Below are positions 1 through 64,000 of a stretch of 64,000 nt of DNA, one piece after another. This DNA is from Hysterangium stoloniferum. Taxonomy: Eukaryota > Basidiomycota > Agaricomycetes > Hysterangiales > Hysterangiaceae. A program made the translations under genes and the position numbers. The first letter of the stretch is position 1. Every line of letters starts with the position of its first letter. The notes beneath the pieces were generated by a model that worked only from the letters and a program-made list of their open reading frames with translations, ran no database searches and was not told where the DNA came from. The stretch covers positions 806,001-870,000 of the forward strand of contig WHVD01000017.1 of the NCBI GenBank assembly GCA_015178975.1, in the 5' to 3' direction.

Positions 1-191
1 AGTCGTGAATGGTAGCTGGCCATGATCCACTTTGAACTCTCCAGTCCATTCTTTTTCGAAACTAGTAAGTGTGAATGCTGCCCCCCAAAACAAATGATAA
101 CTTTAGTTGTAGGACTTGATATGCCATGAAATAGTCGTGATAATAAAAGTCGAGTTTTCCCTTTTTATCTGCTTTGTCAGGTCACGAAAGG

Positions 192-621
192 TGTAGCAGT
201 CATTGGCCAGACAAGCTTTCTGAGTCACATAATGTAGGACTAGATTCTCCTCCTCGACTGGCATAGGCTTGTACGAACGTCGACGTACTGTTAGACAATT
301 GTAGAAATAAGTAGCAGTCGTCAGCCAGACAAGCTTGCTGAGTCGCATAATGTAGGACTAGATTCTCCTCCTCGACTGGCATAGGCTTGTACGAACATCG
401 ACGTACTGTTAAAAGGTAATTGAATTAAATACTGGGCTAATGAGTGTCCCAGAGTCGGATTTGCCCTAAGTCGTTGGCCAAAAAAAATGATTGCTAAGTC
501 ACATAAGGGAGGGCTAAATTCTCCTCGACTTGCATAGTCTTGTATAAGGACCAATGATCTGTTGAAAGGTAATCGGATCAAATACTGGGCTAATGATTGT
601 CCCAGAGTCGGATTTGCCCTA
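192..621. repeat. Degenerate tandem repeat array, about 2.5-3 units
   Basis: Three successive units starting near 192, 312 and 471 share blocks: GTAGCAGTC..CCAGACAAGCTT, GAGTCACATAATGTAGGACTAG, CTCCTCGACTGGCATAG and TGTACGAAC. Units 2 and 3 also share a tail (AATACTGGGCTAATGA.. and CAGAGTCGGATTTGCCCTAA). Unit spacing is 120-160 bp because of indels. No credible protein is encoded; the open frames across it simply repeat. It could be part of an old transposable element, but no terminal structure is visible. Confidence 0.8.
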
Positions 622-846
622 AAAAAATTCGTTGTGCAAGATTGGGAGTTGCCTGCTTTGCCACGGTATATTAATAAGGTCTTATTCCGAAAAGTGGTTG
701 TTCCTCCCCGATTATGCATGCGCATGTTGGGGGGATGAAATAAGGGTTGTAAGTGTGCCGTTAAGCCGGCATTAGCTAAATGTGCCGTTACTTTTTGTCC
801 CCAAAATTACCATTAGAGATGGTTCAATCCACTTCCCCTTTGAGAC

Positions 847-1262
847 GTGGTTGCGGTAAACATTGGAAAAGGCGATCTGAAAGAATTCAAGTTTAAGCTC
901 TATAAATTTTGCCATAAATTTTGTCCCACAAATTACCTAGTTCCTATTGAGGAGTGGTTGCGGTAGACTTTGGAACAGGCGGTTTCAAGAAAATTCGAGT
1001 TTTTTTGTTTTGCTTGATATATTGCCGTAAGTTTCATCACCAGCCAGACAGGGGTGGTCGCGGTCAACTTGGAACAGGCGGGTCCGAAAAAAAAAGGGTA
1101 ATCTTCTGCCATAAATTTTGTCCCTAAAAGGTAGACTGTGGAACAGGCGGTTCCCAGAAAAGGTTTAATCTGTGCCATTATAAATGTGCTTGAGATACCT
1201 TATAAATGTGCCAATATTTTTGTCGCCAACAGCAGACATTGGAAAGAGGTGATCCGGAAAAA
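847..1262. repeat. Second degenerate tandem array, about 5 units of ~90-105 bp
   Basis: A core like GTGGTTGCGGTAGACTTTGGAACAGGCGG recurs near 847, 953, 1050, 1130 and 1225 with 10-30% changes. Between cores the phrase ATAAATTTTGTCCC recurs. It is unrelated in sequence to the array upstream. Nothing suggests coding. Confidence 0.75.
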
Positions 1263-2416
1263 AATGGTGCCGACGCAGAATGTACGGCGAAATGTTCACT
1301 CAGAGGTGATAGTAAGATGACAGTGCAGAATGGCACAGTAAAAATTCGCACAGAGGCAATAATAAAACAACGTTTATGCATCGTAATGTTGTGGGCAGTG
1401 TTTGAAATGGATGCTGTCGTGATAGCAGACGTCCTTGCATTGCCAATTGGATAGGCCAGATAAGGTGACAAAGTTGAGCACATTGAGCACAGACGCTGTC
1501 AAAACATGTGGCATGTGGTGATGATGAGACAATGAAGCGGACACGACTACATGCCAGGCTAAGAATAGTAAGTCCATGAACGGCTCAGGCTCCATGGTAT
1601 GCTGAATAGATGATTGCTGAGTGTCGTAACCTAAACAAAGGGGCGCCGCTTCCTTCCATGGTGCGGTGTTCTCTTCTCACTCCTCCTCACTGCGCTACTC
1701 TTCCTGTTGCCACCACAGCCATGCAAAGGGACAGATAAGATAAGTGTCGTGGCCATTACATGATAGGAACCAATGCGATGGAGACTGTAGAACAGTGGAG
1801 TAGATGACACAAAAGGATGGTGGTGTAAGGTAGCACCAAATAGTTTCGCTCAGAGGTGACAGTGAAATGACAAGGTGATGTGGGTGGAATTTGGAAATTG
1901 GTGGACAGACGCGATTAGGGACAGTGCTGAGCCAATAAGGATGGCCGACGCGACTATGTGGTGTCTTGATGCTCAACACTCCTCCTCACACTGTCGCGTG
2001 ATTTCTGAGACGTTACATATATGAGTTGTCGATCGTTGAACGGTAGCATCCAGTCCTCGAATCAATGAGTCATTGAGAGATATAGATTGTGCAATACTGC
2101 CACTTAAAAAAAAGCTAGTAGGGTAGACCAAAAAAAAAATGAGGTTGGAGGGAAATGATGTAGTTGCGTTGAATAGAATTATGATAGACTTGATAAATGT
2201 TTTTTCGAATGATTATTGTTGTGGTGGAATTGTCCCCAGGTTCAACCAAAAATAATGGGGTGATCAGTACCATTGTAAGAACAATGAGCCCTAAAGAAAA
2301 TATTGCGAAGAGTATTTCGAAGATGAATACAACCTGTGCAGAAAGTGGAAGGTGGGTCTTGAGACTCGAAAACACAATTGGACAGTGTTTCGAGACTTGG
2401 TTATATGGTGCGAGCC
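1263..2416. other. No gene recognised; degenerate repeats
   Basis: Short open frames only, none with domain-like composition. A phrase TCAGAGGTGA(C/T)AGT(A/G) occurs near 1301 and 1852 and CTCCTCAC clusters occur near 1681 and 1981, so it may be a decayed repeat. Nothing else is supportable. Confidence 0.4.
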
Positions 2417-2655
2417 GGGGCCCATAACCTGTTAGAATTCAAGACCCGTATTATTAGGGAGTCATGGATAAGTATTATCGACTGCTTGTAACTATACAGT
2501 AGTTGCCTCATTTATATACGTTTTCTCGATTATGTAGGCGCTGGGGGAGTCGGGGTGATATGCCCGAGAACAAAGGGCGGAAGAACCTTTATGACTCAGG
2601 TCATATTGCCCCCTGATCGGGAAAAGCAGAATGGTGTTTTCTCCACCTTCCAACA
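2417..2655 (-). mobile_element. Copia-type LTR remnant with adjacent primer-binding site
   Basis: Read on the minus strand, a ~226-bp segment starts TGTTGG and ends CTAACA (2430-2655). A TATATAAATGAGG-like TATA element lies near 2508-2525. The LTR is followed directly by GGTTATGGGCCCC (2417-2429). The same 13 bases abut the LTRs at 17791 and 40483, so this is the same priming type. The internal region beyond 2417 is not recognisably gag, so only the 5' LTR and PBS survive. LTR borders are inferred from the TG..CA ends; no partner LTR is present to confirm them. Confidence 0.6.
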
Positions 2656-3190
2656 CTGTCATAATGCATCCGACCATGTTCGGGGGTACCGTCCCAGAAA
2701 GCGCGGTACACATACCCTGGTTCAATTCTTCCCATCAAGCCAGGAATCTCAAACCACAACAACCCGTCACCAACACGCTTTGGCATTCCCTCGGCACTTA
2801 TGTGCAAAGGGCTTCTAGGTGAGGATGATGGTACAACGGGGCCACCTTACCACATCATCATTGAGTTAGCACCCTTGTGCCTTATGATGTGGTTGTCATC
2901 ACCAACCTATCTCAGCAACCACTCATTATTCTGTCAATTGATTGGTAAGTAGTGCCTCTGTGCCTGATCATTTGGTTCTTTGTTTTCCCGCCACATTCAC
3001 CTTGACTCTATATAAAACCCCATATCCAATAGTGATAGGATATCTTCTCTTTGACCATTAATCCTTTCCCCACTCTTCCCTAGGGAACCTTGCATTCACC
3101 TTGTATCCTACTGATATGTAAAAATAAAGAAAACTTAGTCCTGTCTGTGTTGACCGAGTGAGGCTGATACCGACAGCCTTACAAAGTCCC
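2656..3190. other. Intergenic, nothing recognised
   Basis: Short open frames on both strands, none family-like. It precedes a decayed monooxygenase region. Confidence 0.4.
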
Positions 3191-3544
3191 TCGTTCCATG
3201 CCGAGGTCATATTGGCAGCTTCGCTTTGAGAACGTCATCGGTATGGTAGCACCAACCACGCTACATATTCCCACAGACAACTTGGAGCCCATTTGTACGG
3301 TGACCTTCAAACGAATCGGATCATCGCCAGTAGATTGTGGTCTGTATGCTCGGTCCATGTGAAAAATAGCAGATTACGAGGATGGTTTTTTGGTTCCCTT
3401 GATAAACCAGTTCGAGTCGGGTGGAGGTTGAAGATGCTTCTTTGGGAGTTTGCAGAAGCAGTTGGAGAGGTAGGTATAAGCAATTTGGGGTAATAGAACT
3501 CACTTGTATCATTATATTATATCCAATGCGGTCTTATAGGGCAG

Positions 3545-4428
3545 CTCGATGGAAGCTCAAGGAATGATTGCAAGCATAGAAGACACCGGTCCATTCAAGG
3601 AGACGCAAAGTCCATCCCTGATGCGTACGATGAAGCACCCACGACAATTGTCTGCTGGTTGAGAATTGATTTAAGGATGCAAGGACAAGGAGTTGGATCA
3701 AAGATGACGAAAAACATCTCTGGCGAGTTGCGTATGGGTCGAAGCCTGGCATGTCTCTCGAAGAGCACAAGGCAGAAGCCCAACAACGCATTCTCCACTT
3801 GTTGCCGGATAGAAGTATTGGATACAAGGTCGTACATATTAGCCCGTCCAAAATACACCAACGACGCGCTACACAGCTGCGTGCAGGAAGAGTATTGCTA
3901 ATTGGAGATGCGGACCATTCAAATAATTCTATTGATAAGGGAAAAGAGCTTCAGCGATCTATTTGCTTTCTGATGAGAGAGTAGGTGGTCTAAGACTCAC
4001 TGCGGGTCTTCTGGACGCCGGTACTGGGCCGAGCATTGTCAGCAGTACTACAGGGACGAGCCTCCGAATCCCTACTCGATAAATGGGCAACGTTGGGCCA
4101 TAAAGCCTTCTCAGAATATACGAATCCACAATCTATCGAAAGTAAAAGCAGTGTGCAAAGAGGTGTTATAGTGAGGATCCCGCTGACATTTGGACCCATG
4201 GTGCAATCGCAGAAGTCCATGGCATGACCAAGTGGCTACAAAAGGCGACTCCTGAGGCCAAAGAGCGTGACAGGGCCGTGTTCCACTTAATGGCCGACAA
4301 GTCAATTCACGGAGCATTACTGAGCACCTGCGATACTGCATTGGCCGTGGATTGGATGGCTGAATACAAATCGAAGGAGACGTTGACTGCTAGACGCGCG
4401 ATGAGACCCAGTTACAGTGAGGCTTGAT
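3545..4428 (+). pseudogene. FAD-dependent aromatic-type monooxygenase, C-terminal half, decayed
   Basis: Family knowledge: FAD_binding_3-type hydroxylases carry a GRVLLIGDAAH motif (ribose-binding DG/GD motif) followed by a GG-GLTGGLLDA helix and a C-terminal tail. Here GRVLLIGDADHSNN (about 3886-3925) is followed by GGLRLTAGLLDAG (about 3987-4020), then in another frame LSAVLQGRASESLLDKWATL, then in a third frame YSEDPADIW..HGMTKWLQKATPEAKERDRAVFHL, ending at a stop near 4426. At least two frameshifts and a short disruption between the motifs make it non-functional. The N-terminal Rossmann GxGxxG was not found. Fragments 3190-3490 could be earlier exons, but this is uncertain. Substrate unknown. 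Confidence 0.72.
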
Positions 4429-5626
4429 ACTTCCAAAATCATGATATGCGTATGCGTAAGGTTACAATTGAACGCGTGACTTTATAACACAGGGACTAAA
4501 GGAATGATGTACCCCTTTCAGGCAGCAGAGGACTAACAGTCATCGGGCAGCAGTCGACGTTGACTTTGACGAGCTTCACAGCTCTGTCAATAAACTGGTG
4601 TAGTATTTCCACGCAACTGAAAGTAAAAATTAGTTTTCAGTTGGCTGGATGTAGGTTAAATTTTAAGTGTTCTTTTTGTTACAATATACACAAGCTATTT
4701 AGTACAAGATAAAGACAACGGGAAAAAGGCAAAAAGAGCAGATAAAAGAGGTATGAGGGGCTCCTTGGGCTAAACAAAATAGTACATCTCGTCAGTAGTA
4801 CATCGTCCGTTCTTCGAGGTATAAACTGCAAGCGTTCTGAAGTCAACTGCGTCCAGATAGTCTAGTCTGTACAAAGGTCAATCACGGATAGAATAAAGCA
4901 CGATGGCTTCTCTCACAAAATAATCCTAGAGCAGATCATCCGGAACCGATAGAGGAATGATACTGAATGGTAAATAAGTTGGTTGGACACAATGGCTAAC
5001 GGCTAAGTATAAACGAGAGTTCGTGACAGTGAATTGAGGGACCAACAACTCACACTTTTGTCGCTTGCAAGGAATTAATATCCGTTCTGACTGGTATATA
5101 AGGATGTGAACGATTTGAACTGTCTTAGGAATGACCTCTAGTCTGTAACAATAAGCGGTGTTAGAGACAGTGATATAAAGAAATATTACTGTACATACAC
5201 CAGTCATTACGGATTGATCCATCGTTATTCGTTTCACGACACTCCATGGATCCAGGACGTCTGGGAGAAAGTGGCCAGCAAACCTCATAATCAACAAAGT
5301 GTGTTGGAAGAGTGGAATCAGGGCTTACATCTGCACATCCAGTCGTACATCCTCATCGTAGCCCGTACCGTCTCACAACACAGGATCATAAACGATCTGA
5401 CTTACTGACTTCTTAGACACCAAGCTGTGCAATGGAGGTTAACGACGTAGGTGGGAGTTACGATGGAAGCGACGGGCTTACTATATCCTCAAACACGAAA
5501 ATTAGCCTTCACAGCCCCACCTCAAAATAAGAAAGGGACGGAATAAGATGCACACATTAAAAATGAAGAAAGAAAGACAGAGAGAGAGAGAAGAGAAGAG
5601 AAAACTGAGAAGGATAGGGAACTCCT
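4429..5626. other. No confident gene; possible spliced fragment on minus strand 4926-5300
   Basis: A minus-strand open stretch (5297-4926) contains a plausible short intron (donor GTATGT near 5197, acceptor TTACAG near 5150) and a downstream GTGAGT, so parts may be exons. The translation matches no family I know. A purine-rich GA tract lies at about 5568-5605, just downstream of the membrane-protein gene. Confidence 0.25.
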
Positions 5627-8600
5627 TTATTTGTGCCTCTTCCCACCCTTTTTTGTCACCGGCACCAGTTTAGCCTTGCGCAGGCTCGGAGCTGGTGTAG
5701 GGGGGGGGAGTTCGTCCTGGAGGTGCTCGGACGCAGGCGGTGGCGGTAGCGGCAGCGGAGACGGAGACAGAGGCGGCGCGACTGCACTCTGGGGCGGTTG
5801 GGACAACCCTTCCGACTCGTTATGAAAACTCGGATCTGGTGTAGGGAGTTGGGGTTCGGCCTGGAGGTCCTCGGACGCAGGCTGTGGCGGCAGCGGAGAC
5901 GGAAGCAAAGGCGTCGCGCCAGCACTCTGAAGCGGTTCATGAGATAATTCTTCCGAGATTTTGTGATGAAACTCACCAGTGGGACAAACAGCGACGGTGC
6001 AGCGACCCTCTCCATCACCGGGAATGGATGTGAGAAGTATGTCGATGCCGGCCGAGAAGTCTATATTTTTATTAACAGAAATCAATTTTTATGTCTTTCG
6101 GGAGAAAGCCTTATCAAAGTAACTTACCAAGGCCGAAAGGTCCAAGGTAGGGCGTGTTTTTTGGAGAGTGCCACTAGCATGCCTCATATTGCTACGCCTT
6201 CTTCCAGGTCCAGTCAGATCCGCAGCAGCTTGCTCGGCAGAGGAAGTGGTCGGTAATACAAACGCCGAGTTTTGGCTTCCATTCACGATCCTTTGCTTTA
6301 CAGGAACGTTAATAACATGGTCACGACCGGCTATGTGAAATTTCACTCACAAGTTCCTCCACACTAGCCGGAAAAGTCTCCTTGTCCTTCCCGTGCTTAT
6401 CTTTCTCATACTGAATTTTTTGCTCGGATTGAAGCCTGCGCGACACGAGATATGACAATGACAAAATAATCAAATTGAAGCAATACCCACTCAGGATGGT
6501 CCATCTGATCAGAGGGGTCTTCAACCTTGTTAATAGACACCACGGAAGAGTCGTTGGTAGGCTTGAAGGAGTCAAACTGCTGCTTGCGCGATTTGCGCCA
6601 TGTTAACGGAGAGCTACACACATGTCGACTTACAGGATTCTCCATTTTATTCAGGAACAAATCCATGGCTTCCACGAGACCTCCAACACTGAAACGTGAT
6701 AAGATGGTGAATATTAAATTTGGGCGTGAAGGACACCTACGGAATAGACTTCTGCCCATCGTCAGACCTGTTGACATGTGATTATATTGCTGTCTCTTGG
6801 GATAGAAGTGAATCAACGTTACCTTATCAGCGTCTCAGGTCTCTTGTCACCACTGAGTTGTGCAGACGCCGGAATCGATCCTGCTATATGGAACGCAAAT
6901 GTTAGTACTTCACATAATGAAAAGGAAGCCGAATTAGCACCTTCTGCGGCTTGCTGTTCATAAATCCTGTCATCATTTACCCCAAAGTCGTGTCACCACT
7001 GTCAAAAGACGAGTCGGCCTGACATGGTACGTCGGAGTCAACGGACGCAGTTATCGGGAGCGTCGCCGATGGTGCCACAGGCATGTCTGCAATGATCGTG
7101 CGTTCGGATAAGTTGTGATGAAAATCATAGGAAAGCTTGATACACAACGAACCAAATGCCTCGACCTGAAGATCTTTCTCACCGCATGTGACTGGAATAC
7201 CGCCTACGGAGATGTCTACCCCCGCGTTAGCCGATGTCGTATCACCACTGTCTAGGAGGGAGTTGGCCTGACTTGAAAAGTCGTGATGAGCCAATGTACT
7301 TGGTAAGAACGTCACTGGTGGAGCCGCAGGGAGGGAGAGGGGAATGGGATTGACAGCGTGATCTTCAAAAGTAATAATATTTTAAAGTAAGTGTACAATA
7401 AAAATGATGAAATATGCTGCACGAACCTGGAACCGCATCACTGGATCTGTCATGGTGCTGAACGTGTCCCTCCTGCGCAGTGCCGTTAATAACCACCGCA
7501 TGTTCTTCATTCATGGCATCCAAGGACTTTGCTGGGTTGACCTGTGCGTCACCGCTACGGTCATTCGCAGCGGGTGCACCACTACTCCCAACCGGAACAC
7601 CCACATCGGCAACATTGAGTGTTGTTGCTGCAGCCATAGGAAGCTTCGCGACTTCGTTCTCTGACCCCGTCCCTAACTGCACCGACGTGGTGAAGGCAAG
7701 TGATGGGGACGATGAAATGGTCACGGTCACTGGGACGGATGACGCAATGACAACGACAGCTATCTGTTTAAATACTAGTCTTCCAAGACGTCGCAGCAAG
7801 ACATGTACAATGACAGTGAGTACCATGAACGCAATCACGCAACACACAAATGTAAGAAATGCGGTGCGAAACGCCGAAACATGCCTGGATTAATATAGAA
7901 TCAATCAGCAGACATTAAGTATACGTGAGTGCCTAAAATTTCACCGTCTCTTGAGCTCAGGACAGACAGTCTCCTCGATGTGTTTGACCAACACAGTGGG
8001 GAACTGGGCGACGAGTAAGCTCCTCTTTCCCATGTAATCGTTGAGCGTAATCATTGTAGCAAGGCTTTCAGTCGCGAGGGGATACAATCTGTCAAAAAGA
8101 AGACTTGCATGAGCACGAGATAATATTTATGGAAAGAGGAACTGTGACTCACACCTCGCCATAACAGACGACATGCAACGAGCGTGTGAGGGTATTACCG
8201 GGAAGCAGACGAAGCGACCTCCTTGCCTCATTAAGATCCAGGCCGAAATCGAAGAGGAGCTTACACGCAGCAAACATGCTGGAGAAGATGTTGTACCTCA
8301 CATCAGTGTCGATACCAGGAAGCCTCCCCTCCAACGCGATGGACAATCCCGTCATCTTGTCCAGAAACCCGAGTTGCCATGCTGCAATCAAGTGGCGGAG
8401 AAGAAGAGAGAACAACGACCGAGAGACCAGCAGGGATGTTGTGGCGAAGGAGGCCCTATGGCGAATGTAAGTATAAGTGGCGGTGGCGGTGGAGAAGGAA
8501 TGGGAAAAATGCTTACGGCGTTGATAGAACAATATCTGTCAACATCATAGACAATCTGGCCCCAATTCCGGGAGTCAATGACTCGATGAGGCCGACCAAG

Positions 8601-8689
8601 GCCACTCCCAACATATATTTGTGAGAAAAAAGTGCCGCCACGATCCCGATGAGGACCGCGGCGGGTTTGATGGAACGCAAAGGATCCAT
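5627..8689 (-). CDS. Multi-exon membrane protein of unknown function
   Basis: Exons on the minus strand run from ATG at 8689. Exon 1 is 8689-8517, exon 2 8455-8153, exon 3 8088-7945, exon 4 7884-7427 and exon 5 starts at 7362. All have GT-AG introns of 60-64 bp and consistent phase. Later exons (about 6930, 6800-6490, 6430-6350, 6290-6130, 6050-5627) are clear in outline, but several borders are ambiguous. Hydrophobic spans at residues ~10-35 and ~213-236 and a further stretch to ~260 suggest an integral membrane protein. Beyond that comes a Ser/Thr/Val-rich region with a repeated FHH(K/N)(I/L)SE motif. The C-terminus has two ~45-residue Pro-rich repeats and a basic KKGGKRHK tail. I do not recognise the family. 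No transposon hallmarks. Confidence 0.65.
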
Positions 8690-9480
8690 CGATTTGTGGA
8701 AGAGGTGGAGGTGGTTTGTAAGATAGGTTTAATGGGAGGTGATACTGGTTCAGAGTAGGTGGAGAATAAGGCTGCACCTGTGACCCATGTTATAGCTCTG
8801 CACAAAGATCACCGGTCATGGCGACCCAATAGAAATTATGCATCCGAAATGAGAAGAAGATTTTGCATTCGCATTTGTTATATTCAGAAGGATGCGTGGA
8901 GATAAGCGATAAGGACTGTCACGGATCTTTATTTACAGCCAGTATCGCCAATTAATACAATGAGTGAGAAGTGTGTCCGCGTAGTATACTGTATCGTCAG
9001 CCCCAGTCAAAATTAGGAACAGAACCAAATTAAGAATGGAAAAGAAGCTGTCTCAATAGACTTTATATCGCCCAGATCGGGCCTACTCCATTTGGTAATA
9101 TGCGCCACTCGCGTAAGGTCGGGGTGTGCTCTGCCAATGAGAAGCTTTAGGTGACGCAACATCAATACAATCAACCTTATTGCATTATTACGTGAATAAA
9201 TATCTGCAACGACGCCCACAAGCTTTGGAAGACATATTCATGGAGACCCAATATTATAGGGATGGTTGGGTGATGGCAGGCGCTTCTGCCATAGGTCGAA
9301 TCGACAGATGGCCTTCAAAACCTAAACCTTAATGTACGCCTACAGGTATTATTCTGTGATTGTTTATCTCCTTGACGGCCTTAGTACCAGGCCATGCAAT
9401 GGTGTATATTCATGTGAAAGCTAACGAGGGTTAATTGAGTTTTGTGGAACAAAGGGAGACGTACTTCCGTTTTCGTCCGA
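8690..9480. other. Upstream region of the membrane gene; nothing else recognised
   Basis: Likely holds the promoter and 5' UTR of the minus-strand gene ending at 8689. The small open frames have no family features. Confidence 0.35.
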
Positions 9481-9489
9481 GGCTTCCGG

Positions 9490-9812
9490 CTTCTTCCCTC
9501 CCTCTCTTTCGTATCTTTTAAAAAAAGATAAATAGACCGAAGAAAATGTTTCTCACATGATGGAACTATTTTTTGAGAAACACCGTTAAATTCCATTAGT
9601 ATAATACATGACGAAGGTTGGTGTGGGTGGCGGTGGCAATGTGAGCAAGAATGAGAAATATGCGCACTGAACCAATGAAAAAAATATATCCGGCTTATTC
9701 CCTCCCTCTCTTTCGTATCTTTTCAGAAAAGATGAATAGACCGAAGAAAATGTTGCTCACATGATGGAACTATTCTTTGAGAAACACCGTTAAATTCCAT
9801 TAGTATAATACA
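9490..9812. repeat. Direct repeat of ~110 bp (two copies)
   Basis: The block containing CCCTCCCTCTCTTTCGTATCTTTT, AATAGACCGAAGAAAATGTT and GAGAAACACCGTTAAATTCCATTAGTATAATACA occurs at about 9495-9608 and again at about 9700-9812, separated by ~90 bp. The second copy overlaps the left arm of the large inverted repeat. Confidence 0.8.
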
Positions 9813-10114
9813 TTCTCTCAAACTAAAGGAGCTCGGGACAACATCGGATGAACTAAATATTTGAATGTACGCATCGTCAATATTTCACTTTACGTCAAAT
9901 TCACCGAGATATGGGTGGTCACGAGCAACATTTTCATCGGTCTATTCATCTTTTCTGAAAAGATATGAAAGAGAGGGAGGGAATAAGCCGGATATATTTT
10001 TTTCATTGGTTCAGTGCGCATATTTCTCATTCTTGCTCACATTGCCACCGCCACCCACACCAACCTTCGTCATGTATTATACTAATGGAATTTAACGGTG
10101 TTTCTCAAAAAATT
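9567..10114. repeat. Large inverted repeat, ~190-bp arms, ~165-bp spacer
   Basis: The left arm 9567-9760 is nearly the exact reverse complement of 9926-10114 (shared landmarks: CATGTATTATACTAATGGAA, CACCGCCACCCACACCAACC, AAGCCGGATATATTTTTTTC). A transcript through it would form a long hairpin. The right arm runs directly into a Copia reverse-transcriptase fragment. Confidence 0.85.
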
Positions 10115-10660
10115 GATGTTAAGACCACTTTTCTTTATGGTCTACTCCCAGATGATGAGATCCAGTTTATGGAACAACCTGAAGGTTTTGCTGAGCCTGG
10201 GAAACATGATTATGTCTGGATGATCTTACGTGGTCTATATGGCATGAAGCAGAGTGGACATATCTGGAATCAAACTATGAACGAGCAAATGCTCACCTGG
10301 GGCTTTACTCGGCTTCCATGTGAACCTTGTCTCTACTATTGCCAGATGCCAACTGGCATCACTATTGTAGCCATCCATGTCGATGACTTCTTGTCCATTG
10401 CCAGCAATGCTTCTGAGAATGAATCTTTCAAGACTCAGATGCATGCTGTTTGGACTATCTGTGATTTGGGTTCTGTCCATTTTGTCGTTGGTATAGCTGT
10501 CGAATTGGACTGACACCACCATCTTGCCCTTCTCTCTCAATCAGCCCTGATTGACAAAATCTTCTGCCAATTCGGTCAGACCCATGCTTCTATCGTCTCC
10601 ACCCCAATGGACCACAACCTCAAGCTTTGTCAGACTGATAACACAATCCAATTTTCTGAT
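10086..10660 (+). pseudogene. Ty1/Copia reverse transcriptase fragment
   Basis: The translation carries the RT finger/palm signature DVKTTFLYG, followed by EQPEGF, YVWMILRGLYGMKQSG.IWN and the catalytic box as HVDDFLSIAS (YVDD in most Copia). It then runs through CDLG..HF.VGI to a stop at 10513 and a further out-of-frame segment with S.VSTPMD. This is the middle of pol only: no gag, protease, integrase or RNase H is attached. The open frame begins inside the arm of the inverted repeat, so its apparent start codon is not a genuine start. Confidence 0.85.
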
Positions 10661-11640
10661 AATTGATATTCCAATCTTAGCCTTTCAGCAAAGGCTTGGC
10701 AATTATGTCAAGCCAAAAATCCATAGATTTATCCAATATCTACATATTATAAGAAAGATCTCAAGACCACTGGGCTGGAGAGGTGTAACAGCAGGACTCA
10801 ATGTAAGAGACTAGACAAGTTGGAATGGCTTATTATTATGTGTAAACCTGGGGCAGGATTCAACAGGATGATTTCTGGTTTGTTGTGTATGTGTTGCACA
10901 AGCAGCCAAACTTGACCTTGGGGGCATATTTCCATCCTAAAGGCCAACAGAATCACACTCATCTAAGGTGTCACTTTTTTATCTTCTCTTCTTGATCATT
11001 TCCACAACAATATACTAGCTAACCTGTAGATTTGGATATTTACCCACCAAACATCTCTTCCTGGTTCATTATCTCTATTAGAACCCTTTGAATTTTGGAT
11101 ACAACCATGAATCCTTCAGTCCAATCCTTACTTTTGGATAAGTTAAACATTATGGATTGAATGATCAAAGACTATATGAAGATAAAATCTGGACTCTATG
11201 CATTGCTATTAACAAGATGGATGGATATGGAGTATTTCAGAGATGCTTTTGGATATTTTGTTTGAAATTTTAATCCTCAGAATTGCATCCTAGGCATGCA
11301 ATAGTGTTACCCACAAAGTCTAATGTTTTAAAGATAGGGGCAACACAAATCGGCCTGTCCAACCCCTGGATAGGGTACATCATACTGATCACTTGCAGCA
11401 TCCCCTTACATAAGCAACTGCCTTTCAAACTTCTATCCCTTTCAGCAACAACAACAAAATATATACATACATTAGATATGACTCCTAGGAAGTATTTGAG
11501 GATATATTAAGTATTATTGCTAGGAACTACATTGCTAAAAAATAATTTAGTTAAAAATATATCCTTCAAAAAAATATTATTTTTTCTAATATTATTTTTG
11601 GTATTCTCTCACAAATACTGATATTTTTTGAAGAGAGGAT
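10661..11640. other. AT-rich retrotransposon debris, no gene recognised
   Basis: Short frames only. A segment near 11107-11230 could be a scrap of Copia gag, but the match is too weak to call. The rest is AT-rich. Confidence 0.35.
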
Positions 11641-12108
11641 TTGGCAGGTCATGTGACCTAGTAAGTGCCCAAATATAGTAAGTACTGAAATACCCACAAC
11701 ACAACCCAAGGTCAAAAAGTTGACAAAAACCAGTCTCAATTGATATGAGGGTACATATATTTTATCTTACATTTCACATTTAAATATTAAATACATTTAT
11801 ATTTAACATCCTTAAAAGAGTTATCAATCTGATCTTCTTTGTGAAGTTGACATCAGAGACCTTGATGGAGGTAATGTTTGGTTCCATCTTATCTTTGCAA
11901 TTTTGAACTCTTTATCTAGACCTGATAATGATGTAGAAAATCTATGTCTTGATTTATGAAGATTCTAAGGCCCACAACTTGAAACTGTTAACTGGCTAAT
12001 GTCAGTAGACCGATGGGGACTGAATGGAAGGACTTGGCTTCAGCTTATATGCTGTGCCCTCGCAAGTTACTGTCAGGTGTTCTTAAATTTCAGGTGGGTG
12101 GGAAACTA

Positions 12109-12919
12109 CAGTGACCTCAAAAACCCTTTCCATGTTGACCCCAAATGCAGTGTTTGAAGAACAACGCCTTACAGCGTGGGAATTATGCTTAGCTTTGGTG
12201 GAGTCATACATAGTACATCCTCTTCGCTACAATATTGCTCCCTGAGTCACGTGATTCCGATCACAGGGTATAGAGATATGATTAATTTAAAACAGCAATA
12301 CCATGGAAAGGGTTTTTGCACTTTTGAACTGATGACTAGGATCTCAGTCAAATAATAGAATAATGGCTATTATTTTTTGGTACAAATAGATATAAACATG
12401 TAAATAGTATGTCTGAGTTTAAAAAAGTTCTGACACTTCCACACTTCTTGATTCCTAACCACCATCATGGTCAGATCCCTCTCTCTTACTCAACAAAATA
12501 CCATCCTCTCCTTGCTTGATTCTGGTCACTCTGGTGAAGCTATTGCCAAGAGAACTGGTGTTAGCCCATCTGACATATCCAAACTTCACTCCAAACATTG
12601 TTCTCTCCTTCCCAAAGCTGTTGGGGGTTGTCCCTCAAAGCTTTCTCCTACAAATATTCGACATGCTCAGCATCTCATCACCTCTGGCAAAGCTGAAAAT
12701 ACTGTCCAAGTGACCAAAGCCCTTACCAACATTATCAACCAGCCCCTCTCTGCCAGTACAGTTCACCTCCACTTGAAGAAAGCTGGTATGAAGGCTGTGG
12801 TGAAGTCAAAACACCCCCTTCTTTCCACTAGGCATCGCAAAGCTTGCTTGGACTTTGCCTATGCTCACAAGAATTGGACTATGGAGGACTGGAAGAAGGT
12901 TATATGTAGTCCTGTCGAA
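12109..12919 (+). mobile_element. Tc1/mariner element, 3'-truncated, inside the family-A LTR
   Basis: It starts CAGTGACCTCAAAAACCC directly after a TA (12107-12108) and ends before TA (12920-12921), where LTR sequence resumes. An inner inverted copy of the terminus (CATGGAAAGGGTTTTTG) lies near 12302-12319. The right terminal repeat is missing. TA target choice and the transposase fit Tc1/mariner. Confidence 0.72.
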
Positions 12920-12922
12920 TAA
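12467..12922 (+). pseudogene. Tc1/mariner transposase, N-terminal DNA-binding part
   Basis: 151 residues: a paired-like helix-turn-helix (LTQQNTILSLLDSGHSGEAIAKRTGVS) followed by a second HTH (NIRHAQHLIT..LSASTVHLHLKKAGMK) and the start of the catalytic domain (RHRKACLDFAYAHKNWTMEDWKKVI). The family continues with W-S-D-E at the first catalytic Asp. Here the frame leaves the family just after that point and stops, so no DDE core is present. Full-length family members are around 330-350 residues. It could not be autonomous. Confidence 0.88.
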
Positions 12923-13271
12923 TCCTCTCAGTAAGTCACCAATTGGAAGCCAAAGGATAAGTTGAGGGTTGGGTCAAAAGGGGTCAGAGACTGAGAGTCA
13001 GAAACTGAGGGTGAGCAAGTACAAGCAGAGGTGGAGAGTGGGATATTTAGAGTGAGACTATCAGAGTTGTTTAGGAGTGTTCTGAGTCGATATTCTGATT
13101 GATTTAATACTATGATACATGAGTGACATATATACAGAAATCTGGCACTTATCCGAACAAAAACAGAACAAAGAGAAGTACTAATGGAGAAGACGGAACT
13201 ACATATGTATAGAGTGACGCGAAAACAGAGACTGATAGATGGAACATTACAAATATGGATGTAGACTACTA

Positions 13272-13578
13272 TGTTCTAATATGAAGCTATAACAATAATA
13301 CTCAGTCTCGTAGTTGTAAACAAGAACTGAATTCTATAATGGCTAACCTATAACAATAATACTAATAGAAGTATCAGTACCTAGTTATTGTGCATTATTT
13401 AATAAAGATCTACTAACCTCAGTCTCGTAGTTGTAAACAAGAACTGAGGAAAAACTTTCTAACTCAGACTTACAGCATATATAATGCTTTTGACATTGCA
13501 TAAATGTATGCAGAAGTTGTGGACTGTAGTGGACCAAAACATGCACGTGACACAGACACGTCGCATTGTATTCCAACA
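13272..13578 (-). repeat. 3' LTR of Copia family 1
   Basis: 307 bp, the same length as the 5' LTR. Most differences from it are clustered in the last ~60 bp (13520-13578), where this copy keeps CpG and the other has TpG/CpA. Confidence 0.93.
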
Positions 13579-13585
13579 CGCTCAC

Positions 13586-14341
13586 TCACTGCGCATTCAC
13601 AACACTCGCAATCTTCTTCAAACCCATTCCAACCATCAACTTGTCTAACTTGACTTTTACCAACCCCTTGGTAAGTGCATCTGCAACTTGATCTGTTGTT
13701 GGAACATATGACATTTCGATTTCACCAGCTTCACGTATGAAGTGGTAGCATACACTGATGTGCTTCATTCAGCTGTGGGACTCTGGATTTTTTGCGAGAG
13801 CGATGGAAGACTGATTATCTACATAGAGCATGGTGGGTAAATCTTGAACAAAACCTATTTCTTGCATAAAGTTTCTAAACCATAGTGCTTCCTTTCCTGC
13901 ATGCACTGCTGCCATATATTCCGCTTCGGTACTGGATTGAGCAGTCGAAGATTGCTTCTTTGAACTCCAGCTTATGGTGCCCCCAGTGAGCAAGAAAACA
14001 TAACCAGTAAGTGAATGTCGGTCATATTTGTCTGTTGCCCAGTCTGCATCGACATACCCACTGACTTTCATATTTCCAGCTCTTTTGTATACAATCTCCA
14101 GATTCGAGGAACCTTTTAGGTACCTCACGACACACTTGATGGCCTTGTCATGGTCCTTTCCAGGGTTTGCGCAGTGCTGGCTAAGCACCCCTACTGCGAA
14201 AGCAAGATCCGGGCGGGTCATGGCATACATGAAGGACCCAACTGCACTCTGGTAAGCTTTTGGTTCAACTTCTGGTGCCATCAACTTTATTAATAATAAA
14301 TTCAGCTCAATGGGTGTTAAGGCTGGTTTGCAATCCAACAT
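13586..14341 (-). pseudogene. Copia family 1 RT end and RNase H
   Basis: Two open stretches, 14341-13769 and 13768-13586, are separated by one in-frame TGA where family members read through (..NPESHS / MKHISVCYHFIRE). Motifs: KAYQSAVGSFMYAMTRPDLAFAV, RNase H YVDADWA, TEAEYMA, and DNQSSIALAKNP. The tail is QVADALTKGL near the C-terminus, typical of Copia pol. Confidence 0.93.
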
Positions 14342-14404
14342 TCCAAATTGTTCAAGAACATCAAGGACATAGCGGTGCTGAGATACAGAGGGTGTGCATG
14401 TTTT

Positions 14405-15101
14405 TCAATCCTGAGTTATTTCCATTCCAAGGATCCAACATGCCTCACCTAGGTCAGTCATCTCAAATTTCCATTTCAAGTCCTTTTTGACCCTTTCAAC
14501 CACATCCATGGAATTCGACAGGAGTAGCAGATCGTCGATATATACAGCAACAATTACGAGGATCTTTCCTTCATGTTTAATGAATATTCCGTGGTCTGAT
14601 TGACAATGGGTGAAGCCCAAAGCTTCAAATTCAGTACATAGTCATTTATACCATTCGCGACTTGCCTGCTTGAGACCATACAGGCCTTTCTTCAGTCTCC
14701 AGACTATTTGGTTTGCGAAAACCAGGAGGTAAGTTCATGTATATCTCTTCCTCAAGGTTCCCATTGAGGAATGCTGTTTTCACATCCATTTGAAGCAGTT
14801 CTAAGTCTAGTTCAGCTGTCAAAGCTAAGAGAGTACAAATTGAGGTGAATTTTGCAACAGGTGCAAATGTTTCGTTGAAATCAATCCCCTCAACTTGGGT
14901 AAATCCTTTCAGAACAAGCCTGGCTTTGTACCGAAGAATTTCGCCCTCCGGACCATGCTTTATTTTGAATATCCATTTGCAGTCAACAACTCGACGACCC
15001 TTCAGACGTTCAACTTCATCATACAAATCAGTCTTGGTGAATGACAGCAGTTCTTCTGCACATGCAACTTTCCACTGGGGTGCATCGAGTTGAGACATCA
15101 C
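14405..15101 (-). pseudogene. Copia family 1 reverse transcriptase
   Basis: 15101-14646 has the RT start (W..A..EE..S...T, VDCKWIFKIK, RYKARLVLKGFTQVEGIDF.ETFAPVAK, QMDVKTAFLNG.LEEEIYM). 14620-14405 has the catalytic YIDDLLLL box. A frameshift near 14700 and a stop separate the two parts. The catalytic Asp pair itself is intact. Confidence 0.93.
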
Positions 15102-15848
15102 TTCTTCGTATGTCTCTGGCTCATTGAGAATTGATCATACCACATTTGCCTGAGTTTTGCTCACTGACTCTTGATTTTTAGATCCATATGAAGTGACAAA
15201 ATAATGAGTGTCATCATCACGTATTGGAGCTTTTCAGATATGGGTCAGTCATGGATTTTCATGCATCACAGATGGGGATGTTGATTGTGGGCTTTCTGTT
15301 GGGGGCTGCATAGATTTTGAAGAATGTGAGTTGTTATCTTCCTCTTGATCATCATCTGACTCATTGAGGTAACTATCATGTAGTTTATCGTCCTCTTCAT
15401 CATCCGAATATTCAACTTCCATTAGGTCTGGTATGTCACTGTTGTCCTCAATAGATTCAACTGCGGTGACTGCTCATGCAGGGTCTGTGTCATTTAAGCG
15501 TGGGGCTACCTTGACAATGACTCTTTCAGACATCGTGGCCATTTCTTCAGCAAATATAACATCGTGACTTTCATACACCTGTCCAGTGGTTCAGTCAATA
15601 CAGTGGTAAGCCTTTTTAGTCTTTGCATAACCAATGAAGACATATTTAATGGTCTTCCCATCCAGTTTCTGCCATTTGTTTTCTGGGATTAGCACATATG
15701 CTGTGCAGCCGAAGATTCGAAAGTGGCTGATATCAGGTAAGTTTCCAGATCAGGCTTCATATGGAGTTGAATTTGATAAGGCTCGTGTAGGGACCACATT
15801 GCGTATTTGTCCAGCATATTCAATGGCATCTGCCCAGTAAGAATTGGG

Positions 15849-17012
15849 TTACTTTGCATCTTTAAGCATCGACATTGCACTTCCTACAAGAGTGCGGTTC
15901 ATCCTTTCAGAGACTCCATTTTCTTGTGGTGTGTAGGCATCCGTTTTTTCATGCTTGATGCCCTTAGAAGTGAGGTATGTTTCGAACTCCTTTGAGATGT
16001 ATTCGCCACTGCCATCTGACCTTAATTTTGTAACTCGCATTCCAGTTTTGACTTCGACCCTTTCTACAAAAGTGGAGAACTTTTGCAATGCTTCAGATTT
16101 TTCCTTCAAGAATGCAAGATCAAGCATTTGGCTTGCATCGTCAATAAAAGTGATGAAGTATTCATATCCAGTGCGTGATTTTGTCTGCATTTTTCCACAA
16201 ATATCTGAATGTATGCAGGCAAGAATAGTTGTTTCTCGACTTTCAGTGGACTTTGGAATGGGTTTGTGGGTCTGCTTTCCATGGAGACATGGTTCACATG
16301 GTGAGTTATCAGTTTTGTTCTTTACAATCGACATTCCTTTAACCATTCCCTTTTGAACCATTTTGAGGACCGATTTGACACTGATGTGGCTTAGGCAATG
16401 ATGCCACAATTTTATATCGCCCTTCGACTCCTTGGTAGTTGCGGTAAGTGCTTGTGGTTCCATTTCAGATCCTGGTATAATTCTACTGATGTGGATTTGT
16501 TCAGGCAGCATTATATCGGCACAAAGAATGTAGATATTGCCTTCCAGGTAGGCTTCTCCAACAAGTGAGTTGTTTGCATTGTATATGCGGCACACCTGAT
16601 CCTGTTCAAATACAACTTGTAGGCCATTTTGGGTTAGACCAGAGACCGATAGGAGGTTTCTATGCAAATCTGGTACATGTAGCACCTTCTGTACAATACC
16701 ACTGATTTTCTGATTTCCAACAGATAATTCAAGTTTGATGGAGCCTTCTCCAACTGTGAATATGTATCGATTATCACCCAGCCAAACCTTTATAGGTTCT
16801 TTGAGTTTGTGGTAAGTAGCAAACCATTCACAATGTGAACTCATTGCAGCTGATGCTCCAGAATCGACTATCCATTTTTGTTGGACATTATGGTTTGCTG
16901 ATCGTTCAAGGGCCATGAACAATTGGATCGGCTGGCTTATTGATGCTGTGGTTTGTGCCATTTTCACTGTGGCTTCAGGAACTTTTGGCTTCTCAACTTT
17001 ATCTTCCTTCAA
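15849..17012 (-). pseudogene. Copia family 1 protease and integrase
   Basis: 387 residues. Protease active site WIVDSGASAAMSSHCEWF is followed by the GAG-pre-integrase zinc site (LWHHCLSHIS..PCEPCLHGKQ) and the rve core: HSDICG, TFIDDAS, LRSDGSGEY, and YTPQENGVSERMNRTL with the catalytic D,D,E residues. It stops with TAA at DAK, where the family continues with PNSYWADAI; the following 15850-15120 stretch keeps decayed integrase C-terminus and linker. Confidence 0.93.
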
Positions 17013-17138
17013 ATCATTTTTGGGTTTTCGGCATTCGCCAAGATGCTTCTTTCTGCAGTTATCACATTTCTTGTATTCCTTTTTCTTCTTTTTCTCTTTT
17101 CCAGAAGCTGATGTGTCTTTAGCCTTCCTACCATTGGT

Positions 17139-17786
17139 TCAAAACTTTGCCAAGAATGCAGCTTGTGTAGCAGATTCTTTTCGGTGAGATTCCTCAGCAA
17201 GAATTTTGGTGACAACATCGTCTGTTTGTTGAGTTTCAACTGACATAAAGATGGTTTGTAGGGTTGAATAAGAAGTCAGAAGGGAAAGAATGATAGCAAT
17301 GGCGACAAGGTTGTCTTTGATTTCATTTCCGAGAGCTCTAAGTGACTGAGCAGTAGCCCACATTTTATTTATCTGCAGTTCAAGGGCTTCCGAGTCGACA
17401 AGACTGCTTTGGAATAGCTCACCAACAAGGTAAGCCACTTTTTGAGTTCCTTTTCCTTCGTATCTGGCACATAACTTCTCCCACCCCTCCTTAGCAGACT
17501 CAAGGCCAATGATCCCATTCAAGGGTTCATCTTTCAGGGTCAATACAATCTGGGCTCTAGCCTCCTGGATTTTTGTCTGATCTGTTTCAGTGCCATCAAG
17601 GGCTTTTGACAATCCATGAACTTCAAGAACCGTTTGAGTGCGATATTTCCATGACTGGAAATTCGAGCCGGTGTCATCTAGATATGGGATGTCATACATA
17701 GAGACGAGAAGAAGGCTTCTCAGTGGAGTTAGTGTTTTGGGAAGTTGACATTTTGAATATGCAGTGAGTGTGCTAGTGGGGCCCAT
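17139..17786 (-). pseudogene. Copia family 1 gag
   Basis: 215 residues: GSNFQSWKYRTQTVLEVHGL..AL (capsid N-part), GWEKLCARYEGKG and an LL.SY..L motif typical of UBN2-type gag. A zinc knuckle (CDNCRKKHLGEC) lies past the TGA at 17141, before the protease. The open frame begins at the ATG inside the primer-binding site (17786), but a second Met at MYDIPYLDD fits the usual gag start better. Which start is used cannot be decided from sequence. Confidence 0.9.
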
Positions 17787-17790
17787 AACC
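17778..17790 (-). promoter_or_regulatory. Primer-binding site, iMet half-tRNA type
   Basis: GGTTATGGGCCCC directly follows the 5' LTR. It is complementary to GGGCCCAUAACC, the anticodon arm of eukaryotic initiator tRNA-Met, rather than to a tRNA 3' end. This resembles Drosophila copia, which is known to use an internal iMet tRNA fragment. Confidence 0.8.
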
Positions 17791-18097
17791 TGTTGTAATA
17801 TGAAGCTATAACAATAATACTCAGTCTCGTAGTTGTAAACAAGAACTGAATTCTATAATGGCTAACCTATAACAATAATACTAATAGAAGTATCAGTTAC
17901 CTAGTTATTGTGCATTATTTAATAAAGATCTACTAACCTCAGTCTCGTAGTTGTAAACAAGAACTGAGGAAAAACTTTCTAACTCAGACTTACAGCATAT
18001 ATAATGCTTTTGACATTGCATAAATGTATGCAGAAGTTGTGGACCATAGTGACCAAAACACACATGTGACACAAACATGTCATGTTGTATTCCAACA
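17791..18097 (-). repeat. 5' LTR of Copia family 1
   Basis: 307 bp, TGTTG..CAACA in plus orientation, flanked outside by TACTA. It contains a direct repeat (CTCAGTCTCGTAGTTGTAAACAAGAACTGA twice, near 17820 and 17938). Confidence 0.93.
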
Positions 18098-18302
18098 TAC
18101 TACAGGGGCAGAAAAGGTGTAAACTGGTTGTATAGGATAAGGGGTAACAGTCAGGAACAATGAAGGTGCTTAATGGGATCAGTCGGGATACCAACAGTTT
18201 GCAAGTGATTGGAGTTTTGCATGAGGTCTGATCAGGGCCAACAGTGTGCCGAGCGCACAGGTTGTAACAGAAGCCTGCAACAGAGAATGTCTGGAGGCAC
18301 CC

Positions 18303-19082
18303 TGTCATGACTGTCACAGTCACAACATTGTCACAAAAACATTCAAGTAACCTTTGACAATCTTTTGACTCATCTTATTAAAAATAGTATGAGTTGACTT
18401 ATTGTAGTATACAATCTACAAGGGGGTAATATGTAGACTTGTAATAATAGTACTTGTTTGTCAATCAATGTGTCAGTTAGTGAATCACCTTCTGACATGA
18501 TAGGTTTGGTGCTAGTTAGGTGTATGCTGGTTCTGGCATGCATTAACCTCAGAATGCATGGTCCACAATTAGCATCTTCATATCAAAAAGTGAAAAAATG
18601 GATGAACCGCCCCTAGGAAAAGGGTATTTTCATCACCAATTCTAACACATCTTTGACCAAAACTTCAACTCAACCTTCTATTTAACATCTTCAACACCCT
18701 TGAAAGTATTTGATGAACATTCAACTTGTCTCATTTAGATGTCATATACATATGATTTCATTCTTAGGCTATAGTATAATCATAGTTTAACAAAGAAAGG
18801 CATAATAGGGCAAGGAAAAGAGCAAGGAAAGTGAGTCAGAAAATCTCTCCATTGTACATTAGTTGTCTGTACTATTAATTTAGTCTCAATTTGATCTTTC
18901 ATAATCATCATAACCTTTTGACACTTTCATCTGTGAGCTTATGTGACTGGTATTAGCCTTCACAACTGGTATTAGCCTCTTACTTCATTGACAGGGCAAA
19001 TTTATACTTCATCAAACAAGGCTTCTGCACTCAATTGGTAGAATATTATTCAACTTAATTGAGAGAAATCTGTTTCATGTCA
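18303..19082. mobile_element. Solo LTR-like insertion, 780 bp (family C)
   Basis: It begins TGTCATGACTG and ends TTTCATGTCA, and is flanked by CACCC on both sides (18298-18302 and 19083-19087). The inverted paralogue near 32644 has a single CACCC and lacks the 780 bp. That proves an insertion; the TG..CA ends and 5-bp duplication favour a solo LTR. A fragment of the same family lies inverted at 60547-60668. Confidence 0.8.
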
Positions 19083-19316
19083 CACCCAGTGATTGCTCTT
19101 GCAGATGTTGAATGTAAGGTGAAGTGATGCACAAACCATTGGGTGTGCATTATGTAGCAAATATAATGACATGATTCCAGTTTGGTTTTGCAATTCCATA
19201 CAATCATATTATTTCATTTTTGGCTCTCACATCACTCACAAAGCCTCAGACCAATACTCACAATGGGGATGAACCACAATTCAGATAGACTCTTGATAAA
19301 ACACAGTATCACTGAT

Positions 19317-20037
19317 TGTTATGACCGTGTCGCAACCCTATCGGTCCCGAGGTTATCGCCACTTATCAACGGTTCAAGTCACCATCTCGGAAACCATCGG
19401 CCCCGAAGCTGACGAATGTTTTCGCGAAGATCAAACTCCGTTTATGCCCACGTCAATAACTCGTATTGTCTGGTCAAACTTTGATATGTCCCCTTTTATT
19501 ATGTTGATCCGTTCAATCTTATGTTTCACATATGTCTATCTATATTTGTAGTCCTTGAACTATTTCCTTTTATCATAATCCCGCTCTCGGTTATCATCGG
19601 CCTCTGAACTAATCATAAACTTCCCGTTCCTAGTCAAGCTTATTGTTAATACCATTTTCCGCCCTTCTCCCCATTAGTATTTTCTAGACGCCTGTTACTT
19701 GTATATGAACCCACTGTAGTTGTAGTTAGTAGGCAATCAGAATATCGACTCAGAATACCCTCATACACCTGTAATAGTCTCATACTAAGAATCCCCCCAT
19801 CCGCCTCCGCGTGCACTCGCCCACTCCCGGCCCTGACCCCTTGGCCCGATGCTCGACTTGTCCTTCGGTTCTGATCGGTATCTCGCCAAAAAGAACTCTT
19901 TAGGATTAGTCTTTGCCCGCCCGAAATCTAAGGACACCCTACGGATATTTGCAAGGGTGCAGCACATAAGCTGAAGCCAAGTCCTTCTGATCGGTCCCTG
20001 TCGGCCACTGACATTAGTCAGTTTTCAGTTCTTAACA
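19317..20037. mobile_element. Solo LTR, family A (Gypsy type), 721 bp
   Basis: TGTTATGACCGTG..CAGTTCTTAACA with target duplication CTGAT at 19312-19316 and 20038-20042. The empty site, with one CTGAT, is in the inverted paralogue at about 32442-32456. It shares the TAAGCTGAAGCCAAGTCCT block with the family-B Gypsy LTRs, which places it among Gypsy LTRs. CpG content is higher than in its neighbours, suggesting relative youth. Confidence 0.93.
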
Positions 20038-21041
20038 CTGATCCCCCACATATAGAAATTCAAATTCACCATCATCTTTCTCAAACTGACTCCAATTTAT
20101 CTCACCCATGTATCATTTCTTTTCAATGTCTTAGTACCTTTCCAAAAGAGAAGACCATTATCACCTACTCATAATACATTGAAAAAAAAGCACTTTATTA
20201 GCAATTCATCTAATCCACCACCACCTCTAGCTCTGGGGTCAATTGCTACTGCTTTGCCAGCAATGATGAGATCTTATTACTGTGCAACAAACGAGGACAT
20301 CAATTTGGGAGAAACGTGTCCGAACAGATATCGTCATTCGTGGGACCTCACAGTATGACATCTACCTATCTTTCACAACAAACACCTGCCATTCTATATC
20401 TTCTGTGTAAACTGCCCGATCTCTAGCCCAAGCAGCCACTCCCATTCCACAAAGGACATGCAAGACCCAGCCAAATCCACCCCTTCTTCGTTTGTTTCTT
20501 GGAACGCGACCTTGATCTTAACTTTGATGGTCTTCCATTCTCGGCAAGGATGACGTGATGGCGTAAGGATGGCGACGCGACTGGCATGGATGTATCAAAT
20601 GTAGAAGAAACACGTTGAGTATCATCATCCAATCGAACCCTCACTTTTCGACGGTCGTTCATGCTCCTTCACCAAGACGCGATGTTCAATATACCCAATA
20701 AACCCACCTCACACACATCGAGCTTCTTACCTGTCGCCCCACCTCCTTCGCTCTGGGAATCGTTATCCCAAACAGCCGCCCCCCGTTCGCTCTTCAGCCA
20801 GGGGACGTACAAACACAACCAGGACCGAGCCCGCCCCCGAGGTGAAAGAAGCGTGTGATGAGACTGGCTCTCGCCACATACATAGGAAAGAGAGGGAAGC
20901 GATGTAGAAATGCGAACGGCCATCCCGTGCTGCGCGGTGGGGCGTAGCCGGGGTCGGCCCCCGCCTGTTACGGGATTTGCCCGCGCGGGCGGTAAATGTC
21001 GCCGGATATAGAAACTTATTGATTGAAAAACAACGAAACAA

Positions 21042-21428
21042 CACCTGTAGTACCCATGCACCCATATCTAGTTAGGCGCAGAACACTAGCGCTGCTCGCC
21101 TTATAGTTAGATAGGATAGCCGTTGTCTCCCTCTCCCAGAAATAATACCGTTTTATAATTCTGTCTTGAATGAAAATTTTTTTTTTTCCCTCACGTATTC
21201 CTATGGACTCACAAAGCTATTATCAGACATGACAGCTGCCCCCACAACACGTCCACAAACACCCTGTACTTTCGGCAACACTCCCGCACTTAGCGCGCGC
21301 GTTCTGTTCGAGCTCATCGTTGGCGACATTGTCAAAATCACTTCACCAACTCTTCTTTGTCTAACCCTTTCTTTTGTGCTATATAGATTTCTATGGCTAA
21401 ATCACGATTGCATATCTCTCGGAAGGTA
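21042..21428 (+). repeat. Left terminal inverted repeat of the KDZ element
   Basis: It includes the promoter region and the first ~12 codons of the transposase. It is nearly identical to the reverse complement of 27753-28140. Confidence 0.9.
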
Positions 21429-24400
21429 AAGGGTACTATGGTCAATAGAAATCAGCGTAACATGTCTGTTGCTGCCACTGTCGTCCATGGTCCAAATAAA
21501 ATTATGCAAGCACGCCGGGAGAGACTTGCCAGAAGAGCTGCATTACTTTCAAGTAAGTTCTCTGTTCTTTTTTATTGCATTTTAATTAACTGCCGTAGAT
21601 TCTACATCCACAGATCGTAAGGCTATACAGGACATGGCGAATTCCATACCCGGAAACTCTCAGAACGATCATTGGGAAGTATCTGAGGACCAGTATAGTT
21701 GGCGAGATCTGCGGCCTGAAGAGCAAGATGATGCCAGCTGGAACTCAATCCATACTCAGGAGTTTAATGCAATCACACAGGACGTTTATGAGAATTATGC
21801 CAATTTGAATCACCCTTCGTAAGTTGTATAAAATATTTCTCAACTTTGCTGATGCATTTATATACAGGTCTCATGTTGATCATCGTACACGACGTGACCA
21901 TATCGAAAAGGCAAACAAGGAATGGGAAGTTCTGTACCCTGATCTCACCAGGGCATTTCTAGAATGGGACTTCAAAGGACCTCCAACAGAACATGACACA
22001 TTGCAGCATGCACCAATAATGGTGCATGATGTTTTCTGTACGTCATCCACTACTCTTTCATTATTATCTTGGTTTTAATATATTCTTAGCATCGCAGTTC
22101 AGAACATTCCCTATCGATCCTAATCATGGTATAACGGTCACAATGATGCGACATGGCTACATAGGCAATGCACCTCTTCATCCATCCCGCACATTTTCCA
22201 TCCAGCTCCTTCGATTATATCGCACATTAGCCAACCGTACACCTCAATTGAGTATAATCAAGTTTGCACGCAGTCTTTGTGACCTTCAGTTGGTATATGC
22301 ATCTAAGCCAATGAAGAAACATCATGAATGCTAACAGATATTTTCTCTAGGTTTCCTTCCCTCCTTCTATGCGTGCACAACTCTCTGCAAGTCATGATGT
22401 GTATGTTGAAATCCAGACACGCATATCATGTGATATTCAAAATCAATTGGGGCATGAGGACAATTGGCAGCTTCGGAATGCATGTCCACCATGTACATAT
22501 GTTCTTGAAGATGAACCACCACTCAAGTACTCCATCCAAGCCACATTTGATGGGAATAATTCTCTCAAGTGTATCCCAAAATCTCTGTGTGAAAAGGATA
22601 GCACAGGCAAAGTCGTCTCTATTGAATCACTTGAGCGGCCTGATGGACGCCAGCGTATCAATGGTTTCTACCTGACACCAGGAGAAGTTGATAAGTTCAG
22701 TTCAGAGGTAAAACGCAGATTACCCAAGGTAAATATTACAGTAAGTGTGTTCCACTCATGGGATACTTGGTTTTGACTCGTCTTAGCCTGAAATACTTAC
22801 TGAAGGTGGCCAACCAACTGATGGTGTTGACAAGTCCAATCCATGTGTTGAACGCTGGAAAAATCTCACTGATGATGCTGTCAAAAAGATGTGGGGAATC
22901 TTTGATGAGACTGGGATATTCTTGGCAGTCTGTCGTCATGGTACTGCACTACTCATGTGTGACATGATCAAGAGTGGGGAATTGTGAGTCCACATGTTAT
23001 ATTTGATTCATGATGTTACCATTCCAAAACAGAGCAAAGTACCCCCTTGCTATTGTTAACAAGTTAATTGACGTTTTTGGTGTAAACCTGCTACTAGGGT
23101 ATGACATCGGCTGTGGGTTTTCAGTCACGGCAAACAAAAGTGCACTTGTTGGTCCCAAGGTAAGGTCTTCGGGCTGTCGGTTCTGTGTGGGATCTTTCCA
23201 TGGCCATGCACATTGCCGTTTATGCCAACTTGACTGGCATCCATTATATGTGGAAGGGTGTGGTCTAGAAGACTTTGAGGGTTGTGAGCGGGCATTTGCT
23301 GAGTCAAATGCTGTGGCAGGGCCTACTCGCCATGCTTCAAAATTCCACAGAAAGCAGGCCATATTATTGCATTTTGAACGATGGAATGCTGATAAGTATG
23401 CAGAACTCAGTAAGTCCTATCATTATTTTATCTAGTATTTTATCTAATTTCTGAATCTTTTATTAAAGGTAAATTTATCTGCAATAACTATCGACAGACA
23501 CTTAAATTGCTTGCTGAATTGCCACCAAAACTAGAGGCTATGAAGATTGCCTTGAACATACCATCAGACACAACATTCATAGAGTGGCATAATGAAGAAA
23601 AGGAATATCTGAGAGGAATCAAGCAGGAACCGGAAACAAACAAACTTAGGTATGAGTACTTGAGCACACTTCGTAAGTTGCATGAAGCCATGTGAGTAAC
23701 AAACTTTGATTGCATGCTTTTACTAATATTACCATGTAGTGACAGATATGCAGCTGTTACACAACAGTGGCATATAACCTCTCTCTCAGATCTCGAATGT
23801 GACAACTTACATACACGAGGTATTGAAACCTCATGGGTCAAGGGCCTAGACTCGGTATTGACTCTCCAGGGTGCTGTGGAGGATCTTGAAGGAAAATTAG
23901 GGATTGGGAGACGGTGGACACCAGAATCTGCAGAATGGAAACTCACTGAAGAAAAGCTGGCAATGAGGGAGTATCAGCTTGCACTAAATAAGCTTGAGGG
24001 ATTGGTTGTTTCACAACTATTTGAGCTTACTAAGTTGAATCAGTCTGGGATTGGTGAGTATTTTTATTTCTTTGCATCTCATGATTCATTATTATTCTTC
24101 AACAGGTGTAAAATTACGCACTCAGATTGCAAAAGGATTGAAGGCTCGTTCACAAGCAATTCGAACAGCAGTCAATAATTATAATACTGCTGCTGCCTGT
24201 TTCTCACCCCCTCGTGATCCATTGGACATAACACAGGTACTCGACTATGTTTTTATTGCTCAGTTTGACCTTCTACCAGATGGATCTCAAGATATCTTCC
24301 ACAAGCCCTGGATCAAAGCAGCTGAATGTGAAGCAAGCATAGCATATTTTAAAATCCAGTGGGCCCATGAGGAAATCCAAAGGCTCAATATTGAAATCTC

Positions 24401-24746
24401 ACGTCTTAAGACATTTATATGTGATGAAAAACATGAGTTAGGTGTGCATGTTCCAAACCTGAATATGGAAAACCCAGCACTAGCCTATCAGCTCCACAAA
24501 ATACTTTTACATCGGAAGGCAATCAATACCATTCACTACCGACGTCTTCGGGATCTGCAGTCATTAAAAGGATATTCAGGTGGGAAGGGTATTGGTATCA
24601 GGAAAGGGAAGATTACAGAAGATGGAATAGAGGAAGAAAAGCAGTGGTCTTCATATTCTGAAAGTGACTTTGGAGATTCAAGTGATAATGAACCATCATG
24701 TAATGCTGTGGATGCTACAATTCATGTCATCTCATTAGATGATTAA
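21393..24746 (+). CDS. KDZ transposase (Kyakuja-Dileera-Zisupton), 955 aa
   Basis: Ten exons: 21393-21552, 21614-21818, 21868-22037, 22090-22292, 22351-22728, 22787-22983, 23033-23409, 23469-23691, 23740-24053 and 24106-24746. Every intron is GT-AG and 48-61 bp, and phases close exactly to 955 codons. Family signatures: an N-terminal Cys pair CPPC (~291-294), DGNNSLK (~313), NPCVERWKN, FDETGIFLAVCRHG (~411-424), LGYDIGC (~459-465), HCRLCQLDWHP (~498-508), EGCGLEDFEGCER (~512-524) and RHASKFHRKQAI. Conserved Asp/Glu at ~313, ~462 and ~517-523 are candidate catalytic residues of the RNase H-like fold (inference). The acidic Ser-rich C-terminal tail is typical. No stop or frameshift, so it may be active. 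Confidence 0.93.
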
Positions 24747-25126
24747 ATAATACATATCTCAGAGATTTCAAAATACAAAAAAATTAAAGTTAATAGCATG
24801 TTATAGTTATATGGGATACAAGTTATCTCTTGTTAAATCTTTGAATGATCCTAGTGGGGACACTGTCATGAATAACCACCACTTGCAACCTCACAATCCT
24901 TTAAATTTGCGACCAGCCTTTCTGTCTCCTTTTTCACAACCTAAGGTATGATATCTACATATCTCATCCACAGTCTTCATTCAATGGAGATTTATGGGTT
25001 CCCAGTATATTTTACACGTTGTACATTACAGTATTACAGTTGCTTAGTAATCTTAACACTCCGTTCACATCTATCATACACTAGGATATACCCAACTCCT
25101 CCCCTCTTTGCATCAACATCCACACC

Positions 25127-26522
25127 ATGTCTGCCCTGAGTGAAAACACCTCTCACCATGTAAACACTGTTTTGGACATATCTCAGCCCTCCCATTCTCG
25201 CATAGACAATCTCGCCAAGCACCAGCGAAATACAGTAGCCCAGCGCAATGCCAACAAACAGAAGGCCATGTGGCACGATATTAAAGCTGAATGGGAGAGG
25301 CAAGAGGATGCTGCTGTGACCCTGGCTCAGAAGCATGGACAAAAAGTGGAGTGGATGCGCATTCGACTTCAGAGATTGCCTGAGTATGGAAAAACACGTA
25401 AGATCAACACATGGAATGCATTTATACATGTTAGATCAATGGATCTCAATCAATGTATGGAATGTATTCACTTTATTTCAACTTATATCTGATCAGAGGG
25501 GTCAGATCTGCCAGTGGGTGAAAAACTGCGACTTACAGAGCTAGTGAAGCTGGCAAATAGCACAAATGAGTATGAAAATCTACCAAAAGACAAAATCGAC
25601 GCTATGATGGCATGTTTGCAGGAGGCACGTCAACGAGATGCAACTGGGAGCCGCTCACAGCCAAAGGCCATACGGCAGGATGTACATCAAACATCAAAGC
25701 ATGTCCACAAAGAGGTGAGTTGGAGTTACAGTATGCATGGTTAATTATTGAGTTACCTTTAGCTCATGACATTAGGAAGCCGTTGCAGGACATCATCTAT
25801 GGCAATCACGGTGCAAACATCTGGGGAAGGAAGCTCACCACTCTACTATATGGATCCTGCAGCTCGCCAGTTTGTGGAAATTGTACTGGGGATGGATGTT
25901 GACACCTTTTGTCTGAAGTTTGAGTCATTTGCAATCCTAGGACTTCAAAGTAAGTGTAATACACGCAAACCAAAATTAAAAAACTCACTTTCCAACAGAG
26001 TTTGTAAAGAATGACAATGATCGTAGATCTCTGCAAAAGTCTCAAATTCGAAGTACAGTGCGAGACAGGCTACGTACGCTTTGATTTCACTATTCTTGGC
26101 TATAGACTGACCTTTATACAGGTAAGATTACCGGTGAAGATGGGCTGAATATGGAATGGACTGCATACGAAGATCTAATCATCGACAAGTATCATGTGAT
26201 TTTAGATGGTTGGCCAAAGGACATTGTATTCAACCCAGCTGATCTGGGAACAAAGTCTTTGGCCATGGTTATAGCTGCACTTGAAGACGGAACATGTAAT
26301 TGGAAGAAATTGACTGAGGAGAGCTATATCAAGTATGTTCAGGAACGTGAAAGGAAGATACAGGCAGGAGAGGTCCACATACCAAAATGTAAGAGGCGCA
26401 GTGATGCTGGACAGAAACGTGGACCATACAAACGTCAAAGGGGAGAGGCCAGGTGTGTCTCAAATGTGAGACCTGAGGAAGAGTCAGATGACGATGGGAA
26501 GTTGGTGGTGTCAGGTCAGTAA
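25127..26522 (+). CDS. KDZ-element accessory protein, 383 aa, unknown function
   Basis: Five exons: 25127-25397, 25497-25714, 25763-25949, 25999-26073 and 26122-26522. Introns are GT-AG and phases close exactly. The N-terminus is basic and Gln/Asn-rich (HQRNTVAQRNANKQ). The middle has an acidic helix (EKLRLTELVKLANS). The C-terminal half contains EWTAYEDLIIDKYHVILDGWP..IVFNPADLG and WKKLTEE, then a basic, nuclear-signal-like KCKRRSDAGQKRGPYKRQRGE and an acidic end. The W-x-x-Y..GWP..F region resembles hypothetical proteins I associate with basidiomycete transposons, but no biochemical role is known to me. It lies 380 bp downstream of the transposase in the same orientation, inside the inverted repeats. 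Confidence 0.85.
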
Positions 26523-26744
26523 ACCAGCTGAAGCAAGATACAGTAAAATCCAAAGCTAAACAAGAACACAGAGGTGCAGGAGGGGTAAAATCGACATAGA
26601 CGAACACAGGTTGCAAGTGGCACTGGTCACTGGGCCCTTACATGGCTTTATTTGCACAAACACTAAAGTAGATTAAAAGTCTACATATATTCTTTAACTA
26701 ATACAAATATTCGTAATATGGTTTTTGAAAAAATGGTGTCAAAT

Positions 26745-26925
26745 GGAATAGAATTGGCGAAATGCTTTTGATGATGTCACCAATGATGAGCTCAAACAGA
26801 ACATGAGCGCCAAGTGCTGGAGTGTTGCCAAACGTATAGAGTGTTTGTGGATGTGTTGTGGGGGCAGCTGTCATGTCTGAAAATAGCTTTTAGTGATTAC
26901 ATAGGAGTAGGCAGAAAACCGTAGG
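26745..26925 (-). repeat. Degenerate second copy of the KDZ terminal repeat
   Basis: Reverse complement of about 21195-21345 with many CpG-to-TpG/CpA changes (for example the CpG-rich run near 21295 is decayed here). It lies just after the accessory gene, so it is probably the original right terminus of an older element. Confidence 0.8.
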
Positions 26926-26936
26926 CAGAAAACCTA

Positions 26937-27304
26937 GAGAAAATATCTATTAGCATTCATGTTTCTTGATTGGCTTAGGTGCGTATACCAACTGAAGGTC
27001 ACAAAGACTGTGTGCGAACTTGATTATACTCAATTGAGGAGTACAGTTGGCTAATGTGCGATATAGTCGAAGGAGCTGGATGGAAAATGTGTGGGATGGA
27101 TGAAGAGGTGCATTGCCTATGTAGCTGTGTCGCATCTTTGTGAACATTATACCATGATTAGGATCAATAAGGAATATTCTGAACTGCGCTGCTAAGAGTA
27201 TATTAAAACCTAGATAATAATGAAAGAGTAGCAGATGACGTACAGAAAACATCATGCACCATTATTGGTGCATGCTGCAATGTGACGTATTCTGTTGGAG
27301 GTCC
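26937..27304 (-). pseudogene. Inverted KDZ transposase fragment (exons 3-4)
   Basis: The minus strand reproduces the end of exon 3, intron 3, exon 4 and intron 4 of the transposase (PNHGI..MRH.YIGNAPLHPS.TFSIQLLRLYRTLAN.TPQLSIIKFA.SLCDLQL). It is clearly a different copy, with point changes. It joins GA-rich repeats instead of exon 2. Confidence 0.9.
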
Positions 27305-27344
27305 TCAAAGGAGGAGGGAGAGGGAAGGAAAGTGTAAGACGCAC

Positions 27345-27745
27345 CAACTGGAGGAAAGAGACAAGAGGACGATCAGAAAAGCACAAAGAGAAAGGACAGG
27401 GTACACGCACTCGCTGGAGGAAAGAGAGCGGAGTCCGGTTAGAAAAGGACCATGAGAGAAGGAGAGGGTAGACACACGCTGGAAGGAGAAAGGAGGCCGA
27501 TCAGAGGGGGGGAAAGAGAGGAAAGGATACATGCACAGCCTGGAGGAAAGGAGTGAGGCGATGAGAGGATGATGAAGAAAGGACGGAGTAGACAGACCAA
27601 CTGGAGGAAAGGGAGAGGAGATCAATGAGAAGAGGACGAAGAGAGATGGAATAGATACATGCACAGTCTGGAGGAAAGAGAGGAGGTCGATCAGAAGAGG
27701 AGGAAGAAAGAAGGAAAGGTAGACGGACCAACTGGAGGGAGACCA
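27345..27745. repeat. GA-rich minisatellite, ~6-7 units of 60-68 bp
   Basis: Each unit starts CTGGAGGAAAG, is purine-rich on the plus strand and ends GATACATGCACAG or GTAGACGGACCAA in apparently alternating types. It lies subterminally, between the transposase fragment and the right terminal repeat. Long open frames on the minus strand are by-products of the composition. Confidence 0.85.
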
Positions 27746-27752
27746 TAGAACC

Positions 27753-28140
27753 CTACCTTCCGAGAGATATGCAATCGTGATTTAGCCATAGAAATCTATA
27801 TAGCACAAAAGAAAGGGTTAGACAAAGAAGAGTTGGTGAAGTGATTTTGACAATGTCGCCGACGATGAGCTCGAACAGAACGCGCGCGCTAAGTGCTGGA
27901 GTGTTGCCGAAAGTACAGGGTGTTTGTGGACGTGTTGTGGGGGCAGCTGTCATGTCTGATAATAGCTTTGTGAGTCCATAGGAATACGCGAGGGAAAAAT
28001 TTTTTTTTTTATTCAAGACAGAATTATAAAACGGTATTATTTCCGGGAGAGGGAGACAACGGCTATCCTATCTAACTATAAGGCGAGCAGCGCTAGTGTT
28101 CTGCGCCTAACTAGATATGGGTGCGTGGGTACTACAGGTG
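27753..28140 (-). repeat. Right terminal inverted repeat of the KDZ element
   Basis: Near-exact reverse complement of 21042-21428, including the transposase start codon context and codons 1-12. It therefore carries a second copy of the transposase promoter facing inward. Confidence 0.9.
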
Positions 28141-28405
28141 GGCAAAATACCTTATACATTCAAATTAGTTCGGAACTCAAGGGTCTATGCGGCAAGCTAA
28201 TTAGGTTACAAATAGAAGATACGCATGTGAATTGCCGACCCTTAGCTTAAACGAAGAATGAAATATGAATAATCAAAAAAAGAGTACAAAGAGTTTGACA
28301 GGTGTCTTTGGGGAAGGTTCAAAGCACCTATCTTTTACACCCACTTGACTCACATTCGTATCATGGACCTCTGGAGAATAATGGACCATCAGACCCACTC
28401 TCGGA

Positions 28406-30124
28406 ATGATGTCGAGTGTGTATTTTCCATTTCACTTCCACTGTACTCAAGATCGGATCACTAACGGCACGGTTGATTGTGACCGCCAGGTCTTCAAATG
28501 CTCGAAGTCCAAGGGACCCGGATGGAGTGGGGGATGCAGGCAGTCAGACGTACGAGGCTTCATATCACATATTGTCCAGCATTTTTAGCATACTCAATCA
28601 TTGTTTATTCGTAGATTGGAGGAGGGACGTGCGGTTTTTGGGGAGGCATCCAGGCACGGATTTCCGCATGCTGCGATGATGCAATCAAGAGATCGACGAC
28701 TTGCCGTCGTCTCAGGAAGCGCGGGGACGTCCATCTTGAACGACTCGTCCTTCCCCGCTTCGTTCACACGCGATCCCAGCGGGCCATTCCCGCCGCCACA
28801 CGTGAATGAGTTTGAGTACAGAAATAGGTGACATTGCAATCTTTCGGGAAAACATCCACGTTAACTTGAAATATTTCTTTCCTGACATCCTTTTAGCCAT
28901 CGCTCACAACGATCTGACAGGCATTATTCCACGGCGATGCCTGTGTACCCAGACCCGCGGGCACCATCAGGTCTGTTCCGTGCTCATTACACTCAATTTC
29001 TGTTAAACATTTGCAAAACGAAATATATTAGAATTTGTACATTACAGACATGTCGACCGTCAGCGCAGGTCCGCGAACTTCGAAATGACGTAAGTTCCTT
29101 TCCTACAATTAATTATGTTTATTGACGAGAATACAGCATCCCCAATGAGTATCATGGGGACTATTCCCACACTCGTAGGCTAGAGGTTGTGGTCCCTACG
29201 TTGTGTACTTCGGGGCGTTTCAAAGAGCCCTTGGAAGGAAATGTTTTCGCACATGAGGGGAGTTTAAAACGGTAAGGATTGTTGTGTTTGCATAAATAAA
29301 TATATGCTGAACTAACAAGTCTATTATCAAACTCATGTCTCTGCCCCAGCTCCCCTCACGATCAAATTCTAGAACATGCCCGATCCATGGCGTCGAAGTC
29401 CGGCACCATGGAATATGATTCGTGTAGAGAGATGGTGAGGGAGCCGGAGGAGGTATCCTCCAATCTGTCCACGCTTACACGGCGCCCATCTATCCCACCT
29501 ACCCGCCCAACCGAGCCTGAGAGTAGCAGGGAGCATACTACCCTGCTCCCCCGTGCTTTCAAGGTGAGCGCATCCCTCAAGGCCGCCGCAGCGAACACAG
29601 TATTTCCTACGCCATGCGGGGAAAACACCAACGTCGCCGACTTTGTGACGTTCATTACGGCCGCTGATCCACAGGCGGTCCCAATTAAATGCAAGTTGTG
29701 TGAGCAGCGTATAGCCAGGAAAGACTCGCTCGTTCAGCATTGGATTAGCGTGCATGCCTTTGCAGACTTGCAAGTCGCGCTCATGTATCCCCATGAAGAC
29801 CACAGCGACTTGGTTATAAATACAACACAGAGGCGGGATATCCTGCTGGCTGCCCTGTATACCTGTCCCTTGAAGGGGTGTCGGGGTTTATCAACGGTTC
29901 GTGTGTATGTAACGAAGGGCGATCTACTGAGGCACGTACGCCGCCACTATGGACCTCTCGACGAAGCTTCCGGGGAGGAGAACACACGCGATACTGATGT
30001 AGAGCTAGAGCAAATGCGGGAGCAGGTTACAAATTACCTGAATAATCATACCTTCTGGCTCCCGGTGGACCGTACTCATTTCACCTCTCGGAACTACAAG
30101 CTGGCCTGGCTGCTCAATCAGTAG
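28406..30124 (+). CDS. C2H2 zinc-finger protein, about 479 aa
   Basis: Exons: 28406-28549, 28589-28827, 28897-29001, 29048-29089, 29137-29271 and 29350-30124. Phases close to 480 codons. Fingers: CKLC..HWISVH (C-x2-C-x12-H-x4-H, ~336-357) and CPLKGC..LLRHVRRH (~394-421), suggesting a nucleic-acid-binding nuclear protein. A Cys/His-rich segment (CSKSKGPGW..GGC..) lies near the N-terminus. The first intron would be only 39 bp. Without it, the same frame continues through one TAG at 28586-28588, so this is either an unusually short intron or a nonsense mutation. The start is also uncertain. The gene sits between the KDZ element and repeat R. Confidence 0.68.
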
Positions 30125-31612
30125 GACCGTGTAATAGTGAGGGGTGGAATTAGTTGCATTGTATATGACTTGTTATAGAGCTGTTACCATAGGTGCTAAT
30201 CCGAGCCAAGTGAAAGATCTACAATAAGCCGCGCCTCTTCAGGTACTGTGACACTTGGCTTAATATGGCTCCAACGTAGTTATTTCTTGAGTGTCGCTTT
30301 AATTAAAGCTATGTCATAATATGTATAGAATGTAACAGAAACTCTAGCACGCTAATTAGCACATAGCCAGTCACAAGCCCTTCGGAGGATATAGATAAAT
30401 GTGATAGAAATATATCCCAAACGGTTAGGGGAAGTATTAACAATGAGTGGATTTGAATTTAACAATGATAATGTATTCGAGAGTGAATCAAGAGTGGGGA
30501 AACTGTCATTGGGTGTAAGGTTGACATGTAGTATCACATAGGCCCACCGTCGGTCCAGACGTCAAGTAAATTATCGCCTTCGTCATTAGGCTGATGCCTT
30601 TCTTTCAGCGAAGGATCAGGAACCTGCAAAAATACCTCACGGAAATTGGGGACTTACAAACGGAAGAGTTCCTCCTCCGAACGTGGGTCTTGGTCCCTTC
30701 CCCCCTACAAGTTCGTTTTTTTTTTGCGCTTTCCACATCTACGACAAATCACAATCACCAGACTGTGATCAGCGAGAAATTTGCTATCATTTCACAATGC
30801 GGCGCGGAATATTTGTGATTGGGGTATAACACTACGTTTCGCCGATAGGATTGCAATGAAACCCTTGAGTGCAAACATGCACCCTTTTAAATAGATTTTT
30901 ATTTGGCAGCCCCTCTCCCGGTAAGAAGCACATGTCATTGTTGCCTCGGCTGGTATCTTCAGAGAAGAAGGAAATAATCACGTCATTCATCAAAGTCCTA
31001 AAAACGAACTTTGAAGCGCGTACCTGAGAAACCACATGGATGCCGGTCTTTCCATGGGAAATAGCGCTCCATCGCGCTACGAGAGCAACAAGTTTCAGAA
31101 AAGAACCTTTCTGGGGAAGCATCGGATAATAGTTGATGATTAATGGAAGCATTCCACTGAGAAATGAGTCCCGAGTCAGATTCTAGAATCGGTTCAGTTG
31201 TAGAGAGGCAGGGGGGCCGCTCGAATTCGAATCCAATAAAACAATCCCATCCCACACCAATTCTGAGAATACACAGTTATGGTATACAACGAGGTAGGCG
31301 TGAAGCGTGCAAATAGCACATGGAAGCCACAGCGCCAGAACGGTTTCGAAAGACGCTGATGAGCACAGCAGGATAATCTGGGATCTCTTTTTTTTACTTA
31401 TTAGACTTAGAACTAAATTAAGGACATTACGTTCGGTAAGTACACCGTTTCTCCTCAGCCGGATGGCAGGATAAGCAGCGATATCATTCTAAGAGAATAA
31501 GGAAGATCATAGGTAACAAGTAGTTAAAGACTTCAGTTTAATTCCTGAATTTCATAGAAGTGAAGAAAATTCTCAAGTATGGAATATGGCGCGAGTTGGC
31601 GATCCGGTATTC
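30125..31612. other. No gene recognised
   Basis: 3' flank of the zinc-finger gene, then moderately AT-rich DNA with only short frames. A minus-strand stretch 31255-30998 is open but matches no family known to me. Confidence 0.4.
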
Positions 31613-33090
31613 TTTCACCTCGGGGGCGGGCTCGGTCCTGTTGCGTTTGTACGTCGCCTGGCTGAAGAGCGAACGGGGGGCGGCTGTTTGGGATAACGAT
31701 TCCCAGAGCGTAGGAGGTGGGGCGAGATGCAGGTAAGAAGCTCGATGTGTGTGAGGTGGGTTTATTGGGTATATTAAACATCGCGTCTTGGTGAAGGAGG
31801 ATGAACGACTGTCGACGAGTGGGGGTTTGATTGGATGATGATATTCAACTACATTTGATACATCCATGCCAGTCGCGTTGCCTTCCTTACACCATCACTA
31901 CCGTCAATGTCATCCTTGCCGAGAATGGAAGACCATCTCGTTAAGATTCACATCAAAGTTAAGATCAAGATCTCGTTTCAAGAAACAAACGAAGAAGGGG
32001 TGTATTTGGCTGGGTCTTGCATGTCCTTTGTGGAATGGGAGTGGCTGATTGGGCTAGAGATCGGCCAGTGTACACAGAAGATATAGAATGGCAGGCGTTC
32101 GTTGCGAAAGATAGGTAGATGTCACACTGTGAGGCCTCACAAATGACGATATCCGTTCGGACGCGTTTCTTCCAAATTGATGTCCTCGTTTGTTGCACGG
32201 TAATAAGGTCTCATCATTGCTGGGAAAGCAGTAGCAATTCACCACAGAGCTAGAGGAGGTGGTGGATTAGATGAATTGCTAATAAAGTGCCTTTTTTTTT
32301 CAATGTAATATGAGTGGGTGATAATGGTCTTCTCTTTTGGAAAGGTACTAAGACATTGAAAAGAAATGATACATAGGTGAGATAAATTGGAGTCCATTCG
32401 AGAAAAGATGATGGTGAATTTGAATTTCTACATGTGGGGGATCAGTGATACTGTGGTTCATCCCCATTGCGAGTATTGGTCCGAGGGTTTGTGAGTGATG
32501 TGAAAGCCAAAAATGAAATAATATGATTGTATGGAATTGCAAAACCAAACTGGAATCATGTCATTTTATTTGCTACATAATGCACACCCAATGGTTTGTG
32601 CATCACTTCACCTTACATTCAACATCTGCAAGAGCAATCACTGGGTGCCTCCAGACATTCTCTGTTGCATGTTTCAAGCTCTGGGCCTTAGAGCAATCTT
32701 CATAAATCAAGACATAGATTTTCTGTTTCATCATCAGGTCTAGGTAAAGGGTTTTTCAAAATTGCAAAGATATAGGTGGAACCAATCATTACCTCCATCA
32801 AGGTCCCTGATGCCAACTTTACAAAGATGATCAGATTGATAACCCTTCTAAGGATGTTAAATATAAACATATTAAATATTTAAATGTGAAGTGCAAGACA
32901 AAATATATCTTAATATCAATTGAGACAGGTTTTTGTTACATAAGTTTTTGACCTGGGTTGTTGTTGTGGGGTATTTTGGCACTTACTATATTAGAGAGTA
33001 TTTCACATCAGGAACCCATTCAGCTTTGCTAATATATATTAGTTGCAAATAATCTCTATTTGGGGCACTTACTAGGTCATGTGACACAGC
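31613..33090 (-). repeat. Repeat unit R, right copy (inverted, uninterrupted)
   Basis: Continuous inverted counterpart of the left copy. It carries the empty sites for three LTR insertions: GAAAC near 32670, CACCC near 32644 and CTGAT near 32445. It has a ~60-bp extra segment near 33000-33060 compared with the left copy. No coding potential. Confidence 0.88.
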
Positions 33091-33139
33091 TGGTCACTTC
33101 TCACCATCATCTATGCCTGCTCTGCCTACAGGCTGTCAT

Positions 33140-34476
33140 TGTTAGGGGTATGTACACGGCACATGGGAAATCTGGTAGGACTTGGCTTCAGCTTATAGGC
33201 TGCACCCTCACGAGATTGTGTTGTCCAATTTCAAACAGGCAGACGGGAAACCCAGGGAGTCCGGGCAGAGTTTGTGGGTCAAGGGGTCATAGGTCAGAGG
33301 TTGTGGGTCGAGAGGTCGGGGAGTCGAGATAGATGAGTTGGAGATTAAGAGATAGAAAGGCTCGGAAAAAGTTTGACGATTATATAATACAGTAAATAAA
33401 AGTCAGTTGAAATATACTGTCACAGATCAATTATTCTTCAATAAAGTCAAATAATATTCTACTAATCGAACTCAAAAGCCTCGTTCGACGAAGTATATAT
33501 TCGCCCTGTCAATGAAGTAAGAGGCTATTACCAGTCGTGAGAACTCACAGAACTATTTGTCAAAGAACTTACAACAAGACAGATTACTAGTATCCCTAAT
33601 TTACAGATATTTCGACTGACTTCCCTTGCTCCTTTTGTAGCCCTTTTATGCTTTTCCTCGTATCGTTATGACTATGTTATGAACTAATAATGAAATCATA
33701 CATGACGTTGAAATGAGACATGTTGAAATGAGACATGTTGAAAGAGATTTGATGTTGTTGAATAATGTTTGGGTTTGTCGAGTCGAATTCGATGTGTCGA
33801 AGAGTTGTCGAATATTACCTTTGATTGTTTGTGACAATGTTGTGACTTGTGATGGTTGTGACAGATAGATGTGTTGGAGCCCATGGGCTCCAACTAGTGA
33901 GAGCGGTGTAATTCAAAGAGGAGTTTAGAGCAGAAAATGTACTACATAGATTACTGGGGAAAATCTAAGCTAATTTTCTGACTGGATTGTATGTACAACA
34001 TCTGCCAGACTATATAGACTGTGGAATGAATAACATACCAAATCCAGTAATAATGAAACGAAACTAGCAAAACATAAAATGGGATAAGTAAACACCAAAT
34101 TTGGTGTTAGGAATGGGACAGAACGGAGTGGAGTCTGAATCGTGACAAATCATAAACCATCATGGGAAATGGAGTGGGAGCGGAGTCTGAATTGTGACAG
34201 GTCATTTGACTAAAACAGGAATGGGGCTTAGTTAGAGGGATGTCGGGTTTTCTGAGTGGGGTCCAGTAACTGATGCGTGGGACGGGGTCGGACATAGACA
34301 GGGATGGAGTCCAGTGGGTATTCCAGTGACTGATACACAACGTAAAAAAGTCGAACATGGACAAGTCTGATGTACGGAGTCTGGCGGGAATTCCGGTAAA
34401 CTGATAATTGGTGCGTATAGGGCGTGGGTGCATATAAGTTAGTGCCCAGAGTCTGGTGGGAATTCTGGTTGTAACA
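33140..34476 (-). mobile_element. Solo LTR, Gypsy family B, reverse, with an internal insertion
   Basis: TGTTAGG..GTAACA with target duplication GTCAT at 33135-33139 and 34477-34481. The LTR proper is about 820 bp; the excess is explained by a 507-bp insertion at 33356-33862. Reverse-orientation landmarks: GGACTTGGCTTCAGCTTATAGGCTG and the GACTATATAGACTGTGG TATA region. Confidence 0.92.
33356..33862. mobile_element. 507-bp insertion of unknown class inside the solo LTR
   Basis: It interrupts an LTR that is continuous in sister copies (compare 42300-42315). It is flanked by AGATAGA at 33350-33356 and 33863-33869 (6-7 bp, one base ambiguous). The ends (AAAGGCTCGG.. and ..GGTTGTGAC) are not TG/CA and not obviously inverted repeats. 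It is non-coding. Confidence 0.7.
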
Positions 34477-34732
34477 GTCATTCTCATTCCCCCAAATCTC
34501 CTCCTAGCTTTTAAGAAAAAGGCAAAAATTGTCCATGACCCTGGCCATGACATGGATGAAGACCTACTCTGTAAGCACCTATACAGGAGGTACCAACCTA
34601 AGGTAACTCACTCAATACTGCACCTACAGTGCTGGGAAAAATACTACAAATATCAGAAAAATATGGAGATCATAATAGACTATGTTAGATCTGTAGTATC
34701 ATACTATAACACTCCCACCTGATGAGACAGCT

Positions 34733-35935
34733 CTATGCTAGTCCCAATAGTTTTCTCAAATATTCCACCTTTGGCTTAGCCAATGGTTTGGTTAATAAAT
34801 ATGCAGGCATCTCTGAAGTAGGTAGATGAATCACTTTAATCTTTCCACTATCAACTTCCTGCCTTAACCAATATGTCCTCAAATCAAGATGCTTCATTCG
34901 ACCATGGTGTTCAGGATCTCTGGCAACTGCCATAGCAGATTGGTTGTCAAGGTACAATGTGGATGCAGTCTTTTGAGGATATCCCAATTCCTCAAACAAG
35001 TTCCACAACAATAATACCTCTGCACCTACTGATACTGCTGCAATATACTCTGCTTCAATAGTAGAGAGAGTAACAATAGTTTGCAGTTTACTCTGCCAGC
35101 TAATGGCTCCAGTACCCATTTTAACCACATATGCACCAGTAGATTTTCCAGTAGATTTATCACCTCCATGATCAGCATCTGAATAGGACACAAATAGTTC
35201 CTTGTCATTACTAGGGCCATAGGTCAAACCCAAGTCAAGGGTGCCTTTGAGATCATGGAAAAGATGTTTTACTGCTAGCCAATGAGCCTTTCCTGGATTG
35301 TGATTGAATCTAGCCAATACACCAACAGTGTAAGCAATGTCTGGACAAGTGACAACAGCCAAATACATAAGAGACCCAACAGCATGGATGTATGGAATGT
35401 CCTTCATATATGCAATCTCCTCAGGGGACACTGGAGCCTGGTCTTTACTTAATTTCAAGTTAGACATCATAGGTGTACTAATTGGATTGCAATCAGCAAG
35501 ACCATAATGCTGTAACATGTCCAAAATGTATTGCTGCTGTGATAGAGTAATAGTTCTCTTCTTCCTGTCCCTTTCAATGCCAACACCCAATAAGTAAGTA
35601 ATTGGACCAAGATCATGCAATTTGAAGTGACTCTTTAGATCATCTTTGAGCGTCTTGATAGCCTCCTTGGATTTGGATGCAATAGCCATGTCATTTACAA
35701 ATACTGGTATAATGACTTTGACACCACCCTTTTGGAAGACCCAGATACTATGACCACATAGTACCTGTTTAAAACCTAAACTTAGCAAGACAGCATTCAA
35801 CTTCTTGTGCCAGATACGTGGTGATTGATGTAAACCATAAAGTCCCTTCAAGAGAAGTAAAAACTCATCACAAGCACCTTGGTGAAAGCCCTCAGGTTGT
35901 TTGTTGCAAGTACACCTCCTCTTCAACTTCACCAT
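34733..35935 (-). pseudogene. Copia family 2 RT/RNase H with mutated catalytic box
   Basis: 400 uninterrupted residues: LLLKGLYGLHQSPRIW, the catalytic region as PVFVNDMAIAS, CNPISTPM, GSLMYLAV.TCPDIAYTVG, RNase H YSDADHGGDKSTGKSTGAYV, TIEAEYIAA, DNQSAMAVARDPEHHGR and HLDLRTYWLRQEV. In working RTs the box is V-D-D; here the first Asp is Asn (GAT to AAT). The frame is otherwise open, but the start lies mid-domain because the RT N-terminus is out of frame upstream. Confidence 0.92.
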
Positions 35936-36598
35936 TTAAGAATGCAGAAGAAATATCTATACTCTCAAGTTCCATATCCTCTAATGCAGCCAAAGCTAGA
36001 ACAGCATGCAAGGTGGCCCATTTGGCAGTAGGAGCAAAGGTATCAGTGAAATCAAACCCTGGTCGCTGTGCATAGCCTTTGGCAACAAGGCAAGCTTTGA
36101 ACCTGTCAATTGAGCCATCCTTTTACCTTTATTACAAACACCCAACGAGAGCCAATAGCTTCATGACCCTCAGGTAATTTGGTAAGGCAAAAAGTGCCAT
36201 TTTCAAGCAAATATTGCATTTTAGCATATGCAGCATCCTACCACTTGTCAGCATCAGGACTTTGCAAGGCCTCTTTCAGAGTTCTAGGTGCAGTATCATT
36301 GGCACTAGCTTTATAAGCAAACTCAAAGGCCTCATATACAGAGATATAAAGATCTCCTTCACTGGCACCTAAAGCTTCCTCTTCAGACTCAACTGGTTGA
36401 GGAGAAGCTGGTACAGAATCCTCTGCTTCATCACTGGACTCAACTACAGGAGTAGATTCTCTATAGTTGTGGATGTTAGCAGGGTCAACTTGCCAGAACT
36501 GCTTAGGAGGAACTCTGTTTCTGGGTGGATTGCAATGTGGTTGAGGGGGAGGACCTGGTGAATGCTCAGAATCAGAATCAGAGTTAGAGCCAGTGTCA
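35936..36598 (-). pseudogene. Copia family 2 RT N-terminus and linker, frameshifted
   Basis: Pieces in several frames include HEAIGSRWVFVIKVK, the FDFTDTFAPTAKWATLHA region, and an acidic Ser/Asp linker (SDSDSEHSPGPPPQPHCNPPRNRVPP). These join the integrase to the RT. The segment is interrupted at 36599 by a 735-bp insertion. Confidence 0.8.
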
Positions 36599-37333
36599 TG
36601 TAACAGGTAGATTTTATATCAATTACTCAAGCTGCTAACTAAATTGTCACGCTACAGTCTGTTCATTTGGTTTTCATTCTCTCATCAGATAGAATCAATT
36701 GTTATGATGCATGTATTCAACATACGAACATTACCAGGTATCTGAGCTATTAATGTTTGATACATGTAGTTAGGATACCTATTTGTGAATGGACAGTAAA
36801 GACTCAAAATGCATATCATTGTTTAGCTAAAATTAATCTGAGACAATCATAACAGTGCATGTGCAGCCACACTATGTTTCAACCATGTGCAGCCACACTA
36901 TATTTCAATCATGCACAGTTATTATGTAGCAATGTAGTTTGTACGCAGTAATGCACAGTTGCACAGCACCATGCCTATGTATTTAAATGGCTGAGCTGAA
37001 TCACGAAAATATAACTTTTTTGAACCCCCCTAAACTAGACAACCTTGTCACATTTGCATTTGTGCATCTTATTCCACCTGTTCCAGGTTTACAGGATATT
37101 ACCTTTCTCAGGTTAATGAGAATCACTCTTATCACTAACGTGACTTATTTTAATTACACACCCTGAATGAAAGCTATTCATTCGTTTTCTGATATTTTAT
37201 TTTATCTTTAACTACTATTAAACAAGAACCCTAAACTAATAGTCTACTGACACACTCAGCCCTTTCATATATAACAAGTTGATGTCTTTAAGTTACTGCT
37301 AAGTACCTAAGGACCCTCAGCCTAAATGATACA
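36599..37333. mobile_element. Probable solo LTR-like insertion, 735 bp
   Basis: It separates the acidic linker of Copia family 2 into DPDSGCD and DTGSNSDSDSE halves. Ends are TGTAACAGG and ATGATACA, giving TGTA..TACA. The flanks TGTCA and TCGCA match only 3/5, so the target duplication is not convincing. Direct repeats of GTGCAGCCACACTAT..TTTCAA occur near 36860 and 36888. Confidence 0.55.
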
Positions 37334-38547
37334 TCGCAGCCAGAATCAGGATCCAAAGCATTACCCTGATCATCTCCCACCTGATTGGGATCAACTCCCA
37401 CCTGAGTAGACCCAGGAATAAACATATCAATGAATTGTTGGTTATCAGGAAAAGCCTTAGGAATAGAAGGAGGAGGAAGTGTAGTCTGCTTGGATAGTCC
37501 TGGTAAGACTCTCTCATCAAAAACAGCATTATTGCTAATTATTGTCTTCTTAGTCAATGGATTGTAAAATAACCAACCCTTATAATCTGGAGGATATCCA
37601 ATGAAGACACACTTCTGTGTATGAGAGCCAAGTCCAATATGTTGATCCTTCTGCACATGTACATAGGCAGTGGATCCAAATACTCCGAGTTGTGACACAT
37701 CTGGTTTACTGCCATGGAAAACAGTGTAGGGCACAGAGTGTTTGAGAGCAGTAGTAGGTGAGCGATTGTACACATAAGTAATTGCAAGGACAGCATGTCC
37801 CCAAAAAGAAGGAGGAAGATGGGATTCAGCCATAATGGAAGTAGCTCCTTCTTCCAATGTCCTATTAAAGTGTTCAGCCACACCATTTTGGTGAGGCTCA
37901 TTTCAAACAGTATGCTGTCAACTAATACCAGCATTTGAAAGAAATGTATCAAATTCCTTTGACATATATTCTCCACCTTTGTCATCCCTAAAGAGCTTGA
38001 TCTTCTGACCAAGCATATTCTCTACTTTGGCCTTATATTGCTTAAATGCCTGAAATGCATCACTTTTATTTTTAAGTAATGCAGTGGCAGTATAGCATGA
38101 GGCATCATCAACGAAAGTTACCCAGTAGCGAAACCCTTCTACAGTTTGTGTAGGTAGAGGACCATGAACATCACTGTGAATGATGCAAGTGGTGTAGTGT
38201 AGCGTGTTGTAGCCATCTTATTAACCACTCTATTCTGTTTACCAGCTAAGCAAGGTTCACAAATAGGATCTGGAGCAATCTGAGAGTCCATCTGAATACC
38301 AGTGACCAAGTCTCCTGTCATAAGTTTCTTTACATCAGTATAATTCAGATGACTGAAACGACGATGCCAAAGTGTAGAATCTAGTGGACAGTTGTAACAA
38401 GACCAGCATAATCTGTCATAGGTACTGTAATTCCATCCAAATGGGCCTGATTATGTTCATTGACTGTTGCAGTGAAATGCAAAACCTTCTTCTGATAAAA
38501 AGACATGGTGGAACTAAAGATAGAAACATGGAAGTTCTTTTTCTTTG
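37334..38547 (-). pseudogene. Copia family 2 integrase
   Basis: Spread over three frames: HLNYTDVKKL and ICEPCLAGKQ (pre-integrase zinc site, ~38350-38230), TFVDDASCYTA (~38110), LFRDDKGGEYMSKEFD (~37990-37950) and NGVAEHFNRTLEEGATSIM (~37890-37830). The C-terminus has WGHAVLAITYVYNRSPT, VFGSTAYVHVQKD and CVFIGYPPDYKGW. Frameshifts near 37885 and 38200 make it inactive. Confidence 0.9.
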
Positions 38548-39864
38548 TCAAGTACAAGACTGAAAGTAGGTTGCATGGGGAACATGGAGAACTCTTTCAA
38601 ATTCCAATGTTATATTGCCTTTGCCTTTAGGCTTAAACCACACAGCTCCTATTCCTGCAGACATAATGATATGTCCATTTGCAACTTGGATAGGAATTTG
38701 AAAAGGCTTATAGCTTGAAAACCAGTGACAATGTGGTGTCACATGTGAAGAAGCACCTGTATCAGCTGTCCAATCAGAACTAGCAAGAACAAGGAGAGTG
38801 CAAGATGGTGTTACGACCGTGTCGCAACCCAACGGTTCCTGAGGTTATCGCCACCTATTGACGATTCAAGTCATTGCTCAAGTCCCCACATCAGAAGCCG
38901 TTGGTTTCCCGATGCTGATGTATGCCTTCACAGTGATCAAACTCTGTTTACGCCCCCATCAAAATATACTCATACTATCTGGTTAAACTCTGATACGTCC
39001 CTTTTCATTATGATGATCTGTTTTACTCTATGTTTCACATATGTCTAAATATACTTGTAACTCTCAGACTTTTTCCTTTTCTTGTAATCCCGCTCTCGGT
39101 TAATGTATGGCCTCCGAACTAATCATAACCTTCCCGTTTCTAGTCAAGCTTATTTGTCAATACCGCTTTCCACTCTTCTCCTAGTTAGTTTTTTTAGACA
39201 CCTGATACTTGTATATGAACTCGCTGTAGTTGTAGTTACTAGGCAATCAGAATATCGACTCATAATACCCTCTTACACCTCCAGAAGTCTCATACTAAGT
39301 ACTCCACTATCCGCCTTTGCATGTGCTTACCCACTCTTGGTCCCCAACCCCTTGGCCTGACACTCGACTTATCCTTCGTTTCCAATCGGTAGTTTTTGCC
39401 GAGAGGTATTCGTTAGGACTAGTCTTCACCCACCCAAAATTTAAGGACACCTGATGGATAACTGCGATGGCGCAGCACATAAGCTGAAGCCAAGTCCTTC
39501 CGATTGGTCCCCATTGGCCCACCGACATTAGTCAGTTTTCAGTTCTTAACAGATGGATCAGAAGGATCAGGAATGCAAACACTTGCATTGCAGCAGATCT
39601 GGCTGATTCTCTACTGAGACTTTATCAGAGACACTAGTATATGCTTTGGCTATCTTTCTCCTTTTATGCTTCTTCTTCTTCTGCTCTACTTGTTTTAATG
39701 CCTGCTTCTGTGCAAATTTGTAAAGATGGCAATTACTCTGTATATGAGTGATGCTTGCAAAAAGTGCAAGTAGAATATGCCTGGTACAGTTTCAACCACA
39801 TATCATTAGGAGCATCATTAATATCAATATGACTGCTCTGGGTAGGTCCAATAGAGTGCCAAAT
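38548..39864 (-). pseudogene. Copia family 2 gag zinc knuckle and protease, split by a solo LTR
   Basis: 39864-39552 encodes ..CTFCKHHSYTE.NCHLYKFAQKQ.. (CCHC knuckle, with a nonsense codon). 38808-38548 encodes the protease DWTADTGASSHVTPHCHWFSSYK and the following VLHVPHA block. The two parts become contiguous when the 743-bp LTR and one target duplication are removed. Confidence 0.88.
38809..39551. mobile_element. Solo LTR, family A, 743 bp
   Basis: TGTTACGACCGTG..AGTTCTTAACA with target duplication GATGG at 38804-38808 and 39552-39556. It is collinear with the solo LTR at 19317-20037 over its full length, with many C/T changes. It is inserted in the Copia family 2 region just upstream of the protease. 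Confidence 0.95.
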
Positions 39865-40142
39865 TGTTATGACTGGAATTCCCGCTGGACTCCAGGCACT
39901 AACTTATACGCACCCGTGCCCTATATGCACCAATTGTCAGTTTACCAGAATTCCTGCCAGACTCTGTACATACTTGTCCACATTCGACTTAGTTATGTCG
40001 TGTATCAGTCACCAGAATACCCACCGGACTCCATCCCTGTCTATGTCCAACCTCGTCCCACGCATCAGTCACTGGACCCCACTCAGAGAACCCGTCATCC
40101 CTCTAACTGAGCCCCGTTCCTGTTTTAGTCAATGACCTGTCA
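39865..40142 (+). mobile_element. Gypsy family B LTR, 5' fragment
   Basis: It starts TGTTATGACTGGAATTCCCGC and follows sister LTRs to GACCTGTCA, then breaks off. The left flank is CAAAT; no matching flank on the right, as expected after truncation. Confidence 0.88.
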
Positions 40143-40179
40143 GTTGTGAAGGGGTCACTGATAGGCATGGGCAAGAGTA

Positions 40180-40496
40180 TGTTAGAGTATAATACTACAG
40201 CTCTAACATAGTCTATTATGATCTCCATATTTTTCTGATATTTGTAGTATTTTTCCCAGCACTGTAGGTGCAGTATTGAGTGAGTTACCTTAGGTCAGTA
40301 CCTCCTGTATAGGTGCTTAGATAAGCACCTAGTAGTATAGTCCACTGTGGGTGTGGGAAAGTCTCCTTAGTGTTTACTTTCCAATCACACTCAGTATATC
40401 TTTACAGTTGAATATACTTAGTGTTTACTTTCCAATCACACTCACAGGGGTATTCTGCAAAGGGTTATTCAACTGTTTCAACAGGTTATGGGCCCC
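40180..40496 (+). mobile_element. Copia family 2 LTR (304 bp) with primer-binding site
   Basis: TGTTAGAG..TTTCAACA (40180-40483), followed immediately by GGTTATGGGCCCC (40484-40496), the same PBS as Copia family 1. It is oriented plus, opposite to the family 2 copy on its left, so it heads a different copy. A GTGTTTACTTTCCAATCACACTCA direct repeat lies near 40370 and 40421. Confidence 0.85.
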
Positions 40497-41070
40497 AGTT
40501 TCTAAACTGCTACATCCAGTTGCTATCTGTGCAATCCATCACTTTCCACATCTTTATTGACAACTTTTATTATCCAACACACTTTACATTGCATTTGGAT
40601 CTTATTTCTGGTCATATCTCTGTGGTTTTGGACTTGCTTTGGTCACTTTCTGCACTCACCCCACCCTCCTGCCCTAGCGCATTTTTCACTTATTAAGCGC
40701 CCGCTTAGCATCGGTTGCCTTATAAAGAAATCTATTCCCACATCCAAAAGTCAAAAACCCAGTCATCCAATTTTCATTTTTGGGTCAACATATTTTTTGT
40801 GACTTTTGTGACTTTTGTGACTCATCTGTCACACTCCCTCCTGCCATTTCTGGAACTTCACAGTGTTGTCTGGCTTTCTGCCATATTGTTTTGCTTTTTA
40901 TCACAGGGTCTTTTTATATACATTGGTTTTGAACTGTTGGGATAGTGTACTTCAGTGAGCCTGTGTTTTTACCTTCCTTGCAATATCACAGTAACCCTGT
41001 TGAGCAAGGTGGTGTTACAACTGCTTCTCCAATTAATTAGTCTTTTTTGATATACAGGCAAATTTTTAGC
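40497..41070 (+). other. Probable leader between Copia LTR and gag
   Basis: No coding. GTGACTTTT is repeated three times near 40799-40820, and a TATAAAG lies near 40722. A TTTTTGATATACAG acceptor-like site precedes the gag ATG at 41071. It could be the 5' leader of the Copia copy headed by the LTR at 40180, or a stray LTR. Confidence 0.35.
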
Positions 41071-42082
41071 ATGGCATCCAGCAATACTTATAAGCACCAT
41101 AGTGTTATTTTGGGAGAGTGTTATGACTGGAATTCCCGCCGGACTCCAGGCACCAACATATATGCACCCGCACCCTATATGCACCAATTATCATTTTACC
41201 GGAATTCCTGCCAGACTCCATACATCAGACTTGTCCACGTTCAACCTCTGTTACTTCATGTATCAGTCACTGGAATACCCACCAGACTCCACCCCTATCT
41301 ATCTCTGACCCTGTCCTACACATCAGTCACTGGACCCCACTCAGAAAACCCATCATCCCTCTAACTGAGCCCCATTCCCATTATAGTCAAATGACCTGTC
41401 ACAATTTGGACTCCGCTCCTGCCCCATTCCCATTATGGTTTTATGACCTGTCACGATTCAGACTCCACTCCATTCCATCCTGTTCCTAACACCAAGTTTG
41501 GTGTTTATTTATCTCGTTTTATGTTTGTTAGTTTAGTTTTCATTATTACTGGATTAGGTATGTTATTCATTCCACAGTCTATATAGTCTGGCAGATGTTG
41601 TACATACAATCCAGTGAGAAAATCAGCTTAGATTCTTCCCAGTAATCTTAGTATATTTTCTGCTCTAAATTCCTCTTTGAACACACTGCTCTTACTCGTC
41701 GGAGCCCATGGGCTCCAACCCATCTATCACTCGACCTCCAACTCATCTATCTCAACTCCCCAACCTCTTGACCGACAAACTCTGCCTGGACTCCCCGGGA
41801 TCCCCATCTGCCCATTTGAAATTGGACAAGATGATCTCGTGAGGGTGCAGCCTATAAGCTGAAGCCAAGTCCTACCAGATTTCCCGCAGGTTTCTCCAGA
41901 AACCCTCCATGTATGCAGCTTAACAGAGAGTCAAATTTTCTGGATTGGCATCATGATCTTATTGGTTTATTATATATGAAGAATTGCCTTTCCATTGTCC
42001 TTAGCAAAGAAAAGCAGCCCAATGATGTTAAACTGCTTACACCCTGGTTGGAATGCTCCAACAAAGCAGCTGATATTATTTG
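41071..42082 (+). pseudogene. Copia gag N-terminus, split by a solo LTR
   Basis: Residues 1-16 (41071-41118, MASSNTYKHHSVILGE) continue at 41931 with SNFLDWHHDLIGLLYMKNCL..WLECSNKAADII once the LTR 41119-41925 and one GAGAG are removed. The L-x-G/E-x-N-F-x-x-W-x-x-x-L signature is that of UBN2-type Copia gag. The gene is then cut at 42083 by another LTR fragment. Confidence 0.78.
41119..41925 (+). mobile_element. Solo LTR, Gypsy family B, 807 bp
   Basis: TGTTATGACTGG..CAGCTTAACA with target duplication GAGAG at 41114-41118 and 41926-41930. A TCTATATAGTCTGG TATA region lies near 41578. It interrupts a Copia gag reading frame. Confidence 0.95.
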
Positions 42083-42704
42083 TGTTAAGGGTGCATACAT
42101 GGAGGGTTTCTGGAGAAACCCATGGGAAATCCAGTAGGACTTGGCTTCAGCTTATAGGCTGCGCCCTCACAAGATTGTGTTGTCCAATTTCAAATGGGTG
42201 GACAGGAATCCTGGGGAGTCCAGGTGGAGTTCATGGGTCGAGGGGTTGTAGGTTGGAGTCATTGGTCGAGAGGTCAGGGAGTTGAGATAAATAAGTTGAA
42301 GGTTAAGAGATAGATGCGTTGGAGCCTGTGGGCTCCGACTAGTGAGAGTGGTGTAATTCAAAGAGGAGTTTAGAGTGGAAAATGTACTAGATTACTGGGG
42401 AGAATCTAAGCTAAATTTCTGACTGGATTGTACTGTATGTACAACATCTGCCAGACTATATGTAGACTGTGGAGTGAATAACATACCAAATCCAGTAATA
42501 ATGAAACGAAACTAGCAAAACATAAAACGGGATAAGTAAACCCCAAATTTGGTGTTAGGAATGGGACAGAATGGAGTGGAGTCCGAATTGTGACAAATCA
42601 TAAACCATAATGGGAAATGGAGTGGGAGCGGAGTCCAAATTGTGACAGGTCATTTGACTATAATGGGAATGGGGCTCAGTTAGAGGGATGATGGGTTTTC
42701 TGAG
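42083..42704 (-). mobile_element. Gypsy family B LTR fragment, reverse
   Basis: It starts TGTTAAGGGTGCATACATGG and follows sister LTRs in reverse to GGGTTTTCTGAG, where unrelated sequence begins. About 200 bp of the LTR is missing. Confidence 0.88.
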
Positions 42705-42799
42705 CTGAGCCATATACCCCCACCAACCCCCAACTCTTCCTTTCACACACCATCGATGCTGTAGCAAAACTCACACACATTTACTCTGACCCCTCCACC

Positions 42800-43288
42800 A
42801 TGAATGATCCAATTTCCAGGTGGGTCACTTTCTGCCTCAGCCTGGTAGACATTATTTCAGACCTTGTCCCCCACAGGGAGTCTGTTGATGACCTATCTAT
42901 TATTGATGCCCACCCTGAAATCTGTGCATACCTCAGCCAAGCATCAGAGAATGCCAATGCCTGGCCAGCTGAACCCTCCCAGGATGCCCCTCCTCCCCCA
43001 TCTCTCCCTCCACCCACCCTGGATGGCAGCATCACACACTACCTCTAACAATTTCAAAAGTCCATCTCAGCCCAACTATCATGCTTGGAATACCAAGTCT
43101 CATTCTCAACTAACAAAACTCTCACCAATCCCTTCCAAGTGAAGACCTTCCCTCTGAACACCCTGGCCCCTGGTCCCCTTCCCTTTGCTATAGTCGCTGC
43201 CAACCTGCCCACACCACATCCTCCCACCCCCAAGATCCCTGAACAACCTACATGTAAACCTCCCTCACCAATCCACTTTGTGGCCTGA
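42800..43288 (+). pseudogene. Probable LINE (Tad-like) ORF1 N-terminal fragment
   Basis: MNDPISRWVTFCLSLVDIISDL.. runs to a stop at 43046. A shifted frame continues FQKSISAQLSCLEYQVSFSTNKTL.. and ends in a Pro-rich stretch TPHPPTPKIPEQPTCKPPSP. Composition and order (helical start, Pro/Ala-rich hinge) fit the N-terminal half of ORF1 in fungal LINEs. The link to the ORF1 part at 53950 is inference. Confidence 0.4.
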
Positions 43289-43733
43289 TTCAGAGGTGTG
43301 AGGTATCAGTATTATCTCATAAAATTCTCTTAATTTTCTTTGAAATTGATTAGTATTTTTTCAAATTTATTGTATTTTTATTATATTTTTATTGTGAAAT
43401 ATAAGGCCTAGTTCCTTTTAACTTTGTATAATAATAGCATATATGAGCTCATATAATGCTATTATATCTTTATTTATTTATTATAATTTTTAACTAATTA
43501 TTTATCTTTTATTAACCTAGTTATTGCTTCCCAGCATATTGCCTTGTTGCTATGTGTGCGTTTTTGGTGTCACATGACATATTACTTAAGCCAACCTTAG
43601 AGTCACTGGCATTTACTTCCATCCTGGATCTGAACCTTTGAGTTCAGGGTTAGATTGAAGCCCTTGTCTCAGACTGGAGAGTCATAGGATCAAAAAGGGG
43701 TAATAAATAGTTAAATATGATATCATTACTGAC
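43289..43733. other. AT-rich remnant DNA
   Basis: Very AT-rich (43320-43520), no gene. Its right edge forms the left arm of a 17-bp-arm palindrome that continues after the solo LTR. Confidence 0.4.
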
Positions 43734-44350
43734 TGTTACGACCGGAAATCCCACCAGACTCTGGGCACTAACTTATACGCACCCGCGCCCTATATGCACC
43801 CATTGTCAGTTTACCGGAATTCCCACTGGACTCCCCTGCTCCATTTCCCGTTATGGTTTATGATTTGTCACAATTTGGACTCCACTCCATTCCATCCCAT
43901 TCCTAACACCAAATTGGTGTTTACTATTCCCGTTTTATGTTTTGCTAGTTTCATTTCATTATTACTGGATTTGGTATGTTATTCATTCCACAGTCTATAT
44001 AGTCTGGCAGATGTTGTACATACAATCCAGTGAGAAAATCAGCTTAGATTCCCCCCAGTAATCTAATACATTTTCCGCTCTAAACTCCTACTTGAATTAC
44101 ACCACTCATGCTAGTCGGAGCCCACAGGCTCCCATGACCTCTTGACCCATGACCTCTGACCTACAACCCCTTGACCCACGACCCCTGCCCAGACTCCCTG
44201 GGATTCCCATCCACCTGTCTGAAATTGGACAACACAATCTCGTGAGGGTGCAGCCTATAAGCTGAAGCCAAGTCCTACCGGATATTCCACAGGTTTCTCC
44301 AGAAACCCGCCATGTATGTACCCTAACACTGACTCAGTAATGATATCATA
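43716..44350. repeat. Palindrome (17-bp arms) split by the solo LTR
   Basis: The left arm ending GATATCATTACTGA (43719-43732) pairs with TCAGTAATGATATC (44334-44347), extended by 3 bp on each side. Removing the LTR and one CTGAC restores a near-perfect palindrome with a 1-base centre. Confidence 0.9.
43734..44328 (+). mobile_element. Solo LTR, Gypsy family B, internally deleted, 595 bp
   Basis: TGTTACGACCGG..CCCTAACA with target duplication CTGAC at 43729-43733 and 44329-44333. Compared with the 807-821 bp sister LTRs it lacks about 200 bp after CCCACTGGACTCC near 43833. It sits exactly at the centre of a palindrome. Confidence 0.95.
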
Positions 44351-44544
44351 AAATAATTAAATAGTTAAATAATTAAGTTATCAAAATGTATATAAGGAGG
44401 GCCAGAAATCTACAATAAATAACTTATCACACACATTTTACAGCACAGCTCAGAAGCTTATCTCATCATCCTAAGGACAATAATAGCCTTAGTCTGATAT
44501 ACTAACTGCAAGCATCTACACTTGCAGAATCTAGAAACTCTTTG

Positions 44545-45365
44545 TGTTACGACCGGAAATCCCACCGGACTCTGGGCACTAACTTATACGCACCTGTGCC
44601 CTATATGCACTCATTATCAGTTTACCGGAATTCCCACTGGACTCCATACATCAGACTTGTCTACATTCGACTTTGTTACGTTGTGTTTCAGTCACCAGAA
44701 AACCCACCAGACTCCGTCTCTGTCTATTTCCGACCTCGTCCCGCACGTCAGTCACCAGACTGCTCAGAAAACCCATCATCCCTCTAACAGAGCCCCATTC
44801 CCATTTTAATCAAATGACCTGTCACGATTCAGACTCTGCTCCCACTCCGTTTCCCATTATGGTTTATGATTTGTCACTATTCGGACTCCACTCCATTCTG
44901 TCCTGTTCCTAACACCAAATTTGGTGTTTACTATTCCCATTTTACATTTTGCTCATTTTGTTTCATCATTACTGGATTCGGTATGACATTTACTCCACAG
45001 TCTATTTAAACTGGCAGATGTTGTACATACAATCCAGTCAGAAAATCAGCTTAGATTCCCCCCAGTAATCTAATACATTTTCCGCTCTAAACTCCTACTT
45101 GAATCACACTGCTCACGCTAGTCAGAGCCCACAGGCTCCAGCGCATCTATCTCTCTCACCTATCTCAACTCACAACCTCTTGACCCATGACCTCTGACCT
45201 ATGACCCTCGACCCACGACCCCCACCCGGACTCCCTGGGATTCCCGTCCACCTGTCTGAAATTGGACAACACGATCTAGTGAGGGTGCAGCCTATAAGCT
45301 GAAGCCAAGTCCTACTGGATATCCCGTGGGTTTCTCCGGAAACCCACCCTGTATGTATCCTAACA
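44545..45365 (+). repeat. 5' LTR of the Gypsy element
   Basis: 821 bp, TGTTACGACCGG..ATCCTAACA. A TATTTAAACTGGCAG promoter-like site lies near 45003. The internal region begins TATTTTCTGACTAAG; I cannot match a tRNA primer to it. Confidence 0.93.
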
Positions 45366-45401
45366 GTATTTTCTGACTAAGACTTGTAGATTGTTTTCAA
45401 T

Positions 45402-46671
45402 ATGCCACCAAGAAAGAAAGCGAATGCACAGACATCATTACCTGGACCATTGACTCTTCATTCCCCGTTAACTTTGTATACCAGCCAGACACTTGCGAAC
45501 CAGTTGGAACCCATGGAAGAAGCCCGTATCGAAGAGGTCCCAGAAAACCAGGACAAATCCGAGCACAAGGACGAATCTGTGGCCCCCAACAAGGGCAAAG
45601 GTGTCAAAAATCCTCCACCTAGTCAATGACCGCACTTAGGGGACCCTACTTGTGAATTTTTAGCAGGTACTATAGATAAATTTATGACGCACCTGCTTGA
45701 AGAATGAAAGAAAAAGGAACAAGAACCTCCATGGTCAAAAGTCAATGCTCTGGAACCCTTCACGGGTTCCAACCCAAACAAACTCTCTACTTTCCTCATG
45801 CAATGTCGCTTCAATTTCCACGATCTATCCACTGCATTCTCCATGGACTCCTGAAAAGTCAACTACGCACTTTCATACTTGTTGGGATCCGTGTTGAAAT
45901 GGTTCGAACTGGCTTTTAGTGGAATCTCTGAGGAAGAGCCGCTTTGGCTCGAAGATTGGGATGCTTTTGTTGAGGAGCTTGAAACCAACTTTGGCCCATA
46001 TGACCTGACAAGAGAAGCTGAGAACAGTCTCACAAATCTTCGTATGAAGGACACGCAGCACATCACAGACTACATCATCCAATTCAATAATCTTGCAGCT
46101 TGTTGTCAGTGGGGCAATCCCACTCTCTGCCATCAATTCTATGCCGGTCTGCCGTCCCGCCTTAAAGATGAAGTCTCGAAAGGAGAAGATGGCAAGCCAA
46201 AAACCCTGTCCTGTATGCGCTTCAAAGCTCAAAATGTGGATGCACGTTATTGGGAATGTCACATGGAAGTTGCCTGTGAGACCTCCACAGACAAGGTAAA
46301 CAAGTCCATGGCCAATACAACCAACAACAACAACTCATCAACCAGCAACCAAAACTCCACACAATCTGACAAGAAGAATGATAAAAAGTCTTCAAACAAC
46401 AACAACAAGGACAGTAACAAGGGTCAACAGTCAGGCAAGCAAGCCAGAAAACCCGACCTCTCAGGCAAACTCGGACCCAATGGCAAATTGCCCCCACAGG
46501 AAAGACAACGTTGCATGGACAATAACCTCTGGTCTCTTGTGTGGGAAACCCAGTCATAGAGTCCCAGAATGTCCACTGGCAAAAGCAAACTCTGCAAAGG
46601 GTCAAACAGCCAAGACCTCCACAGAAACCCCGTTGAAGGACAAACTGGCTCCCGACTCGAAAAAAGAGTAA
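45402..46671 (+). pseudogene. Gypsy gag, broken
   Basis: The N-terminal frame 45402-45629 (Pro/Lys-rich, ends PPPSQ then TGA) is followed by more stops. It then has the capsid-like part 45879-46559: ALSYLLGSVLKWFE, W..DWDAFVEELETNFGPYD, NSLTNLRMKDTQHITDYIIQFNNLA and YAGLPSRLKDE, then an Asn/Ser-rich linker. A one-base shift moves the zinc knuckle (LLCGKPSHRVPECP) to another frame ending at 46671. Confidence 0.92.
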
Positions 46672-46690
46672 GCAACCCCGCAGACTCCGT

Positions 46691-49600
46691 GTGGGTTGGG
46701 GTTGCATTGCCTCTCCACACATTCAAGAGTTTACCCATCTCAATGCATCCGCTCTTTCACATTCTGATTCATTATTCGTTAAACCTATGTCTAATATGAT
46801 CCTGAAATTCATTTTTTCAGCTCTTATAGATTCCAGCTCAACTCATTGTTTTTTAGATACAAAATTCATGCAAAACAATTTGTTGTCAACTTATCCGATA
46901 AATCCCATCGGCCTCCGCCTCTTCGATGGCACAAGTAATTTGGTTGTTACCCAAGCTTGTGATTTATCCATCTGTTTCCCATGTGGAACATCTCAATTGG
47001 TCACTTTCTATGTGACCCAGTTAGACTCAAGTTGCTCGGTGGTCCTAGGACACAACTGGCTTACCCACTACAATCTGTTGATTGACTGGATAGCTAACAG
47101 TATAACATTCCAGACTCCCATGGCAGCCGAGGAAACTGTGCCTGTCCTGGCCTCCACAGCACCCATGGCCTTCCTGGCACCTGCAGTCTCGAGGACTCCT
47201 GTGATCCCTATGGCACCCATGGCTTCCCCAGAACCCACAGCACCTCTGTCTATTTCTCTGATTAATGCTGCAGCTTTTATTAGGGCTTCAAAAATTGATG
47301 GGTCCCAGGCATTCACTATCAACTTAAAAATTGATGAAGCAACTGGATGTTTTTCAACCCCGGTATCTGAATCTGAGCAAGCCGCTGACCTAGAAGGCGT
47401 CCCAGAGAAATATCATGACTTCATGGATGTTTTTAGCAAGTGGAAAGCTGACCGGCTTCCACCCCACAGAGAATACGACTTAAAAATTGATCTCGAAGAC
47501 GGTGCCCAGCCACCCCTAGGACATATTTACCCACTCTCGTCCACGGAACCTTCCGCAATCCGTGATTTCCTGGATGAACATTTGTCCATAGGTTTTATCA
47601 GACCCTCAAAGTCTCCTTTTGGAGCACCTGTTCTGTTTGTCAGAAAAAAGGATGGATCCCTTTGACTATGTGTTGATTTTAGAGGACTCAATGCTGTCAC
47701 CAAAAAGGATAAGTATCCACTTCCACTCATATCTGATCTGCTCGATACTCCACGGAATGCCCAGATTTACACCAAAATAGATCTCAAACATGCCTATCAT
47801 TTGGTCGGGATCGCTGTGGGCGACGAATGGAAAACCACTTTAGAACCCGCTATGGGGCCTTCAAGTGGTTGGTGATGCCCTTTGGACTCATCAATGCTCC
47901 GTCTGTTTTTCAGCGTTTTATCAACGACATTTTCTCTGACATGCTCGATGTATGCGTTATTGTTTACTTGGATGACATTCTTATCTACTCTGAGAATCCC
48001 GCGGAACACGACAAACAAGTCTGTGAAGTTCTCCAGAGACTCAGACAACATGGTTTATTCACAAATGGTAAAAAATGTACTTTTGACACGGACTCCGTGG
48101 AATACCTAGGTTTCATCATGGGACCCGATGGACTCCGCATGGATGAAACTAAAGTGCAAGTCATCAAGGATTGGCCTGAACCCCAAAAAGTTAAAGATAT
48201 ACAATCCTTCCTTGGCTTTGCCAATTTTTACAGACAGTTTATCTGTGGATATTCCGACATCATGGTACCCCTTACCCACCTTACTCATAAGGATACTCTG
48301 TGGAATTTTAATGATAAGTGTCAAAAAGCTTTCAATCTTTTAAAACATTCTTTTTCTTCAGCTCCTATTCTGTCACATTGGAAACTGGACTTCCTGCTCA
48401 TTGTCGAAATGGATGCCTCAGACTATGTGCTTGGAGCCATTCTGTCTATCCAGGACTCCGATGGAGAAGTCCACCCCATGGCTTTTCTATCCCAGACTTT
48501 TACCGGAGCAAAGCTCAACTACGACATTCATGATAAGGAACTCCTGGCAATTTTTTCAGCTTTCAAAGTGTGGCGACACTATTTGGAAGGCTCGGGAACT
48601 CCTATTGACATTGTAACAGATCACAAAAACCTGGAATACTTTTCTACCACAAAACCTTTGACCCACCGGCAGGCCCGCTGGTCTGAATATCTATCTGCCT
48701 TCAACATGATTATCCATTTTCGACCCTGCCGTCTTGGCAGCAAACCCGATCCTTTAACTAGACGATGGGATGTCCATCCTAAAGAGGGGAGCAATGACTA
48801 TGCCACAGTAAACCCACACAACCTGAAACCTATTTTCATAAATCAGCAACTTACTGCATCAGTCCGCGCAACTTTCCTCATCAATCCAATTGTCCATGGA
48901 ATTATCATTATGGATATTGAGAAGTTACATCAAGATATTCTATCAGCAATTCCGCTAGACCCAACAACTAAAGCTCACCTTGACAATCCCGTGGACCCTG
49001 ATAAACCTCAGTGGTCTCTTGATCAGCATGGTTTCATTAGACTTGACGATCGGATCTATGTATCAGACTCCAACGGCCTCTGCCTCAGGATCCTTCAATA
49101 CAAACATGATCATCCACTCTCAGGACATTTCGGGCACAACAAAACTCTATCATTAATAAGAAGAGAATATACTTGGCCCGGACTCCGTGGATTCGTTAAG
49201 CACTATTGTAAATCTTGCACTACTTGTCCCCACTCGAAATCTCAGCGACACAAGCCATACAGCCTTTTGAAACAACTCCCAATACCGGAACATCTGTGGA
49301 ATTCTATCTCTATGGATTTCATTGAACACCTACCAGATTCCGAAGGCTTTTCCACCATTCTAGTCATTTTTGACAGATTCTCAAAACAAGGTATATTCAT
49401 CCCAACATATGACACAATTATGTCCGTGCAGTTAGCAGAACTTTTCATTATCCACATATTTGCCAAGCACAGGGTTCCATCCCACATGACTTCCGATCGA
49501 GGATCAGAGTTCATCTCTCACTTCTTTAGATCCCTCGGAAAATCCTTGGACATGACATTACATTTCACATCCAGACATCACCCGGAAGGTGACAGACAAA

Positions 49601-50470
49601 CCAAACACGTCAATCAGACATTGGAACAATATCTCCACATATATTGCAACTACCAACAGGACAATTGGAAATCCCTGTAACCACTTGCAGAGTTTGCTTA
49701 CAATAATGCACCCTCGGCTACTACTGGCATTTCCCCATTCTTTGCAAATAAAGGATATAATCCAAATATTACAGTACATCCAGAATGAAATCTCACCTCT
49801 GCTCACGCTCAAGAGTTCACCACAGACCTCCACAAGCTCCACAAGGAACTCCGGACTGCAATACTGTCTACCCAAGAGCAATACCAACATTCAGCAGACA
49901 AACACTGGATCCCGCCACCAAACTTCAAGATTGGCAATCATGTTTTTGTCAAAGCTCAATTCTTCCGGACTACCCATCCATCAAAAAAGCTTGCTGAAAA
50001 ATATTTAGGTCCGTTTGAAATTATCGCACAAGTAGGTTCAGTCTCTTGGACTCTACGGCTTCCAGATAGCATGCACACAGTACACCCAGTATTTCATGTT
50101 TCTATGTTAGAACCTTGCACTGCTAACACTATCCCGGATCGTGTGCAATCTCCGCCTCCTCTGGTCATTATTGATGGAACCCGAGTTTGAAATCTCGCAA
50201 ATTTTAGATTCAAAAATTGACAAGCGTTGACGCACTTGTAAACTGCTTTACTTGGTCAAGTGAGCAGGTTACGAGGGCACCGATGAAGAAACTTCTTGGA
50301 TTTTGGCCACGGAACTCGGTAATGCCATGGAAATCGTTACTGACTTTCATACAGCTTACCCACTCAAACCTGGACCACTATCATCTCTCTGACTGCACTC
50401 TGCAGACCCTGTGTTACATTTGGACTCATTTTCATTATTCCCTGTCGCACTATGTCTCTCTTTGCTTTTA
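46691..50470 (+). pseudogene. Gypsy pol: protease, RT, RNase H, integrase, chromodomain
   Basis: The protease site reads ALIDSSSTHCFLD where the family has D-S/T-G. RT: YPLSSTE, GFIRPSKSPFGAPVLFVRKKDGS, then TGA at 47663 in place of the R of R-x-C-V-D-F-R, a frameshift near 47820, then [18 protein letters not shown] and catalytic YLDDILIYS. RNase H: VEMDASDYVLGAIL, DKELLAI, VTDHKNLEYF. Integrase: zinc site HFGHNKTL..C..C, SMDFIEHLP, TSDRGSEF, then TAA at 49680 and further stops. The tail holds a frameshifted chromodomain (YEGTDEETSWI.ATELGNAMEIV). Dead copy. Confidence 0.95.
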
Positions 50471-50593
50471 CAGGTTTTGACATGTCTTTCAAGTCCTTAA
50501 CCAGATTTTCTGCGGACTTTGATCTTATGTCTTTTTCACGCTTTACTTTTACTTTCAAAAAGAAAATCATTATCAATTTCTATTCTCCTTTTC

Positions 50594-51490
50594 TCAGTCT
50601 ACATTTATGGGACTGTGCTTTTTCCCCGCTTCCTCAGCCATCTCCTCAGGGAGCTCCGCGACCTCCATGGCAACCCCATCCTCATCTGACCCAGCATCCT
50701 CGGAACTCCCGACTTGCGGCTCTTCATACACATAGCCGCCATACTCCACCAGGAATCTCCAAAACTCCTCATGGAGTCCGCACAGTTCCTTCACCACCAC
50801 AATGTGAACCTTGTTGCTCTTCCAGAGCAACTCATTTTGGGCCTCGATGCCCTCGTCAATCCATCCTAGGACTTCGTCCAACCCGGAAAATCTGTCCGAC
50901 CCACTAATGTCTCATGCCCCGGACCTTGCAGCCTGCTCATGAACTAAAGAACACCTCACTTTGAGGTGTGCGCATTGGTAGCAGCCCGGGCCCCAGCTGG
51001 ACTTTCAATTGCATTCAGTGTTCCGGTCATTACAACTGGAACACGGCGGGTCATTCCATGTGGGTAGGTGGACTGGTGCCGCCTTCCTTGCCTTCTGTTG
51101 ATATGGTTAGTTCCCTGGTTATCCCATGGACCTGAGGCTTACCTTTTGGGGGCTCTCTGGCTCCCCCTCAGACTCTGACTCAACTTCTGTCACCTTGCAC
51201 TGAAAATGCCAAGTCAAAAAAAAACAACAACAAGTTGAACAGGGACTTACCTTGCCTGCGACTACCGTGGCCCTCTCCGCAGCCACCCGGGCTTTCTCCA
51301 TGGCAACCCACGCAGCCTCTTCCTCATCCCTCTTCCTCTTCTCCTCTGCCGCTTTCTCTGCAGCTAAAGCTGCCTGGTACTCCCTATCCAGAGCCTCCTC
51401 GACCTCCCTGGCTTCTTTTTCAGCCTCTTCCCGTTGTCATCATTGCTCCTCCCACTGCACCAAAATTTGGGCAGCAGTGAGTGGTGCCTG
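50594..51490 (-). pseudogene. Antisense accessory ORF of the Gypsy element
   Basis: Reading the minus strand from 51490, a coiled-coil acidic/basic region (REEAEKEAREVEEALDREYQ, AAEKAAEEKRKRDEEEAAW) contains a nonsense codon near its start. It is followed by a probable intron (GTAAGT near 51249, acceptor near 51201) and VTEVESESEGEPESP. Further on is a Cys motif (PGCYQCAHLKVRCS, ~51000-50950) and then a 95-residue open C-terminus at 50881-50594. That end reads LDEVLGWIDEGIEAQNELLWKSNKVHIVVV and closes with an acidic tail. Coiled coil plus C-x2-C-x5-C plus acidic tail suggests a nucleic-acid or protein-binding accessory protein. Function unknown. The exon model is approximate. Confidence 0.55.
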
Positions 51491-51492
51491 AT

Positions 51493-52399
51493 TGTTAGGA
51501 TACACACAGGCCGGGTTTCCAGAGAAACCCGCGGGATATCCGGTAGGACTTGGCTTCAGCTTATAGGCTGCGCCCTTGCTAGATGATGTTGTCCAATTTC
51601 AAACGGACGGACAGGGATCCCAGGAAGTCCGGGCGGGGTTCGTGGGTCGTAGGTCATAAGTCAGGGGTCGTGGGTCGTAAGTTGGAGGTCGTGGGTCATG
51701 AGTCGAGATAGTTGAGAGAGATAGATGTGCCGGAGCCCGTGGGCTCTGACTAGTGCGAGCGATGTGAATTAAGTAAGGTTTTAGAGTGGAAAATGTTATT
51801 AGATTACTGGGGGGAATCTAAGCTAATTTTCTGACTGGATTGTATGTACAACATCTGCCAGTTTATATAGACCGTGGAATGCATGACATACCAAATCCAG
51901 TAATGATGAAACGAAACTAACAAAACATGAAACGGGAATAGTAAACACCAAATTGGTGAACGGAACGGAACGGAACGGAACGGAACGGAACGGAACGGAA
52001 CGGAACGGAACGGAACGGAACGGAATGGAATGGAACGGAACGGAATGGAGTGGAGTCCGAATTGTGACAAAGCATAACCCATAACGGGAAATGGAGCGGG
52101 AGTGGAGTCCTAAATCGTGACAGGTCATTTGACTAAAACGGGAACGGGGCTCGATTAGAGCAGTGACGGGATTCTAAGTGGGGACCGGTGACTGGTGTGT
52201 GGGACGAAGATGGACATAGACAGAGACGGAGTCCGGGGAAGTCCGGTGACTGATATGTGTCGTAATGAGGTCGAACGTAACGAGTCTTGACATAACGGAG
52301 TCCGGGCGGGAAATCCTATAAACAGACGATTGGTGCTTGTAGCATGTGGGGGCGTACAGGTTAGTGCCTGGAGTCTGGCGGGATTGTCCGGTCATAACA
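51493..52399 (-). mobile_element. Solo LTR, Gypsy family B, reverse, 907 bp
   Basis: TGTTAGGATAC..GGTCATAACA with target duplication CTGAT at 51488-51492 and 52400-52404. It is longer than its sisters because of a CGGAA microsatellite expansion. It lies between the antisense ORF and the polypurine tract of the host Gypsy element. Confidence 0.95.
51957..52050. repeat. CGGAA pentanucleotide microsatellite
   Basis: Twelve perfect CGGAA units at 51961-52020, followed by about six units with CGGAA/TGGAA/TGGAG variants. Sister LTRs have only 2-4 imperfect units at the matching place (GGAACGGGACGGAACGGAGTGG in reverse near 53013), so this is an expansion inside the LTR. Confidence 0.97.
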
Positions 52400-52670
52400 C
52401 TGATAAAGGTTGTCTGTGGAAGGACTGGCAGTCGGCATTGCTCTGTGTGGCGTTGGTTTTGGTCCCATTATGTCAAAGATAGGAGTAATAAAGAAGAATA
52501 AATTTCTATTTTTTCAAATTTATATACTGTATAGGCTCGTCACGTTTGAACCTTACCTTCCAGATCACATGACTCCTTGATACATACATGTAACCGACAT
52601 GACTTTTGACACATGTGCATAGCTGACAAGAACCTTATCAAGGTCTAGAGCCTCTTTGGGACTTTGGCAT

Positions 52671-52683
52671 AAAGGGAGGGTAC
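52671..52683 (+). promoter_or_regulatory. Polypurine tract of the Gypsy element
   Basis: AAAGGGAGGGTAC directly precedes the 3' LTR start TGTTATG at 52684, the expected site of plus-strand priming. Confidence 0.85.
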
Positions 52684-53490
52684 TGTTATGACCAGAAATC
52701 CTGCCAGACTCTGGGCACTAACTTATATGCACCCATTATCAGTTTACCGGAATTCCCACCAGACTCCGTATGTCAGACTTGTCTACATTCAACTTCATTA
52801 CGTTGTGGTTCAGTCACTGGAAAACCCACCAGACTCTGTCTCTGTCTATTTCTGACCTCGTCCCGTGCATCAGTCACTGGACCCCACTCAGAAAACCCAT
52901 CATCCCTCTAACAGAGCCCCATTCCCATTTTAGTCAAATGACCTGTCACAATTTGGACTCCACTCCCGCTCCGTTTCCCGTTATGGTTTATGAATTGTCA
53001 CTATTCGGACTCCACTCCGTTCCGTCCCGTTCCTAACACCAAATTTGGTGTTTACTATTCCTGTTTTACGTTTTGCTCATTTCATTTCATCATTACTGGA
53101 TTTGGTATGACATTTACTCCACAGTCTATTTAAACTGGCAGATGTTGTACATACAATCCAGTCAGAAAATCGGCTTAGATTCCCCCCAGTAATCTAATAC
53201 ATTTTCCACTCTAAACTCCTACTTGAATCACACTGCTCACGCTAGTCGGAGCCCACGGGCTCCAGCGCATCTATCTCTCTCACCTATCTCAACTCACGAC
53301 CTCTCGGCCCATGACCTCTGACCTATGACCCCTCAACCCATGACCCCTGCCTGGACTCCCTGGGATTCCTGTCCACCTGTCTGAAATTGGACAACACAAT
53401 CTAGTGAGGGCACAGCCTATAAGCTGAAGCCAAGTCCTACTGGATATCCCGCTGGTTTCTCTGGAAACCCGCCCTGTATGTATCCTAACA
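52684..53490 (+). repeat. 3' LTR of the Gypsy element
   Basis: 807 bp, pairs with 44545-45365. It differs by scattered C/T and G/A changes and a small deletion near 52733. Confidence 0.93.
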
Positions 53491-53949
53491 CTTTGTCAGC
53501 ACTCTTGAACTTAGCTAATCATCTAAGTTCCCCAGCCTCACAGCTACCCTTTAGGCTTATTAAATACATAGTAAACCTAATAAGTATCCTTACTGAAATC
53601 CCTGCCAACCCTTAGATTATTCGAGGCCCATCCCTAAGTTAGTGAATTAATCAAGTACAAGCACACAAGAAATCCAACACAAATTATCTTCTCTATTAAT
53701 AAATTATTTAACACCTTGTTAAATATCTATTAATAGTTACAAATAAGATACAAGAAACCAAAGCTTTATATCAAGTCTCTGCCAAGTTACTGCATATACT
53801 CAGCTTCTAGCCCCTATTCTCAAGGAATAGCTGTTTATTTGCTAAAAGAGTCATACACAGTTCTATTGAACCTTTCAACAATCAAAATAGGCATTGATTT
53901 TAGTTGTTTAAGCTTAATAGCGCAACTAATTAATCTATCAGTATTTAAA
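53491..53949. other. AT-rich DNA, no gene
   Basis: Flank of the Gypsy insertion. It contains stretches such as CTTATTAAATACATAGTAAACCTAATAAG with partial self-complementarity. Nothing coding. Confidence 0.4.
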
Positions 53950-54748
53950 TTACTGGACCTTTGCTTATTTTATTGTTGAAGCTCTGTGACACTATAGCAT
54001 TTATTGAGCTATCTGAGAGAAACCCTAAATACATTACAAGAGGCAACCCTCCTGCTGTCACCAACCACCTCCCCCCTCTCATCCTCTCAAGAAGGATTAA
54101 TGCAAAACTCAAGTCTGTCCCCACAGTGTGTGGCCTCCAGGCCCTTGGCACTCACTGGAACTTGGCTGGTAACCTTATTATCACCTTCCCTCCTTCCACC
54201 TCCTCTGCCCTTGTTTCCACTCACACTCTATCCATCAGGGAGGCCATAGACCTTGGTGCCAATCTCACCATCTCCCAGGACACACACTGGTCCAAGATCA
54301 TACTGGCTGGTGTCCTTTCCCTGTTCTCACTGAAGCTGACCATCTCAACTCATTCAATCAACTACCTTTTGCCTTCAAAATCATGCTCACCCAAGTTTCC
54401 TCCTGGATCTGGGCCCCTGATTCAATCTCTGGCCTCAAGTCCTCTGTGACACTAGCTTCAAAGACCCAGACAGTTCCCTCCTTCAAGAAGCTTTCAACAC
54501 CCAGTTCTTCATGTTTGGGGCCCTTGTTGTTACTAAATGCTGGGTTAAAAAACCCAAGCTCTGACAATGCTCCAACTGTTGGTCTCAGCCACCCCACATC
54601 TCTCTGCAAATCCCATCCAAAATGCCACCTCTACAGTGACTGTGACTCCAAAGCAAACCACTGCTCCAAATGCTCCAAATGCAAGACAACCAACCTCCCA
54701 GCAGACCAAAACTGCCCCCATGCTCCTAGGTGTGTAATAAACCAATAA
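53950..54748 (+). pseudogene. LINE (Tad-like) ORF1, C-terminal part
   Basis: The frames, read in order, give NAKLKS..GTHWNLAGNLIITFPPSTS (ORF1 RRM-like core), HWSKIILAGV, then in another frame DPDSSLLQEAFNTQFFMFGALVVTKCWVKKP. After another shift come cysteine knuckles: SLCKSHPKCHLYSDC..HCSKCSKC and CPHAPRC. This order is typical of ORF1 in fungal Tad-clade LINEs. Several frameshifts; no endonuclease/RT ORF2 follows. Confidence 0.75.
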
Positions 54749-55670
54749 CAACATAATTTTAAAGACTAAATAATTTATTTGTGAAGATATGTAACTTGTA
54801 TTGTATTCTTACAGGGAGCGTGGCACTCGGGCGGCCGTCGCGCGGCATTTTACTGTAGCCCACCACCGTTGACTCTCGACTAGGTCGCGTCATTGATGGA
54901 TTGCGCCATCCAGTATTCAGCTCCCACTACTAATGCTATGGTTAATGGGACATAGGAAAGTGAAGAAAAATATGTTGCCTTTGTGTTCACTGGCAGTTTA
55001 GCTCGTGTTCGACTTACCATGAGGGCTTTCGAGATGTTCGCTAGTGACTGGGTTTCACCTACCAGAAGAATCAAGCAAGTTCTCCCTGAGCCCCCCTGAC
55101 CTTCGGAACAGTAAATCTGACAGATTCGTCCTAATTGCACCCTGTGATCGGTGTGGTTTGATATGCGAGAGCCTGTATCAAATGCAATAGATACTAAGAT
55201 GACAAACTTTGAGGTGAGGAAACGTACTTCCCAAACATGTTCATCACAAATGTGTCGTATTATAAGAGAAAGTGGACCAATATCTCAACAAACTTACTGG
55301 AACGACTATAAATTTGGCCATGACAAATGCAATGGCGGTCATTATTCATGAGCTCCTCACAATTTGAAAGCACCTTTTTCCCGCCCGTGTCTCTAAAGCT
55401 CTTGGCGATACCACTTGTAACAGGTCACAATGGTTACCACTCGACAATTACGCCAATACGATGCATTTAATAGACGATATAACCGTGACAGTTCAAAATC
55501 GAGATGTTTGCTCTCCTCCAGTCAGGGGAACCATCGGCGCTATGGCCTGAATACAATAGACAGTTACATATGCAAACTTTGAAGGCTAAATTCCGGCAAT
55601 CTAAAGCGAGAAACCATGAATAAATCAACAAGAAACCAGGATTAAACACACCCGCACTCTATCGATAACC
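54749..55670. other. No confident gene; possible spliced minus-strand fragment 55360-54880
   Basis: The minus strand shows GTAAGT/CAG pairs and a hydrophobic segment (YVPLTIALVVGAEYWMAQS) near 54960-54905 that could belong to a small membrane protein, but frames do not close convincingly. A GC-rich break at 54815-54850 marks the transition from AT-rich LINE DNA. Confidence 0.3.
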
Positions 55671-55673
55671 GAC

Positions 55674-57090
55674 TCAAACCAGCCCAAACCACATTATCCC
55701 CCTCATAATCAACAAAGGCATCCTTCTTCGAATAGCCTCATTAACATCAGTGAGGTTATTCCGTCCATAAAGTTCAAACGTCACTTTACGAAGGCAATTA
55801 AACCGGGTGCATGCAAGAATTCTGTCGAGTTCCTCAAAATGATGAGTGATATGCGCAGCCTCAGGTTCTCCGTGCAATCTAAAAGAGATCAGACGCAGAT
55901 TGGGCGACGCTACCGTCGATAATATGTCCGCGATCGATGATAACCCTGATAGCGTAGGCGTGTAATGAAGGGTCAAGGTACATAGCGCCGTGCTGGATGA
56001 CATGTCTGTGGTGCGAACGATGACTGCGAACACATGCTTAAATTTCAAAATGCTGAATAGAGCAACTATATATGTCCAAGGGCATACCTTCAGTGTCCTC
56101 TTGATACGTAGCGACCAGGCGCATTTCAAGATGCTTCAACGAAGTACCAATATTCTTCAGTACAGACGAAATCGATAGGCCGTCTTCTCGTCGAAAACAG
56201 TAGAAGACGAGCGTGTCAATCGCTAAGATCGCTCTCATCATCAGTGTATGCGTGAACATGATGGTAGCGGAGAACGCTGATGCACACTCAAGTTGGTGCA
56301 ATGCGATGACGGGTAATCCGACCTTCGTCACTCCGGCTAACGATTGTGACGCTGCTCGCTCCGAATCTGACCTATCTTTCCGGTCTAAAATTGACCGTAT
56401 CCGCCGCATGGTGCGCTTCGCTAGGCCCTGGGACACAGTGCTGCTAGACCGTGGCACGTTAACCTGCCAGAGTTCCAATTCTGTGGCAGTCGGAACCGCA
56501 ATCACGAGATCAACCAGATCCTCGAGGGATGCAAAGTTGATAAATTGTACACAAAGGCGTCTCACTGATGTGAAGTTCTGAAGAGTATGGTTCCATGTCA
56601 TAGTATATAATGACTCGCTGGAGAATAAAAGTCTAAATGTTGGAAGCCGCAGTCTAATACCCTGGCGTAAACGTGGTATCATTGTCATTTGGACAGATAT
56701 TGGTTCCTCCTTGTCTCGAACTATCGTGAGGATCTGAACGGATTGTGGAGCGCTCGAGTTCCTTTCCGTGAGGCGGGTAAAATTCTCTCCTGAGCTACGA
56801 CTTATAGCAAGTTCTTTAAACAGATACCGTTTGGCGGACATTGCCCAAGTGTGGCATGTTATATGACACGCGAGGAGAGTAGGGTTGTCGTGGGATATGT
56901 AGTCAACTATTTCATCGACGAGTTCTTGTGGTAGAAAACCTTTACTAAAAGACAGCAACGGTGCGACCAGAGAAGTATTAAATGGATCAATGTAAACAGT
57001 TACACACCTTGCGCATTTAGACGCATTCTTAGATACCCCTGCATTCTGGCATTTGCCTTCTTGAATCGACATGTCTGGGAGTAATGTCAA
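55674..57090 (-). CDS. F-box domain protein, 450 aa
   Basis: Exon 1 57090-56088 and exon 2 56023-55674; the 64-bp intron (GTATGC..GCAG) closes the phase to 450 codons. The F-box lies at residues ~52-93 (GFLPQELVDEIVDYI..DNPTLLACHITCHTWAMSAKRYLFKEL). The remainder is an LRR-like basidiomycete F-box tail (LTLHYTPTLSGLSS, LRLISFRL, LRKVTFELYG). F-box proteins recruit substrates to SCF ubiquitin ligases; the substrate here is unknown. A Cys-rich segment (CARCV) precedes the F-box. The start could also be the second Met at residue 7. It appears intact and has no transposon features. Confidence 0.85.
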
Positions 57091-57999
57091 CTGGAGACCG
57101 TGACTATGGGAAGTCGGGCACTTGAAAACAGATGAATACTGGAGGTTTTTCGTACCACTTGCAGATGTGAGCTGAGGTTTGGTTCAGATAGCCATTTGTT
57201 ATCACAAGAAAATCGTTCTGTGAGCTGTGCATAAGCGGCGTCATGCATCGCCTTTCCAATCATCGCATCCACTAAGTGATTTTCGCACCAAGTTGACGTA
57301 CCTTACCTTCAGAAAGGAAGTCTAAGATCCTTTTTAGATTTGTTCCTGACCATGGGAAACAGAGCCGTAAGATAGGAGCGCTGCATAGTGCACCCATGCG
57401 TAAGTAAATGTCGTTCAAACTTGGCGGCGGCAAGGAAGTCTTCATTTCAAAGTTGACTTATAAGGAGTATTGAAGGATATACTAACTGTTACTAGTTGAC
57501 GACTTATTTATATATATGAAGATCGGAGAGTGTAACCGGCCCTGAGTCACGTGACCGAACTTTTTTTTTTAAATAATACATTTGTATACCGCATCGTTTT
57601 TTTTTAAATACATTTATACGAGTAGGTGTGGGTAAGAGGGTCAATTGTAAGGGGGGGGGACATGTGTCGCACTCTCCTCCTTACCCCTTTCTCCAGTAGC
57701 GTTCATTCTACGGAGCATTACCACCTGAAAAAGTCATCTTGGCCTCTCTATTACAGAGAGTGGGCTGAATTACTATAACCCTTTCACTTTGCCAACTTAC
57801 GGTCACTGTGTCTCGACTACTGTCGTCGGTAATACTTAGAAAGAGCGTGGGAATGAACCGCTTACCTCAACGTCCAACACTGACTATCTTATCTCCCGTT
57901 TCTTCTGATCCCCCGTATGACCCGCCTTTCAGAGACGAAAAAAGCGCCTGTCGTCATGGCCCGTAGTGAGTGATGATGAACAGAGTAAAAATTCGGAGT
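57091..57999. other. Upstream of the F-box gene; poly-T/A tracts, no gene
   Basis: Contains GTCACGTGAC (57546-57555), an E-box-like palindrome, two T-runs (57560, 57597) and a G9 tract (57651). No coding region recognised. It lies between two divergently oriented genes and may hold both promoters. Confidence 0.35.
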
Positions 58000-58075
58000 A
58001 AGTGATTATTGTCGTATATAGTAAGGCTTCCCTTTCCTTTCAGTATCAGAGGACCCGCCAGTCCTAGATGCCCTA

Positions 58076-58793
58076 GCGAGGATGAACAAGACCTCTCACC
58101 AAATTTTTCAAACGACCAAAAAAAAGTTATGACGTGGCCGCGTTTTTTGAGCCGGTTAAAATGGATAAAAAGCTCAGAATTTGCATCTCATGTCGGTAAG
58201 TTTTCATTTGCTTATATATTTGGAACTTTGCTTATTTATTGATTCATTATAGTAAAACGGGAAATCAGACCCAACACAAACCAAACCACCCAGGTGACAA
58301 TAAATCGGCGTCATATGCAGGTCCATCACTTAGTACGCTTCTATAATAATTTCATTTATATATTTTATATATTTAAACATCTTTCCAAGGTGTATATCGG
58401 AAATACAGCACTCAAAACGATTTGTCTCAATGCTTCCAATCGACGTTAAGGCTCTACGTGACCAACCGGCAAAATCAGGCTAAACCACCTTGGACGATTG
58501 AAATAAACTCGGTGCAGCAGGCTGAAGTCGCAATTGCGTATTCGGATGCCTTGTTCTGTCAGGTAGTGGTGTAACAACCAATCGGGTAAGTCTCAGTATA
58601 TTCTCTGCATTTATTTAGAACTGTATTATGCACTAATTTAGGTTCGGAGCAATGGCGTCGCTGGACATTGGATTGTAAAGTCGAAACCGGGAATGTGGAA
58701 GTTACGGAGTGCACTGTTCGGTTTTTCACAAACGAGCATAGGGCACAATGAGGTTCGACTCCCATCGAGAGGGGGGTCTTGACTCTTGATACA
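58076..58793 (+). CDS. Hypothetical spliced gene
   Basis: One phase-consistent path gives ..FFKRPKKSYDVAAFFEPVKMDKKLRICISCR, then exons KTGNQTQHKPNHPG, VYRKYSTQNDLSQCFQS..WTIEINSVQQAEVAIAYSDALFCQ and VRSNGVAGHWIVKSKPGMWKL..PSRGGS. Donors are near 58195, 58293 and 58561, with acceptors near 58252, 58390 and 58653. The C-I-S-C pair is the only motif. The start is not resolved. The introns look typical, but the model is built by eye and no family is recognised. Confidence 0.38.
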
Positions 58794-58929
58794 GCAACGG
58801 CTGATGAAGACACTAGGCATATCGCAGACATCTTGGAGTTTAATAGGCTCGAAATAACTACGGTGGAGACTGATATCACTTGTAGTATCTTGGTGGTTTT
58901 ACCACGTCTGAACCATAGGTGACTTCCTT

Positions 58930-60150
58930 CATATTCCGCTCCAACACACTCACTGTAATGAAGTCCGCTTCGATTTCCCGACATTCTCATTGGAACTTCG
59001 CATGGCTCGTGATGTACAAATTACCGAAGAGATAGCGATACCTTTCTGCGATTTTCTAGAGTCTCCCACGAGCAGACTGGACCTTTTCAAATTCTAATGT
59101 GTTTGCGACGTTACTAGTAGTGTTAGAGATATGGCAATATCCCACCTAGTTTGTATTTGGCTCGTATGCGTCGTCGATCAATCCACGAGGTGTACTGGTT
59201 GTGGAAGCGAACACGCAGGTCTGAAATCGACCAATTCCTGAACACCGCTTTGGTGTTGGTTGATCTGATGGAAAGGGAAGGGCTGAATTATTGCGGTATT
59301 TTGTTGTATACCCCTGACCCACGGGAAACATATGAAGACATCCTGGACAGGAAAACTATCTTAAGCCTATGACAGTCATGGGCGCGCAGGTATGCCTTTC
59401 CCTTTAGCGAGCATAACAATTCTTGAAAAATAGTCTGGAACACTAGAGTTATTTCTCACTATTTCATTCCTGTTTGTGCGATTTCTCCAATTGCCTCGAC
59501 GCAGATCCTTGTTTTGCAGAGGAACCCTCCCGGAAATCTTGTGAACATGTGGTTTGCGGTGCACACCCATCTTGGCCGGTATATTCGACGTACAGTAGTG
59601 TAAATCAACTTTGTTGTCCCGTTCTTGAGATCATCTATGCCCATAATACAACAAATTTTTGTCGTTATGAAAGCCCACTCACGAAGTTAGACTTTCAAGA
59701 TTTATGAGCCAGGTTCAGGAGGGATGGTCGCCCTATCTGTAATATTACGTATCGTGGTATAGAGTCCCACTCCCCTGATCATAAGCATCAGTGGATGACA
59801 CGACACGCTTCCCCAAAAGCGAACTGTTGGATCGTATTTCGGTCGGCCAGGACACTGCATTCAAAGTTTTTAATATTATACTGCCGAGTGAACTTCAAAC
59901 ATGTCGACGTCTTCCTCGAACATCTCAATCATGATTGACATAAGTAGGAGCATCGTACCTAAGATCTATTTCTACCAATTGAGAAGCAGCTGTGATGGAA
60001 CGCGACCAGCTGTCAGATGGTGTACTTATTCTTCTAAGGAAACTTAACAAGTACTTTGGGTATCTGAAGCTTGATCGTCTCCAGTCCTCCTTATGTAGGG
60101 AACCTGGTATCAGCCAGCTGACACTCTTCACCTCAAATATTCGCAAAAAG
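58930..60150 (+). pseudogene. Decayed gene segment, copy A
   Basis: Parts match 63120-64000 in the same orientation: TCTGAAATCG, GTGTTGGTT..GATGGAAAGGGAAGGGCTG, TTATTTCGGTCGGCC/GTATTTCGGTCGGCC and GTATCTGAAGCTTGA. Near its start a frame reads FPTFSLELRMARDVQITEEIA..FCDFLES, resembling the C-terminal repeats of F-box/LRR-type proteins, but no F-box is present. It has ~380 extra bases (59375-59755) relative to copy B. Frames are broken. Confidence 0.55.
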
Positions 60151-60546
60151 CGCTATGGCATCGCTTAGACTGAGATATGCCAACTGATAGTATCGGGATC
60201 TGGCAATCTGGCAATTGGACGTCCTTTTCCGCACAACTCCTTTGGGGAAGTACTTTTAAGTAAGATCACTTTGGTCTTCACCTTCGTCTCCGGAAACACT
60301 CCAGCGGGTACTGGTACAATTCTTTCCCAAATATTTTACCTTTACTATGCAGGCATTTATCAGGCAGGCGTCAGACAGGTAAGGGAAATGTTTCGATGGA
60401 CTGATCGAAGAAAGTTGTTGGAAATGATGATGAAACATCCTTCTCCTAGGGTTCAACTTTGCATATGAAAATGAAAATTGAGGACCATGCCCAGGGAGGT
60501 TAATGCATGCTTTTACCCATGTACACCGAAACTATCATCAAACCTA

Positions 60547-60668
60547 TCATGTCAGAAGGTGATTCACTAACTGACGTTGATTGACACACAAGTACTCTTA
60601 TTACAAGTCTATTAAACCCTTGTAGATTGTGTATTACAATAAGTCAACTCATACTATTTTTAATAGAA
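60547..60668 (-). mobile_element. Fragment of the family-C LTR
   Basis: Reverse complement of about 18375-18505 inside the 780-bp solo LTR (shared AAGTCAACTCATACTATTTTTAATA and TGTCAGAAGGTGATTCACTAACTGAC). Ends undefined. Confidence 0.7.
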
Positions 60669-63119
60669 ATCGCATATTTATGATATAGTAATAGTCAGGT
60701 ACACAAATATCTGGAAGTTGCTCCTCCAGGTATTGCAAGGACGGCCAGTTTTTGCGTTAGTTCCCATGACTTTTCCTACAGTGCTTCTGGCCTACAAACC
60801 TCTGTTAATGTTTCCATCTGAAGTCGAAGTTCTATGGAAACGGAAATTGAGGCCACCTGGAGGCCTCTACCTCGTTGCGAGATATGTAACTTTGGCTTCA
60901 GTGATAGTGTAACTATACGTAGCGTTCGGGGGTCCGCTTCCTGAGGTATGGTAAATGGTTCTGCAATAATAGTCCACCTCAACTCAATTATAAAAATCAT
61001 GTAGTGCCCATTTTGACAATTCTTCATATTCCCAGCATTAATATACGGTTAGGACATGCGACTTTGTTTATCGCACAGTTCCTCATTAGTTTTAATTAGT
61101 GGAACAGGTAGCCATGGTAGCTATCACGATTCCTAAAATATGGACAATGTACCTCTCTAATATGTTCCCTTCTAGTATTGATGATCACCCGTATCTACGC
61201 AATTTCTGTTAAAAGCCGATTTGCAATGGTTGTTCCCATCGTTATCTTAATCGGAAACTTCACAATTGTATGTGGAACAATTTGTTTGTTAATCGTGCGA
61301 GTTAGATTACTTCTTTTTTTAAGTCTATCATTCCAAATACGTCGTGTTTAAACAATGGCGGCTCTACGGTGAAACTACTGTGAGTTTGCTCTGGTTACAA
61401 TTCGCAACTCCGAGAATCTGAGGACCAAATCAGAGGTATTATTACTGAGACCAGGGCCCTGTCAGCACTGGTCGGGTCCATTTTCACTGATGCATGCCGT
61501 GCGGGCGTCGACCACTGGCGCAATTGTTGACACAACAGGGTTGTAATACAGTCACATCTCCGTAGTTCGAGCTGAACCTTTTATTTGCAGATGTGGTGTT
61601 TTTTTTATGAGTTTGTCTCTGGGGCTGCATATAACATTGAAGGGTAATCGACTGCCTGTCTGTGGCATCGTGTTCTCGTGGAATATTTCAAGAATATCCA
61701 ACACAATCCTCCGTCTCTTCGATGAAGCGGAATCATCTTATAGCCCGACCGAAGAGACGCGACAATCACCTTAGAAACCGCGTCAGCCGTCTATTACTAG
61801 CTCAATTTTTAATAATCTAAGCTCACATCTCCTAAATTATCAGCGTTTCATTGATCTTAGTCTGCCGCTTCTTTCTCTCACTCCGTAGGTTTAATTCGCG
61901 CTCGTACACGACAAGTTGGACAGTCGCCCTTGTATCTACAATACCGTTCCGCGCCCCAGTTGGGTTGGTAAGATCCGGAGCGGCATGATATTGGGGATCC
62001 CGAGTACGACGAAATATTTTTCGTAAACGATGTACATTCAGCCGCATAGAAGCACCAGAACGAGGACTCTATCAGAAGAGTATATGAGAAGACGACCACC
62101 ATTATGGGACATCATCGTCGTCGAACAATAACAATAGCAGAGTTTCCTTATGCTTTAGGAAGTTTCGATTTGGAAGCGGTAAGCATTGTCCTATAGATAC
62201 AATGAGACTATATAGGAATGGATGGGGCGACAGTACACTGTATCACAAGACTTAAAACGCTAGTCAATATTTGGATTGCTTTCTGACAACCTAGTTCATG
62301 GTAGGGATACAGTATACAAAGATAATGTACTGTGCATCGCGTATGCAATAACCTTTAACAGTAAGCGTTATCGCATGCATAAGAATAGTGGGCGTTGCGG
62401 CTGAAATAGTATTTTTCCCACTGGGTATACATATTTTTGAGTACTGATGTTTCTTCGGCTCAGCGTCATGCCGCTGTAGGCCTACAGACATGTCCACAAT
62501 GCCTACTTCAGCTTCGGAAATTTTCACGATGCACAGGTACATCCATAAATGCAGTCAATGTTTGGTTATTCACATGGCCATGTCCTGTCAGCGGCATAAA
62601 GTAGGACAGACCACATACCTAACAGGCTCTGAATGGAGCGCCCTCACATGGCTGACCTAGCACTGGTGTCGCAGCCGTTAGGAAGTAGATACACATTCCG
62701 TGGCCCCAGGTGTATTTATTATTATACACTAACGTGCACTTTCAGATATTTGATACATGTCGTGAATCCGGCGACACAAGCGTTTTTGCCGCCTACAGTA
62801 AGAGCAAGCACTATGACCCGGCCAATCCAACAGAAGTTACAGACCACGCGGTACAAGTAAAGCAGGAAGCATCCCGTTAAAATATGTGTGAAGAAATCCG
62901 CTTGTTATATTGCTATTGACTTTGCATAGATGCGTTTCGGCTACCCAACGCAAGCAGACATTGTTCGACATGCTTGTTGGCAAGGGTCATAAGACACTCG
63001 TGTAATAGGCCTGGATTAGAGACTTATATAATGAATATTATTACTAAAAGCAGGTGGAATATGCAATAACTGGGTATTAAGCCCTCGCACTACGCTCCAA
63101 TGCACTTGATGCTTTCACT
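60669..63119. other. No gene recognised
   Basis: Frames up to ~90 codons on both strands with no family features. Scattered intron-like signals occur but no consistent model. This may be decayed genic DNA between the two duplicated segments. Confidence 0.4.
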
Positions 63120-64000
63120 ATCACCGCCTCGCTGGTGGTAGCTGCCTCCCTAACGCCAAAGTTCGCTTGGACCTCAGAGTCCTGACATTCTCAATTGAAC
63201 TTCGCGCGACTGGTAATATTCAAATAGCCGAAGAGACAGTTTTCTGCGATCTCCTCGAACTCCGGCGAGCAGACAACATGCTTTAGAACCTTTCAAATTT
63301 GAAGGCGTTTGCGAAGTTCCTCTAGTGTTAGAGATTTGGCAATATCCCATCTCATTTGTATTTGCCTTGTATGTGCTTTCGATCAATCGGCGAGATGTAC
63401 TTATTGGTTGTGGAAGCGAACACGCCAGTCTGAAATCGCCCACATATGTCCTAAACGCCGCTTTGGTGTTGATTCATCCGATAGAAAGGGAAGGGCTGCA
63501 ACGATCGTACTATTACGGTATTTTTTGTATGCACCTTGGGGAACATATGAAGAAATTATGCATCATAGCGCAGTGCCACTCCAGACCACAAGCACCGGTG
63601 GATTGCCCCACACGCTTCGATAAAAGCAGACTACCGCAGACTGTTAGATCTTATTTCGGTCGGCCGGGACATAGTTATTGATATTATAATGCCGAGTGAA
63701 CCTTAAAAAAAAACACAATCCTATTCAAACATCCCCGCCATTCTTGGAAACGGGCATCATACGTAGGCCTATTTCAAGATCCAACTGTGATGGGACGAGA
63801 CCATCTGTCAGATGTGTTCCTCTGAGCGAGCTCGGGCGCTTGGGTATCTGAAGCTTGAACGTGTCCGATCCTCCTTTTGTAGGGATACAGCTGCTTCGGT
63901 ATAACCAAAGTGGTGAGTCTCCTCACTGCACCTTTAAACATTGGAAACCTGATATTAGCCAACTGACACTCTCACCTTGGATATTCGCAAAAGCGCTGTG
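63120..64000 (+). pseudogene. Decayed gene segment, copy B (runs off the window)
   Basis: Direct-orientation partner of 58930-60150 at about 4.2 kb distance. The corresponding frame reads LDLRVLTFSIELRATGNIQIAEETVFCDLLELRRADNM before a stop. It carries nonsense codons and indels different from copy A, so both decayed independently after duplication. Confidence 0.55.

Follow-up and report, generated by a model that had tools for sequence, protein, structure and literature searches.

The window, a 64,000-nucleotide stretch of Hysterangium stoloniferum DNA, contains a two-gene KDZ DNA transposon with inverted ends of 387 bp at positions 21042–28140. The left terminal inverted repeat (TIR; 21042–21428, forward strand) has the terminus CACCTGTAGTACCC and holds the start codon of the transposase at 21393. 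It pairs over 387 nt, with 97% complementarity, with the right TIR (27754–28140, reverse strand), and three other copies of approximately 98% identity end at the same TIR ends.

The KDZ transposase gene (21393–24746, forward strand) consists of ten exons (21393–21552, 21599–21818, 21868–22037, 22090–22292, 22351–22740, 22787–22983, 23033–23409, 23469–23691, 23740–24053, and 24106–24746) encoding 964 amino acids. All nine introns are GT–AG and 46–59 nt long, and the frame closes in phase. The ten in-phase exons proposed in an earlier note on this DNA were retained, while the proposed length of 955 codons was replaced by 964. The domain PF18758 was matched on residues 312–565 (E 7.1e-75; 251.9 bits against a curated cut-off of 26.6). 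The proposal that this is a KDZ element with a second gene inside inverted repeats was borne out. A CxC1 match to the transposase was weak (20.6 bits, cut-off 26.9, E 5e-4) and covered profile positions 50–93 only. The acidic residues D318, D471, and E532, which we take to be the catalytic triad, were kept in 9/9, 11/11, and 10/11, respectively, of the fetched loci showing each position.

Further repeats lie inside the termini. The inner part of the left arm, corresponding to transposase exons 3–4 (21976–22360, forward strand), is duplicated in inverted orientation in the right arm (26924–27305, reverse strand), and the pairing consists of two segments, one of 347 nt at 93% and one of 38 nt at 92%. 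In the relatives C227 and C128, transposase residues 131–250 are likewise copied in inverted orientation at the right end, and C227 has a near-continuous TIR of approximately 1.4 kb. Moreover, part of the TIR occurs a second time at 26750–26890 (reverse strand), matching 21213–21353 over 141 nt at 86%. The right subterminal region (27323–27742, forward strand) is composed of GA-rich tandem repeats with units of approximately 65 bp and the core CTGGAGGAAA, which was counted five times in the window copy and eight times in the C176 copy; the repeat region of the window copy is 256 bp shorter than in the other copies. Both the window element and the C90 element end in CACCTGT and have CTAGTTAG, an octamer, 26–27 bases inside, although the identity between the two transposase cores is just 47%.

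The second gene and its linkage to KDZ transposases

The second ("GWP") gene (25127–26522, forward strand) has five exons (25127–25454, 25506–25714, 25763–25949, 25999–26073, and 26122–26522) and encodes a basic protein of 399 amino acids with a computed pI of 9.2. The accessory gene of five exons and 383 codons described in the earlier note proved to be real, but its first intron and length had to be revised. Two of the 15 in-phase models listed give 383 codons; the supported end of exon 1 is 25454, which places intron 1 at 25455–25505 and gives 399 amino acids. The donor GTATGG is found at the supported position in all three 98% copies, and in the relatives C90, C517, C420, and C128 an intron was likewise seen by eye to start four bases past the Asn codon in a stretch of the form NA-x(9)-N. 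The position and phase of intron 1 are the same in the window gene and these four diverged relatives.

In a genome search, the second gene had homologues along its length. Exon 5 (26122–26522), aligned in eight sequences, holds the most conserved domain, with the motifs ..Y..L.GWP..F.P..L..AL..G.C.W, and the basic tail KCKRRSDAGQKRGPYKRQR; 27 matches to this domain were obtained in the window's own genome. As relatives at 28–64% amino-acid identity match the frames of both the second gene and the transposase, these frames are more than chance. Similar proteins with NAF, GWP, and RSDAGKKR stretches are common in mushroom genomes.

The second protein matched no Pfam family above cut-off, the best being DUF6940 (E 0.0016; 19.1 of 27 bits), and no NCBIfam family. 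No DNA-binding domain, including Myb/SANT, was recognised in it with the Pfam and NCBIfam profiles. The weak matches, among them two to PHROGs (E 0.013 and 0.044), the best one to PDB (LRRTM, E 0.0051), and DUF6940 below its cut-off, were judged to be chance. A by-eye resemblance of the stretch NAF..L..L...EY.NL to an HMG box gave an hhalign score of 10.4, with control profiles of homeodomain and Myb scoring 10.3 and 8.3; this reading was dropped because column shuffles scored as high in 30 of 100 cases. AlphaFold2 prediction of exon 5 alone from a single sequence gave no usable fold (mean pLDDT 38). In prokaryote and virus contigs, 37 and 10 pattern stretches were obtained, none of which was confirmed; as those collections hold prokaryotes and viruses, this result says nothing on other fungi.

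Linkage was counted in the window's own genome with 34 second-gene loci, 43 KDZ loci, and a distance of 10 kb. A KDZ transposase lay within this distance of 18 of the 34 second-gene loci, compared with 0.27 expected by chance. The co-occurrence that the earlier note had recommended checking was found in this genome, and homologues that are never linked to KDZ elements, which the note would have counted against its proposal, were not what the genome contains. Among the linked loci, the second gene was downstream in the same direction in 13 and divergent in 5, with no other arrangement. The 16 unlinked loci all match the DNA of KDZ-linked second-gene loci at 78–97%, and at least 6 of them have terminal-repeat sequence as well. 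In two subfamilies, both genes lie in elements bounded by TIRs, with an 8-bp target-site duplication (TSD) for C90 and no clean one around C227. The second gene is not peculiar to the window element; it regularly accompanies the transposase in several KDZ subfamilies. Because its relatives adjoin KDZ transposases or look like leftovers of elements, it is probably a dedicated helper rather than a stray passenger. A further 25 of the 43 KDZ loci had no detected partner within 10 kb, so the partner may be dispensable or may have been missed.

State of the window copy and divergence of its family

The window element had been called intact in the earlier note, and this holds for its open frames only. 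Compared with all three other copies, its transposase gene has an in-frame deletion of 18 nt and 11 changed residues, and its second gene has 4 changed residues. Of the four full copies, only the window copy has an open transposase frame; the frame is broken in the rest. Moreover, no 8-bp TSD was found at the ends of the window copy or of C176. The window copy is partly decayed despite its open frames, and its activity is doubtful. Perfect 8-bp TSDs were found for C512, C367, and C90, as well as for C39, a non-autonomous relative of 2.65 kb. Examination of the right junction (28140/28141) revealed that, in paralogous repeats of the target, approximately 166 bp separate the positions matching the flanks 21041 and 28141; thus, target DNA of approximately 166 bp is missing beside one terminus, either the left or the right. 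Exchange with C176 was considered as a cause of the missing TSD and rejected, as the flanking octamers did not fit by eye and the paralogous target repeats gave a better account.

Among the changes private to one of the four copies, 95 of 163 were C-to-T or G-to-A at CpG, where CpG sites made up 360 of the 3159 C/G positions compared. This pattern of substitutions is the signature of CpG methylation in the element family. When copies of the family were compared, the second gene showed dN/dS of 0.7–0.9, that is, little purifying selection, with few changes available and post-insertion decay mixed in. Between subfamilies carrying the second gene, transposase core identities were 32–63%. In the closest pair, the window element and C227, the second gene was 31% identical and the transposase 63%, whereas in other pairs the second gene was conserved about as much as the transposase. 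The distances of the two genes across six lineages were not correlated (Mantel r -0.21, with 509 of 720 permutations as high).

Comparison with known systems and proposed role of the second protein

The element resembles the KDZ superfamily (Kyakuja-Dileera-Zisupton, PF18758) in its transposase domain, long exon-rich gene, TIRs, and the 8-bp TSDs of its relatives; however, its accessory gene is not TET/JBP and stays below every Pfam and NCBIfam cut-off. According to a passage of PMC12477816, KDZ elements in fungi often carry accessory genes. Of the Zisupton-like traits, TIRs are present here (387 nt, 97%), whereas an 8-bp TSD flanks some of the relatives and not the window copy. Kyakuja elements with TET/JBP, as described in sections of Kojima 2025 (PMC12730594), likewise carry a second gene next to the KDZ transposase and have CA..TG termini, but are reported with 7-bp TSDs and no TIRs, unlike the present family with its 387-bp TIRs and 8-bp TSDs. 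Moreover, Tet_JBP was absent from the Pfam matches of either protein of the window element. Among the described elements considered here, the closest architecture is that of Cryptococcus KDZ1, with a KDZ transposase, 241-bp TIRs, 8-bp TSDs, a length of approximately 11 kb, and a CxC1 domain (PMC12810828, in part); the sections of that paper used here mention no GWP-type second gene, and CxC1 is below cut-off in the window element.

We consider the chance to be about even (probability of roughly 0.5) that the second protein is a DNA-binding transposition co-factor in a two-gene cut-and-paste KDZ family. Both genes are inside the TIRs, relatives have 8-bp TSDs, the genes are linked in a conserved order, and the second gene has a family of diverged relatives; DNA binding, a nuclear location, and a direct role in transposition are inferred. 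The element would be one copy of a family whose inverted ends are long and whose target duplications measure 8 bp, and its transposase would cut and join the ends. The second gene would provide a basic, apparently nuclear protein whose basic tail and conserved C-terminal domain may hold terminal or subterminal element DNA, and which may help the transposase assemble or find the ends. En/Spm (TnpA) and MuDR are two-protein DNA transposons, and the Myb-like second protein of Harbinger and TnpA of En/Spm, which are thought to help the transposase assemble or find ends, serve as the comparison for this role. With Harbinger/Nuwa, in which a transposase is accompanied by a Myb/SANT protein (PMC12730594, in part), En/Spm, and MuDR, the element has in common that a protein other than the transposase is encoded between the ends. 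This likeness concerns the way of working only; the transposases are of other superfamilies, and the second protein here has no Myb/SANT match. The lack of a recognised DNA-binding domain, the partnerless KDZ loci, the lack of co-divergence, and the near-neutral dN/dS are points against a co-factor.

A broader proposal is tentative and clearly less probable. In this fungal lineage, most TIR-type KDZ transposons might have this Pfam-less family as their standard second component, a fast-evolving, sequence-specific DNA-binding partner for terminal or subterminal repeats (e.g., the GA-rich repeats or the tip-proximal CTAGTTAG). Transposition, or escape from CpG methylation where TET/JBP is lacking, might depend on it, and it might have changed transposase partners repeatedly as the transposases diverged. 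The mechanism of KDZ transposons, which are large elements, is poorly understood, and TET/JBP is the accessory gene treated in the literature covered here. A second accessory family accompanying several KDZ subfamilies in one genome provides a defined pair of proteins and ends with known duplications, a starting point for asking whether KDZ transposition is a two-protein process and how CpG methylation is coped with. Even if the co-factor role fails, a multicopy fungal "hypothetical protein" is annotated as part of a transposon.

The main rival to the co-factor reading is an anti-silencing factor: bound to the element's DNA, the second protein would prevent or reverse host methylation, as TET/JBP or VANC do, by another route. 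VANC anti-silencing systems reportedly evolve fast, and the second gene also seems to evolve faster than the transposase between the window element and C227; this does not extend to other subfamily pairs. The excess of private changes at CpG is consistent with an anti-silencing role, as are the 0 TET/JBP matches in the window's genome, obtained in a search without a working positive control. However, carrying the second gene did not spare the copies methylation and decay, and no enzyme or chromatin domain was recognised in the protein with Pfam or NCBIfam. Overall, we regard this role as rather unlikely. VANDAL/VANC of Arabidopsis (PMC10398659, in part), a transposon-encoded DNA-binding factor in methylated elements, is a possible functional analogy; the superfamily and host are different.

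It is less likely still that the gene is cargo picked up a single time by an ancestral KDZ element, either useless to transposition or a brake on it. The near-neutral dN/dS within the family, the 25 of 43 KDZ loci without a detected copy, and the lack of co-divergence would suit such a passenger or repressor. Nevertheless, the gene has been kept in fixed order with KDZ subfamilies whose transposase cores are only 32–63% identical, and intron 1 has the same position in five lineages. As unused cargo should vanish over such divergence, the passenger reading is weakened. Finally, the idea that two multicopy genes are merely neighbours in repeat-rich DNA was refuted by the 18 of 34 linked loci against 0.27 expected, by the use of two of four possible arrangements, by the comparison with Plavaka, another multicopy transposase, whose start was within 10 kb of none of the 34 loci (two slightly exceeded this limit, at 10.2 and 11.7 kb), and by C90, which holds both genes inside TIRs and a TSD.

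Association of the second gene with KDZ transposases

Searches with four family members yielded 34 second-gene loci after merging of pieces, and 43 KDZ loci were obtained by collapsing pieces by hand. A KDZ locus was located within 10 kb of 18 of the 34 second-gene loci, while uniform placement predicts 0.27; all counts of this kind given here are lower bounds, as the best candidates alone were scored. The second gene was downstream of KDZ in the same direction at 13 of the linked loci and divergent at the other 5. For Plavaka, another multicopy transposase used for comparison (55 starts kept of 68 pieces), no start was found within 10 kb of any of the 34 loci, the nearest being at 10.2 and 11.7 kb. 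Moreover, both genes of a diverged relative on C90 were enclosed by CACCTGT-ended inverted arms with the duplication GCCTGTCG. Within this genome, homologues of the second gene are thus tied to KDZ transposases.

The 16 unlinked second-gene loci all matched the DNA of KDZ-linked ones at 78–97%. Terminal-repeat sequence was kept at at least six of them (C553, C533, C527, C223, C334, and C201), and transposase remnants were found upstream of the second gene at C553:91266. For the remaining ten, the label of remnant is based on the gene and its adjoining DNA. Against a simple account, no partner second gene was detected within 10 kb of 25 of the 43 KDZ loci. Transposase and second-gene distances among six lineages, with the C527 relative standing in for the C517 second gene, were not correlated (r −0.21, a value reached or exceeded in 509 of 720 permutations). 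The window and C227 elements formed the closest pair in the transposase core (63%) yet not in the second gene (31%), and therefore fast evolution or re-pairing is possible. Within the family, second-gene dN/dS was 0.7–0.9, determined from few changes.

Model and proposed role of the second protein

The second gene (25127–26522, five exons) had been read by an earlier note as 383 codons, with the first donor at 25398. Among 15 in-phase models listed by enumeration, two have 383 codons. As the GT at 25398 was kept in all copies, the copies alone do not rule this donor out; it was ruled out by coding sequence conserved across four further lineages. By eye, C90, C517, C420, and C128 share a same-phase intron that starts four bases downstream of the Asn codon in NA-x(9)-N, and the donor GTATGG at 25455 is common to all three other full copies. 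Consequently, the first donor was moved to 25455, giving a protein of 399 aa (computed pI 9.2). Conservation covers a seemingly helical N-terminal region, the motif NA-x(9)-N with LP.G after it, and a C-terminal domain that includes GWP and a basic tail. No family reached the cut-off in Pfam and NCBIfam profile searches, an HMG-box identity failed the profile comparison test, and the predicted fold of exon 5 alone was unusable.

That the gene has been kept in a constant order alongside several diverged transposases speaks for some function in the life of the element. A DNA-binding co-factor fits best, with a probability of about 0.5, the protein being basic, ending in an NLS-like tail and showing no motif of an enzyme. 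An anti-silencing factor ranks second as a less likely candidate, and a passenger or repressor third. Accessory genes are said to be frequent on fungal KDZ elements (PMC12477816), and a CxC2 region is reported to precede intact KDZ elements in Pleurotus (PMC7641404). The second gene was not found described in the portions of the literature searched, and may appear in the 2014 paper that named KDZ.

Ends, copies, and insertion site of the element

The 387-nt inverted arms of the element are 97% complementary, with outer limits exactly at 21042 and 28140, and enclose the second gene and a ten-exon gene for a 964-aa transposase with a KDZ domain (E 7.1e-75). The window corresponds to C79:806001–870000 of a 111 Mb genome (554 contigs), in which short GT-AG introns and numerous KDZ and Plavaka genes would be in keeping with a basidiomycete. 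Across this genome, three other full copies (C176, C512, and C367; 98% identical) and 48 TIR matches were found, several of the latter without the two genes. Perfect 8-bp duplications flank the C512 and C367 copies (ACAGTAGT and CAATATCC, respectively), and no 8-bp duplication was found at the flanks of the window and C176 copies. A 2.65-kb non-autonomous relative at C39:191059–193707 (L029:110–2758), with 164-nt outer arms and further inner inverted arms, showed no match in genome searches with both genes; the perfect 8-bp duplication TTATTGTG around it indicates that gene-less derivatives have also moved. According to Kojima (2025, PMC12730594), Zisupton has 8-bp duplications, and Kyakuja has 7-bp duplications and no TIRs; Cryptococcus KDZ1 is given 241-bp TIRs and 8-bp duplications in PMC12810828.

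The right arm carries an inverted copy of transposase exons 3–4 (26924–27305, 92–93%) and an inner partial TIR copy, with GA-rich tandem repeats between these and the outer TIR. In the diverged C227 relative, arms of ~1.4 kb (87–98% complementary) extend into the transposase gene. The simplest reading is that the group is characterized by long TIRs extending over the transposase gene's 5' part, and that these were partly rebuilt in the window family. A 14-bp unit, GTAGGCAGAAAACC, is present in two copies at 26907–26934 and in three in the C176 element. Within the C227 transposase gene, 22- and 17-bp units (~47 and ~16 copies) form a satellite (L019:3880–5081) flanked by sequence matching residues 646 and 675; a similarly sized gap occurs at this place in the C128 copy. 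The satellite is possibly an expanded intron.

Both flanks of the window element belong to a repeated sequence, and the element is inserted into a member of a large repeat family. The flanks (20242–21041 and 28141–28940) recur many times on C79, the contig of the window itself, and also on C35, C112, C541, C334, and others. They are joined through ~166 bp in a C512 paralog and ~172 bp in the C79:710 kb paralog; in the C26 and C79:673 kb paralogs, the intervening DNA is present and part of the right-flank edge is absent. This intervening DNA implies that, at the window copy, target DNA directly abutting one terminus has been lost, for which deletion during aberrant transposition would account. 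Possibly, the element was instead inserted into a repeat already without the ~166–172-bp segment.

Decay of the copies and neighbouring sequences

The element had been called intact, and both frames are indeed open in the window. The transposase is interrupted by three stops in C176 and a single one in C367, and in C512 its exons carry two insertions (517 and 307 bp); the second gene is open in C176 and C367 with two stops in C512. However, relative to all three other copies, the window transposase is missing an in-frame stretch of 18 nt and shows 11 residue differences, and the second protein shows 4; at transposase residue 583, the window departs from the alanine of all eight diverged loci showing the position. 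Intactness thus applies to the reading frames only. C-to-T or G-to-A changes at CpG accounted for 95 of the 163 changes private to one of the four copies (19 of 42 in the window copy alone), while CpG sites make up 360 of 3159 C/G positions. Judged from base changes, this excess is a mark of presumably methylated, decaying repeats. By 4-kb blocks, the CpG observed/expected ratio of the window is strongly uneven, at 0.25–0.35 at 32–44 kb and 0.9–1.0 at 28–32 kb and beyond 56 kb, which suggests blocks of methylated repeats beside undepleted DNA.

At C101:150163–150508 and C22:233578–233923, a 353-bp KDZ TIR piece lies near a Plavaka transposase on the same contig, with an identical offset of 2410 bp, and similar neighbourhoods were observed on C388, C13, and C131, as if a KDZ end had been inserted in a Plavaka element and then multiplied with it. 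Beside the window element, a 274-aa open frame (29300–30124) has a C2H2-like stretch, CKLCEQ..QHWISVH, resembling a zinc finger by eye. A GAACG pentanucleotide array of 18.4 copies with 96% matches is located at 51958–52049.
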